Assembly (NCBI GenBank): GCA_001051155.2
Contig: JYIP02000005.1
Coordinates: 124,001-188,000, forward strand
DNA: 64,000 nucleotides
Source: Chrysoporthe austroafricana
Taxonomy: Eukaryota; Ascomycota; Sordariomycetes; Diaporthales; Cryphonectriaceae
Direction of reading: 5' to 3'
Below, in pieces: positions 1 to 64,000 of this stretch. The notes beneath the pieces are model-generated. The model made no database searches and was not told where the DNA came from. It worked only from the letters and a program-made list of their open reading frames with translations. Positions within the stretch are counted from its first letter, which is position 1. Each line of letters begins with the position of its first letter. The translations under genes were made by a program, and so were the position numbers.

Positions 1-650
1 AATAGCTTTACTATTTTATTTAAGCTATTTATTGCTTTCCGAAACGTTATTAAAGCCTATCGCTCTTTATATTTAGTTGGCAGGATTCTATATAGAGATA
101 TTTCGGAAAATAATATTATTATTACAAATTTATATATTGCTAATGGATTTGCTAGAATGCTAATCGATTTTAACCTGGCTAAGTAAAGAAGTAATAGCAA
201 GTTAAATGCATGCTATTTAACTAGTATAATAGAGTTTATAGCTATCGAAATCTTGCGGAAGAATATATATACTTTCCGATACGATTTAGAATCCTTCTTT
301 TACATTTTCCTCTGAATTTGTATAAGAAAAGCTTAAAAGCGAAAATTCTTTTGCAACCCCAAATCGAAACTATATATATCTAATAATATCTTGATATAGT
401 AATATATAAGCACTTTTTCCCAAATTGCTCGAAATAAGTACGGATTAATATATGCTAGCCCTTTCGAAAAGATTTTAGCCCAGTTTCCGCTATTTTTTAT
501 ATATATCAAGCCCTTATATATTAAGTTCCGTTAAACGCTATTTCCTTTATTGCCCGAAAATATTTTGTTTATCGGTATGCTAGAAAAGCTAAAGCTCTTA
601 TATAATGCTATTATCGGCGAATTTAATAAGGCGATATTTAATATAAAATA
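1..650 (+). pseudogene. FunK1-type fungal protein kinase relic (C-terminal kinase lobe)
   Basis: One reading frame, broken by RIP-type TAA/TAG stops, matches the catalytic lobe of the fungal-specific FunK1 kinase family. At 91-126 it reads YRDISENNIIIT, the HRDxxxxN catalytic loop with His replaced by Tyr. At 158-184 it reads MLIDFNLAK, the DFG-equivalent, which is DLDLAK in the family. Around 230-330 comes the segment EFIAIEILRK followed by DLESFFYIFL, equivalent to the family's EFMAIEVL and DLESFFYVLLW blocks. The C-terminal part continues to about 650. The gene begins left of the window. It cannot be functional: there are several in-frame stops. FunK1 genes are multicopy in many ascomycetes and often lie near transposons, which would expose them to RIP. 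I see the motifs directly; the family assignment is from memory of the family pattern. Confidence 0.75.
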
Positions 651-2229
651 ATTTTACGAATTTTAGTATTTAGCAATGCTAGTAATAACGTTATATAGCT
701 ATTTTAAAGGCAGGCATCTAAGTAAAAGGTTTCGAAAGGAAAGAAGTATTAAGAATAAATTATTATTATTAGTTTTCTTGAAATTCCAATTAGCATTATT
801 CTTGAAATCTTTGAAAATTTATTCTTGCTTTTAATATTGCAATACTGCTATATAAATCAGCTTCCAATTTATACAAATTCTGCATATAATTAATAAAGTA
901 ATTAAAAAGATTGAATATTCTATTAAATATATCGAAAAGTACCCGATTAGCAATATTTACGATATAATTAAAGCAATTTATAGCAATAATACTTTTAAAC
1001 TTAAAATTATTACAATTAAGATATATAAAAAGTAAGGATATAATCTTATACTGCTGCCTTCTAGATTTCAAGCTTTCTAGCTTTTTTATACCTTAATTGC
1101 TATTATAATTGATAAATATTATTTGCAATTAATTAATCAAAACCGTTATCCGAAATTATAACCGATTGCATAATTCAATAATAAAGCGTTTAATTATTTG
1201 ATTGCTATCAAAAAGTCTTAAGTTCGAATCCCGGTATAGCTATATATAATTCAGGATCGCAATTTGATTTTTTATATTTTTAATATTATATATACCGATT
1301 CGCTTTTTTTCTCTGGAAATAATTAATTTTCGTTATAAATTGCTTTAAAATTATAGGATTATTAAGCAAAATAAGCAATTATTAATAGAAAAAAGGAAAA
1401 GAGGTTTATATAGCTATAAGAGTAAGAGATATTATAATTGAAAAGAAAATAACTTATTGAAATTAAAAAAGTTCGGGTATAGCTAGAAACTGAATAAAGC
1501 AATAGAAAAAAAGAGCAGCTTATAAGGATTCGTAATATAAATGCTGCTATTAATTAACAAACGTATTACTGCGCATAATCTAGCAGAAAAAACTTGCGAA
1601 TAAATATTTATGCGGCATAATTCCGGTACCTTTTCGGCATTTATTCGATCCTAAAAATAATAACCGAATTCTTGAAAAATATCCCAAGTATTTAAATTCA
1701 AATAGCCTTACAAATCTATTAATTCGTTCTCTTATTATATATAATCGGGTCGATATGAAAGAATTCAAAATCGGGACTTATTTTATCTAGCTATAAAACT
1801 TAATCTTTAGCTTCAATTATAAGAGAAATAATGTTATTATAGAAAGGCTTGGGCGGGTTTTCAAGGTCGTATATAAATTTGATAAGCGGGAAAATCAAAT
1901 TCCGGTAATTATTTCGTTAGATAAGCTATATTTGATTCTGGAAAATTCCGGAATTACGATTGATAATCTTGCTTGCTTTGAAAAACCGTATTTATATATA
2001 TTTCCGCAAGATAAGCTACGATATTTTTATAGAAAGCAGAGATATAAAATAGCTTTATAAGAAATAAGTTTCGATACTTAATAAACAATAAGATTATTCT
2101 ATATTCCTAATAGAAGCGATCTATTTCAGATTTCCGCAATATATAAAGAAATAAACTAATACTTCTATCAGACCTTGCTATTAAATAGAGATATTTTTCG
2201 AAAGATATGCATATACCAAAAGTCTGGCT
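651..2229. other. AT-rich decayed DNA, no gene
   Basis: Very AT-rich sequence with no frame that I can assign. A possible tRNA or SINE-like B box (GTTCGAATCCCGG) sits at 1,222-1,234. Two short minus-strand open frames (796-1,071 and 1,580-1,768) have compositionally biased translations and no recognisable domain. Confidence 0.5.
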
Positions 2230-3115
2230 AGCTAGATTACGCAAATAAGTAAAGGTTGAGATTGAGTAAGAGCAAACAGGTCGCATTACGGGCTATCGAA
2301 TTCCGGGCCGAATTCTTTTAGAAGCTTAATTAGCTATATCCTTTCCTAAACCTCTAGGATAGCTTATAACTTGGTAATATTGAAAGGTATATTGCCTTAT
2401 ATATATCGGATAAGATATTGCAGTATTTATAATATATCAGAAATATTTAAGATCTGATTACTTTCGGTAATCCTATAATATAAAGTATAACGGATATTAT
2501 AATTATGCGTTATTTGGAATTCCGCATTCCTATAACTAGCATTATTAATGCTGCAATTATCGAGCAATTTATATATTCGAAGCTATTATTCTAGCAAATT
2601 GCATACTAACCCTTTTGCTATTAGATTTTGCGCAAAATATTCGATTAAAATATTATACCGATAATTCGAATATTTTACAAGAATATAAAATAATTAACTA
2701 TTAGCATTAGTATTATTAAAGAATATATTATTAATAAATTCGATAATTGATTAGTATTTAAAGCTTACTGGCTGCTTTGGGAATTTCCGGAACGATATTT
2801 GGTCGAATACGAAAAGGCGCGCTTCCGTAAAGCTTAGCATTAGCCGGCTATATCCTATCTCGCATATATTTAGCTTTTTCTTATAGCGATATAGCATTAC
2901 TTAAAGCTATTACGCTTCTTTCCGAAATGCGAGCATAGCGAAAAGCTTGTAAATTTAGATATAAATGATAATTGCGTAATCAGATTTATTTAGTCAGCGC
3001 AAGCATTCGGTTTCAATTCGCAAAAGCTGCAAGCCCGTTTTTCAGAAACGCAAGACCCAATACCGCTAGCTAGTAATAGATCGTTTCCCTTAAACGAAAT
3101 ATCGCTTTCGCGATA
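2230..3115 (+). pseudogene. Unidentified RIP-damaged coding relic
   Basis: One plus-strand frame stays mostly open over nearly 900 bp, interrupted mainly by TAA/TAG codons of the kind RIP makes from CAA, CAG and TGG. The second half is the least damaged, with recognisable runs such as LLWEFPERYLVEYEKARFRK near 2,775-2,830 and FPKCEHSEKLVNLDIND near 2,920-2,970. I do not recognise the family. It has no obvious RT, integrase or transposase motif. It is best described as a decayed gene or transposon ORF of unknown type. Confidence 0.35.
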
Positions 3116-3145
3116 ATATAAACGGCTTTTTATTAATTTATTTAA

Positions 3146-3448
3146 TTATTTTCGTTCCTGGCTTTTCCTGCCTATTTTAATGGAAGTAGGAAAGCGCCCT
3201 TGCTTTTCTATAACTTTTATCCAATAGGATTTGATTATAGCTTTTTTCGGCAATATCGAACTTAGCGCTTTTGCTGAAAATAATAAATCCGGAAAAAATA
3301 ATTCCTCGATAAACGATAATCCCGTTAACGAAAGCCAAATTCCGATTAATAATCGAAACTCGTAAATAATAGCGCCCTGTAATAGCAAACCGAATCTTTC
3401 GTTATGGGAAATGCCGCTTTCATTTTCGTATAGTAATAGATTAAGCAT
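3146..3448 (-). pseudogene. Unidentified relic frame, 100 codons
   Basis: Open minus-strand frame of 100 codons next to the plus-strand relic at 2,230-3,115. The translation has more ordinary amino-acid use than the surrounding shadows (two Gly-rich turns, a basic C-terminus ending KIGRKSQERK), so it may be a fragment of a once-real protein. No family is recognised. The flanking sequence gives no exon signals that I trust. Confidence 0.2.
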
Positions 3449-5690
3449 ATCCGGTATATTATCCGTATGCTTTCTATTGCAGAATTAACTCTTTCTATTA
3501 CTATTCTTATTGCTTTTACTAAGCGTTTTCGATTGTAATTGGAAATCCGGGCTTTAGGATAATAATATATTTAAAGCAAATATTATTATAGCGGAATTTT
3601 CTCAGGAAACTCTATATATTTCGTCCGATAATACTTTTGCAGCAAAATCCCTTTTAAAGCTTAAGGCTAGCCCCAAAAGCCGAATTAGCAATAGGATATC
3701 TTTCCTTTACAGTATAAAAGTTCGTAATAAAGATTGCTTTATTATAAGAAAAAGGGCTTTTACGAGATAATCCGGTACTATTATTGCAATATTAATGCGA
3801 TTATTTTTTCGGCCTGAAAATATAACGGCATTTTCGGTATTCAAATTATTCAAAGCTGCTATAAGATTCCCGGTATTTCCTGAGCGAAACTATATAGCAT
3901 ATCGGGTTAATAAGCTAGAATATATAAACGATTCTATATTAAAGAGTAATAGCAAAAGCTTTTATTATTTAAGAAAGGAAAATAAGAATTTTAATAATCC
4001 AGGAATTAAAGCTTATACTTAATTAATAAATAAGAAATAGCTATAATTTAGAATATATCCAAATTAACTTAGTATTTCCCTATTAATTATACGGAATAGC
4101 AAAAGCGGATTTGCTTATTTTCTTTTAAGCTTTTTTCTTTATCGAATTTGCGCTTCCTAATATAATAGATTAGTAATAGTAAAAGGACTTAATCCCTATT
4201 TTCTGAGCTTTCTTTATTTAGCTCTTTGCTAATTAGTAAAAGGAAAAAAAGGACCAATTCCCTGCTATTCGCAATAAGTAGCAAAAAAGAGCTATTGTCG
4301 ATTAGTCCTAATATCAGAAAAAAAGGTTGCGGCCGGAATATTCCGGACTGTATTAGCTATATATACTTTTTGAAGATTTCATTAACTATTTCGTAACTCG
4401 TATCGTTTTATAAAGAAAATATAATGCAGCAAGGCTTGTTATTGCTAACGAATAAGTTAATAAGAATTGCGCTAAAAGGATTATTAAATTAAGCGTTATA
4501 TAATTAAGCGAAAAAGATAATATGCTAATTGGTTTAAAAGATAACGGAAATTATTGTATTTCCGAAAAAGGGGCTATTATAAGCGGTTGAATTACCGAAC
4601 TAATATAAAACTTCGCTATCTAAATTAGTAATTCTTTCGAAAATATATAAAGAGTAGTCCAAGCAAACTATAATAATACGAATATGCGGAATAAGATGCT
4701 TATTATCGATAATTCGGATAAAAAGAAATATAATAAATATTAAAGCAATATTTATAAGAATTGAAAAGGTTTAGGATATAGAATTGCTAAATAAAAGGCT
4801 TATAAAATATAGAATTAAGCAGCCGGACGAAATTGTTTTTGCAGCCTTTTAAATATTGGATTATTTATAACCTAAGCTATTTAAAAGCTAACTAAGCTTT
4901 ATTTCTCAAAAACCCATTTCTCAGAATTGAAATCTGGTTTCCGGGAATCTAGTTCCCGAATATCTATTTCCTAAAAGCAAGAAATAACAAAATAAATTCC
5001 AGACCCACTATCGCGGCCGCCCTTAAGCCGCGCTTAGCATTTTCCGTTAGCATATAAGTTCCGTATGCATTGCTATAATACGCTATACTGGAAAAAAGCC
5101 TTATAAGCTATAATAAAGCCTTATATGCCCGGAATATTATCGAATAATAAATATTTAATTAGCCCGTTAAATAACCCGCTATCCCGGCTAAACAGTATTA
5201 TAATAGGTCTATATTAGCTTATCTAATTATATAATCTAAATCGGCAAATTTTCCGGGAAATAATAAATTATAATACTTTCGTCCGCTTTCGAATTAATAA
5301 CTTGCTTATACTGCCGAAATTAATAAATAATCGCTTTTACTATTTCGCTTACGAGCCGATTACGCCTTTCGAACTTTAACTTAGCGCGATTATCTTGCTT
5401 AGTAATAGCAAGTATACGTTTGCAATCGATTGCGATATAAGTTTCGAAATTATATATTTGCAATTGCAATTGCTAATTGCGGAAGCGAAGCTGCTTATTC
5501 TTTTCTTCGAAAAGCTTCGTATAGGTTTCGAATAAATACATCCTTATATATAAAATAAGAAGAACTAATAAGAACGGCTTATTTATATTCATTTTATATT
5601 ATAAAGCGTATTTATTATTAGCTAAAATATAAAAGAGAATTAATTGGTACGAGCAAGCTAAATGATTTTTATTAATATATATGCCAGAAC
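3449..5690. other. AT-rich decayed DNA with a small GC hairpin
   Basis: No assignable gene. The open frame at 3,795-4,022 is short and featureless. At 5,012-5,032 there is an unusually GC-rich patch in which CGCGGC and GCCGCG form a 6-bp inverted repeat around a 9-nt loop, including a NotI-type octamer. It stands out against the AT-rich background. Its cause is unknown. Confidence 0.4.
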
Positions 5691-5719
5691 TTAGGAAACG
5701 GCTTTTAGCTTTGCTTTTC

Positions 5720-6079
5720 TTAATCTGGAAAAACCTTTATTTGCCTAATCCGTACGGTTATTTTTTCGGAAAATTTCTTTAATTCTATAACAAAATAGCT
5801 AAGTATCTTCTCTATTTGGGTTAAGTTGCTTTTAATAGCTACTAAGCGCTTTTCGATCGAGATTTTTTGTTCGATATTATCAAACCGGCATTTATAATAA
5901 CTAATTCGGGAAATTTCCCTTTCTATACTTTCAAGATAGCGATATAAACGTTCGAAATGGCTAAAGGATATTAAATTCAATACCGATATAAAGGGAATTA
6001 AAATTATTGATTTTGGATTTGATATATAATTAAGCTGCATAATAGATAGCATAAAATTCGAATCGAATATATTTCCCAA
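5720..6079 (-). pseudogene. Unidentified coiled-coil-like relic frame
   Basis: A 119-codon open frame whose second half is rich in charged and hydrophobic residues in a helix-like pattern (ERLYRYLESIEREISRI, then SIEKRLVAIKSNLTQIEKIL). This suggests a coiled coil. Fungal retroelement gag proteins often carry such a segment, so a gag fragment is possible, but no zinc knuckle or pol domain follows. The product is unknown. Confidence 0.25.
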
Positions 6080-6100
6080 AAATATATTATCGTATTTATA

Positions 6101-9100
6101 TACAGAATTTATATTAATCTTGCTATAAAGTAAAATAATCGGTATTATAAAGATAGATTAACGCGTTAAATATAAAAAGAAATATTTTTGAAAGCTTGGA
6201 AAAGAAATCGGGAATTTGGAAAAATGAAAACTAATTTTAAAAATTTAATTCCTGATTTTCTCTAAGCAAAAGCATAATAAATCTGGCATCCCTCTCGCTT
6301 TATCGTTTTCTGCAATACTTTCTAGCCTTTATATTCGAATTTACTTATTAATTTAAGAATAAAATGGATTACGATTATTTATAAGCATATTATATTAGCT
6401 TTAGCAAGCTCGATTTTATGCATTTGCTTATCCTAGCTTTTATTTCAGCTCGAAGCTAGATTATTAGTATTATTTGAATAAGATACTTTATACTTTTTTC
6501 GCGTTTGCTTATTGAATTATAAGTTTAGAATCGAGGAATTTAATAATAAAGCATATAAAGCTATCTTATTATTCGCAAACCCAAACTTCTTTCCTATCGT
6601 TTATTTTTTCGAGCTTGATAATTATTCGGGACCGATCCAGATTGCTAAATTTATTATCCCTATTCAAGCGCCTAATAGGGATATACGGGTAGCCTTATAA
6701 ATAATTATAGAATTTCCATTAGTTTATTAAGCTAATCAAAAATAATTGCTATATAAGCTAGCTTTATTCGATATATAATTACGCAATTATATTCAATAGT
6801 ATTACTTAAATTAAAGATATTATTAATGTATAGAAAAAGTGAATGCATTATATTCCGATAGCTATTATTTATGCTATTATAACTATCGAAGTTATAGAAA
6901 TTATTACTATTTATATTTCTTTTAGTTCAAATAATCTCTCGAATATAGCGTTTATTACGACTGCTAATTCGCAAAACTTCCTATTAAGCATATAATTTAG
7001 TACGGAATCCCGGTCGATTACCGGTTTTTAGGATTTAAGCTTTAAAAATAGCTTAACTATTAGCATGAATATATTTATTAGCCCGGCATTTCGATTTATA
7101 AATGCTTTTAATCCAATAATAACTAGTAAAGCCGTATTATCAGATCGATTTCCGTAGCTAATTGCGTTTATAATAATAGTTCTGATAATAGTTATATCGA
7201 GCTTGGAAATATAAAATCTTTTGGAAGAGTTTAAAAGCTAGCTATATAAGCGCTTCTGGAAATATAATTAAATAGCACTTAAATTTACTTTTTATTTCAA
7301 ATATTTTCAGCCTTCTTTCTATCGTTTCAGTTAATATAGCTTTAAGCTATTTAAACTTATCCAATCTTTTCTTATAATATCTGCTTTTTGCTATACAATT
7401 CTTCAGAAATTAACCCCCTTTATACGTTCTTCTATATTTGCGGCTAGCATTGCTATTTTTCAAATGGAATACTTGAATAAAATCTTAAATTACGAATTGG
7501 AATTTTATAATATTATTCGATTATTATTTATTTAGAGCTAGAACTATTATCAGGCTTAAGAACGTACTAGCAATAATGCATAGGCTAAGCTTTAGCAAGC
7601 ATAGCAGAAATTAATAGCGGCCGAAATTAGAATTTAGAGTTTAATTAAGGAAAATTAGAGATTCAATTTATCTTTCAATAATCTTATAAGGAATCCAAAC
7701 TTTTATCTATTTACGAAAATCTCTGCTAATATTACGTTTAAGACTTCTTATTAACATTTTAGTCCAGCTTAATCCGATAAGGAATTACCGAATGCAGTAC
7801 TAAAAGCATATAAAGCTATATAAAGCGCTGCAAAAGCCGTAACTAGTCGTTTTATTAAGTATCCGGTATCGATTGCTTTAATGCTTTAATAATATCCTTT
7901 TTGCTTTCCTTAGTTATTTTGGGTTTGAAATCTTCCGGTATAAGTATTTGGAATAGAGAGTAATACTTAGCCTAGATTATATTAGCGCTATTTCAATATA
8001 TTATAAGTTATATATATAATCTCTTATACTGGAAGCGGCTAGTTTGAATTAGCCAATAAAATATATATAAAGAATTTGCTTGCTTTGTAAATAATAATAT
8101 AAATTTAAGCATTACAATCGGCTCGAATTTTCTCTGCTTTCTGTAAAAGGCCGAGCTGTCGATATCGGAACTTTTCTGTATAGCATTTCGATTCTTTACT
8201 CTGAACTGGATCGGTCTTATTTATTATAATAGAAACAATCCAAAAATACGTATAAGCATAAACTATAATGCTTAAATAATTTTCTTTCCTTACTTTTTAT
8301 ATTAATTCTATTATTATCTTTATTCAAGTTTGGAAATGCTAATTCTATAATTTTGTTTTTTCGTTCTAGAATTCTAATATGCTAGCTTTCGGTATCCAGA
8401 ATATACCGGCCAATAATTAGTATTGCAAGAGATCCATTTAATCTAAAGCAAGTAAAACTATTTGGACTAATAGAATTTACGGTTTAGCTCGCTCTTGCTT
8501 TCAAGAATAAGCTTTATTTTTAAAATGCAATTAGTTATAAAGCATAAGTTAAAGTTATTTAATATAATAATTATAATTATATTACTTTGCATATATTCTA
8601 TAATTTTGCCGAATTTTAAACTTGCTCTTATATTTATATAGGAAAGTATATATATAAAAACAGGGCAAAAGTAGCTTAATATTAGGCATAAAAGCAGATT
8701 AATTGCTTATTTTAATTTCCCTTTTCCCTTTTTCATTCCTCTTTATTTTCCCGAAACCTTTTTCTAATTTCTCGTATTATAATACTAATACGAAATGGAA
8801 AAACGTAATTATAAATTCGCAATATACAAATCGGGTTTTCCTTTTTTGAATTTAAAGAAATTAAATAAATTTATAAATTTTCAAGCTTATTTAATATAAA
8901 TTTGCTAATATTATATTCAAGAAATAAACTCTAATTTTCGGTACCGGAAAAAAGTAGCTTACATGCTAAGCCCGCGCGAAAGAAATTATATATTTTGCTT
9001 ATTAATAAGCGAGACTGAAAAGCAGCATATTTCGGTAATTTCTATTGCTCGAATAGCTCGATAATAATATAGTCGATTTCTTTAAAGTAAATAGACTAGC

Positions 9101-10840
9101 TTTTATAAAATTAAAATGTATATAATTTTTTTGCGCTTTCGATAAAAATATTAATATTAGTTCCCGATTGGGAATACGCAAGCTGTTAGGCTTTATTGCG
9201 AAAAATCCGAAGGCGGAAAAAGAAAAAAGCTCTATTTATACTAATAGATAAAAAGCTTTAAAGTTTTAAAGAATGAATCGATATAAAATAGCATAGAAAC
9301 TTGGCCTTTTCAGTTAAGATCTTAAGAGAGAGATAAACTTAAGCGTTTTTTACGAATTAGGTTTGCGTCTTTAAGCTTCGAGTTCCGGTTTTCCGTTCCT
9401 CTATTTTCAGAATTTGCTTTATATCTATGCCGGAAGGCCAGGTCAATCGTTTCCAGTAAGATCGATTGGGTTATTCTCGGTCCTAAATTTTACTTCTTAC
9501 GGATATTATTGCGGCTAAAGAGCTAACGCTTGCAAATCTTGCTATTATCGGGCATACGACCGGAATATTTATTACAGGGCTAGTAAATTTTTATATTATA
9601 GCAATAGTAATAAGACGTAATTATTATCCCAATTACGAAATTAGATTATTATATAAATACAATTATATTATTTAGTAATAATGCAATTAGAATACCGGTT
9701 TCTATATTTATTAAAGAGCATAACGTATTTATTGAATAGCTTTTCGCTTTCCTTATAATTATTGCATTTTTATTATCTTTCTTGCTTATAGCTATAGCAT
9801 AGCAATGCTTATATCGCGGCTTTATCGTTTTCTTATAATGCGCGAAAGATAAGCTCGAAACTCTCAAGCGTTTCGAAAATTGCTTGCTGAAAAGATATTT
9901 TATAATTTCTTTAATCTATTTCCGTTATTACTTAATATAAAATAGGAATATTTATAATAGGAATTATTATATTAAGCTTTAAAAGTTATTTAAATTTAAT
10001 TTGCTAAGTAATCCAGATACGGGTTTTAGTAAAATTCAAGAAATGCCAATCCTATTTGCTAATAAGCAATTATATCTTATATTATTCCGAATAAGAAACT
10101 TATAATAATTTCCGGCATAACGGAAATTGTAAATATATATAAGCTTAGTTAAAAAGTAAAGTTATTAGAATTTATATTAGTCTAATAGGTAGCCGGGGTA
10201 AAAATGCATAAAGGCTAAAGTATTTTTATATCTTATAGCTCTTTCTTTTCCAGTTTCCAAGAAATTAGAATTAAAATTAAATTATTTCATTAACGGAACT
10301 CTCTTCCTTTTTCTATATTAATTAAATTCTAGTTTATAAAGCGAATGCTTTATATAGCAGCAGTTTTTCTTTCTTTTATAAAAGCTTATATTTTAAGAAA
10401 ACGAACTTTTGTAATTATATAAAAATAAAAAAAAGCTATTAATTATACTAATCTTGAATAGCTTTTAAAAATAAGCCAGCTTATCTTACTTTTCTTTTCC
10501 CTTTATATTTTTTTCCTTTTTTCTATTTTCCTTATTTCTATCTATATTTGCTGCTATACAAGGCATTATGCTTCTAGCAAAGAGCAATTCCAAGCATTTC
10601 TTTATATAATACCGTTTATTAAGATTTAATAATAATATATTATCCTTTAAAACCCGGATTATATTGTTAATTTCCTTTAATAAAAGTTAGCTAGTTAAGA
10701 TTTGCTAATAATAATTTTGCCTATCGAATTACGGAATACTAGCTTTTATATATAAGATTACTATATTAAGAAACTATATATTGCTTTACTATATATTATT
10801 TAACCCTTCTTTAAATTCTAGTATAAAGAAAAGTAATTAG
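6101..10840. other. AT-rich decayed DNA, no assignable gene
   Basis: Continuous RIP-like sequence. Around 7,440-8,500 one plus frame is partly open and begins with a helix-forming segment (SLIKENQRFNLSFNNL), again reminiscent of a gag-like coiled coil, but no family can be named. The minus frame at 9,649-9,867 and the plus frame at 6,512-6,700 are short and featureless. No LTR ends, terminal inverted repeats or RNA genes were found here by eye. Confidence 0.4.
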
Positions 10841-11764
10841 ACAAAAAAATTATTCCGGAATTTTATATCGCAAAGCCGGATATCGATACGTTTGCCCTAT
10901 TGCATAGCGAGAATTGCGTTAAGCTTAAGGTTTGCGTAAATAAACCCTTATTTATAAATGAAATCTAAGCTTAAAAGGCATTGCCGGGCAATTTTAAAGC
11001 ATTCAGAAGCTATAAATTATAAGTAATTGGCGAAATTTGCTAAAATGCTTTAATATAGCCAAAGTATAAGAAATTATTTGGGAATCGATATTCTGAAATA
11101 AGTTTGGATAATAGCGTATTGGAAAATATTAAATGCAGCTTTGCTATAAGGATTTTAAATAATATATATATTGAAAGTTAGCTATATATGCTAAGTTAGA
11201 AATAAATAGTTTTCGCTAGCACTTTATTATATAGACTGAAATCTTTTTCAAAAGCGCAATAATAATATATTTTCTTAAGCTATCTATATTCATTTGAAAT
11301 AAGTATATTTCAGATAGAATATTATAAGAAAAGTAAAAGCTAAATAAAAAGTAATAAGGGAATTGGAATTAAATATAAGAAATAGAACGGATAGCATTAT
11401 TTGCATCCTATAAGATATAATAATAGCTATACAGAAATGGAATTGGCTCGCTATCCAGAATAATTGCTATTCCTATGCTATTATAGAATTTGCTTAAGTT
11501 TCGGAAGATTAATTTGCGGTTTTCGAAATTCAAAAAATAGTATTGTCGGCCGATACTATCCAGAGGAGGCAATAAAAACTTATTGCTTACTAATATACTA
11601 AAAACAAAATTCTTATCGGGAAAGAAGCTTATTGAGATAAGCAAGATAGGTTTACTAGCGCAGCTATAGCTGCCTTTCTGAAAAAAGTAATTTTGCAGAA
11701 AAACAGATTTAATTTCAATGCTATTTGCAATAATATCTATAATCTTATAAGTATAACTTTGCAA
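10841..11764. pseudogene. Unidentified decayed coding relics on both strands
   Basis: The plus strand from about 10,850 to 11,400 holds a partly open frame with near-normal amino-acid composition (for example FYIAKPDIDTFALLHSEN, then ALPGNFKAFRSYKL). It is cut by TAA/TAG stops. The minus strand at 11,408-11,764 holds an open 118-codon frame. I do not recognise either. Both lie directly left of the 12-bp minisatellite. Confidence 0.25.
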
Positions 11765-11858
11765 ATCAATTATAATAATTTATATCCAAAAACTCTTAAT
11801 TGCTATAAAGATATTTTCCAATATTAAATATAATACTTTATAAATAAATACTTGAATT

Positions 11859-12035
11859 GAAAGGCATGCTAAAGGGTATGCTAAAAGGCATATTAAAGAG
11901 CATATTAAAGGGTATATTAAAAGGCGTGCTAAAGAGCGTATTAAGGGGCGTGCTAAAAGGCATGCTAAAGGGCGTATTAAAGGGCGTATTAAAGGGCGTA
12001 TTAAGGGGCGTACTAAAGGGCATGCTAAAGGGCGG
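11859..12035. repeat. 12-bp minisatellite, about 14.7 copies
   Basis: Fourteen full 12-bp units plus a partial one, for example AAAGGGCGTATT, AAAGGCATGCT and AAGGGGCGTGCT variants, in perfect 12-nt register from 11,859 to 12,026 and then AAAGGGCGG. Because the unit is a multiple of three, both strands stay open: the plus strand reads Leu-Lys-Gly-(Met/Val/Ile) repeats and the minus strand a Pro-Phe-Asn-Thr-like repeat. Variants differ largely by C/T and G/A changes, as expected from RIP or replication slippage. I do not believe either frame is a gene. Confidence 0.9.
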
Positions 12036-12059
12036 AAAGAAATGCTTTAAATAAATATT

Positions 12060-15000
12060 CTATATATTTGTTCCTTAAAATCCAGAACTTGCAATCTTCT
12101 TTATATAAATTCTAATACTTTTAGAAAAATCTTTCTTTACTTTATCTGAATAATCAATTACTAGTATAGTATCAGAAAGATTATATAATATATATCAAAT
12201 GGCCTGGGTTTTTACTTTCGAGATTAGATTAATTATATTGCAAAAAGATAGAAATCTATTAGGTTTTTGCATTCGCAATTCAGCATTTCAAGAGCAGACC
12301 GACCGGGTTATACTTTATTCGGATTTATTTAGCATTGCAAGCTAGTATTTTAACGGATTTATCCAGAAAATTGATATAAGCATTACTGCTTTTCGAAACT
12401 AAGCTTATACTTATAAAGACTGCAATAGAGAAATTATTACTCTTTCTATTCTGCTTATATTCCTTAAACTTAAATGCGAATTATATTAAGTATTTGCAAA
12501 GCTTAAAAAGCAAAGCTATCTTCGATTATAATATTAGCAGCTTATCGTAAGCTTATAACGTTGCCTTTTTCAATTATAAAGCTATTATAACCGTAATGGA
12601 TTATTATAATAAATATTCGTTTAATAAATAATATAATAATCTTAGGATTATATTATTGCTCCCGATAAATAGCTATATCTTAATAAAAAACAAGATATAA
12701 AACTTTATACAAGTTTATAAGCTTTGCGGCTATTTTAAAATTAGCAGTCTTAAATTATTACCCTATAAGTTTATTGAAAAGGCTTAGCAAATATTCCGAC
12801 TCGACAATATTCTTAAAATCGCTAAGCTCTGCTATTTTTTCGATAATAGCGGAATTTAGTAAGACTAGGTTAATAAGAAATTCAAAAAGTTCTTATAGCC
12901 TATAATAGAAACGTTATTTCAGGCTAATTTAGAGGAAATAGGATTTTGTATTTCTTTTTCTATTACTAATCGGATTGCTTTATATACGAGTAAAGTATTT
13001 ATAATATCTATAATAATAGAGATATGCAAGATTTATTTGAAAAATCGGGGCTTTCTAAGCGCCGATTATATATCTAATCGCTTGAACGAAAAAATATCTT
13101 AAGTTAAAGCCCTAATATAAGTCTTTTTTCCCGTTATAATTTATTCTGCTAATTGGTTAAGCATTATATAGAAAGTATCTAAAATAATACGGAAAGAATA
13201 GTTTTAAGAAATTTATATAATTAGCTATTTGGTTAAATATAGCTTTTGGAAGCAAAATATAATGCTATAAAAGCCAATGCCCTTGCTATACTTTTCTCTA
13301 TGCTTGCTCCCGTAATTCTTTATCCTTTCGATTAATTCGGATAGCTTTATTTCAAGCTTAAGAAATTTCTATATCCTAATTAGCGTATAAAGATTCAAAT
13401 ATGGCTATATTTAGCTATTGGGTTTTATAAAGCTGGAAATGGGATGCTATATATAATATATATATAATTGCCGAAATTAAGCCGGGCTTAATTTTTCGAG
13501 AAAGGTATTTTGCCGAAAATAGCATAGCAGCTTTCGTAAAGATAATCGAAATTTATCGAATAGAAAATAGTACGGTAGACGCTATTTTAATGCTTTGCTA
13601 GTTTGTCAATCCGGTATTTTTTCTTCCGCTAACTAAAGCCGATTGCTTAATCGCTTTATTTGCAAAAAGCATAGAAGAATTTGTAGTTCGGTATTAAAGG
13701 GTACGAAATGCATTTCGGATTAGAAAAAAGGATTGCAAATAGGGTTATCTATTTAAGCTTGCGAAACCGGGGGAACTTAGCATTGGCTTTCGTATGCTAG
13801 CTGCTTTCTTTATATATGCAAAGGTTCTTTAATGCATTAATTAATTTAATTTGCTATTTGTCCAGTTTCATTTCGAAAGTCTATTGGCTTTCGTAAATAA
13901 AGATTTCTATAACTTTATACCGTTCTAAGAGCTCGTATTCGATAAGAGATTGGAAGCTAACCGAAAGGTTCTATTTTCTAAGCTAACGTTTTATTTCTAT
14001 AAAGTATACGGATTTATAGAAATCTTTAATAGCTTGCGCAAGCTATTCCTTTTTCAGCTAGCCCGTTTTTGCAATAATCAGCTTATTATATTAACTATAT
14101 TCTTAATCGAATTCTGTATTTGCTATTCGAGCCCGAATTTTATATTTCTTTTTGATTATAGCTAAACGGGTTATACGTTTTTCTCGGTAAGATATAAGCA
14201 TAAAGTCTAAATAGACCTCTTTAGCTTGCTTTCGAATAAGCTTTTTAAATGCGCTACCGTATCAATATAAGCGACTTATATAGTAGAGCAAATCTTTTTA
14301 TAGCTCGCTTCCGAAAATAATATTCTAATAGTTGGCATTAATGAAATCGGGAAAATAATAATTCAGGAAAATATTCGAATTGCTAATATAATAACTTATA
14401 GCTTTACTTCTCTTTTCTAAAATTAAAGCCTTTATAATTATATTAGCATTATAAGTCGATAGAAATATAAATAAAATCTTATTATTAAATATCTTGCTTA
14501 AGCTTTATCGGAAATTATAGAATTCGAAGCTTTTAGCATATCTTATTGCTTTTCCCAAATGTAAAAGAATTTGCCTTGCTTTTTGATAAGGCAGAGGCTT
14601 AGTTGCGCTAATTGCCTTATTATATGCAATTATCTCAATATCCCGAAAGATTGGCCGGTTGCGCTATTCCGGTTTCCAGAGAAAACGAATGCAATTAATA
14701 TACTAGGGTATTATTATCTAATACAAGCTGCTTATGTTTTTAATATTATTAGAGAAAGTATTATCCGTAAAAGCCAGGCTTAACAGATATGCAATAGGAT
14801 TATATAATAGTATTTGCTTTTTATAAAACTTAAAGATTATTCGATTCCTTGCTTTCGCTTTAATATATTCCAAATTTAGGACCAATTCGATATGCGATTG
14901 CAATCCCGGTTTGCTAAATAAGAAAATCTGAAATTCGATATGCTTATAAAGCATATTGCCAATTAAAATGTTAAATCGCGTCGATATCGCCCTAGTTATT

Positions 15001-15969
15001 ATAAGAATCGAAGCTATTTGTATGCGGAATCGCTTATATAGAATAATCCCGTTATCGTATATTTATAGATAGTATAGAAGGATATTAAAATTTTCGATAA
15101 AAAATCCGGCTTTATTTTTTTTTGAAATATCGAAACAAAACTCGAAACTAAGATCTTATCGAATCCATTAAAATTATATAAATATCTAAATAATATAAGA
15201 AGATATTCTTTAAATTTACATTTTTTATATCGAATAGCATATTATTACTTATCTAGCAATATATCTGATTATTATATAATATCGATAATACTTTCCAATA
15301 CGTTTTAATAGCTAAACGCTTTTTAATATAAAATCTTTTTAATCGCTAATACAAATATACTTTGAAAATAAGAGCTTTATATTTAGCAAGAATCTATAAT
15401 AGGTTATAACATATTCTCTATATAAACTTATTATAATTTAATACAAGTTTTATATAATTTTAAATTAGGAACTTATATTATTTATGCTTTAAACTTAATA
15501 GCGATAGCCTTTTAAGTAGCTTTGCTATAATAAGGTTTAATAGGGCTTTAAGCTATATATGCTTGGATTTTCTGCTTATAAAAGTTCATATTGGCAGTAT
15601 CGGCTATATTGGTTCGGATATTTAAAGAGGCAAAATACCGGAAACTAATGCGCTATCGCATTTTCCGAAAATAGTCTATTAAAGTAAATAATAACGAAAT
15701 CAGAAATGAAAAGTTATAAAAGCGTAAGGAAGATAAAGAATATACGAAAAGAGAAAAGTAAAGCAAAGACTTAAAATAAAAGCTAGGAGTAATTGGTTTT
15801 TAAGTATCTAAGCGATTAGCAAGCGCTTAATATGCATGCAAGCGCAAGCGCTTAGCCAAAAATAAAAGCGCTGAGCTAGGAAAGCGGTTAATTCAAAAAT
15901 GGAAAGCGATTAGTTAGGAAAAAAGTTTTTGCTTAAAGTACTAATATAATAAGGTAAAACCAGCGCATA
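12060..15969. other. AT-rich decayed DNA, no assignable gene
   Basis: Heavily decayed sequence. Partly open plus-strand segments occur near 12,290-13,250 and 13,690-14,160. The small open frames at 13,950-14,165, 14,571-14,783 (+) and 14,718-14,954 (-) have no recognisable domain. At about 15,810-15,925 several short GCGCTTAG/AAGCGATTAG-like words recur, possibly the edge of an eroded repeat. Nothing here supports a named feature. Confidence 0.4.
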
Positions 15970-16026
15970 ATCTTACAATATACTATGCTATTTTGAAGCG
16001 CACAACTACTATTATTAATACTTTAA
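15970..16026 (+). pseudogene. Short Gypsy integrase fragment (family G3), left side of an inversion breakpoint
   Basis: The last codons before 16,027 read T-I-I-N-T-L-I and would continue, if 16,027-41,418 were turned round, into the minus-strand frame at 41,418 reading V-I-C-K-L-N-K-Y-A-Y-F. Together they match the stretch around the first catalytic Asp of fungal Ty3/Gypsy integrases (DTLIVIVDRLTKYAYF in related elements). On its own the fragment is too short to recognise; its identity rests on this reconstruction. Confidence 0.5.
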
Positions 16027-16299
16027 TAGAAAATAAGCGCATTTTTTTTTTCTTAATAAAAGCTTAAAATCGGAATATTTCTAAATAAGATTCTATTATA
16101 GCTATCCTGGCTAATTTTATAAATTTTATAGCAAAAGGTATATTAATACCTTAATCGGATTTATCGGATTATTTATAGCTTTTCGGGAAAGAAGATTATA
16201 AGGAAAAAAGATTAAATAAAAGAAAATCGGATAGTTTTATTACTATCTTTTAAAAATACTTAACCCTTTCTTTCCTAATTACTAGCTTATTAGATTAAT

Positions 16300-19200
16300 T
16301 TCTATAGCAATCCGAAATAAAAGCAATTTACTAAAATGGCTTTATTTCGGAAAAAGCAATACGCATTGAGTTTAAGAAAATATTCCGATTGCAATAAGCT
16401 TTTAATATACAAGCATTTCAATCGGAATTTATTAAAGAATCTTTTCCCGTTTCGGTTGCGAAATACTATATTAGTAACGGATATTGCTTTATTAAACCGG
16501 CATTTCCTGATATTAAAGAATATATCCGGCAGATATTTATATTAAAGATAGGAAATTAATCAGATTAAAGATTATTTTCGGGTTCCGAATTGAATATTGA
16601 AATTGATTCTAATTTCTAAGAAAAACTGGTTAATAAGCCAGATAAATTACCGGATTTATCGGATTCTAGCAATAATAAAAGTAATAGTTTTCGAAATCTA
16701 TTATTCGGCTATAAGCGATTTAAAGATTCCCAAGCTTATCGATTTGATTTATTTAAACTTATAGCATTGCCTATTAGCATTAATAAAGAATTTAAAGATA
16801 CGGTTATAAAGCGATTCCGATTTTATAAGAATTGGAACGATTATGCTAATTTGATAATTATATTCATTATAAATAGCAAAATTATTATCTGGAAAGATTT
16901 TCAAGCCTTTATAAATTAATATAAAATATATATAGCTAGAAATGCAAAATACGCTAAATATTTCAGCTTTTATTTATCCGCTTATTTAGCTAAAATAATA
17001 TATATTTAATTCTATTTTATATTATTTTCTTAAAAGCATAAGGATTTTACTTTATATAAGTATAATTGGAATTAATAAAAAAAATAATTAAAAAAAGATT
17101 TCTTTATATTGCGGAAAACTGCAAAGGATTTGCTGAATGCTTAATAATATTCCAAGAAAGATATACGAAATAATTGCAATATTCTAGAATTTACTTATTA
17201 CATTTATCGATTTATTAAACTAGCCGAATATCCAAATTCGTATTTAGCTAGAAATATTTAGAATCGAATCGATAAAGAACTAATAGCTAAATATTTCGAT
17301 AGACTTAGTCGAAATAAAAATGCGAAAGATTTCGAAAAATATCTTAAAGCGAAATAAGAAATATAATATATTTTCGAATCAAATTACGTAATAAAATTAT
17401 TTCGTAAATTCGCATAATCAGTACGGAAAGTTATGCAATTGGCTATTAATTTTCTTAATATTAATATTCATTTCCTAATTAATATATTCTTAAGATATTT
17501 TAAAAAATTCAAGCTTTAAAAACTTGAATATTTATTTCGTTTAATAAAGATATTTAATTAGCTAAATTTATTTAAAGATATTGGATATATCCCGGAATAC
17601 GAATTCCGAAAGCTCTTATTAGATTAATAGCGAAAGCTAATAAATATTCGGAACTAATTACAAAAACGAATAGCTAAATAATAAAATATTTCTGGTACAA
17701 TTAAGAAAATATTAATTAATATTATAAATAATAGCAAAAGTTTAATTTCAAAAAACCGAAATTTCTAATCGCGCTTTTATTATCAATTCATACGAAAAGA
17801 TATTAAAGAATATTTTATCTAATTAACTTTAGCAAATTTCAATATCGATAATAGAAAATTGCAATATAATTTAAATAAAGAGGATAAGCTAGTTCGAAAA
17901 GGCTATTTTCCTATAAATAACGATTTGTTTATAGCGGATAGCAATAAATACGATAAAGAAATTAAAAATAGCGAAAACCTATAAAAGCAAAAAAACGAAT
18001 TGAAAGAATAAGCTAATAAGAAAAATGTAATAATCGAAAATAATATCTGGATTTTTCGAGCCGAAAAGGCAAAATTATCGATAGACGAAAGTATATTCTA
18101 TATTAAGTACTTTATATAACTATCCAGTTAGCTATAAAATTTTCCTAAAATCGATATATGAAAAGGAAAAATCTTAGAATATAATATTCTTATACTTATA
18201 ATTAAGCCTTATTAAAGCAGCAGCTATATATATATAAGAGCCGTAATTAGAATATATTCGAATAAGCCGGATATAAAGATTTATATTAATATAAGCGCTA
18301 ATCGTTATATTATTGCTAAGGAATTGCTAGTATAGTTCCTTAAAGCGAAAATAAACTGAAATGTAAAGGCTAAGCTTAAAGGCATAAGCTAATTGCTAGC
18401 AAAAGGCTAAGCTAAATTTGATTTATATTTCCAAAGCAATAAGTATAGCTATTTACTTATATTTCGTATTTGAATAAGAGCTTGGATATTAAATTAATTA
18501 GAAACAAGCATTCTATTAGAATAAGAATATAATATTCCTTACGAATTAAATATTCTGAATTCAGAATCGTTTATACGATTTGGTTATTTTAGTAATATTA
18601 TAGCGAAAATAGAAGTATTTGCTCGAATGCTAATATAATCCCGGTAAGCAAAAGCCGCAATTATTACAGTAATGCTGCTTAAATCTTATAAGCTAATTCC
18701 TATTAATATTAAGCGAATCCTAAAAATATAACCTTTCTATTTAAGCCGAAATAGAAAAGGTAAATAAATTGCTTAATAAGCTATTAGATTAAGGAAATCC
18801 TAATAACGAATTAAGCAGCAACCCTTTTAAAAATCCAAAAAAACTAATTTCTAAAAATAATTAAACTATTCTAAACGGATTATATAATCCCGTTAGCGAA
18901 TTACGATAATTATTACTATATTGCGCGATAATACTTTTTTTAACGAATTAAAGATAAGTTATAGCTTTTAAGAAAGCTAAATTCAGATTAATTATTATTT
19001 ATTAAGCATATTTTCTAACAAATTGCAGAAATTACTGGAAAATAGCTAGAAAAATACCGATTCCCGAATATAAAGATTCTTAAAATAAAAAACTATTTCG
19101 AAAATAATAATAAACTAAAAATTCGAAAAGATAAAGCTATTAAGGAATCGGAAATTGATTTCGGTATATATATTTGCAAACATTTACCGGAATTTTTCTA

Positions 19201-22200
19201 TAAAATTATAAAATTAATACGGGCATATATTAGAATTTTTAAAAATATAAATTCTATTAATATGCTAATCGATTAATAAATAAAAGTCGATTTGGTTAAA
19301 AGATAGCAAAATCAAAAAGTAGGATAAAAGCTATATTATTCAAATAAGGAAAATTAAGAAGTAATTAACGAAATTTTGAATAAGTTATATTAATAAAGTC
19401 GAGCTAAATGAATTATAAGTATAATATTATTCGATTTACCAATTTTTATAATTTGAAAGAATATAAATAGCTAAAAGAAAGGATATATAATAATTAATTT
19501 ACGCATTTTGAATAAAGTTTTAATCTTTAATATTTACTTTTTATTATTATAATAGAAAATTATTAAATAGCTAAAAAGAAAAATATATATTATAATAATA
19601 AATATATAGCAATTTTTCTATTAATTCTTAATATATTCAAATTATAAAAACCGATTTATTATTATTAGTTATTATAATTAAAAAAAGATAAAAGTTTTAT
19701 TTATAAGATTTCGAAATTTATTATTTTATATCTAGCATTTTATAAATTAATTTTTATAATTATATTACAAATTTGCTTCCGCTTTTATAAACGATATTAT
19801 TATTTATTTAATTATAGAATAAGATTATTTGCAATACTTATAAATTATTTTCTTATTATTTTTATGCAAAAATATTTTATTAGCTAAATTCAAATCGTTT
19901 TTTAAATATCTTTTAGTTTAAATCTTAAGATTCAAAATAAACGGATTCGGAATTTCTAATACGGAATACCGGATATAAGCTATTTACAATCTGGAATATT
20001 CCAAAATATTCTAATAACTGGAAAGATTTATTGGATTTATAAAATACTTATATTATTTAATTCCTAAATATAATTATAGAATTAATCCATTTCAGAAAAG
20101 GAAAATTAGAATGCTAAGCAAAGCTTGCTAATCGAACTATTTATTTTTAAGCATAAAATAGCGAAATTATATTATGCAAGCTATTTTCGATTTAATACTA
20201 AACGAAATTAACAGTTTTTATAATTTCAAAATAGCTTTGGAAGCTAAAAATGCTTTATTTCATTATATCCTAAATAAACTTCTTTTTATTTAGCTAAATA
20301 CGTTTAAGGAAATAAGGTTTTCAAATATTATTTTCCAATTAGTAAATAATTATATATAGAACGGAATATCGCTAATAGCAAATATAACCGTATAATCAAT
20401 CTTTTATTTGAATAAAATAATTAATAAAGCAGAACGAAAGTACTAGCTTATAGAGCTAGAAATAGCTTATTTAATATAGCTAATACAAAAACTGCAAACG
20501 ATAATAAAATCGAACCGAATCAAGCTAATTTATATTCTTACCGATTACGTAATAATAATTAGTATTATTTATTTGTTATTTATAAATATAGTAAATAAAA
20601 TTAAAGCAAATATATAGCTAATTTTCATTTCGGAATATTTAAGTTAATTCGACTTAAAAGCATATTATATACCGGAAAAGTCGAATATTTTCGCAAATGC
20701 TATATTAAGATTACTATTTACCCAGAAACCTATCGATAATAAAAGCATTCTAAATAAAATATAGGAAAACGAATTTATTTAAATTCTTAATGAAATATTT
20801 ATAAATAGCGAAATAAAAAGGCATATTAAGAAAGAATACGAAAAATACCCTTTATAATCCAAAATAATCGAATAACTAAAAAACCCAAATAAAATTACTT
20901 AATTACTTTTTATATTAAATTATAATAGCTTATTATTTCTTAAAGATTATTATAGGAAATAACGATTATGCATCCCGAATAAAGTAATATTAGATTTTAT
21001 TAAAGAAGCTTATAATAAAAAATACTATTTCAGTATAAACTATATATAATACAATTTAACGGATCGATTCGTTATCAGATATTGCTATGCCAAAATATGC
21101 AATTATATATCAATATATTAAGCTTATAACGAGAATAAAAACGATTTATAATAATCCTTAAAGAAAATGCAGCTTATATTATCTTTATTAATCCTATTTT
21201 ATATTATTATTATAAACTTTATTATAGGATTACCGATAATACTATTTACAAATATTATATAAGCCCTGGCTAAAATGCTATTTCTGAATATATTTCTTAT
21301 AATTACGGATAAATATTCCAAAACTATAATTATTATATTAAATAATATAGTATATATTATAGCAAATTAAGCAATCCTTATTTTACGGACATTTTATATT
21401 ATTAGCTAGGGAATACTCAAAAGGATTATTTTAAATAAAGATTCAAAATTCCTATCGGAATTCTAGAAATATTTATAAAAGGCTATCGGAACGAAACTTG
21501 CTTATTCTACTGCTTCGTATTTGCAAACAAACGGGCAATCTAAAATAAAAAACCGAATAATTAAAATAATAATTCGGTATTTTATAATTGCTTACCTTAA
21601 TGCAAAATGAACCGAAATAATACTAGCATTATAGTTTAATTTAAATAATATATATAATCGAGCTATAAAATATTTAGCTAGTTAAATGCTATTCGGATTT
21701 AACTTATTATCGGGCTAATAAATAGGAAATATAATACTTTTAGCAAAAGAAGTTTTCTAAGAAAAAGCTTAATTTTTCATTGCTAAAGCGCAAATAATAG
21801 CTAAATTGCAATATAATAAGCATTATTACTAAATAGTTTTCGAATTAAATAATTAAGTATATATTCGCTTGGGCTACGAGTATTTATTGCTAAGTAATCT
21901 ATTTCTGAAATTTTTATAATAAAGGATAAGACTTTTCTAAATTATTCGAAAAATAAAGAATTTAGCATATAAATTGAAATTAGTTCCTTATATAAATATT
22001 TATTTAATAATTTCAGTAATATAATTAATGCTTGCAAACTTTCTTAAAATAAACCTTTATAAATATAACCTTATATATTAAGACTTAATAAATATATTAA
22101 AAGATCCAAATATCGAAAAATACTTGAAAGATTACCGATATTACGAGCTAAAAAGGATAATTAGCTATTATAAGCGAAAGTATAAATATAATTTGCATAG

Positions 22201-22330
22201 AATTGAATATTTGGTAAAATAGATAAATTATTCTAGCTATTACAATATATAAATACCCCGTAATGCCCTGAATACGAACGAAATAATACGTAATTTCGAA
22301 CGGAAATGCAAAGCTATAGCCGAATTGCAG
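16300..22330 (+). pseudogene. G1 copy b gag-pol relic with chromodomain
   Basis: Frames are broken by many TAA/TAG stops but domains are legible. The protease active-site region is at about 18,260-18,500, where N-I-S-A-N-R-Y-I (18,288-18,311) stands for the D-S-G-A-N core. The RT thumb (YNLEYSKIF..LERFIGFIKYLYY) is at about 19,980-20,060. RNase H lies at 20,160-20,600, with KAERKY.LIELEIAYL near 20,420-20,490. In integrase, ITDKYSK is near 21,300, NKDSKFLSEFWK at 21,434-21,466 and TNGQSKIKNRI near 21,530, where the catalytic Glu reads Lys (a G-to-A change). The chromodomain is at about 22,125-22,290 (HRIEYLVK, then the RNFERKCK helix). Not functional. The C-terminal chromodomain places the element among chromoviruses. 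Confidence 0.85.
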
Positions 22331-22899
22331 GAAAGAATAAAACGAGAGCGGCTATTAACGGAAGAAGTTCCTGAACCGGGAGATATTATTATAACTGCTT
22401 TACGAAAACGAAGCAGACCAAAGCGCGACTTACAAATAGAAAGTATATTAGAATAAGCTAGTCCATTTATTCTAAAAAATCAAAAGAATTCGTAATGCAA
22501 TAAGCGCGCGTTAGAATAAAAGCAATTGTTAGATAAAGCAAGTGAATTTCTAGCGAATGCAAAAAGCTATTATTTTGTAAACTATTAATAAATTCATTTT
22601 ATTTTCCTTTTTTTATTAGCGCGCTTACGATTATTATCTCTATTTACCCATTATAGCTAGCTATATCGCCTTATTATTATTATCTTTTATTATACTTTTA
22701 AATATTATTTTTAAGTATTAAGCTAGCATTATTATTAATTTCGTTTTACTTTGCTAAGCTTTCGTAAATTCGCAAAAACTGTATTAATAAGGCTATTAAT
22801 ATTATTAAAACCAAAATACGTTATGCGATTATTAAGTTATATTTTTCTGTAAATGCTTCGCTATAAGACTAAGATTAATAAGAAACGGTATATTTAGCT

Positions 22900-24650
22900 A
22901 TGCTTAACTTTTACGCAATATTATACTTTATATCCTAAGAAAAACTTTCTAAAGTCTGCCGAAAAAGCAAGATTATATAATATGCTAAGTATATTTATAA
23001 AATATCGCTTAAAAACCGCCTTTCCTTAAAGGGATATCGGTAGGCTATATATTTATATAATAGCGAAAGCCGTTTCTACTGTAATATTTACGTAATAAAG
23101 AATTATTTAAGCGATTTCTTTCGCTGCTAAAAAGCTTATATAATAGCTTTTCGTTAAGCGCTAATTAGTAACAGTTATACTAATATAGTAAACCGAGAAA
23201 TCGAATACAATATTTATATCTTTAATACCGAACTAAGCAATAACGATATTAATTGGCTGCTAATTATTAAGGAAGCTTAAGAATTTATTTTATAATACTT
23301 TATATTATTATAAATCGATTATTCTAATTTTATTTACAAAGAATAAAAGCTTTATTCAGGCATTCTTACTAGTATAAATGCTATTACGAGCGAAGATATA
23401 AATAACGGATTAACAGATAATTCTATTAAGAGAATATCGCTTGAATTTATTTCGAATTTACTTATTGTTCGTAATTCTATTCTTGCCTTATATACCCTAT
23501 TAATAGCTTATTGTATCTTATTTTCTATTATAATATCGAAAGATAATCGCTTACGAAATAAATATAGCCGTTATATTAAAAATAAAGCTAAATAAATAAT
23601 ATTAAGCAATTATAATAACCTTATTAAAAAAGAAGTAAATACCGTATGCTATATAGCCAATATAGCAAAAGTTATTATAGTTTATAAATATAATCGTAAT
23701 ATAGCTTTCGCTATTTAGAAGAAAATAGCCAAGAATATTAAGCTAGTTTTAGCTAAGCTTAAAGCTTTTAAACTTATTATACCGGTTATTAATTTAAGCC
23801 TATTTGTTATAATGGAACGAAATTTTATAATATTAGCCAAGCGCTATCGAATTATAAATAATATTATCGATCTAACCGAAAACGATTTACCGAATATAGC
23901 TAGTTTATTGGCTATATTAAATAAAGCTTCCCGAGCCAATATTAATAGCATTCTGCCCTTGCAAGCTACGCTTCGCGCTATCCTTGCCTTATCTATTAAA
24001 TATAACCCTAAATCCAAAGCTATTAAAGCCGAAATTGCAATATATTATTATATGCTAGCCCTTTATATATCCAAAGAATATATACGCTATAATTTCACTT
24101 AGAGAGGCAATTTCGGCATTAATTGTCTTTACGTTATTAATAGTTTCGCTATTTATAATAATATTAAGTTCGGCATTATCGGAATTTATAATAATCGTAT
24201 CCAATATTTCTTCCTTTTTATTATAAAAGAATATATATACGAATTCATTACTTAATTCCGCAACTTTAATCTTACTATTTTATTTAACCGGTCGGGCTTA
24301 TATTTCATTATAAACCAAATCTTCCGTTTCGAATACGATTTCAAAGCTATCAAGATTATCTTTACTAAAAACGATATGGATTACGATTTTAATATTACTT
24401 TTCAAAAATGGGCTAACGAAAATAAAGATTACTTTAGCGCTATTCGGTTTTTGCAATACCAAAATCGCATAATAGGCTTCAAATTTTATATTTAAGCGTA
24501 TAAGCTAATTAAGACCTTATAGCTTAATATTTATAATTATACCGATTTTTGCGATTATATTAGAAAGGAAGAATTATTTGCTATATTCTTTCGCAATTTA
24601 CTAAACTTTGAAATTATTGCTAAAGCTTGGGAAATTATCCTTAATTAGTA
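22900..24650 (+). pseudogene. G1 extra 3' ORF, copy b, function unknown
   Basis: Between the chromodomain and the 3' LTR a separate long frame runs on the same strand as pol. It is open for most of 23,050-24,650 apart from RIP-type stops; the longest intact stretch is 23,812-24,102. The sequence is not simple or repetitive (for example NDLPNIASLLAILNKASRAN, then SKEYIRYNFT), and it is matched frame-for-frame by the other copy at 28,405-30,155. I do not recognise a domain. It could be a captured host gene, an env-like position-holder or a regulatory protein. The evidence for coding is frame conservation across two RIP-diverged copies. Confidence 0.55.
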
Positions 24651-25330
24651 AATATAGCTATTATTTATTAATATAATATTATTAGCAGCATATAATACTA
24701 CTTTCTTTTAATAATTTATAAATTTAGCTATTTATATTGAAAACTAATTACGATATCGCTATATAACGATTATATATAACTATCGGCTTTGCATACCGAT
24801 ATATCTTATCGTAACTTTACTTTATATTTATTATTATTATACTTATTTAATACTTTATTATTTGAAAGCTATATTTTTTACTAATATTTACGAATAATTT
24901 TGGTTTTTAATTATATTTATACCAAATATTTCGGCAATAAATACGATTAAATACTACCGAAATATACTTGAATATCGGCTAGCTTTATTATATACAAATA
25001 TTATATATATTTATTTATTCTAAATATAAACCGATTATAATGGAAAATTAATTCTAAATTCCTAATATAAGCAAGTTTTCTTTTAATCCCCGGTATAAGC
25101 ATATTTATTATTTAAGTCCTTAATATAAGCATATTTACTTATTAAAATTCTAGTACGAGTTGGCTTTATAAAACGATTATTATTTCCTATATAATCTCTT
25201 TTATTCAATAGTATTATTATACTTTTCCTTACCGTATAACTTAAAATCTTATTATATCGTATTATTATTACTTAAAACGTTTTTAACGGTTAATTTCTTT
25301 TGTAAATAAAGGTTATAAAGGGCCGGCAAT

Positions 25331-25537
25331 TAATAGCAAAACTTATAAACGAGATAAATTCGTAATAGATTTGTCTGGTAAATCTATAGTAAATCCTTTA
25401 GTAAATACGCAATGAATTTACTAAGTAAATGCTATACCCTTATTAAAGGGCCTATATAATGCTTTAATAAGCTTTAGCGTAATTTACTTTTTTGGAAAAA
25501 CTATGCTTTATAATATATTTTAATACGTTTATTATTA
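25331..25537 (+). repeat. G1 3' LTR of copy b (207 bp)
   Basis: Begins TAATAGCAAA and ends TTATTA, the RIP-changed form of the TGATGGCAAA...CTATCA ends of the best-preserved LTR at 37,967-38,173. It pairs exactly with the LTR at 27,518-27,724 in the inverted repeat. Read in this orientation it contains a TATATAATG box about two-thirds along. Confidence 0.85.
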
Positions 25538-27285
25538 TTTAACCTTATTTTTCTATATCTTAATATTATTAAGTTCGATAGTATATTCGAAATAGTCGAC
25601 TTTCTATATATAGAAATAGCTTTTTTCTCTATTAATAAAGAGTTTATTATTTTTAAAAATCTTTAATACTTATTAAATATATTGCTTATATGCTTTCAAA
25701 TCTTTTAAATAAATTAAAATATTATTAAAATAAACAATAATAAAATAATTTAAATATTCTTATAAGATATAGTTTATATATTGTCGTAAGGAATAAGGAT
25801 CTTTGCTTTAACTTTAAGCTAGATTTAACATCCGTGCTATTTTTCAAACCCCGGCAAAGGTCCTAGATATATATATATAAGTCGTGCCGTTCCCTCGTTC
25901 CTTCGAGAGGAAAAGGGTAGCATGGCCAGATATGAATTAATATGTCTTCCTTTCCAAAATCTTAATTCGCAGCCTATTTATTTTCTGCTTTGCTATTTTT
26001 CGAAAAGGCCCAAGCTATCCGTTCTACTCTGATTAGAGTATAGGAATAGTTCTGGGTTCCTTTTATTATATCTTTTGTCCCATTACCGTTCGTTTTATAA
26101 CCTTTCTATTAAGAAAGCTTTATCCTCGCTCGCTTCCCCATTTAGCCTTGCAAGCTATATAAGGAGCATGTATAGTGTTTTTAAGGATAGCAAACCCGCT
26201 TATAATATTCCTAAAATAATATTAAAATGTTTGTAAGTTCAAAAGGCATAATAAAGTATTTAAAATATTTATAATATATTCTAAACGCTATTTTCTATTC
26301 GTATTCTTTTTTGATACGGATATATGCATATTCTTTTTATAAGTCGAATGCTATAAACTATTCCGCATTACGGAATCTATTGCGTAATTCTTTTAATAGC
26401 GGTAATAAATACCGATTTTTGATAGTAATATCGTTAAGCTATTAGTAATTTATGCAGAATTGTAATTTACTATTTTTCTTTGGAATAAACAGGATTAAGT
26501 ATTTTGCCAGTAAGTAAGATTTCCGTATAAATCCTTTTTTCAATTACTTATTGAAGTATTTTCGTAATGCTTTAAGTCGTACTTTGTTTAATTCGTAAAT
26601 TTTCTTAAATGCTAATTGCATCTTTAATTTAAAAGGTATTTCGTAATTATAAGGCTTATATGCTAAGAGCCCTGCATTTCTTTTTAGCATAAAGATTTCT
26701 TTAAATTTATAATATTCTCTTAATACGTTTTTAAATTCTAATTTTAACTTATTTTCTATATCCGCTATTTATAAGAATAGGAAATATCGTTTTATTATTC
26801 TTTTTTTATTATTGATTTCTTTATAATTCTCTAATTTATATATTAGTATTTCCGGGTATTATCCGTAATTCGGAAAGAATTATTTATTCTTTCCTTATAG
26901 TATTTCGTATTATTATCGTATTTTATATCGAATTAATTCTTTAGTTTAATATTTGTCCATTTATTATATTAACTTATTATTATTCTATTTCGTAAAGTTT
27001 AATTATCGTATAATCCTTTTCTATAAGCTATTAATCCTTATTAATTTGGAAATAATATAAGTATTCGTTTAAAAATCTTTTTTTAAACTTTTCCCAATAA
27101 TTAAATTTCGCTTTGCGCTTTTAATTATAACTATTTTCCGGGGTATAGCATTATTTTAATAAATTTAATTAATAGTCCAATTAATTCGAAAATTATGCTT
27201 TTTAAGCTAAAGTAATCCTATAATTATATCGTATTTTGCTATATTTATAAGGTTAAAAGTTAAGCTTATAATACGTTTTTGGATT
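25538..27285 (-). pseudogene. Ty3/Gypsy element G2, reverse transcriptase relic
   Basis: Minus-strand frame with clear RT blocks despite stops. Near 26,520-26,330: ILFIPKKNSKLQFCINY, then NDITIKNRYLLPLLKEL. Near 26,300-26,235: KIAFRI.YKYFKYFIMPFEL, which is W/Y-K-T-A-F-R-T and MPFGLTN in the family. Near 25,730-25,700: the catalytic Y-x-D-D box reads Y-F-N-N, both Asp lost by G-to-A change. Near 25,650: NNKLFINREKSYFYI. The frame ends at 25,538, where G1 copy b inserted. It continues at 42,571 after the inversion is undone. A 381-bp foreign piece (25,801-26,181) interrupts it. Not functional. Confidence 0.82.
25801..26181. mobile_element. 381-bp GC-richer insertion with 7-bp target duplication
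   Basis: The segment is visibly less AT-rich than anything around it (for example CCCCGGCAAAGGTCC near 25,850 and TCGTTCCTTCGAGAGG near 25,895). It is flanked by the direct repeat TAAGGAT at 25,794-25,800 and 26,182-26,188. Removing the insert and one repeat leaves the G2 RT frame open (codons for C-Y-P-Y-S-L). It contains a short stem CCTCG/CGAGG. No ORF or clear terminal inverted repeats. It could be a small non-autonomous element or a captured organellar or genomic fragment. Its mild composition suggests arrival after RIP or single-copy escape from it. Confidence 0.55.
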
Positions 27286-27517
27286 AAATAGCAGTAATAA
27301 GTATTAATTTTTAATAATAATATCGTTAAGCTATTTATAATTTATATAAAATCGTAATTTGCTATTTTTCTTTAATATAAATAAAATTAAATATTTTGCT
27401 AATAAGTAAGATTTTTATATAAATTCTTTCTTTAATTATTCGTTAATATATTCTTTAAATACTTTAAGCTATATTTCGTTTAGCTTATAAATTTATTTTG
27501 CTTTTAGCTATATTTTT
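26394..27517. repeat. About 0.89-kb tandem duplication inside G2 (first and part of second unit)
   Basis: The stretch from about 26,394 to 27,285 matches the stretch that runs from 27,286 to 27,517 and resumes at 38,174-38,811 beyond the G1 insertion. For example, AATATCGTTAAGCTATTAGT at 26,428 matches the word near 27,322, and the GTAATTATAAGGC-like block near 26,645 matches 38,198. Both units lie in the same orientation and end to end, so this is a tandem duplication within one element covering the end of protease to the start of RT. The second unit was later split by G1 copy a. Confidence 0.7.
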
Positions 27518-27724
27518 TGATAGCGAACGTATTGAAATATATTATAAAGCATAGTTTTTCTAAGAAAGTGAATTACGCTAAAGCCTATTAAGGCATTATA
27601 TAGGCTTCCCGGTAAGGGTATAGCATCCACTTAATGAATTCATTATATATTTATTAAGGGATTTACTATAGATTTACTAAGCGAATCTATTACGAATTCA
27701 CCTCGTCTATAGGTTTTGCTATTA
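27518..27724 (-). repeat. G1 3' LTR of copy a (207 bp)
   Basis: On the plus strand it starts TGATAGCGAACG and ends TGCTATTA. It is the inner LTR of the complete copy and the mirror of 25,331-25,537. Confidence 0.85.
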
Positions 27725-28404
27725 ATTGCTAGCCCCTTATAACCTTTATTTATAAAGGAAGCTAACCGTTAGAAACGTTTTGAGTAGCAGTAGTACAATA
27801 TAATAAAACTCTGAGTTATACGGCAAGGAAAAGCATAATAGCACTATTGGATAAAGGAAATTATATAGGAAATAATAATTATTTTATAAAACCAATTCGT
27901 ATTAAAGTCCTAATAAGTAAACGTGCTTATGCCGGGGATTTAAATAATAAATATGCTTATGCCGGGAATTAAAAGAAAACCTGCTTATGCCAAGAGCTTA
28001 GAATTAATCTTCCATTATAATCGGTTTATGCTTAAAGTGAATAGATATATATAATACTTATATATAATAAGGCTGGCCGATATCCAAGTATATCTCGGTA
28101 ATATTTAATTATATTTACTGCCGAAATATTTGGTATAGATATAATTAAAGACCAAAATTGCTTATAAATATTAATGGAAAGTATGGCTTTCAAATAATAA
28201 AGTATTAAATAAGTATAATAATAATAAATATAAAGTAAAATTACGATAGGATATATCGGTACGCAAAGCTAATAGCTATATATAATCGTTATATAGCAAT
28301 ATTATAATTAGTCTTTAATATAAATAGCTAGATTTATAAATTATTGGAAGAAAGTAATACTATATATTATTAATAATATTATATCGATAAATAATAGCTA
28401 TATT

Positions 28405-30155
28405 TATTAATTAGGAATAATTTCCCGGATTTTAGCAATAGCTTTAAGGTTTAGTAAATTGCGAAGGAATATAGCAAATAGTTTTTCCTTTCCGATATAA
28501 TTGCAAAAATCGGTATAGTTATAAATATCAAGCTGCAAAATCTTAACCAGCCTATACGCTTGGATATAGGATTTAAGGCCTATTATGCGATTTTAATATT
28601 GCAAGGACCGGGCAGCGCTAAAGTAGTTTTTGTTTTCGTTAGCCCATTTCTGAAAGGTAGCATTAAAGTTGTAATCCATATCGTTTTTAGTAAAAACGAT
28701 CTTAATAGCCTTGAAATCGTATTCGAAACGGAAGATTTGGTTTATAATAAAATATAAGCCCGACCGGTTAAATAAGATAATAAGATTAAAGTTGCGGAAC
28801 CAAATAACGAATTCGTATATATATTCTCTTATAGTAAAAAGGAAAAAGTACTGGATACAATTATCGTGAATTCCGATAATGCCGAACTTAATATTATTAT
28901 AAATAGCGAAGCTATTAATAATATAAGAATAATTAATACTGAAATTGCTTTCCCAAGTGAAATTATAGCGTATATATTCCTTAAATGTATAAAGGGCTAG
29001 CATACGGTAATATATCGCGATTTCGGCTTTAATAGCTTTGGATTTGGGGTTATATTTGATAAATAAAGCAGGGATAGCGCGAAGCATAGCTTGCAAAGGC
29101 AAAATGCTATTAATATTGGCTCGGGAAGCCCTATTTAGTATAGCTAATAAATTAGCTATATTCGGTAAGTCGTTTTCGGTTAAGTCGATAGTATCGTTTA
29201 TAATTTGATAGCGTTTGGCTAGCGTTATGAAATTTCGCTCTATTATAGCAAATAAGCTTAAATTAGCAATCGGTATAATAGGTTCGGGAGTTTTAAGCTT
29301 AACTAAAATTGGCTTGATATTTTTAGCTATCTTTTTCTAAGCAGCGAGAGCTATATTACGACTATATTCGTAAACTATAACGACTTTTGCTATATTAGCT
29401 ATATAGCGTACGGTATTTATTTCCTTTTTAGTAAGGTTGCTATAATTGCTTAATATTATCTATTTAGTTTTATTTTTGATATAACGGCTATACTTATCTT
29501 ATAAGCGATTATTTTTCGATATTATAATAGGAAATAAAATATAATAAGCTATTAATAAAGTATATAAAGCAGGGATAGAATTACGAATAATGAGTGAATT
29601 CGGAATAAATTTAAGCAATATTCTTTTAATAAAGTTATTTATTAATTTATCGTTTATATTCTCGCTCGTAATAGCATTCGCATTAATAAGAATGCTTAAA
29701 TAAAGCTTTTATTTTTCGTAAATAAAGCTGGAACGATTAATTTACGATAGCATAAAGTACTATAAAATAAATTCCTGGGCCTTTTCAGTAATTAGCGGCC
29801 GATTAATATTGCTGCTGCTTAGCTTAATATTGGGAATATAAATATTATATTCGACCTTTCGGTTTATTATATCGGTATAACTTTTACTGATTAGCGCTTA
29901 ACGAAAGGCTACCGTATAAGCTTCTTAATAGCGAAAGAAATCGTTTAAATAGTTTTTCGTTATATAAGTATTATAGTAGAAACGGCTTTCGCTATTATAT
30001 AAATATATAGCTTACCGATATCCTTTTAGGGAAAGGCAGTTTTTAAGCGATACTTTATAAATATATTTAGCGTATTATATAATCTTGCTTTTTTAGCAGA
30101 TTTTAGAAAATTCCTTTTGAAATATAAAGTACGGTATTGCATAAAAGTTAAGTAT
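28405..30155 (-). pseudogene. G1 extra 3' ORF, copy a, function unknown
   Basis: Mirror of 22,900-24,650. Its longest intact frame, 28,593-29,102, is 169 codons and is the best-preserved coding stretch of either G1 copy. It includes ATFQKWANENKNYFSAARSL near its end and EFVIWFRNFNLIILFNRSGL in the middle. Aromatic-rich, with no transmembrane stretch or zinc-binding pattern that I can defend. The same frame is kept in both copies, which argues that it coded for protein when the element was active. No known domain recognised. Confidence 0.55.
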
Positions 30156-30729
30156 AGCTAAACGTACTGTTTTTTATTAATTTTAGTCTTATAGCGAGGC
30201 ATTTACGGAAGGATATAACCTGATAGTCGCATAACGCATTTTGGTTTTAGTAGTATTAATAGCTTTATTAGTACGGTCTTTGCAGGTTTACGGAAGCTTA
30301 GCAGAATAAAGCGAAATTGATAATAATGCTAGCTTAATACCCAAAAATAGTATTCAAAAGTATAATAAAAAGTAGTAACGATAGAGCGATACGGCTAGCT
30401 ATAATAAGTAAATAGGGATAATAGTCGTAAGCGCGCTAATAAGAAAAAGAAAATAAAATAAATTTACTAGCAATTTATAAAATAATAGCTTTTTGCATTT
30501 GCTAGAAATTCATTTGCCTTACTTAGCGGTTGCCTTTACTCTAATGCGTGCTTATTGTATTGCGAATTCTTTCGATTTCTTAAAATAAATAAATTAGCTT
30601 ATTCCAATATACTTTCTGTTCGTAAGTCGTATTTTGGCTTGCTTCGTTTTCATAAGGCAATTACGATAATATCTCTTAATTTAAGGACTTTTTCCGCTAA
30701 TAGCCGCTTTCGCTTTGCTTTTTCTTATA

Positions 30730-33700
30730 ATTCGGTTATAATTTCGCATTTCCGTTCGAAATTACGTATTATTTCGTTCGCATTTAGGGCATTACGGGGC
30801 ATTTATATATTGTAATAGCTAGAATAGTTTATTTATTTCACTAAGTATTCAATTCTGCGCGAATTACGTTTATATTTTCGCTTATAGCAGCTAATTATCT
30901 TTTCTAGCTTATAATATTAATAGTTTTCCAAATATTTCTCGATATCCGAATCCTTTAGTATATCTATTAAGTCTTAATATATAGGGTTACGTTTATAAAG
31001 GTTTATTTTAAGAAGGTTTGCAAGCGTTAATTATATTATTAAGATTATTGGATAAATATTTATATAAGGAATTAATTTCAATTTATACGCTAGGTTTTTT
31101 ATTTTTCGAATAATTTGGAAAGGTCTTATTTTCTATTATGAAAATTTCAGAAATAAGTTACTTGGCAATAAATACTTATAGCCTAAACGAATATATACCC
31201 AATTATTTAATTCGAAAACTATTTGGCAATAATGCTTATTATATTGCAATTTGGCTATTATTTGCATTTCGATAATGAAAAGTTAAGCTTTTTCCTAGAA
31301 AAATTTTCTTGCTAGAAGTATTATATCTCTTATCTATTAGCCCGATAATAAGTTAAATCCGAATAGCATTTGGCTAGCTAAATATTTTATAATTCGGTTA
31401 TACGCATTATTCAAGTTAAATTATAATACTAGTATTATTTCGGTTTATTTTGTATTAGGATAAGCGGTTATAAAATGCCGAATTGCTATTTTAACTATTC
31501 GGTTTTTTATTTCAGATTGCTTATCCGTTTGCGGATACGAAGCGGTAAAGTAAGTAAGTTTCGTTCTAATAGCTTCTTATAAATATTTCCAGAATTCCGA
31601 TAAGAATTTCGAATTTCTATTTGAAATAATCCTCTTGAATATTTTCTAGCTAGTAATGTAAAATATCCGTAAAATAAGGGTTGCTTAATCTGCTATAATA
31701 TATACTATATTGCTTAATATAATAATTATAGCTTTAGAATACTTATTCGTAATTATAAGAAATGCATTTAGGAATAGCATTTTAGCTAAAGCTTATATAG
31801 TATTTATAAATAATACTATCAGTAGTCTTATAATAAAGTTTATAGTAATAATATAAAATAAGATTAATAGAAATAATATAAGCTGCATTTCTTTTAAGAA
31901 TTATTATAAGTCGTTTTTATTTTCGTTACAAGCTCGATATATCGATATATAATTGCGTATTTTAATATAGCAATATCTGATAACGAATCGATTTATTAAG
32001 TCGTGCTATATGCGGTTTATACCGAAATAGTATTTTCTATTATAAGCTTCTTTAATGAAATCTAATGCTATTTCATTCGGGATATATAATCGTTATTTCC
32101 TGTAATAATCCTTGAGAAATAGTAAGCTATTATAATCTAATATAAAAAGTAGTCGGGCAATCTTATTTGGGTTTTTCAGTTATTCGATTATTTTGGACTA
32201 TAAAGAGTATTTTTTATATCCTTTTTTGATATGCCCTTTCATTTCGCTATTTATAAATATTTTATTAAGAATTTAAATAAATTCGTTTTCTTATATTTTA
32301 TTTAGAATGCCTTTATTATCGATAAGTTTTTGGGTAAACAGTAATCTTGATATAGCATTTGCGAAAACGTTCGATTTTCCTGGTATATAATATACTTTTA
32401 AGTCGAATTGGCTTAAGTATTCCGAAGCGAAAATTAGCCATATATTTGCTTTAATTTTATTTACCGTATTTATAAATAACGAATAAATAATATTAATTAT
32501 TATTATATAATCGGTAAGGATATAAACTGGCTTAATTCGGTTCGATCTTATTATTATTTATAATTTTCGTATTAGCTATATTAAATAAGCTACTTTTAGC
32601 TTTATAAGCTAGTATTTTCGTTCTGCTTTATTAATCGTTTTGCTTAAATAGAAAATTGATTATATAGCTATGCTTGCTATTAGCAATATTCCGTTCTATA
32701 TATAGTTATTTATTAATTGGAAAATAATATTTGAAAATCCTATTTCTTTAAACGTATCTAGCTAGATAAAAAAAAGTTTATTTAGAATATAATAAAATAA
32801 AGTATTCTTAGCTTCTAAAGCTATTTTGAAATCGTAAAAACTATTAATTTCGTTTAATATTAAGTCGAAAATAGCTTGCGTAATATAATTTCGCTATCCT
32901 ATATTTAAAAGTAAATAGTTCGATTAGCAAGCCTTGCTTAGCATTTTAATTTTCCTTTTCTAAAATAAATTGATTTTATAGCTATATTTAAGAATTAAAT
33001 AGTGTAAATATTTTGTAAATCCAATAAACCTTTCCAATTACTAGAATATTTTGGGGAATTCCAGATTGCGAATAGCTTGCATTCGGTATTCTGTATTGGA
33101 AATTCCGAATCCGTTTATTTTGAATCTTAAAATCTAGATTAAAGGATATCCAAAAAACGATTTGGATTTAATTAATAAAATATTTTTGCATAAAAATAGC
33201 AAGAAAATAGTTTGTAAGTATCGCAAATAATCTTATTCTATAATTAAATAAATAATAATATCGTTTATAAAAGCGGAAGCAAATTTGTAATATAATTATA
33301 AGAATTAATTTATAAAATGCTAGATATAGGATAATAAATTTCGAAATCCTATAAATGGAATTTTTATTTTTTCTTAATTATAATAATTAATAACGGTAAA
33401 TCGGTTTTTATAGTTTGAATATATTAAGAATTAATAGAAAAATTGCCATATATCTATTACTGTAATATATATTTTTTTTCTTAGTTATTTAATAACTTTT
33501 TGCTATAATAGCAAAAGGTAAGCATTAAGGATTAAAATTTTATTCAAAATATATAAATTAATTATTATATATCTTTTTTTCTAATTATTTATATTTTTCC
33601 AAACTATAAAAATTGGTAAACCGAATAGCATTGCATTTGTAATTTATTTAACTCGACTTTATTAATATAATTTGTTTAAAATTTCGTTAATTATTTCCTA

Positions 33701-36700
33701 GTTTTCTTTATTTGAATAATATAGCTTTTATCCTACTTTCTAGTTCTGTTATTTTTCGATTAAATTAACTTTTATTTATTAATCGATTAATATATTAACG
33801 GGATTTATATTTTTGAAAACTTTAGTATATGCCCGTATTAATTCTATAACTTTATAAAGAAATTCCGGTAAATGCTTATAAATGTATATACCGAAATCAA
33901 TTTCCGATTCTTTAATAGTTTTATCTTTCCGGATCTCTAGTTTATTATTGTTTTCGAAATAATCTTTTATTTCGGGAATTTCCATATCCGGGAATCGGTA
34001 TTCTTCTAGCTATTTTCTAATAATATTCGCAATTTATTAGAAAATATACTTAATGAATAATAATTAGTTTGAATTCAGCTTTCCTAAAAGCTATAACCCG
34101 TTCTGGATTTATTAAAAGAAATATTATCGCGCAATATAATAATAATTATCGTAATTTGCTAATAAGGTTATATAATTTGTTTAAAATAATTCGATTATCT
34201 TTAGAAATTAGTTTTTTTAGATTTTTAAAAGGGTTATTGCTTAGTTCGTTATTAAAACCTCTTTAATCTAATAGCCTATTAAGCAATTTATTTACCCTTT
34301 CTATTTCGGCTTAAATAAAAAGGTTACGTTTTTGGAATTCGCTTAATATTAATAAGAACTAGCTTATAAGATCTAAGCGGCATTATTATAATAGTTACGG
34401 CTTTTGCTTGTTAGGATTGTATTAGCATTCGGGCAAATATTTCCATTTTCGTTATAATATTACCAAAATAACCAAATTGTATAAACGATTTTAAATTCAG
34501 AATATCCAGTTCGTAAAGAATATTATATTCCTATTTTAATAAGATGCTTATTTCTAATCGATCTAATACCCAAGTTCTTATTCGGGTACGAAATATAAGT
34601 AAATAGCTATGCTTATTGCTCTGGAAATATAAGTCGAATTCAGCCTAGCCTTTTGCTAGCAATTAGCTTATATTTTTAAGCTTGGCTTTTACGTTCCAAT
34701 CTATTTTCGCTTTAAGGAATTATATTAGCAATTCCTTAGCAATAGCATAACGATTAGCGCTTATATCGATACAAATTTCTATATCCGGCCTATTCGAATA
34801 TGCTTTAGCTATAGCTTTTGCATATATATAGCTACTGCCTTAATAAGGCTTAACTATAAGTATAGGAATATTATATCCCAAGATTTTTCCTTTTTATATA
34901 TCGATTTTAAGAAAATTCTATAATTGACTGGATAATTATATAAGATATTTGATATAAAATATACTTTCGTTTACCGATAGTTTTGCTTTTTCGGCTTGAA
35001 AAATTCAGATATTATTTTCGATTATTACGTTTTCTTTATTAGCTTATTCTTCCAATTTGTTTTTTTGCTTTTATAAGTTTTTATCGTTTTCGGTTTCTTT
35101 ATTATATTTATCGCTATCCGCTATAAACAGATTATCGTTTACGGGAAAATAACCTTTTCGAATTAGCTCGTCCTTTTTATTTAGATTATATTACAATTTT
35201 CTATTATCGATATTGAAATTTGCTAGGGTTAATTAGATAAAATATTCTCTAGCATCTTTTCATACAAATCGATAGTAAAAGCGCGATTGGAAATTTCGGT
35301 TTTTTGAAATTGAATTTTTGTTATTATCCATAATATTAATTAATATTTTCCTAGCCATACTAGAAATATTTTGTTATCTGGCTATTCGCTTTCGTAATTA
35401 GTTCCGAATATTTATTAGCTTTTGCTATTATTCTAATAAGAGCTTTCGGAATTCGTATTCCGAAATATATTTAATGCTTTTGGATAGATTTAATTAGTTA
35501 AATATCTTTATTAAGCGAAATAAATATTTAAGTCTTTAAGGCCTGAATCCTTTAAAGCATCCTAAGAATATATTGGCTAGGAAGTGAATATTAATATTGG
35601 GAAGATTAGCAGCCGATTGCATAATTTTCCGTACCGGTTATGCGAATTTACGAAATAGTCTTATTACGCAGTCTGATTCGAAAATATATTATATTTCTTG
35701 TTTCGCTTTGAGATATTTTTCGAAATCTTTCGCATTTTCATTTCGATCAGGTCTATCGAAATATTTAGCTATTAATTCTTTATCGATCCGATTCCAGATA
35801 TTTCTGGCTAAGTACGAGTTTGAGTATTCGGCTAGCTTAATAAATTAACAGATATAATGAATGAATTCTAGAATATTGCGATTATTTTGTATATCTTTCT
35901 TAAAATATTATTGGGCATTTAGCAAATCCTTTGCAATTTTCCGCAATATAAAGAAATCTCTTTTTAGCTATTTCTTTTATTAATTCTAATTATGCTTATG
36001 CAAAATAAAGTCCTTATGCTTTTAGGAAAATAATATAGAATAGAATTAAGTATATGCTATTTTAATTAAGCAAGCGGGTAAATAAAAGCTAAGATATTTA
36101 ATGCGTTCTATATTTTTGGTTATATATATTTCATACCGGTTTATAAAAGCTTAAAAGTCTTTCTAAATAATAATTTTGCTATTTATAATAAATACGATTA
36201 TTAAATTAATATAATCGTTCCAATTCTTATAAAATCGGAATTGCTTTATAACCGTATCCTTGAATTCCCTATTAATGCTAACGGGCAATACTATAAGTTT
36301 AAGTAAATCAAATTAATATATTCGGAAATTTTTGGATCGCTTATAACCGAATAATAAGTTTCGAAAACTATTGCTTTTACTATTGCTAAAATCCGATAGA
36401 TCCGGTAATCTATCTGACTTACCGATTAATTCTTTTTGGAAATTAAGATTAATTTTAATATTTAGCTTGGAACCCGAGGATAGTTTTTAATCTGGTTAAT
36501 TTCTTATTCCTAATATAAATATTTGCCGGATACGTTCCTTAATATCAAGAAATGCTAGTTTAGTAAAGCAATATCCGTTATTAGCATAATATTTCGCGGC
36601 CGAAACGGGAAAAGGTTCTTTAATAAGTTCCGATTAAGGCGCTTATATATTGAAAGCTTATTGCAATCGGAATATTTTCTTAAACCCAATATATGCTACT

Positions 36701-37700
36701 TTTTCCGAAATAAAGCTATTTTAATAAATTGTTTTCATTTCGGATTATTGCAGAAACTAGTTTAATAGGCTAATAATTAAGGGGGAAAGGGTCGGGTATT
36801 TCTGAAAGATAATAGTAAGATTATCCGATTTTCCTTTATTTAGTTTTTTTTCCTTATAATTTTCTTTCCCGAAAAGCTATAAATAGTTTAATAAACCCGA
36901 TTGGGGCATTAATATGCTTTTTGCTATAAAGTTTATAAGGTTAGCTAGAATAGCTGTAATAGAACTTTATCTGGAAGCATTCCGATTCTAAGTTTCCATT
37001 AAGGGGAAAGAAGTATGCTTATTTTCTAGAATTGGTTATTTTCTTTTGCTTTTATCTATTCTTCTTACCGTAATTGAAAAATTTTCAGATTTATCGGTAA
37101 ATCTAAAGTTTGGGTTTTCGGTTAAATATTATAATAGATAAATATACTTGATTCCGCTATTAGTATTAATATATTTAAGCATATAATGCTCTCGATTTTC
37201 GATAAATTATCGCTAGGCCAATTTTTCTAACGGATTTTCTGGGTTATTAAGTCGAAAAATATTCTCGCTTTCGTTTATTTCTATAAGCATTTGTTATTAT
37301 TCCTTTTCCGTTATTGCTTCGGCAAACTATCGAAATTTGCAATATTTAGAGAAATCTTCCCAAAATATATTATTTTCTCCTATCTACTAGGATAGATTCT
37401 TATCGAAATTCGACTTTCTTCCCTCTTAAATCTAACGCTTAAGCAATAAAGGCTATCCTTGCTTAACTATTTATGCTTTTGCTTTCTGCAAAAGTGCATT
37501 GGCTTTCTTAAGGTTCTATTTCGCTTTTTCGTATCGATCGGCTAAAAGTTTCCAATCGACGAAAGCGTACGCGATTTCGAAAAAGATTTTGATATCCGAT
37601 ATAACCTAATCTTTCCTTTCAGAATCGTTCAAAGCTTATATAAACTTATATATCTGAGCGAGATGCTTAATCTTAATATAATCGATAGGCCGCAATAGTA
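30730..37700 (-). pseudogene. G1 copy a gag-pol relic with chromodomain
   Basis: Minus-strand counterpart of the copy b relic. Approximate positions by the 53,055 rule: chromodomain 30,765-30,930, integrase 31,000-32,100, RNase H 32,455-32,895, RT 32,950-33,660, protease 34,555-34,795, gag upstream to about 37,700. The N-terminal gag part is legible near 37,680-37,440 (YKFIQALNDSERKD, then AYAFVDWKLLADRYEKAK), a helical, charged segment. A short intact open frame at 33,779-33,985 lies just upstream of the RT core. Stops throughout; not functional. Confidence 0.82.
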
Positions 37701-37784
37701 AAATATTATTGCCGGTAATTGCTATAATAAATTGGCAATAAATTATTAATAAATAATTGTAATATCTCTTACAGGAATACTATT

Positions 37785-37925
37785 TCTATAGAAGCCAATA
37801 TCCTATAAGACTGATATTCCTATAAGAACCGATACTCTATAAAGCCGATACCTTTACAGAAGCCGTTATCTTATAAGACCGATATTCCTATAGGAACCGT
37901 TATTCTATAAAGCCGATAATCGAAA
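37785..37925. repeat. Minisatellite in the G1 leader, copy a
   Basis: Imperfect tandem repeats of a roughly 20-bp word (CCGATATTCCTATAAGAACC and CCGATACTCTATAAAG variants) between the 5' LTR and gag of G1. The same array recurs at 42,165-42,310 in the leader of copy b. It is therefore part of the element and not a chance expansion. Confidence 0.75.
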
Positions 37926-37966
37926 TTCGATTACGCAGCAAAAGTATGCAAAGCGTAGCTACTAAT

Positions 37967-38173
37967 TGATAGCAAACGTACTGAAATATATTATAAAATA
38001 TAGTTTTTCCAAGAAAGTAAATTACGCTAAAGCCTATTAGGGCATTATATAAGCTTCCCGGTAAAGGTATAGCATCCATTTAGTAAATTCATTGCGTATT
38101 TACTAGGGGATTTACTATAGATTTACCAGGCGAATCCATTACGAATTCACCTTGTCTATAGGTTTTGCCATCA
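37967..38173 (-). repeat. G1 5' LTR of copy a (207 bp), best-preserved LTR
   Basis: Plus strand TGATAGCAAACG...GGTTTTGCCATCA, so read as the element it starts TGATGGCAAA and ends TTTGCTATCA, with the TG...CA ends of an LTR. It contains TATATAATGCCC on the element strand, a plausible TATA region. Flanked on the right by TTTTT, half of the target duplication. Confidence 0.85.
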
Positions 38174-39340
38174 TTTTTAATTTGAATGAAATTTTATAAT
38201 TATAAAGTCCGTATACTAAGAATTTTATATTTCTTTTATTTTAGAAGATTTCTTTAAACTTATAATATTCTCTTAATACGTTTTTAAATTCTAATTTTAA
38301 TCCTTTTTCTATATTCGCTATTTATAAGAATAAAAGGTATTATTTTGCTATTTTATCCTTATTATTAATTTCTTTATAATTCTATAATTTATATATCGGT
38401 ATTTTTAAATGTTATTTATAGTCCGGGGAAAATTGTCGATTCTCTTCTTATAATATTTATTTTTGAAGTTTTGTTTTATATCGAACCGAGCGATTATTCT
38501 AATATTTATTTACTTATTGCATTAACCTATCGCTATTTTATTCCGTAAAGTTTTGCTAAATTGAAAGTAATATAAATATCCGTTTAAAAGCTTTTTCTTA
38601 AACTTTTCTTAATAATTAAATTTCGCTTTACGCTTTTAATTGCAATTATCTTTTAAAGTATAATATTATTTTAATAAATCTAATTAATAATTCAATCGAT
38701 TTGAAAGTTATACTCTTTAAGTTAAAGTAATCTTATAATTATATTATATTTTGCTATACTTATAATATCGAAAGTTAAGTTTATTATATATTTTTAAATT
38801 GAAATAAGTAAATAATCAGTTTCTATATCGATTATATTTTAATTATAAATAACCGGTTTTCTTTTTATAATATATAATATATATAAGTTCCTTTTCTATC
38901 TTTATATAATATATATTTAATTAATAATTCTTAATAAAATAAAGTTTCTTTAAGCATTATTATTTAATAGTACGCTATATATTTGCTTATTAAATTGCAT
39001 TAATATCTTAATATGCTTTCAGCTTGCATTTATTGTTAAGTTTAAAGATTTAATAAATTCGAATATTTATTATTCTATTATAAGCGTTTTTCGTTTTTTA
39101 AGCTTTCCGTATCTTATTTAAAGCTTTAAGCTGCTTGCTATATTAGCTCTTTAACTTATTTTATACTATATATACGCCTTTGCTTTCAATTGCATTTGCT
39201 AAAACTTTCGAAATTTATTTATTAATGCTATGCGTAAAGCTTTTTATTAATATAAATTTCGCATACTTTTATTTAATATTATTACTATTTAATTTCTTTA
39301 TTAAAGCATTCTTATTATAAACGTTATAGCAATCCCAAAG
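38174..39340 (-). pseudogene. G2 gag end, protease and pre-RT region
   Basis: Minus-strand frame continuing G2 upstream of the G1 copy a insertion. Near 38,975-38,930 the protease core is legible as NNNAQGNFILLRII, which is DSGAQGNFIS in related elements. Near 38,870-38,830 comes KPVIYNQNIIDIETDYLL, and near 38,740-38,700 IIIRLLQLKEYNFQID (family I-L-G-x-P-W-L-x-x-H-N-P). Stops are counted as RIP-changed Gln/Trp codons. From 38,811 down to 38,174 it is the second unit of the 0.89-kb tandem duplication. Upstream of 39,000 is a charged stretch that is probably the end of gag. Confidence 0.7.
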
Positions 39341-39790
39341 TATGCTATAAGGTCAAAAGGTTTATATTAATAAGAGCAGTATTAAATATAAGCCTTGAAT
39401 ATTAGAATACGATTTATTAAGTATTGCAATATTCATAAATCTTGGGCGACTATTAATAATAGGGTTCAATTAATACTTAAATTGATAACTGAAAAGCTAT
39501 TATCGTTTATCTAGTAAATATCTAATCTTTATATATTCGGCTTTTTAGTCCTAAACCGATAGGATCGATACCGAATGCGTTAGTCTATAATTATATTAAT
39601 AGAACCGATAGCGGTCCTATCAGTTCTTTTTTCCTAACCCAAATGAGTTATATTATTAATGCCGCATTCTGGTTTTGCGTATTAATTCATAATATTATTT
39701 CCTGTCCTATTGGTTAATATCCTTATTAATTTTCGTAAGCTTCTTTAATCTTTTTTATTATTTATCGTACTTTCCTAATCAGAATATCGG
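39341..39790. other. AT-rich sequence, possibly the eroded 5' end of G2
   Basis: No legible frame. No second copy of this stretch was found in the window, so a G2 LTR cannot be defined. Nothing else to report. Confidence 0.35.
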
Positions 39791-39796
39791 GCAGGG

Positions 39797-40400
39797 TTGA
39801 AAAGTCTCGTTATAAGAAAACTATCCAGAATAACGCTTTTTGCCTTTCGGTTTTTTCTTATTATTCGGAAATGCCTGCTTATTCTTCTTGCATTAATCGC
39901 AACCTTTTCTGTATTGCTTCTGAAAAGGATTCTTCCCGGTACGCGAAATGCATCCGCAATAAATGAAAGAATTGCGATATGGCCGGGCTTTCCCCAATAC
40001 AAATATAAAAGATCGCAAAATAGTATTCTCAAATCGAAACGGAATTGGAAGCGGCTAAAGGGGAAGCGATATTGGCAAATGCTAAAATCTTGCATTTTAG
40101 GAAATAGCATTGCTTATAAGCCGAGAAGATAGCGCGCGCAATTTGTCGCAAGCTAAATATTATTGAAAAATTAGAAAGGTTAGAAGCCGAAAAGGCCGAA
40201 GAAGAGCGCTATAAGGCTGCAGTCGAACGTTGCACTATAAAGCCTTTTATCCTTAAAGGTACTTTTCCGGAAAGTTTCGATTTTGAAGCTGCTTTGCAAT
40301 AATTTAGTTCCGAAATTAATTAGTCCGTTACTATTTCGGAAATTAGCCCCGAAAATGCGGCTAGTTTTTCTGATACTAACTATCTTTCTGGTTAATTAAT
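39797..40400 (+). pseudogene. Unidentified relic with a charged C-terminal helix
   Basis: An open frame (39,797-40,132) is followed, after a RIP-type stop, by an open stretch near 40,145-40,395 rich in Glu, Ala and Lys (KLERLEAEKAEEERYKAAVE), then FPESFDFEAAL. Base composition is clearly less AT-biased than around it. The charged helix resembles the C-terminal tails of fungal DDE transposases, but no catalytic motif is visible, so the family is open. The opposite-strand frame at 39,775-40,110 is a shadow. Confidence 0.3.
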
Positions 40401-40449
40401 AGGTTTTCTTAACTGGTTATTTATTATTTCCGTATTGGGTATTAATTAT

Positions 40450-41418
40450 TAATTGCTTTTTCTTAATAAATTCGGAAGGCTTGTTTCGCATTAGCCAGGT
40501 TTTTAATTGGTTCCTAGCTATTTTTATTCGAATAATATCCTTTCTATTTAATCAGATATTTTTTCTAATTCGTTAGTTTTCGATATTTAAAGATTCGTTC
40601 TATTTCGTATTCTAGTTTATTACTTTCAATTTGTACTATATCATCCGTTTTGGCTATTTTAAATATAGGTTTTAAAAGCGAAATATAAAAGATTGGATAG
40701 ATTTTTATCCCGTAAAGTAATACAAATTCGAAATTAATATTCGAGATTTTTTTCAGAATTTTGAATAGTCCGAGCTTTTTATAATTCAGTAAGTAAGAAG
40801 GTCTGGTTATTTTAATATATTCTTTTTATTAAACGAAATAAACTTTATTTCCCTTTTGCAAAATTAATCTTTCAATTCTTTTAGAATTGGCATATTTTAT
40901 TATTCTTTCTTATACGAGTTTTAATTCTTCCTGAAGCTCTTTTTAGACTTTCTTAATCTTTTTGATTCGTTTTTCTGCTGCTTTCGCATTTGCTTTTAAT
41001 AATTCATTATAATAAGCTATTGAATTATAATTGTATAGTATATAAAATAGTAATTTCTTTATTATATTTATATTTGCGTTATTATATACGAATTGTATTA
41101 GAAATAATAAGTTAACCCAATTATTCTATTCGTAATTTATATAATGCTATAAGTATTATTTAATAATTTGGTTTATTCGTTCCGTTTATCCGTTTATTTA
41201 TAAGTAGAATGCTATAAATATTTTTTATTACGTTCCGAATAGCTTTATAAGCGATATCCAGAAATTTGATACGAACTTCTTATCTTTATCGGAAATAATT
41301 TCTTTAAGCATACTATAATTGGCTATAACCGTTCTGAAAAATATATATACGAGATCTTCTGCTATACTGCTTTTTTTATACGGAAAGAAATAAGCATACT
41401 TATTCAGTTTGCAAATTA
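40450..41418 (-). pseudogene. Ty3/Gypsy family G3 integrase and chromodomain relic
   Basis: Minus-strand frame with few stops. It starts at 41,418 with LNKYAYFFPYKKSS, then IIANYSMLKEIISDKDKKF (second catalytic Asp, near 41,290) and NGQTERINQIIK near 41,180, where the catalytic Glu is intact. Later come ILQKGNKVYFV near 40,840 and a chromodomain near 40,620-40,480 (EYEIERIFKYRKL, KKYLIK.KGY). It is cut abruptly at 41,418, next to the G1 copy b fragment. This is the right-hand inversion breakpoint; its N-terminal continuation is at 15,970-16,026. Confidence 0.8.
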
Positions 41419-42565
41419 CTAAAATTAATTATTTTCCTTTGCCTTTATTTATTCTTCTTATTATAACTGAAAAATTCTCGGATTTATCAGTAAATCTAAG
41501 ATTTGGATTTTCGGTTAAATATCGTAATAAATAAATATATTTAATTCTGTTATTAATATTAATATATTTAAGCATATAATGCTTTCGATTTTCGATAAAT
41601 TATTATTAAGCTAATTCTTTTAATAAATTTTCCGGATTATTAAATCGAAAAATATCCTTATTCTCATTCATTTCTATAAGCATTTATTATCGTTCTTTTT
41701 CCATTATCGTTTCGGCAAGCTTTCGAAATTTGCAATATTTAGAAAAATCTTCCCAAAATATATTATTCTTTCCTATTTACTAAAATAAATTCTTATCAAA
41801 TTCGACTTTCTTCTCTCTTAAGTCTAGCATTTAAGCAATAAAAGCTATCTTTGCTTAATTACTTATATTTTTACTTTCTGCAAAAATATATTAGCTTTTC
41901 TGGGATTTTATTTTGCTTTTTCATATCGATCGGACAAAAGTTTCCAATCGACAAAAGCGCATGCGATTTCGAGAAAGATCTTAATATTCGATATAACTTA
42001 ATCCTTCCTTTCAAAATCATTCAAAGCTTATATAAATTTGTATACTTAAACGGAATGCTTAATCTCGATATAATCGATAGGCTGCAATAGTAAAACGTTA
42101 TTGCTAGTAATTGCTATAATGAATTAACGATAAATTGTCGATAAATAATTATAATATTTTTTATAAAAGCGCTATTTTTACAGAAACCGATATTTTATAA
42201 AACCGATATTCCTATAAGAGCCAATACTTTATAAAGCCGATATTTCTATAAAAGCCGTTATTTTATAAGACCGATATTCTTATAAGAGCCGTTATTTTAT
42301 AAAGCCGATAATCGAAACCCGATTATGCAGCAAAAGCATGCAAAGCGTAGCTATTAATTGATAGTAAACGTACTGAAATATATTATAAAGCATAGTTTTT
42401 CCAAGAAAGTAAATTACGTTAAAGCTTATCAGGGCATTATATAAGCCTCCCGGTAAGGGTATAGCATTTACCTGGTAAATTCATTGCGTATTTACTAGAG
42501 GATTTATTATAGATTTACCAGGCGAATCCATTACGAATTCACTTCGTCTATAGGTTTTGCCATTA
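41419..42565 (-). mobile_element. G1 copy b, detached 5' fragment (LTR, leader, gag start)
   Basis: A 1,147-bp piece matching 37,026-38,173 of copy a at an offset of about 4,392. It contains the 5' LTR (42,359-42,565), the leader minisatellite (about 42,165-42,310) and the first part of gag. It ends at the very element position where the plus-strand piece 16,027-25,537 begins; the two overlap by only 3 bp (TAG). 9,511 plus 1,147 gives a full-length element. Flank 42,566-42,570 is TTAAA, matching the complement of 25,538-25,542. Confidence 0.88.
42359..42565 (-). repeat. G1 5' LTR of copy b (207 bp)
   Basis: TGATAGTAAACG...TTTTGCCATTA on the plus strand, the same length as the other three LTR copies. 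Right flank TTAAA is one half of the copy b target duplication. Confidence 0.85.
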
Positions 42566-42570
42566 TTAAA

Positions 42571-44640
42571 GCAGTACGAAAATAGCTATAATTTCAAAAT
42601 ATTATTAATATTAAATTATTCTTAAAATATATTACCTTCTATTAATAATTTATTAAGGGATATGCAAAAATCGCTAAATTATTAATAAAGCTAACTAAGA
42701 AAAATAGGAAATTCAAATGGATAAATAAGGAATAAAAAGCGTTTAATACATTTAAAGAACGAATTATACAAAACCCGATATTATAAAAAGCAAATCCAAT
42801 ATAGCTATTTGAAATTAATACAGACATATCGATATATGCTATTAGCGGAAAACTTATTTAACGAGATAATTAAAGGAAATCGCATTTTATTACAAATTTT
42901 AACAAGAAACTCAATAGGCCAGAATTCAGATATGCAATATTAAATTAAGGACTTATAGCAATAGTATATGCATTTCAAGAATAAGAATATTACTTAATCG
43001 GTATAAAATACTCAATCCAAGTCTTTATAAACTATAAGAACTTCGCAATATTTATAATAACGAAAGTACTTAATAAAAGATAAGTTAAATAAACAGAATA
43101 CTTGTTTTAATTCGATATTAAAATTACGTATATCTTAAGAAAAGAAAATATTAAGGCATATACTCTTAGCAGATAAGCAGATTATAAGATAGAAAAAGAG
43201 ATTAAAGAATAGATATTTTTCTATATAAATAAGAATAGCAACCTTATATAACGATAAGAAATCAATACTTCGTTCAGAATTGAATATTAAAAAAAACGAC
43301 CTGAAAATATAATACTTAAAGAATAGGACGAATATATCAAATAGATATATAAAATACTAATATATAGCTATTAAAGAATCGCAGCAATAATAAATAGGAT
43401 CCAAAGATATTGGAATCTATTAAAACTCAAATCCAAAATACGAAATATTATTAATAATTATAATAGTTGCAAGAAAAATAAAACAAAACTATATAAACCT
43501 TACGGATTATTATAATTTCTATTAATACTTAATACTATTTAATTATTTATTAGCTTAGATTTTATTATTAAGCTATTAACCTTACGAAAACCTTTAATTA
43601 AAGTTGCATTTAATAGCATTTTAATAATAATTTATAAATTGAATAAATATAGCTATTTCTTATTATATAAAGAGGCTAATATTGCAAAAGAACTATTTTA
43701 TATATTCTTAAAAAATATTATAAGCAATTACGAAATGCTATAAGAAATTATTTCCGATAGAAATAAAAAGTTTATATTATAATTTTAAATATCGCTTATA
43801 AAATAATTCGGAATAAAATATAAGATATTTATAGCATTTTATTTTAAAACGGACAAATAAATAGAAAGAATTAACCAAATTATAAAATAATATTTCAGAA
43901 CTTATATTAATTATAATAAAATAATTAAATAGAATTTCTATTATTTATTTAATTCGCTTATAATAGCGCAATAACTTCGATAATAAAAATATTATTATTT
44001 AAAATATTATACGGATAGAAATTAATAGCATATTACGAAATATTCTTAAGAATAATTACGGAAATAGCAAAATAAAAAGTTAAGAAAATTAAAAATATCC
44101 AAATAAAATTCTAGAAGATATTCTAAAGACTTATAGAAAATATAATAAAATATATTAATCAGAAAAAGATTAAAAAACTAATCTTATAAGAAAGAAATAA
44201 AGTTTATTCAAAATACAAAAATATTAAAACTAAAAAACTTAATAATAAATTGGATTATAAGAAATTAAAACTTTTTAAAATCTCGAAAGAATTTTCAAAT
44301 ATTAGCTATAAATTTAACTTATTATTAAGAATAAAAATATACTCAATCTTTTACAAATTATTTTTCAAACTAATATTAGCAAATATATTATTGAATTATA
44401 ATATCGAATTCGATTTAAATAAATAATAATAAGAAATAAAAGAAATTCTCAATTCAAAATTAAGAAAAAAAAGATAATAATACTTTATTAAATAGAAAGA
44501 TTATAAATACGAAAAAGATATATAGGAAAAACTAGCCAATATCGACTCAAAGCTTATTAAAGAATTCTTTAAGCATTACCCGCCAGATAATTACTAGATT
44601 CGGCAATTATAGAAAATTCAGAAACAGAAAAATCTATAAA
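42571..44640 (+). pseudogene. G2 RNase H, integrase and chromodomain relic
   Basis: Plus-strand continuation of the G2 polyprotein. RT end and RNase H: AKIAKLLIKLTKKNRKFKW near 42,665-42,720, FEINTDISIYAISGKLI near 42,810-42,860, and KVLNKRQVKQTEYLF-like text near 43,066-43,110. Integrase: KLYKPYGLL near 43,490, SLDFIIKLL near 43,555, IISDRNKKFIL near 43,750 (second Asp) and IERINQIIK near 43,865 (catalytic Glu kept). A chromodomain-like end follows near 44,490-44,600, closing with EFFKHYPP. Joining the complement of 25,538 to 42,571 after removal of G1 gives an open K-N-K-V-K-A-V-R run at exactly the expected place. Not functional. Confidence 0.85.
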
Positions 44641-44950
44641 ACCGGATTAATCCATAACCGCATTACCTATATCTACAGAATTCCAATCAAAAAGCTCAAG
44701 AGCAGCTGCTATTTCGCGAATAGCTTCGGCAGCCTGCTTACGCTCCTCCTTAGCAAGGCTTTTATTTACCAAATAAACCCCTTTTTTATAAAGAAAACGT
44801 TTCTATTTCTTTAAACGAGACAAACGTGCTAACGATTTAGCAATTTAAGCTTGCTAACAGGAAATCAAAAAAGCCAATTCTTCTTGCTAAGCCTATAAAC
44901 GAGCTTCTTCCTCGGCTTTACGACTATTTAATAGGATTAACTTATCGGTA
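44641..44950 (-). pseudogene. Unidentified relic, charged helical C-terminus
   Basis: Minus-strand frame, little damaged, from about 44,945 to 44,650. It contains ARLSRLKK, then RFLYKKGVYLVNKSLAKEER, then AAEAIREIAAALELFDW, ending soon after FIDFSVSEFS. The layout (charged coiled coil, a short basic hydrophobic segment, then an acidic tail) resembles the C-termini of fungal pogo/Fot1-like DDE transposases. The DDE core is not visible, so this is a suggestion only. Confidence 0.35.
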
Positions 44951-45473
44951 ATTCGAGATATTACCAAAATTAATAGAGATAATAATACAATAAAAGGATA
45001 ACCTATAAGAAATTATAGGAATCCGAAAAGTATTATATAAACAATTAGCTTTTATATATTAAATATAGCGCTAAATATTATTAACTATCCGATAAATAAC
45101 TTTTTTTTCTAAATAGAAAGAATATAGCATAATTTCGTAACCGTAATATTCAAAGAAGGCAAAATGCTTTAGGATAGCAAGGCGCTTCTTGAATAAATAA
45201 GAAAGATTTTTTAACAAATACCTTTTTAAAATTCTATTTATAACAGATTAGAAAAATACGATCCGAAATAAGAATATTAAGCAAGATTATTTACGGAAAA
45301 TCTTTAAAGATAAAAATTATAAAGAAAGAAATAATATTATAAACTAATAAATAATTCAAATTATAAGGATAAGCTAAATCTATAAATCCGAAAATAATGC
45401 AACGCAATTCGGATTTAATATCCGAAATAAGAAACGCTTTATATAAAATTAACAGGCATTCAGGATTATATAA
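44951..45473. other. AT-rich sequence up to the telomere-like tract
   Basis: No frame or repeat that I can assign. It is the last stretch of the AT-rich block before 45,474. Confidence 0.4.
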
Positions 45474-45492
45474 TTAAGGGTTAGGGTTAGGG
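45474..45492 (+). repeat. Interstitial telomere-like tract
   Basis: Reads TTAAGGGTTAGGGTTAGGG: two exact TTAGGG units plus a preceding one with a single change, in the G-rich 5'-to-3' orientation. It lies within about 200 bp of the switch from AT-rich relic DNA to normal-composition genic DNA. Confidence 0.7.
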
Positions 45493-46449
45493 AAAAGTTA
45501 TAATAGATTATAAATCCATTTATAATTACTTATAATCAATATTAATTAAGATTGAAAAGTTGGATATATAAGATTAGACTTTTCCTACTATTAGATAGAT
45601 TTCATAATTGCTTTTCAGTCGTCAATCTAAGTATTAGTTCCTTTATAACTGGTATCTAATACGGATAGTGAATACTTAGCGAATTTTGAATATTTCAGAA
45701 CTGTATTTCCGTATACAGGTAGATTGTACTGCATACCGCCCTTGCCTAGCATAAACCTTTGACGTACCAGGTACTTGTGCTACTTGGGTGCTCATTACAC
45801 AAGACAAACTGCTCAGGATACTCGGTCGCGACTTCGACTAGATGACGCCCAACTCCACCGGAAAATACGGTTGATCATACATTCAGAACAAATTCAGAAC
45901 GATTGAGAAGAGCTAGATGAAATGAGAACAAGGCAGCATATCGCTCAAATCGTTCGCCACTGAACTAGTTGCAAGTATAAACGCGAGAATAGTCACTGTG
46001 GTATTCGGTGTTACCTACCACGTTAAACGGAGCAAGTATGAAGCGAGTGAAGAGACACTCCACTTTCTCCCCTTTGTTCATTTCGTAAACTTCAGATAAA
46101 CTGACGCGCATAGAGCAGGAATTGCGAAGGGACTTGGATGCTCAAGATGTTACTCAAGATAAGGCTCAAGGAGACACTTACTCTAATCATTGGAAGCTAG
46201 CCGTGTTCTTTGCATGTATCTGGACTATAGCCGAAGGGCTACTGCAACGAAGGCTAGGACAGTGCTAATGATCGATAGTATAACGATGCGAACGGCACTA
46301 ATTGGCAAACCCATAGCGAACAACGCATTCGAAGCACTGTTTAAGATAGTCGAGGAAATAGTCTCAGCGCTGTCAAGAAAAGGAAATAGCTATGTTCTGT
46401 AAAAACTAGTATCATCGACAGAAATGGAGTCGAAGAAGCTCAGGGCAGA
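45493..46449. other. Composition transition zone, no gene recognised
   Basis: The first 200 bp are still AT-rich, then composition becomes normal for the rest of the window. The open frame at 46,190-46,402 has no recognisable domain and is on a different frame from the membrane-protein pseudogene that follows. Nothing else is supported. Confidence 0.4.
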
Positions 46450-47233
46450 TTCTCAACATGCAAGAGATTCTGCTACGGTATCGTAGTCTTCACAAGTCTA
46501 TACCTTATTTCCGTCACATTCGAGGCGTTTTTGTTCTGTACACCCGTGCAGTACAACTGGGATAAATCTGTTGCGGGCACCTGTGATGTGCATGGGCAGA
46601 CCATAGCGTATACCGTAGCTGGCAGCACAAACATGGTCATTGATATCCTGATGGTTGCGCTATCTATGGCAAATCTCTTCCAACTCCAGATGTCAGTTTC
46701 CAAGAGACTAAGCGTCGCTTCAATGTTCAGTCTCAGCGCCATGTAAACGCCTATCCAAGAATCCCATTAGTCTGGTTTCAATAACGTAATCTCATAAGAC
46801 GTGGCAGAATTTGCATTACATCTCTTCTCCAAATTATCTCCATCACTCGGTAGGACTTGGACGACATAATCTACTCTTGCGTGGACGTGATGATATACTC
46901 AGTTCTCGAGTCAACGCTAGGCATCGTCAATATCTGCTTGCCTACTATCAAACCCGCAATGCTCGCTATGGGCAAGATAACTGGCCCAATTACTAATGCT
47001 TCCGGGCACACGGGTGGAAATTTCAGCAGTTGGGAGCCCAACCGAAAGGCAGCGGACTTGTCCTTCCTACCGGGAGGAAATTGGAAGGTGCCGTCTCAGA
47101 TACGCCGATGTTGGACTTTGAGCGGATGGACGACGAGCTGCCTCTCACCAACACCCGCATTAACGGAGGTTATATATTGCAATCAAATTTTAATGTTCTT
47201 TGGCTCTATACAAATTATATATATATTTAATAC
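46450..47233 (+). pseudogene. SAT4/rhodopsin-domain membrane protein, 5'-truncated and broken
   Basis: Exon-like 46,456-46,742 reads through a transmembrane stretch into LFCTPVQYNWDKSVAGTC, the family's F-x-C-x-P-V-x-Y-x-W-D signature. Then come a helix (MVIDILMVALSMANLFQLQM) and an intron at 46,743-46,807 (GTAAAC...CAG, phase 2). The next exon continues in frame (ICITSLLQIISITR) but hits TAG at 46,851-46,853. After it the family pattern resumes (ESTLGIVNICLPTIKP). A frameshift near 47,028 is needed to reach the tail ending FERMDDELPLTNTR. The first three helices expected of the family were not found upstream. Two lesions plus truncation support a pseudogene; a sequencing error could explain one of them. 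Confidence 0.65.
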
Positions 47234-47285
47234 TTTGCTATTGCAGTGTTGAATATAATAGCGAATGGTGCTTAAAGCTATTAAA

Positions 47286-48586
47286 TTAACTGGAATCCTT
47301 CGGTTCGGATATTCTATAAATTTCGCTTCGTGCAAGAATCCCGCCATTGTGGTCGAATTGGCCTTCCAAATCTGCATAACTAGCTGCTATAACGGTCCCA
47401 GGGCTGCTTAAAAAAGGTACCCCGTCAATGTATGGAGCTGTTGGCAAGGGTGGCCACTTGTTCGCAATAGAATGTAAGTCCACAGTACCAGTATCAGTAT
47501 CAGCCCGAGTTTGCGCTCCCCTTTCAGTTCTGCCTACTCGCCCGCGAGAAAGTAGTGTCCATTTGCTAAAAAACGTAGATGAAAGGTGATAGGCCAGGTT
47601 GCAGTGGCACTTGGCTAGAATTGGGGCCAGAGTCGGCATGCAGCATACGAGAATAGCAACGTTGGCTTCGACCTCTGACCACAGGATGAATAAGGTAAAG
47701 TCGGCAATGAAGTCAGGGTTGTCGGCCTTATCGTAAGACGTGACGAGGTAGATGTACATACGCGCAATACCTGCGCCGATCGTACTGGGCCAAAGTTAGC
47801 CTCTGTCTTGGAAGGAGTTGCGCCCTGATTGCTTTAAAGTAAAAGACTTACAACAATCCAACCATAAATATGCACGTAACTCCGACCTTCGTTCGAATTG
47901 GCATATGGAGCTTCCAAATTATGGGCACTGGCATGAACATGATGATGAGGTCCGTTGCTACGTCCGTCGCCGTGAAAACGGTCAGCATATTGAGAGTGTT
48001 GGTGCATTGCGTCAGGAAGATAGTAATAGGAGCCCAATTCCATGACCACTGCGTGCCACACTGAAAGATAGTAGCGAAGAAGAAGGCGACGGACCAGCAG
48101 GTCACAACGCCCATCATGACCCAGCAGAGGATGACAAAGGATCTAACCCTCCCAAACATCCGCTTCCAGAGGAGGAGAATGGAAAGCTTGATGAGCCCAA
48201 ATGTAATCTTCTCTGTCGTCTGAAAACCATATTTATACTTCTCGACAAGATGCTCCAGATCGGTGGTCACCGGCCAGTCATCAACAACTGGAGAATGGCC
48301 AGTAATTGCGCCTTGTATGGTACCAGCGAGGAAGCACCCGTTCAAGCCAAGCACAAAGACCTAGTACCCATTATCAATGATTCATTTCGATCAAGATAGA
48401 AATATATTCTACACATACCAATGCCGTGAGTGCGAACCAGTCATCCGCACCAAGACCAACTCTAGTCAGTCGTCTGCTGTAGAATCTCAGCCCAACTGCT
48501 GAGATTGTCATCAGATAAAATAGTACAGCCATGACTATCAGACCAGAACGGTTATTGACTTGCGCCAAGTGCGCCGAGAAGGCCAT
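47286..48586 (-). CDS. SAT4-like (fungal rhodopsin domain) integral membrane protein, 3 exons, 391 aa
   Basis: Exons on the minus strand: 48,586-48,419, 48,360-47,852 and 47,784-47,286. Introns are 58 and 67 bp (GTATGT...TAG, GTAAGT...CAG). The joined length is 1,176 bp including the TAA stop. About seven hydrophobic helices. The first helix pair holds the family motif LTRVGLGADDWFALTALV; exon 2 has FGLIKLSILLLWKRMF and FATIFQCGTQWSWNW; exon 3 has FILWSEVEANVAILVCCMPT and then a long hydrophilic tail. These are the marks of the SAT4/rhodopsin-domain family, frequent in fungal secondary-metabolite clusters and of mostly unknown biochemical role. The ATG at 48,586 gives a short extracellular N-terminus; an in-frame non-ATG extension upstream was not used. 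It shares a 691-bp divergent intergenic region with the UstYa-like gene and so could be co-regulated with it. Confidence 0.85.
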
Positions 48587-49277
48587 GGTATCAGGTTTGT
48601 CAACTATAGCAGCCTTGGCTCTTGGCAACTTTGCTTCGTGACGGAGAGACAGGTGGCTATTTGGTCAATGCGAAATCGCAGATGTGGATGATAAATTAGA
48701 CGAGAAGCAAATTGCTGAATATGTGAAGGGTTCCAGGAGTAGGCAGGCAGTAGAAGATACAGACGAGGAAAACAAATGCAAATGTAAGCATTACTTCGGT
48801 ATGAGTAAGCTTGAGCTATTTGAATCCGAGGTGATATGCGCCAACTTTGGCCCCCGTAACGGCCCCCAATAAAACACTCCTAAGGGACCCCAACAACAGC
48901 CCCCAACATGATATACAACCTCATTTCGTCAGCAGCACTTGCGCGAAGCAGTAAAGATCAACGGTTGTGCGTTTGGAAAATTAGTTAAGTGGCGTCACCG
49001 CGGAAAAAGTGAAACATCGTATCATGTAAAAGCAACGTAGTATATGCCTAAGGGCCTGACAAGCATGCATAAGGCTCAAGCAGACGACCAGGACTCCACC
49101 CCCCGACCTCGTCTTCAAAGAGGTCCTGAATCTTGGGTTATCGAACGTCAATCGTCTGCAATTCCCCTTCTTTATAGCGAAAGCGCTTAATTACACAGTA
49201 GACCGTGGCCCGGAGATGAACACTAGAACTCCGACAGCCAAGAATTCGATACTGAATCTCGCGTTGACTTTCTCGAC
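48587..49277. promoter_or_regulatory. Divergent intergenic region between SAT4-like and UstYa-like 1 genes
   Basis: About 690 bp with no coding signal; the open frame at 48,684-48,872 has no support. It must carry the promoters of both flanking genes. A CTTTATAG word about 105 bp before the UstYa ATG could be TATA-like. No binding site can be named with confidence. Confidence 0.4.
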
Positions 49278-50120
49278 ATGGCCTCTCTTAACAAAACGGA
49301 AGAGCAGCATGGACTACTCACTAGCGTCGAGGGAGCTGTCGACTACGAAGACAGAGTTATACCAACATACCTCAGCAACGGGCGCAGCCGTACGCTTACA
49401 GTTAAAGTCCTATTAGGGACATCACTCGCATTCAACGTGGCACTGTTCCTCCTACTCCTCGGCTCATTGCTTCGCACAGAGCCGACAGAGGAGGCCTCAA
49501 GATTCGCAGGCCTCCGCCGCCTCCGCGAGGAGCTGTACGTCCGTGTCACACACTACAGTTCTGACAACGAGACGCTCCAGGATCGGCTCTGGCATGACAT
49601 TAATATCGACTCCGGCGTAGTGGCACTTGACGATGCCTGGGCGGCGCAGCACGGCCTACGGACCGCGCAGCGCTTCCCGTGGGACTCAAATAAGGGCATC
49701 TATATCCTCCACGGCTTCCACAACTTGCACTGCCTCAAGATCGTGCACGGCGCCCTGGCTGAGTACCGGCGCGGCGTGCCACAGTCGCGATCTGCTGGTC
49801 ACATCTACCACTGTATGGACGCTTTGCGCAGGCAGATCCTGTGTGATGCTGATGACACGCCACGAGCAACAGACAGGCGCGGTGAGGTAGTTAGCGGGCT
49901 ACTCCAGCACCGGAAGTGCCGAAGTTGGGACGAACTGGAGGATTTTGCCAGGCGCCACACAGCGTGCTACAAACGTCCAGAGAATCCAGAGGATAGTGGC
50001 TTTAAGCTTGACCGATTCAAACACTGTCCTCCAGGGAGTGGATATATTGTCACAGATGACTATATTCCTATGGATGAGGTTCTTGTAGGCTTGCCAAAAG
50101 AGTCAGTGAGTGATGATTGA
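49278..50120 (+). CDS. UstYa-like (DUF3328) oxidase 1, intronless, 280 aa
   Basis: Single open frame from ATG 49,278 to TGA 50,120. A cytosolic N-terminus of about 40 residues is followed by one transmembrane helix (about 42-65, LLGTSLAFNVALFLLLLGSL) and a lumenal domain. Both defining HxxHC motifs are present: H148-N-L-H151-C152, inside YILHGFHNLHCLKI, and H175-I-Y-H178-C179. UstYa-family proteins are membrane-bound, copper-dependent enzymes that make oxidative cyclisations, halogenations or hydroxylations in fungal RiPP pathways such as those for ustiloxin and cyclochlorotine; that role is from the family. The gene ends 217 bp from the convergent precursor gene, the strongest clue to its substrate. 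Length is typical of the family. The C-terminal third (DDYIPMDEVLVGLP) is an ordinary tail. Confidence 0.92.
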   Translation: MASLNKTEEQHGLLTSVEGAVDYEDRVIPTYLSNGRSRTLTVKVLLGTSLAFNVALFLLLLGSLLRTEPTEEASRFAGLRRLREELYVRVTHYSSDNETLQDRLWHDINIDSGVVALDDAWAAQHGLRTAQRFPWDSNKGIYILHGFHNLHCLKIVHGALAEYRRGVPQSRSAGHIYHCMDALRRQILCDADDTPRATDRRGEVVSGLLQHRKCRSWDELEDFARRHTACYKRPENPEDSGFKLDRFKHCPPGSGYIVTDDYIPMDEVLVGLPKESVSDD

Positions 50121-50336
50121 GCTAGGTGCTCCGTGGGGATAGATACCTGTTGAAGCTATGCAAGGACCTCGGATTCCAGTGTGTTTGCATGTTGTCTATA
50201 ATACAAGCTATGTGGCGCTGAACGCTGTTACAATAGTCATAATCAACCAACATGTGCAACAGTCGGCATCGTACTCAAGATGACAGCCGACATCCTGCCC
50301 ACTCACGGGGTAGAAATTTGGAGTCTAGGTACATTT

Positions 50337-50674
50337 TCAAAGTTTGAACCCATCATAAACATCGATGTCTTCCTCACCACGCTTGAAGCCATCAGCAATA
50401 TCGATGTCTTCCTCATCACGCTTGAAGCCATCAGCAATATCGATGTCTTCCTCACTACGCTTGAAGCCACCCGCAATGGCGACATCGGCGTCCTCATGCG
50501 ATATGGCGGGGTGGGTATCTCTAGGTACCAAGATGCTCCGCACGTTACCTGTCTCTTGTCATTACGTATTTCGACTTATATGAGTACTTTGTCCTATAAC
50601 TTACCCGGATGAATAGGGTTTGTGACGGCAAGCGTGGAAAGGCTTAGAAACGCGGACAGTATAGAAAAGCGCAT
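50337..50674 (-). CDS. Secreted repeat-containing RiPP precursor peptide (Kex2-processed), 2 exons, 93 aa
   Basis: Exon 1 is 50,674-50,605 and exon 2 is 50,548-50,337. The 56-bp intron has GTAAGT and CAG ends, and the joined length is 282 bp with a TGA stop. Residues 1 to about 18 are a classical signal peptide (MRFSILSAFLSLSTLAV). From residue 41 there are four units of 13-14 residues: 41-54 (divergent), 55-67 SEEDIDIADGFKR, 68-80 DEEDIDIADGFKR, 81-93 GEEDIDVYDGFKL. Lys-Arg dipeptides at 53-54, 66-67 and 79-80 are Kex2 sites; the last unit ends KL then stop. Acidic spacers, a short conserved core ending D/G-G-F and KR borders are the layout of dikaritin and other Kex2-excised fungal peptides. 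The last unit alone has Tyr (VYDGF). Placed between two UstYa genes, it is the likely cluster substrate. The exact core boundaries are inference. Previously annotated proteins were not consulted. Confidence 0.8.
50361..50477. repeat. Three 39-bp tandem repeats encoding the precursor units
   Basis: Units 50,361-50,399, 50,400-50,438 and 50,439-50,477 differ at only a few bases each (for example CACCACG, CATCACG, CACTACG). A more divergent fourth unit follows to about 50,519. The 39-bp length equals 13 codons on the minus strand and keeps every Kex2 site in register. Confidence 0.95.
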
Positions 50675-50905
50675 TTTAGACTCTTGGATGGTTGAATGAC
50701 GGATGTTATTAGCCTGTAATCTTGTTCAAAGAAGTAGTACGAAGAAGGTAGAGTATCGATGTCCGCAGGTTGGATAAGGTCAAACGCATCTGTCGTAAAG
50801 CGGTCCCGCAACTACAGGCTTTTATGTACTGGTTGTTCGGGGACCTTTGCGGGAGCGTGTAAAAAGAAACAAATACGTAAGCATGATTACGACAAGCGCG
50901 TAATG
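50675..50905 (-). promoter_or_regulatory. Precursor upstream region, conserved in the decayed duplicate
   Basis: Sequence upstream of the precursor ATG is kept in the second copy at 61,220-61,455. The best-kept block is 50,831-50,870 (GGTTGTTCGGGGACCTTTG and TGTAAAAAGAAAC), almost identical to 61,372-61,412. It lies about 160-195 bp before the ATG and could be a regulator or promoter element. A short open frame across it (50,759-50,971) is also partly kept, but the kept part shows no coding-like substitution pattern that I can judge. Confidence 0.4.
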
Positions 50906-50974
50906 TTAATGTTACATGAAGTATTAAGACGCTGGCCGGAGCTGATTATGCAGCGTAACCCACCTTTATAAAAT

Positions 50975-51925
50975 CGCGCTAAACCTTTTTATTAGTAAGT
51001 TAAACTACCGGATTTCCGGCACGCTCTTTTTTTAACACTCCCGGTTAGCTATACTATATATATATATATATATAGGAATCGTTTACGCTTCTGCTATATT
51101 AATTATTGCAATTTAATATTTTTAAATTTTAATTAGTTTAATATCTTTTTTTTTATTAAAATTACTTATATTTCTATTTATTTATTTTTAAGCTTTTTAT
51201 ATTATTTATTTTATTTTAAAATTATATTAAGTTTTATTTTTAAAATAATATAAAACTAAATATAATTTTAATATTAATCGTTTTATAATTAATAATATAA
51301 ATTTTTAGCTTTATTAAAAATTATATATATATATTTTATTATATTTAAAAAGTTTAAAATAATAAATTTAAAAATTATAATAATAAGTAATGAATCCGAA
51401 AATTAAATATTTGTAATAAATATTTATATAAAAAGAATAAATTCGAAAATATAAATTAAAATTATAAAAACTTATCTTTATTTATTACTTTTTATTAATT
51501 TAATTTAATTTAAATTTTAAAAAAGATTAAAAAATAAAATTGAAGTTTTATACTTTTATTATTTTATTATTAATTTATTTAACCAAATTTCTTTATAGAA
51601 AGATAAATAAGTTTTTAAACAATTAAATAATAGTTTTAAACTTCTTTAAAATTAAATTTTATTAAAATAATTTACTTTTCTTATAAGCAAAAGCATTTAA
51701 TAAATTAATTTATATATTACTTTTTTCGCTTAATTACTTTAAAAGAAAAATACTTTTTGAAATAAATTGTTTAAAAAAAGCTTACATTTAAAATAAACTA
51801 TTTTTACCAGTATTAACAGCTTAAGCTAGCTTAAATTTAATACAAGGCTTTCTGTTCGTTATATATAAGTCGTTCGAAAAGATAAAATTATTTAGATTAA
51901 AATTAATAAAGAAAAACTTAAAAGA
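50975..51925. other. About 950-bp extremely AT-rich island inside the cluster
   Basis: Nearly pure A/T sequence with a (TA) run at about 51,054-51,074 and long T/A mixtures. It starts soon after a CTTTTTTTAACAC stretch and stops at about 51,925, where normal composition resumes. The duplicate locus (near 61,455-61,495) lacks it: there the precursor upstream block joins almost directly to the UstYa-2 upstream block. It is probably a RIP-decayed insertion or a surviving AT isochore piece. No LTR ends or frames are legible. Confidence 0.6.
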
Positions 51926-52297
51926 AGAGAGGTGGTTGAAAGGACGACATGACTAACTAGGGATGCAGGGAAGGGAGAGGTGCCGGGAACCCGGTGGTTT
52001 AACTTGACCAACGTGTCGATGTAAGTGGACAAGGCTTCAATGCCCAAGGCGCTCAGATCCTGGCGATCGCTGTGCCACCAACATTGGGGTCCACACGTTC
52101 TCGAGTTAGCGGCGGCTTAATACACCGCAAAGAACTCCCAACAGAAGTGGGGGCGATCCTAAGAAAGGGTTGGGCTTAGGATGCAATATCGACTCAAGCA
52201 TGCATGCAAGCTTTGAGAAATATTATCTGTTGAATAATGAACTCGAATCTTCTAGTTTCGGCCACATCTCGTTCTTCTTGTACACCTGGATAAGCAT
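51926..52297. promoter_or_regulatory. Upstream region of UstYa-like 2
   Basis: Non-coding. The last 150 bp (from about 52,145, GGGGCGATCCTAAGAAAGGG onward) are closely matched at 61,500-61,665, so the promoter-proximal part predates the duplication. Confidence 0.4.
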
Positions 52298-53190
52298 ATG
52301 GTGACCGAAATGCATGCCTACAAAATCACTACCGACGAGGATGAAGCCAGTCTCGGAGCCATGCTAATCGAAATACCGGCGCCTTATTCGAAAGGACCAA
52401 GAGCTTCAAGATCTCTCTACCCGCTGTTCGTGCTCTGCTGCACCATGGCCACAGTGACTGGGTTCACCGCCGGCACTTTCTTAGCTCGCACTGATGCTGT
52501 CTTGAGACTCGACAAGAGCGACACATCTGCAGTCACGCCTCGTATACCTCTGCCCGCCATCGAACGCGAGTTTACATACAATTCAGCGTTCTCTAAGGAA
52601 CCTCCACATGGTCCTGGAGCAGGACAGGCATCAGAGCCAATTTGGGATACACTGATACCAAGTGAGTTCACAAGCATCTCTCAAGAGAATTACCAGCCTA
52701 CAACCCTATCAAGACAGACAGCCACATCTTTCTGCATTGGGTGGTTCTCTTCTGACCGTATATGATCAATACAGCCGGGTTGGGCTATTTCCAGGACGAG
52801 TCTCTCGCGCCGCAGACCTCGATACCTACAGTCTTCCACCAGCTGCACTGCCTGTATACCCTGCGGCGGGCTTACTACTACTCCTCCGCGGGCGGCGACA
52901 GTGACAAGGAGCTTCAGGACTTCGACCTCGGCCGGGCCCGTGGACCACACGTAGCTCACTGCTTTGACTACCTCCAACAGGGGCTGACATGTCTGGCTGA
53001 CAGCACGGTCGAGCCCGCCGTTGACGAGGAGCACCGCTTCCTCGGGAGCGGGCTGCGGCGGCAGTGTCGGGATTTTGACACCTTGAAACGCTTCGTGCAG
53101 GAGCGAAGGGTGTTTAACGCGACTGGATTTCTGGCACATGGCATGAGGGGCGAGAATATCAGCGTAGACGGAGGGCAGATGCGACATTAA
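52298..53190 (+). CDS. UstYa-like (DUF3328) oxidase 2, 2 exons, 259 aa
   Basis: Exon 1 is 52,298-52,661 and exon 2 is 52,775-53,190. The 113-bp intron has GTGAGT and CAG ends with a CTGAC branch site 20 bp before the acceptor. The joined length is 780 bp with a TAA stop. A hydrophilic N-terminus is followed by a transmembrane helix at about 40-63 (LYPLFVLCCTMATVTGFTAG). The usual family segment IWDTLIPTG sits at 115-123. The two HxxHC motifs are H143-Q-L-H146-C147 (VFHQLHCLYTLRR) and H180-V-A-H183-C184. The family acts as copper-dependent oxidative enzymes on ribosomal peptides. UstYa proteins often occur in pairs, both needed for cyclisation in ustiloxin-type pathways. Its divergent layout with the precursor (1.6 kb apart, including an AT-rich insert) supports shared regulation. 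A broken copy of its 5' end lies at 61,666. Confidence 0.9.
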
Positions 53191-54229
53191 CTGAGACTCA
53201 TGCTCTATATATTGCTCGGGTAAGCGAGTTGCACAATCTAGCTTTCGAAGCAGACTATTCTATTACACATTCGATGATACATCTACACAGGTGACGCTCT
53301 GGATTACTGTGTGAACTAAATATTCTTTCTGTCGTCTATCAAACGGCTTAGGCCGGGATATAAGATGAACCTTGGGTATGGACAGAAGGCTACGTTCAGG
53401 TTGCGTTGATTACCTAAAGCAGCCAGGCCTTGGCGGCTAGGGCTATGGAAATGGCATCGGCAAGGAGGCATGAGTCACTGGCTCTTGTACCTCGGGTGAT
53501 GAACTATCGAGCCATAATACTACATGACCATGCGGGTGAGCAATACTGGAATGGATTGCCGCCCCCAAAATGTTGGCCACGGGGATTTTCACATGTTCGG
53601 TCAGAATGCAGATGTCTCTGGATAGTACTACGTGGGGTTAAGACGAATACAGTCCTGAATAATGTTAGTAGATTTTGTTTACAATTAAGGTTGAGCAGCT
53701 CAGTGCTTTCCAACTTGAGCAGAATAAAACCCTTGAAAAACAAACATTCTCGCGCCTTGCAACAAGGATGAGCGACAAGTAAAATGTCTACAGACCCCCA
53801 GCAGTTCTTAAGGACGGCAGACCCCACGTTGCAGCGGGCTGGCAAAAAGATACCATACCTACCTGATACATGATCGGCACTTAATTTACTCTTTGTGTCT
53901 CAGTCACGAAAGCCTTTGCTGACTGACTTTGCCACGTCACTGTGGCCCCACCCGATTGGCTGCATGCATTGACGATCACATTTCCAAACTGCGTTCTACA
54001 GCAAACCCTACCGAAGCCTCGAGCCTGGTTGCGATATTGCGAACCCACCTGCGATCGAACTTACAAAGGTGCCGCAAAGATACCCCATTCGAACCTCCAG
54101 CCTCACATCGATTCCATCAATACAGATCGTACTGCTTTCTGTACAATCTGTTTGCAAGCACTGTGGAACATTTGTCTAGCCTTGACTGCTTTCTGAGCGC
54201 ATCAGGTCTCAGCCACAACCATTACAGCC
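53191..54229. other. Intergenic, UstYa-like 2 to carboxylesterase
   Basis: No supported gene. At about 53,345-53,410 a stretch (GGGATATAAGATGAACCTTG) matches 61,910-61,975, the right edge of the duplicated segment. Opposing open frames at 53,430-53,845 and 53,929-54,345 are featureless. The last few hundred bases should contain the esterase promoter. Confidence 0.4.
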
Positions 54230-56539
54230 ATGCCAGGAAACAACATCCTGCCCTTGCTAGGCATAGGAGCCCTAATCTTCGGACTCACCGCCATCCTCCT
54301 CGAGCCATGCCGGGACTTCATAGCCCAGAAGACTACTGGGTATGATATCGACCTCCCTTCTTCCTGGATGCTAAGCGGGTCGTCGTCCTTTTCCCCCGTC
54401 GTCGTCCTGGACGAGGGTCGCGACATCCGGTACATTGGCAGCCACTCATCTGCTGGCGTCGAGCTCTTCCAGAACATCTTCTATGCCGAGGATACGTCGG
54501 GCATGAATAGGTTCGCGCCACCGGTGCCGGTTCGACCAGCAAGGGGCACTGTGATTGACGCCACACAGCCCGGCGCCTGGTGTCCACAGGCAACTGGCGA
54601 TGTGCTTCCCTTTACAAGTCGCGTTACTAACGTGAGTGAGAACTGTCTGAGCTTGCGCATCGCTCGCCCGCGCGGGACCAAAGCAGGTGCCGGGCTGCCG
54701 GTCATGGTGTGGCTGCATGGAGGTAAAGTGTTCAAGCTCACACACTGCTGCTCGCCATGGTAGAAAAGAGAGAAGAGAGCTGATTTATGTCACTGTGTTA
54801 TGTCTTCAGGGGGACACGCTCTTGGCTCGGCTTCGGAAGTCCTATACGAGCCCGATGGTTTGGTAAGGGAGGCCGCTTCGAATGACCAGCCGCTGATCTT
54901 CGTTGCTATAAACTACCGTCTGGGCTGTAGGTTTTTAGAATGCTGCGCATTATGAGTCACTGCCCAGACTGACTTGATTTCTCTAATTAGTCTTCGGTTT
55001 CGCGACAAGTGAAGCGCTGGTAAAGGCTAAGCATACAAATGCTGGTCTGCGAGACCAGCGAGCGGCTCTTGAATGTGAGTAAGGAGAGAGAAACAACTGC
55101 CGCCGGTTTTCAGATTTTCTACCCTCTCTCCTCTTTTTGCGAGATACTGATCGATATGCAGGGGTTCGAGATAACATTGAAACTTTCGGTGGAGATCCGC
55201 AGAGAGGTAAGAAACATTGGAGAAGTAGTCATCTCGAGCTGGCATGATCTGCTAATGATTACTTTTTACAAATAATGAAGTGACCGCTATAGGTCAAAGT
55301 GTGGGAGCCAGCGATATCAGCCTCCAGCTCACTGCGTTCGGGGGGTTGCATGGCGTTCCATTCCAACAAGCAATGTACGTCGTTAACTACCTTGGCTGAA
55401 TAATTACTGTCCAAGATGATTATTCTTCGGCAGCTCACAGAGGATGGCACAGCATGATGTCAGGCGGCCCAGGCCTGAACTTTAACACTAAGTCCGACCT
55501 AGTCGCGAACAACACGGCAGCCATTGCACAAGAAGCCGGATGCACCTCGATGGTTGAAAATGACCGGTCGCAGCAGCAGGACACCCTGGCATGCCTACGC
55601 CAAGCCCCCGTCGACCTTCTCACCAACCTCTCGGTCAGCGCATCCCGTGCCCAGCGGCCACCTTTTGGTGAAGGATTCTTCTTCCCGACGTATGACAATG
55701 ACTTCGTGCCCGACAGGCCCTCGCAGCTGGTTCGCGCCGGAAGGGTGGGCGCCAAGGACCTGCCCGTTATCACAGCCTGGGTTACTAATGACGGGGCGTG
55801 GTACGCTCCGCCTACAACAGCCAGTGATGAAGATGTGTTGGCTAGCTTCGGGCTATGGCTATATGGGCTATCAGCGGCGACTAAGTCCAGGCTTCTGGAG
55901 CTATACAGGTTAGAAGATTTCGAGCATATGGCTTCCGCTGCTGGGGCTGGTGTCGCGCCGCAGTACTACCGCGCTGCGCAAATGAACCGGGACCTATGGT
56001 TTACGTGTCCTGTGCTGGACTTTGCGTGGCAGTACGCGAGGCTTAGCGGACGGGGACAAGGAGGAGGAGGAGGAGGAGGAGGAGCAGGAGGGAATGTGCG
56101 CGTGTACGAGCACAATGCAACGCGGTACGGCCCCTCGTTCGAGATGATGGGCGTGCCCTTCTGGCGCGTCGCGCATCTCAGCGACATACCTTATGTCTTG
56201 AATGTGCAGCGGCTAGGCGGGGGCGCCGATAACTCGGAACCGCAGCTTGCCATGGCCAAGGACATCAGTCAGGCTATTGCTAGGTTCGTAAACTCAGGCG
56301 TTGCCAATGAGGAGTGGCCTCTCGCTTTTGCCGGCACAGGCGATGATGAATGGGCGGCCGAGTTTCCAAGCAGGCTTTCGCTGCAGGTGTTTGGTGGACC
56401 TTATGGCGGGGAGCATGTGACTGTTCGAAAGGGCCATACGGCTACAACACAGGCGGAAGAGGCTGTAACGTGGGAGAAATTGTTTGAAAGGTGCGAGTTT
56501 ATCAATAGTGTACAGGTAAGGGAAGAAATAGGAGTGTAG
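54230..56539 (+). CDS. Type-B carboxylesterase/lipase, 6 exons, 639 aa
   Basis: Exons 54,230-54,722, 54,810-54,926, 54,991-55,074, 55,162-55,206, 55,281-55,374 and 55,453-56,539 give 1,920 bp with stop. Acceptors were chosen to keep family motifs in frame. The N-terminal hydrophobic stretch (7-25) is a signal peptide or anchor. Motifs: oxyanion segment VWLHGGGHALGS (about 159-170), NYRLGFFGF, then G251-Q-S-V-G255 with Ser253 as nucleophile, where the family usually has G-E-S-A-G. The catalytic His is probably H519 (VAHLSDIPYVLN). The acidic member is less clear; N-D-G near 390-392 takes the usual D-E-G position. A run of glycines (about 479-491) is coded by GGA repeats and looks like a loop expansion. 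Likely role: hydrolysis or acyl transfer in or beside the peptide pathway. Such esterases are common outside clusters too. Confidence 0.85.
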
Positions 56540-56758
56540 AAAGCTTACAAGCTTTTTATAAAAATTAAAAATGAAACCATAAAGTTTTCATGTTGAACCA
56601 GAAGGGCACCCGCGTTCAGCGGACCAAACAGTCTTGATGCCATTTAGCTAAATAACCATGGTCATGCGGAATATACTAATAATAGGCTCGAAATCATTTT
56701 CAACACTTATAGATCACCAGGCCCACTGTAATTGAGCTATTGGCTCGATTGGGCCTCT

Positions 56759-58316
56759 TTAGGCCAATTCGCACTCAATCAAATTCTCAACATCGGACTT
56801 TCCACACTTCCAAAATTTGACAATCTTGAGGTTCAGTCCACTTCCTTCGATCAATTGATGCCAGTTGTCCTCCGTACGCTCCAGAGCCGAGAGCTGCGTC
56901 ATCATAAGGATGTCTCCAGCAGTGGCTTCCCAGTAAGCACCGGTACGAGGGATCACGCATTCGAAGATCAGCAGCTTACTGTATCCAGGCTTCATTGCAT
57001 CCGCAAGGCAAGCCAGGATCTTCTTACACACATCATCCGGCCAGTCATGGAGAATGGAATGCATAAAGTAAGCCCTTGCGCCCTTGATGGGCTGCTCCGT
57101 CAAGAAGTCATGGCCCATCAGCTGGATCTCTGGATTGATGCCTTTGACATCTTGAATAACCACAGGAAGATCCTGTAGGATTAATTTCTGTGTAAAGAAC
57201 AAAGTCAGTACATGAAGACAGGTTAATTTCTGATTGCAATCTCAGACACTAACCCCTGGGTGGTTTGGGTAATATTTCTTAAACTCATCAATGTCGTGCC
57301 CGAGACCTCCGGCAACGTCAACCACAAGTGGCGCATCAGGCGAGGTATCTGCGCCGGGAAATAACACCTTTTCGACAGGATAAAGCGAAGGGTGCATCCA
57401 CGGCAAGCGACCCTGTCTGTAGCCACCCACTAAAACAAAATCATCAGCGACTGACCATTCTTCACGTCCAAGGACGGTATTGGCACTAACTATGGTGGTT
57501 CGTGTGAGGGCCTAAGCCAATGGAGCGGAGATACTCGAAACAATTCGGCTGGTCGGTGTTGTAAGACGCGTGCATCGCTGTGTGGGCGGCATCGGTGGGA
57601 TTCTGCCACTTGGTATCGCGAAGGAACTTGTAGAACTCAATTGGGCTGCGACCGATTCCGCCAAGTCTAGAGAATATCGTCAGTAGACCTAATAAGCACG
57701 ACCTCGGGCTACTTACAAAGAAACGTAGCCGTCCCCGATGACATCGAGGCTTAGGGATTTAGTGAAGCTTGTGAGCTTATACTCGTCCTGCCCCACCTCT
57801 TCAAGATGACCCATAGCGCAGACATGGCGCATCAGACGACCTATAAAATGGACTGTGAGCCTGGGTTCCTTTTGTATAGGTTGCGTAATATGTTGCATCA
57901 AGTCACCGACCGAGAAGCAGTGCGTCTACGCCGAGAGGGCCAGCAAGCTCGTCAACCTTCTGAGGGGTATCGACGCCGTTCTTGACCATTAGCTTCCAAA
58001 GCCTAACATCGACACCGGTGATCAAAGCAGCATTGAGTCCGGGCTGAAAACGCCTTCAAGTTAGTACGTGAGGTCCAGGATGACGAGGGTCTTGAGCTTG
58101 GTCACGTACATCGGCCCAGATGTGCTGCACCATCTGCTCCCGGGGGGTGAGGAGAGACTGAAGAAGGTTCCGTGTTTTGGCCACGAGCTTCTGTCGGGTA
58201 TCCTCATCACCATCCTTCATGCCGCGGTGCAGAGCATTGACGTCTTCGATCAAACTTGGTACGGCACTCGGATTATTCGGCCGAGTAGCGACGGAGAGAT
58301 CAATTGCTTGGGACAT
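56759..58316 (-). CDS. COMT-like SAM-dependent O-methyltransferase, 6 exons, 414 aa
   Basis: Minus-strand exons 58,316-58,110, 58,043-57,911, 57,840-57,717, 57,666-57,491, 57,429-57,254 and 57,187-56,759; introns 50-70 bp; total 1,245 bp with TAA. The N-terminal dimerisation/winged-helix part includes LLGRLMRHVCAMGHLEEVG (about 110-130). The SAM-binding motif is VVDVAGGLGHDI (249-260), followed by LQDLP (276-280). The catalytic region FMHSILHDWPDD has H319 as the general base of this class. The later ALERT matches the family's catalytic Glu position. All Methyltransf_2 marks are present and the length is normal for fungal O-methyltransferases. The second intron's donor (GTCGGT) is weak, so that junction is the least certain. 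Convergent with the esterase (219 bp apart). Likely methylates a hydroxyl on a metabolite, perhaps the modified peptide. Confidence 0.87.
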
Positions 58317-59586
58317 GCTGACTGTTGTGTCACAATTTTCACAAAAGCCTGCGTACGTGGTATGTAAGGTGAATCCCTGGAGTTGCAGGGAGAGGTCTGC
58401 TTTGTATACGTCCGTACTGTGTGAAAAAGCGGTCAAGGGTTTGGGATTCCGCATCTCGTGTATCTAATCGTCTCACATCCAGAGGAACTAGTACCTTTAA
58501 AGAGACGATGCTACGTAAATAGAGGGGCTGTAGACGTGTGATATGCATATAATCATCCATTGGGAATGGTCCAGGGCCCCAGTTATCTGTCTCCTACGTA
58601 GTGTCGATTCCGTTCGCAATTCTGCTTACAATATGCTGTTTCACCGAGGGAGTAAGAAGTTTCTCTATGGAAACAGAGTCCAACAACCCAGCATTGAAAT
58701 TTGAAACGGGACTTTTCGAGGATGCGTGCGGCACAGCAGTAGGGGGTCCCCATACTCCATGCTCTGTGCGTAACGGTGGTGGTATCCATGTTCACCAGTT
58801 CACGCAGATAGACGTGGATGGCTTCCCGAAAATCAGCACATCCCTAGTTGGAACGGCCTTCCCTCGAGCCTTCGACTGCCAGGAGGGGGAGTGCGAGGGC
58901 CTGCGTGTCTTGGACGACGTTTCTACAGTAATCCGTACATAGGAGAACGCCCTGTGACCCACAGCGGCTAACCCTGTGTACGGACTACACATATGGGGCG
59001 CCGGGGAAGCGATCCGAGCTGCGTATGGCCAGGGAACCGCAGGGCTTGATCTTTGCAGTAATATCCGAAATTGGTATACGAAAGGATTCTGGTCGTACTT
59101 CGTAGGATTTATGCAGGAAGGTGCCGATCAAAACAGAAACGTCCCTAACAGTCTATAGCGAGGGATGAGGGGCAATGTGTTAAGACCTGTTGCGGTTTTT
59201 GTAATCAGCAATTTAGCAGGGATCCAGTTATATGCCTGCGTACCAGGGTACAGCACCCGCGTGGCCAAGGTTGCCAGGGTTTGTCCGAGGTCGCATTGTG
59301 CTGGGTCGTGGTCAATGTGTTGATAGATATCGCAAGAGAAACATCTGACTTTCGTGAGATCATCTCTTATTGAGATGTGCCTGGATATATCCAAAAAGAA
59401 AAAAGAAAAATCGCAGGGACCGAGAGCAGAAATCGACATACACGTAAAGTCGGTAACTGCTTCGCTCCCCACAACAGCCGGATCGGCATTTAGGGGAGGC
59501 ATGTCATCTGCTATCACGTACTCTCCTTCAGTCTCACGGAACCATTGAAGCCCTTTCAACTCCCCTTGATATTGGTCGCTGTCAAG
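58317..59586. promoter_or_regulatory. Divergent intergenic region between O-methyltransferase and second SAT4-like gene
   Basis: About 1.27 kb. Open frames here (58,601-58,942 begins with GTG, 58,976-59,158, and 59,128-59,694 on the minus strand) lack domains and intron logic. It is best read as promoter DNA for the two divergent genes. No specific site can be named. Confidence 0.35.
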
Positions 59587-61032
59587 ATGGCCGACGACAA
59601 GGGCCCCATGATCATTGTGGTCTGCTGGACCTTCACAGGCCTTGCTCTTCTCTTCGTCGCAGCTCGACTTTATGTCAGAGCTGCTTTGCACCATAAGCTA
59701 TCCAGTGATGATTACCTGATCCTTTTCTCTTCGGTATGTACAGAGCCTATGCGTACTTCTGGGCTGGTTCCCATCAAAACCTAACAAACGCCCGGCTGAT
59801 GCTTATCTTCTAATAGACATGTGCTGTCCTCTCCAATATTTTGGTTACGATTTCAGTCTATTGGGGTAACGGCCAACACTTCGCCAATCTTGACCTAGAA
59901 CAGCAGCAAAATACAATCAAGTGGATGATGGCGGCATACGTTCCCGGGATAGAAACTCTCGGATTTCCGAAGCTCGCCGTCATTGCTCTCCTAGTGCAAT
60001 TACTCGTTCCTAGCCGGTTACACACCTGGATTCTATGGACCATGGGTGGAATATGCTGCATGTCATTTACCGCTATGGTCATGACACTGCTCCTGCAATG
60101 TACACCTCCCAGAGCTCTCTGGACCTTCTCGCTGCCCCACAAGTGTCTACACACAAGCGTGCTGGAGGGACTGGCATTTTGGGCGAGCAGTGAGTTGACC
60201 TCTCCCAGCAAAGCATAATTGAAGACTGACCAGCGTGTTGTTGCTAGCATGCTCTGCGTTCCTCGACTTTTACTTAGCAATATATCCAGCGGTCGTTCTT
60301 TGGCAGCTGCAGATGCCAAAGCAAAAGAAGTTGGCTCTCAGCTGTGCTCTCGGTATGGGCGTTGTGTAAGCATCGAGACGCTTGAATTTTCAGGAGCTGT
60401 CTGATTAACAAGAGTAGATCGGGATGTGTCGGCATTGTGAAAGCTACAGGCGTGCCAACCCTTGGTAGCCAAGACGTCAGCTGTAAGTCATCAGGCAAGA
60501 CGCGATCCAGATACTGAAAACTAATGGATCACGAAGATGAACTATGCGATCCCCTGTACTGGACGTCGTGAGTCCTATGCCTCCTCGGCTCTTCTACGTC
60601 TCAGCCAACTAACTATATCTCTGGTGTAGTATCGAAGGCAATCTCATCATCATCGCAGCCTGCATCCCGATCCTTCAGCCCTTGGTTGAGAAGATCAAGG
60701 GCCGCAGCATCTGGGGCTCGAGGGGTGGCAGTAGCAAAAATCTCCAGTACGCAAACTTCAGCAGGCAAAGCGCTCGGCAGCCTGACCCGATCGAGCTACA
60801 GAATAAGCCTAAGAAGAAAGTTGATGTATACGGGTTTACAATATACGCAAAAGAGGACAGTGAAGAGAATATTATCAGCCCAGACAAACAGTCTACGAAT
60901 GGATCCTCCGGTCGCCAGAGTGGGACATACAATCCAAGCGCCAGGATTATAAAGACAAATACCTTTACCGTTACCTATGATCAGGGAGAAGAAGGGCCAA
61001 TCTCAGCAATCACCAGATGGGCTGCCATCTGA
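59587..61032 (+). CDS. SAT4-like (fungal rhodopsin domain) integral membrane protein, 6 exons, 378 aa
   Basis: Exons 59,587-59,733, 59,817-60,189, 60,248-60,365, 60,418-60,482, 60,537-60,567 and 60,630-61,032; total 1,137 bp with TGA. Introns are 52-83 bp with GT...AG ends, including a 31-bp micro-exon fixed by frame on both sides. About seven hydrophobic helices. First helix VVCWTFTGLALLFVAARLYV, then the family motif LSSDDYLILFSS. Exon 2 contains FPKLAVIALLVQLL and LLLQCTPPRALW. Exon 3 has FLDFYLAIYPAVVLWQLQMP, and exon 6 begins IEGNLIIIAACIPILQPLVE. A long polar C-terminal tail is rich in Ser, Lys and Asn. The function of this family is mostly unknown. It bounds the cluster on the right as its relative at 47,286-48,586 does on the left. 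Confidence 0.83.
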
Positions 61033-61060
61033 ATTACATGATTACCAGGGCTTTAACTAA

Positions 61061-61219
61061 TCTCTACGTATTAAGATGCTCTGCCTGTTACCTATCTCTC
61101 ATCATTACGTATTTCGACTCGTATTATAGGTATTTAGTCCTGTAACTTACTAGATAAACAGGGCCTGCGATGGTAAGCGTAGAAACGCCTAGAAACGCGG
61201 ATAGCATGGAGAATCGCAT
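61061..61219 (-). pseudogene. Decayed duplicate of the RiPP precursor
   Basis: Exon 1 (61,219-61,151) still codes a good signal peptide (MRFSMLSAFLGVSTLTIAG). It has lost one base just before the GTAAGT donor, so the frame after the intron (61,150-61,092) is wrong and meets a stop within a few codons. The homologous sequence ends about 61,060, before any core repeat, and no Kex2 sites remain. It cannot yield the peptide. Confidence 0.75.
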
Positions 61220-61665
61220 TTTCGACTGTTGGATGGTTGAATGATGGATGTTATTGGGCTGTAATTTTGCTCAAAGTAGCATTAAGAAAGTAGAGTACCG
61301 ATATCCGCAGATTAGATGAGGTTAGCTGCTTCCGCCGTGAAGCGGTGCCTCAATAACAGGCTTTTATTTATTGGTTGTTCGGGGACCTTTGTGGGAGCGT
61401 GTAAAAAGAAACAACCAACAGGTAAGGATTATTACGATAAGCGCGTAATCATGGTAATGAACTTGTTAGTTAGTCACTCGCCGTCCACAACAAAAGTGAG
61501 GGGCGATCCTAAGAAAGGGTTTGGCTTAGGGTGCGATATCGACATGCAGCCCGACAGCATGCATGCAAGCTTTGAAAAATGTCATCTTTTGAATAATGAA
61601 CTCTAATCTTCTAGTTTCGTTCTATGCGGCCATATTTCGTTCTTCTTGAATACCTAGACAAGCAT

Positions 61666-61895
61666 ATGGTGACCGAAAAGCATGCCTACAAAATCACCAC
61701 CCGCGGGGATGAAGCCAGCCTCGAGGTGTTGCTTATTGCAACACCAGCGCCCTAATCGACCGGACCAGGGCGTCGAGAACTCTCTACCTGCTGTTTGTGG
61801 TCTGCTGCACTGCGGCCTCAGTGATTGGTTCAACACCGGCAGGTTTTTGGCCCGCAGCAATACTGTCTCGAGACTTGACGAAAGAGACACTTCTA
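61666..61895 (+). pseudogene. Decayed 5' fragment of a UstYa-like 2 duplicate
   Basis: The ATG at 61,666 opens MVTEKHAYKITTRGDEASLE, clearly the same start as the intact gene (MVTEMHAYKITTDEDEASLG). A TAA at 61,753-61,755 ends it after 29 codons. The transmembrane region is still recognisable beyond a frameshift. Both HxxHC motifs are missing because the matching DNA is deleted. Confidence 0.8.
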
Positions 61896-61980
61896 CAACC
61901 ACCGGCTTAAGTCGAGATATAAGGTGAACCTTGGGCATGGGAAGAAGGCTACGTCCTCGAGTTGGCTGAGTACTTACTAC

Positions 61981-62500
61981 TAACAGTAGCGCTGCTACAC
62001 AAGAGCATTTCTGCTAACAGTTATTTAGCAACAAGTGCAGTAAATTCCTTCATTGCGGTTTAACCTCTCTAAACAGGGTGAAACCACATGACTATTTCAG
62101 CCTCCGAAGTGCTATGCCTCACTCAACTGCCCGCCAGGCAAAAACCGAAAGCTGATAACGCTAACAGCAAGTACATCATCTATATCGGCAGCGCCAATGA
62201 GCTATGGCTAAAAGCGTTTGGGGTAGCGTATCCAGGATTTGATGCTTCTCAGAGAGACTACCTCTTTGAAGACCCGTTATGGTATGAGGGAGGAGAAATA
62301 GACTAAAGCCGTCCTCACAGAATCCATTGCCACTCGGCCTGGACCCATCATCAGTGACAATCGGATGACAACATTCGAGGCTGAATTTCGAGCAATGACA
62401 CTACGTTCAAACAACCTCGTGCCAGATCTGGCGACCATGCGGACACCATGGCTCAGATTTAGAATGACATGTTCGGTCTACACAGCTTAAAGAAGCTCAA
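61981..62500. other. No supported gene between the duplicate and the NACHT relic
   Basis: The open frame at 62,088-62,306 has an ordinary composition but no recognised domain. It may be part of an upstream, decayed segment of the NACHT pseudogene or unrelated. Confidence 0.3.
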
Positions 62501-62508
62501 ATTAGTTC

Positions 62509-63980
62509 TCCAAGCATCAACAGGTTGTAGAGAAGATACAGGACGCCTTTCCAAAGAGGCTATTGATCGACATTGCCAAGACCGGATCCTGCAACGACTC
62601 TGATTCCGCAAGCTGCAGGATCGAAAATCAAGCATAACCGAAGTTTATCATAGGGCTCTTCGCTTGGCACTAGATCCATCACAAGGCGATGTTGAATGGG
62701 ACGATCTTTCCGAATGGCTAGTGACTAGCCGCAAGATTTATTGGATATGTGGCAAGGCAGGAAGCGGCAAATCCACCCTCATGAAATTTTATATGGACAT
62801 CAATGGCGGCATTCCTAAAGGAATGGGCAGGCAATCGCTTACTGACCCCGCAGTTTTTTCTTTTCAACCTTGACAGCCACGGACAAAAGAACCAGGAGGG
62901 GCTCTGCAGGTGCTTCCAGTCAAATCCAAAGTCCATTTCAAGACTTCTTCCACACGTATGGAATGAAGCACAAATCTCAGACGAGAATGAGTTGGAGCTG
63001 CCTTCTATGAATGAAATGGTAGAACCTTTTTCAGCGCTAAGTGCTCTTTCCGAGCCCAAACTATGCTTCTTTGTCGATGGACTGGACGAATATGACAGCG
63101 ATTACATGCAGGCTATCTCGTCCATGGAAAAGTTGGCTGCCAACTCAAATGCCAAGGTTGTAGTCTCAAGCCGACTGACTCCAGCGTTTGCAGCATTCCC
63201 AGACAAGAATCTCAGCCTCCAGGATCTGAATCGGCAAGACATCACTGCATAGGTTAACGACAACCTTCGATCTCACGAGTAGATGGAATGATTGCCCGAA
63301 TTTGATCGAACTTCAGTCAATGCTATCCTTAAGTATCTGGTCGAGAAGTTCTTGGATGTGTTTGTCTGGGTCTACCTGGCGTGTACATCCTTATTAGAAG
63401 GAATCCTTTCCTTCGACCATATCTCAGACCTACAACAGAGAGTGGAGGAACTATCCGGGAAGCTCCGAGACCGTTTCCTGCCCATGCTTAAGAAAATCCC
63501 TATACGGTGTCGGAGACAAGCCGTTAAATATCTATGAACTTGCTATGAGGCTCACTGCAAGAAGCTGGACATCTAAATCCAATCGGGCAGCAGACCAAGT
63601 GCCAAAAATTCGACGGTCGTCTAAGAAGTCGCTCCTGTGGACTTCTTGAAATTCATCGACGCCGCAAAAATCATCAAGGGAGTGATATGTGCTGTTGTTG
63701 CGGTTTCTTTGACTGGCCAAGAATAAGCCACGATACTTTCGTGGAATCTATCGTCAAGTTTCTCCACCGAAGCGGCTTTGAATTTCTGAGCGATTCCGAT
63801 GTCTAGAAGTTAGACTACCTTGACTTGAATGATGATAATGGCAGTTTTAACGCCGACTCAGCACTTACCGCTATGTCGTTACTCCTAGCTCAGACGTAAT
63901 GGTCAAATGGATCACAGCATCAGCCACGCGGCTTTCTGTTGGGATGTTTGTAGTACGCTCGATTGATAGAAAAGTCGCAT
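62509..63980 (+). pseudogene. NACHT/STAND-type NTPase (NLR-like) pseudogene
   Basis: Pieces in different frames spell a fungal NACHT protein. FRKLQDRKSSITEVYHRALR at about 62,603-62,660, then WDDLSEWLVTSRKIYWICGK AGSGKSTLMKF has the Walker A motif (GKAGSGKST, about 62,751-62,777). A frameshift near 62,798 is followed by KEWAGNRLL and QKNQEGL. Walker B reads FFVDGLDEYDSDY (about 63,070-63,108). Then come LSLQDLNRQDITA with TAG at 63,250-63,252 and further stops, a relic helix FLDVFVWVYLACTSLLEGIL near 63,350-63,405 and decayed sequence to the window end. Such proteins serve in fungal non-self recognition and cell-death pathways. Several frameshifts and stops make it non-functional. It may continue past 64,000. 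Confidence 0.75.
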
Positions 63981-64000
63981 CCCCAAACCGCAATTCATGT

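Follow-up and report, generated by a model that had tools for sequence, protein, structure and literature searches.

The window, as we call the whole 64,000-nucleotide stretch of Chrysoporthe austroafricana DNA that was analysed, contains what is probably a RiPP locus of the KEP/UstYa (dikaritin-like) type that makes small oxidised peptides. Dikaritins are defined as RiPPs from KEPs that are modified by UstYa homologues (PMC10512285), and the locus is a new representative of this already known class. A first-pass annotation had described a Kex2-type repeat precursor between two UstYa/DUF3328 genes with intact HxxHC motifs, an arrangement on which gene models, Pfam profiles and motifs agreed, and a carboxylesterase, an O-methyltransferase and a SAT4-like gene at each end; every one of these genes was found within 47286-61032 (Table 1). 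Its dikaritin-like assignment was likewise borne out by the repeat precursor and its two UstYa partners, by the lack of a nearby tyrosinase and by a pairing conserved in other fungi. The term undescribed applies to the core strings, of which papers in the literature library searched make no mention, but not to the kind of locus, since such loci have been predicted in large numbers (PMC7329392). The conserved unit is probably UstYa1–precursor–UstYa2, because relatives of the two UstYa genes co-locate with one locus tag between them and the Cytospora precursor adjoins a UstYa2 relative.

Table 1 Features of the locus, with positions counted along the window
Feature	Position	Strand	Evidence
Third SAT4-like fragment	46390-46746		Pfam, 67 bits
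SAT4-like / fungal rhodopsin-domain membrane protein, 391 aa, 3 exons	48586-47286	-	Fung_rhodopsin, 170.9 bits
UstYa1 (DUF3328, PF11807), 280 aa, single exon	49278-50120	+	Pfam, 68.6 bits
Precursor (Kex2-processed repeat protein), 93 aa	50674-50605 (signal peptide) + 50548-50337 (cores)	-	Gene model, tandem repeat, homologue
AT-rich TIR element, 1003 bp, in the promoter common to the divergent precursor and UstYa2	51000-52002	.	
UstYa2 (DUF3328, PF11807), 259 aa, two exons	52298-52661 + 52775-53190	+	Pfam, 73.8 bits
Carboxylesterase, 639 aa, 6 exons	54230-56539	+	COesterase, 265.6 bits
O-methyltransferase (PF00891), one uncertain intron	58316-56759	-	Methyltransf_2, 82.1 bits
SAT4-like / fungal rhodopsin-domain membrane protein, 378 aa, 6 exons	59587-61032	+	Fung_rhodopsin, 148.3 bits
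Truncated relic of the precursor–UstYa2 pair	61060-61955	+	Repeat families D4-D11, alignment, genome DNA search

The two exons of the precursor are separated by a single canonical intron of 56 nt (50604-50549, GTAAGT..CAG), and behind the signal-peptide exon a 39-bp unit, present in 3.4 tandem copies with 90% matches, runs in frame. The repeat encodes four cores, DVAIAGGF, DIDIADGF, DIDIADGF and DIDVYDGF, of which the first has diverged from the others; KR follows each of the first three and KL with a stop codon the last. This combination of a signal peptide with KR-separated repeats is that of the Kex2 precursors of dikaritins in the broad sense, the cleavage itself being predicted. A search for homologues returned one relative among 87 candidates, the 91-aa protein VSDG_03392 of Cytospora chrysosperma, which matched the precursor end to end (56% identity, E 2.9e-20) and keeps its four-core plan. 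A comparison with phage records gave no match. As judged from its sequence, the precursor is more than a chance open frame, because the repeat lies in frame behind the signal exon and the Cytospora homologue has the same core plan. A frame on the + strand, antisense to the precursor (50202-50612), was rejected, because it is the - strand that accounts for the signal exon, the canonical intron and the Cytospora match. The core had initially been given as D-(I/V)-(A/Y)-D-G-F, which is too short; the conserved core is an octamer with the consensus [DN][IV][DA][IV][AY][DG]GF. All eight cores of the two species close with Gly7 and Phe8 and are aliphatic at positions 2 and 4, and seven of the eight are free of Tyr, which occurs in one of the four cores here and in none of the four in Cytospora.

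Both neighbours of the precursor are UstYa/DUF3328 genes with HxxHC motifs, as in dikaritins in the broad sense, and both scored well beyond the 25-bit cut-off of the Pfam UstYa profile. In UstYa1, the motifs lie at aa 148 and 175, behind a hydrophobic stretch at about aa 44-62, and H148, C152, H175 and C179 were invariant among 36 aligned sequences; in a low-confidence AlphaFold2 model (pLDDT 65.4, pTM 0.47), both motifs fall on helices (145-165 and 173-191). In UstYa2, they lie at aa 143 and 180, and none of the six motif residues varied among 39 sequences. Both proteins have the layout of DUF3328 proteins, a pair of HxxHC motifs with a membrane helix near the N-terminus, the helix being read from the low-confidence model in UstYa1 and from hydropathy only in UstYa2. 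The cyclochlorotine hydroxylase CctR, also a DUF3328 protein, has the same HxxHC(x)nHxxHC motif and N-terminal membrane helix but acts on a non-ribosomal cyclic peptide (PMC12435403). None of the solved structures matched UstYa1 or the UstYa2 profile, and the UstYa1 alignment, when compared with viral_contigs and genome_contigs, returned 14 and 20 pattern stretches, none of them a relative.

The first-pass annotation had suggested a search for conserved co-occurrence, and this was found both for the precursor with UstYa2 and for the two UstYa genes. In Cytospora, the tag that follows VSDG_03392 is VSDG_03393, a UstYa2 relative (74% identical in an alignment that covers 58% of the query), with both on contigs of 869035 bases. 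This uncharacterised locus is the direct relative of the one described here, with the same core plan and an adjoining UstYa2 relative, and differs from it in that no UstYa1 counterpart from Cytospora was found among the 120 of 135 UstYa1 matches listed. Comparing these best 120 of 135 UstYa1 matches with all 68 UstYa2 matches, we found relatives of both on contigs of equal size for 26 of the 68, where a shared contig was read from an identical number of bases and from locus tags. All 26 fell among the 57 best UstYa2 matches and none among the 11 weakest, again with respect to the best 120 of 135 UstYa1 matches; two of the pairs lie on short contigs (5,325 and 27,086 bases). In the four pairs whose tags are clearly positional, the two relatives are separated by exactly one tag, just as one gene separates the pair here. 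In Xylariales sp. No.14919 the intervening tag falls between 067110 and 067130 and in Anthostomella pinea between 010960 and 010980, and it is 007408 in Penicillium concentricum and 005193 in P. robsamsonii. The paired UstYa1 and UstYa2 distances were correlated (r 0.79, reached by 0 of 2000 label permutations), a value to which shared species history contributes. The one precursor homologue found is that of Cytospora, and none was seen for the other 26 UstYa pairs.

Just beyond the 61032 end of the cluster as first described lies a truncated relic that contains the signal exon and leader of the precursor without a core repeat, the common promoter, the start of UstYa2 with a stop codon and, at its end, a stretch matching the DNA 3′ of UstYa2. 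Identity to the intact pair was 80-93% in the repeat families and 79-80% in the whole-genome DNA search; in the encoded proteins it was 68% for the UstYa2 N-terminus, which carries one TAA, and 50% over 28 aa for the precursor exon. As read from these alignments, the precursor and UstYa2 were duplicated jointly, which argues against a linear secreted peptide, a KEP of the signalling or effector type that has UstYa genes only as neighbours and whose cores leave unmodified after Kex2 and carboxypeptidase trimming. Of 7878 KEPs, 1758 lie near a DUF3328 gene and the majority, 6120, do not, and those without one contain Tyr less often (38.2% vs 65.6%; PMC7329392), to which the mostly Tyr-free cores here would correspond. 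Against this, the precursor is flanked by two UstYa genes here and adjoins a UstYa2 relative in Cytospora, and the UstYa pair stays together around one tag in four relatives, and we consider an unmodified peptide improbable.

The relic also lacks the TIR element, which is bounded by TTAA on both sides and has terminal inverted repeats that agree in 20 of 23 positions, and similar repeats occur elsewhere in the genome. With the element between them, the start codons of the precursor and UstYa2 are 1624 bp apart; those of the relic are separated by 447 bp. With this element in its promoter, a relic paralogue, a diverged first core and an uncertain O-methyltransferase intron, the locus may have fallen silent or be in decay. 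A once working KEP/UstYa cluster, silenced by the promoter transposon and by sequence decay, would also suit the loss of the cores from the relic and the subtelomeric position in AT-rich surroundings, with telomere repeats at the contig start. However, the precursor, both UstYa genes, the esterase and both SAT4-like genes have open frames with canonical introns, the catalytic motifs are intact and the repeat array retains its dibasic sites, which makes decay a possibility to be entertained but not the favoured reading.

Returning to an active oxidative RiPP locus, the signal peptide would direct the precursor into the secretory pathway, Kex2 would cut it after KR into pieces, each with a DIDIADGF-type core behind an acidic spacer, and trimming of the basic residues would expose the C-terminal Phe of the core. 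The membrane-anchored UstYa1 and UstYa2 would modify the cores as copper oxygenases or oxidases once these reach the Golgi or a later compartment, DUF3328 being a binuclear copper family according to the CctR work (PMC12435403). The product of the locus, if expressed as we presume, would most likely be small and acidic, with Ile/Val2 or Ile/Val4 oxidised and possibly with a link between Phe8 and Ile/Val closing the peptide. Among the conceivable modifications, aliphatic oxidation or the Phe8 link appears likeliest, because seven of eight cores offer no Tyr and all eight keep Phe8, Gly7 and the two aliphatic positions. The calculated [M+H]+ is 865.3938 for linear DIDIADGF (863.3781 on loss of 2H, 881.3887 on gain of O, 877.3938 on loss of 2H and gain of CH2), 1123.4790 for EEDIDIADGF (1121.4633 on loss of 2H) and 943.4044 for DIDVYDGF (941.3887 on loss of 2H). 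Victorin of Cochliobolus victoriae, likewise a KEP/UstYa-type RiPP, is closed from the side chain of a C-terminal Phe to an internal Leu, according to a review (PMC9233826), and the pairing of a C-terminal Phe with an internal aliphatic residue recurs in all eight cores here as a feature of sequence only. The core sequence differs from that of victorin, and no counterpart was identified here for chlorination and other victorin steps.

Ustiloxin and phomopsin share with this locus a secreted repeat precursor, dibasic cuts, an acidic spacer before the core and adjoining UstYa homologues (PMC10512285, PMC9233826). They differ in that the ring-forming Tyr is missing from seven of the eight cores here, the accessory genes are not the same, and no tyrosinase belongs to the cluster: a search of the genome with PF00264 found none in the window, the nearest match on the same contig (C18) being at 1.63 Mb. 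The nearest FMO-like match on that contig lies at 0.92 Mb and the single genome match to the S41 family, to which the peptidase search was directed, is on another contig; tyrosinase, FMO-like and S41 peptidase genes are thus absent from the vicinity of the cluster. Asperipin-2a and the lichen clan R2 loci also have UstYa without tyrosinase, with one UstYa gene where there are two here (PMC12048977); neither a reductase nor a GNAT gene was seen at this locus. The genome was also scanned for KEPs in 24 sequences: of the 28 other UstYa loci, 20 were included, together with three stretches from flanks or ends and part of the window. The finder used requires three similar units and thus misses short or diverged KEPs. 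Of 13 rows, those retained were at L029, L033, L037 and the window; two low-complexity rows (L030), one each at L034, L038 and L040, and other-frame rows (two at L033, one at L037) were dropped, and 72 block shuffles gave 0 rows. Clear KEPs were thus present at 3 of the 20 other loci examined; each of these KEPs has repeats that contain Tyr, and one of the three loci has a tyrosinase match 570 bp from the UstYa match. The genome therefore makes the Tyr type too, and the locus described here differs from it.

The flanking genes are candidate members of the pathway. The carboxylesterase has a hydrophobic N-terminal segment by hydropathy and a GQSVG motif; esterases have a three-part active site. 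The O-methyltransferase frame closes only with one extra, uncertain intron, for which two spliced models scored 80.1 and 80.4 bits (Methyltransf_2), no improvement on the 82.1 bits in Table 1, which the second piece reached alone. A break in this gene near 57.5 kb is not needed, as 11 GT-AG introns of 40-150 nt close the frame. In a true seven-gene cluster, the esterase, the O-methyltransferase and the SAT4-like proteins would tailor or export the peptide, and the seven genes do sit together with no other modelled gene between them. Of the 28 other UstYa loci, 6 have a Fung_rhodopsin gene within 10 kb (1.94 expected; 51 of 5000 random draws as high), an excess that, uncorrected for gene density, is weak at 5 kb (3 vs 1.03 expected, 405 of 5000 draws) and moderate at 20 kb (8 vs 3.53, 85 of 5000). 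Set against this are the at least 130 Fung_rhodopsin loci in this genome, where SAT4-like genes are common, and the three of four cores that offer no phenol, on which PF00891 enzymes act. We regard a role for these genes in the pathway, and with it a methylated product, as possible but less likely than not.

Five KEP/UstYa peptides are named as characterised (PMC10512285), few compared to predicted precursors that number in the thousands (PMC7329392). A small, conserved three-gene unit with a mostly Tyr-free core would offer a clean test of UstYa copper enzymes without a phenol and, should the UstYa pair indeed be co-inherited in about two dozen genomes, work on a single locus would serve to annotate many others. 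More speculatively, UstYa1 and UstYa2 could be a dedicated, co-inherited pair that has stayed together across the Xylariales and the Eurotiales. Acting on an acidic core free of Tyr, by joining the C-terminal Phe to Ile/Val or by aliphatic oxidation, the pair would mark a distinct branch of KEP/UstYa peptides. If this is true, the branch would have a chemistry of its own and be widespread yet unnamed.

The precursor, a 93-residue secreted protein of the Kex2-processed repeat (KEP) type, carries the four cores DVAIAGGF-KR, DIDIADGF-KR, DIDIADGF-KR and DIDVYDGF-KL, and its core exon has a 39-bp repeat unit (3.4 copies, 90% matches). When about 5.8 billion proteins were searched at E values up to 10, 87 candidates yielded a single relative, VSDG_03392 from Cytospora chrysosperma (91 aa, 56% identity, E 2.9e-20), whose cores are DVDIADGF-KKR, DIDIADGF-KRR, NIDIADGF-KKR and DIDIADGF-RL. 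Across the eight cores of the two species, Gly7 and Phe8 are constant and positions 2 and 4 are always Ile or Val, while Asp occupies positions 1, 3 and 6 in seven of eight cores each and there is a single Tyr. The final core of either species ends in a basic residue and Leu, not a dibasic site.

Conserved co-occurrence of these genes, which the first-pass annotation had proposed as a check on the cluster, was found both for the two flanking DUF3328 genes, UstYa1 and UstYa2, and for the Cytospora precursor. UstYa1 has 135 relatives, the best named matches being in Xylariales, and UstYa2 has 68. Comparing the best 120 of the 135 with all 68, and judging co-location by equal-sized contigs and locus tags, 26 cases were obtained in which both relatives lie on a contig of exactly equal size. 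Twelve of these are named Xylariales, 11 Eurotiales (nine Aspergillus, two Penicillium) and three others. All 26 pairs fall among the 57 best UstYa2 matches; for the 11 weakest, no UstYa1 match among the best 120 of 135 lies on the same contig. Exactly one tag lies between the two relatives in all four pairs with clearly positional tags (Xylariales sp. No.14919, Anthostomella pinea, Penicillium concentricum and P. robsamsonii), the place that the precursor holds in the window. Pairwise distances of UstYa1 and UstYa2 over the 26 pairs and the window correlate at r 0.79, a value above that of all 2000 permutations (highest 0.29), although the shared ancestry of the species accounts for part of it. 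In Cytospora, the UstYa2 relative VSDG_03393 directly follows the precursor by tag, on an equal-sized contig, and no UstYa1 relative was present among the best 120 of 135 matches.

Both proteins match PF11807 (UstYa1, 280 aa, 68.6 bits; UstYa2, 259 aa, 73.8 bits), with two HxxHC motifs and a hydrophobic stretch near residue 44. H148, C152, H175 and C179 are invariant across 36 UstYa1 relatives and H151 and H178 nearly so; all six motif residues of UstYa2 are invariant in 39 relatives. A sequence match to solved structures was sought for the UstYa proteins and not found. In a low-confidence AlphaFold2 model of UstYa1 (pLDDT 65.4, pTM 0.47), residues 35-65 form a helix and the motifs sit on helices 145-165 and 173-191, as has been described for CctR, a DUF3328 binuclear copper, O2-dependent hydroxylase (PMC12435403).

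Features of the locus and of other KEP loci (window positions unless a locus handle is given; L029, L033 and L037 are other UstYa loci, C16 another contig of the genome)
Feature	Position	Remarks
Third SAT4-like (Fung_rhodopsin) gene, fragment	46390-46746	edge of AT-rich left part of window
Precursor	signal-peptide exon 50674-50605; core exon 50548-50337	minus strand; 56-nt GTAAGT..CAG intron
AT-rich TIR element, 1003 bp	51000-52002	promoter common to precursor and UstYa2; TTAA at both ends
Truncated old copy of precursor-UstYa2 pair	61060-61955	adjoins second SAT4-like gene
L033 KEP	L033:2223-3138 (C16, about 40.2-41.1 kb)	at least 11 units of type HTYGVDEDEIAKR; near UstYa and tyrosinase matches
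Tyr-containing KEP-like frames	L037:7460-8486; L029:8222-8708	near UstYa matches

The relic is 80-93% identical in pieces to the precursor-UstYa2 pair (79-80% in the genome search) and retains the signal exon of the precursor, the shared promoter and the UstYa2 start with a stop codon, the core repeat being absent. The start codons of precursor and UstYa2 are 1624 bp apart in the working copy versus 447 bp in the relic, a difference largely accounted for by the TIR element, whose terminal inverted repeats agree at 20 of 23 positions and which has similar repeats elsewhere in the genome. The relic and the spacing therefore indicate that the two genes formerly stood close together as a divergent pair and were duplicated as one; either the working copy later gained the transposon in its promoter or the relic lost it. 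A transposon in the promoter is a reason to doubt expression of the locus. The window spans bases 124001-188000 of contig C18 (5,060,702 bases; genome 48.15 Mb, 22 contigs), and because C18 begins with CCCTAA telomere repeats the locus is subtelomeric. GC content is 26% in the window's first 46 kb versus about 50% in the cluster region. At 62604-62870, there is a weak NPHP3_N (NACHT-like) match, the surrounding stretch being split over several frames.

Gene models and domain matches confirmed the annotated carboxylesterase, both SAT4-like genes and the O-methyltransferase, the last with one ambiguous intron, as real genes; searches for tyrosinase, FMO-like and S41 peptidase genes gave no match to any of the three within the window. 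Fung_rhodopsin has 160 matches genome-wide (at least 130 loci after merging) and, by random draws uncorrected for gene density, lies near the 28 other UstYa loci more often than expected: three versus 1.03 within 5 kb (405/5000 draws), six versus 1.94 within 10 kb (51/5000) and eight versus 3.53 within 20 kb (85/5000), a hint that SAT4-like proteins may be associated with UstYa pathways. Selected frames scanned in the 20 kb downstream of the window gave a GMC oxidoreductase, a Pyr4-like membrane cyclase, a short-chain dehydrogenase, a Myb protein, a P450 and a partial transcription-factor domain below its cut-off. The terpene cyclase, GMC oxidoreductase, dehydrogenase and P450 matches cluster at and around L020:9206-9637, a stretch of the same genome (188-208 kb of C18), perhaps a separate terpenoid cluster.

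Of the 28 other UstYa loci, 20 were scanned with a simple repeat finder, and clear KEPs emerged at three of them (L029, L033 and L037), all with Tyr in their repeats. At L033, a tyrosinase match starts 570 bp after the UstYa match, and by its gene content this is a putative Tyr-type dikaritin-like locus. The fungus therefore seems to hold both a Tyr type and a mostly Tyr-free type. In one survey, UstYa genes lie near 1758 of 7878 KEPs, with Tyr in 65.6% of those repeats (PMC7329392), so Tyr-free UstYa-associated KEPs exist. Dikaritins are defined as KEP-derived and UstYa-cyclised peptides (PMC10512285). The locus has the genetic features of that class but not the two that are special to ustiloxin and phomopsin: Tyr occurs in one of its four cores, and no tyrosinase match lies in the window. 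The core strings were sought in one literature library and not found, and an excerpt on Xylariales clusters mentions ustiloxin-like loci in general terms only (PMC8403587).

Victorin is closed from its C-terminal Phe side chain to an internal Leu, according to a review (PMC9233826). Since Phe8 is constant and an Ile or Val always stands at positions 2 and 4, our leading guess is that a similar Phe8-Ile/Val link would form; simple hydroxylation of Ile/Val is the alternative. The locus is real and conserved, and it is probably functional in relatives. It joins the known, large KEP/UstYa class with an unusual core.
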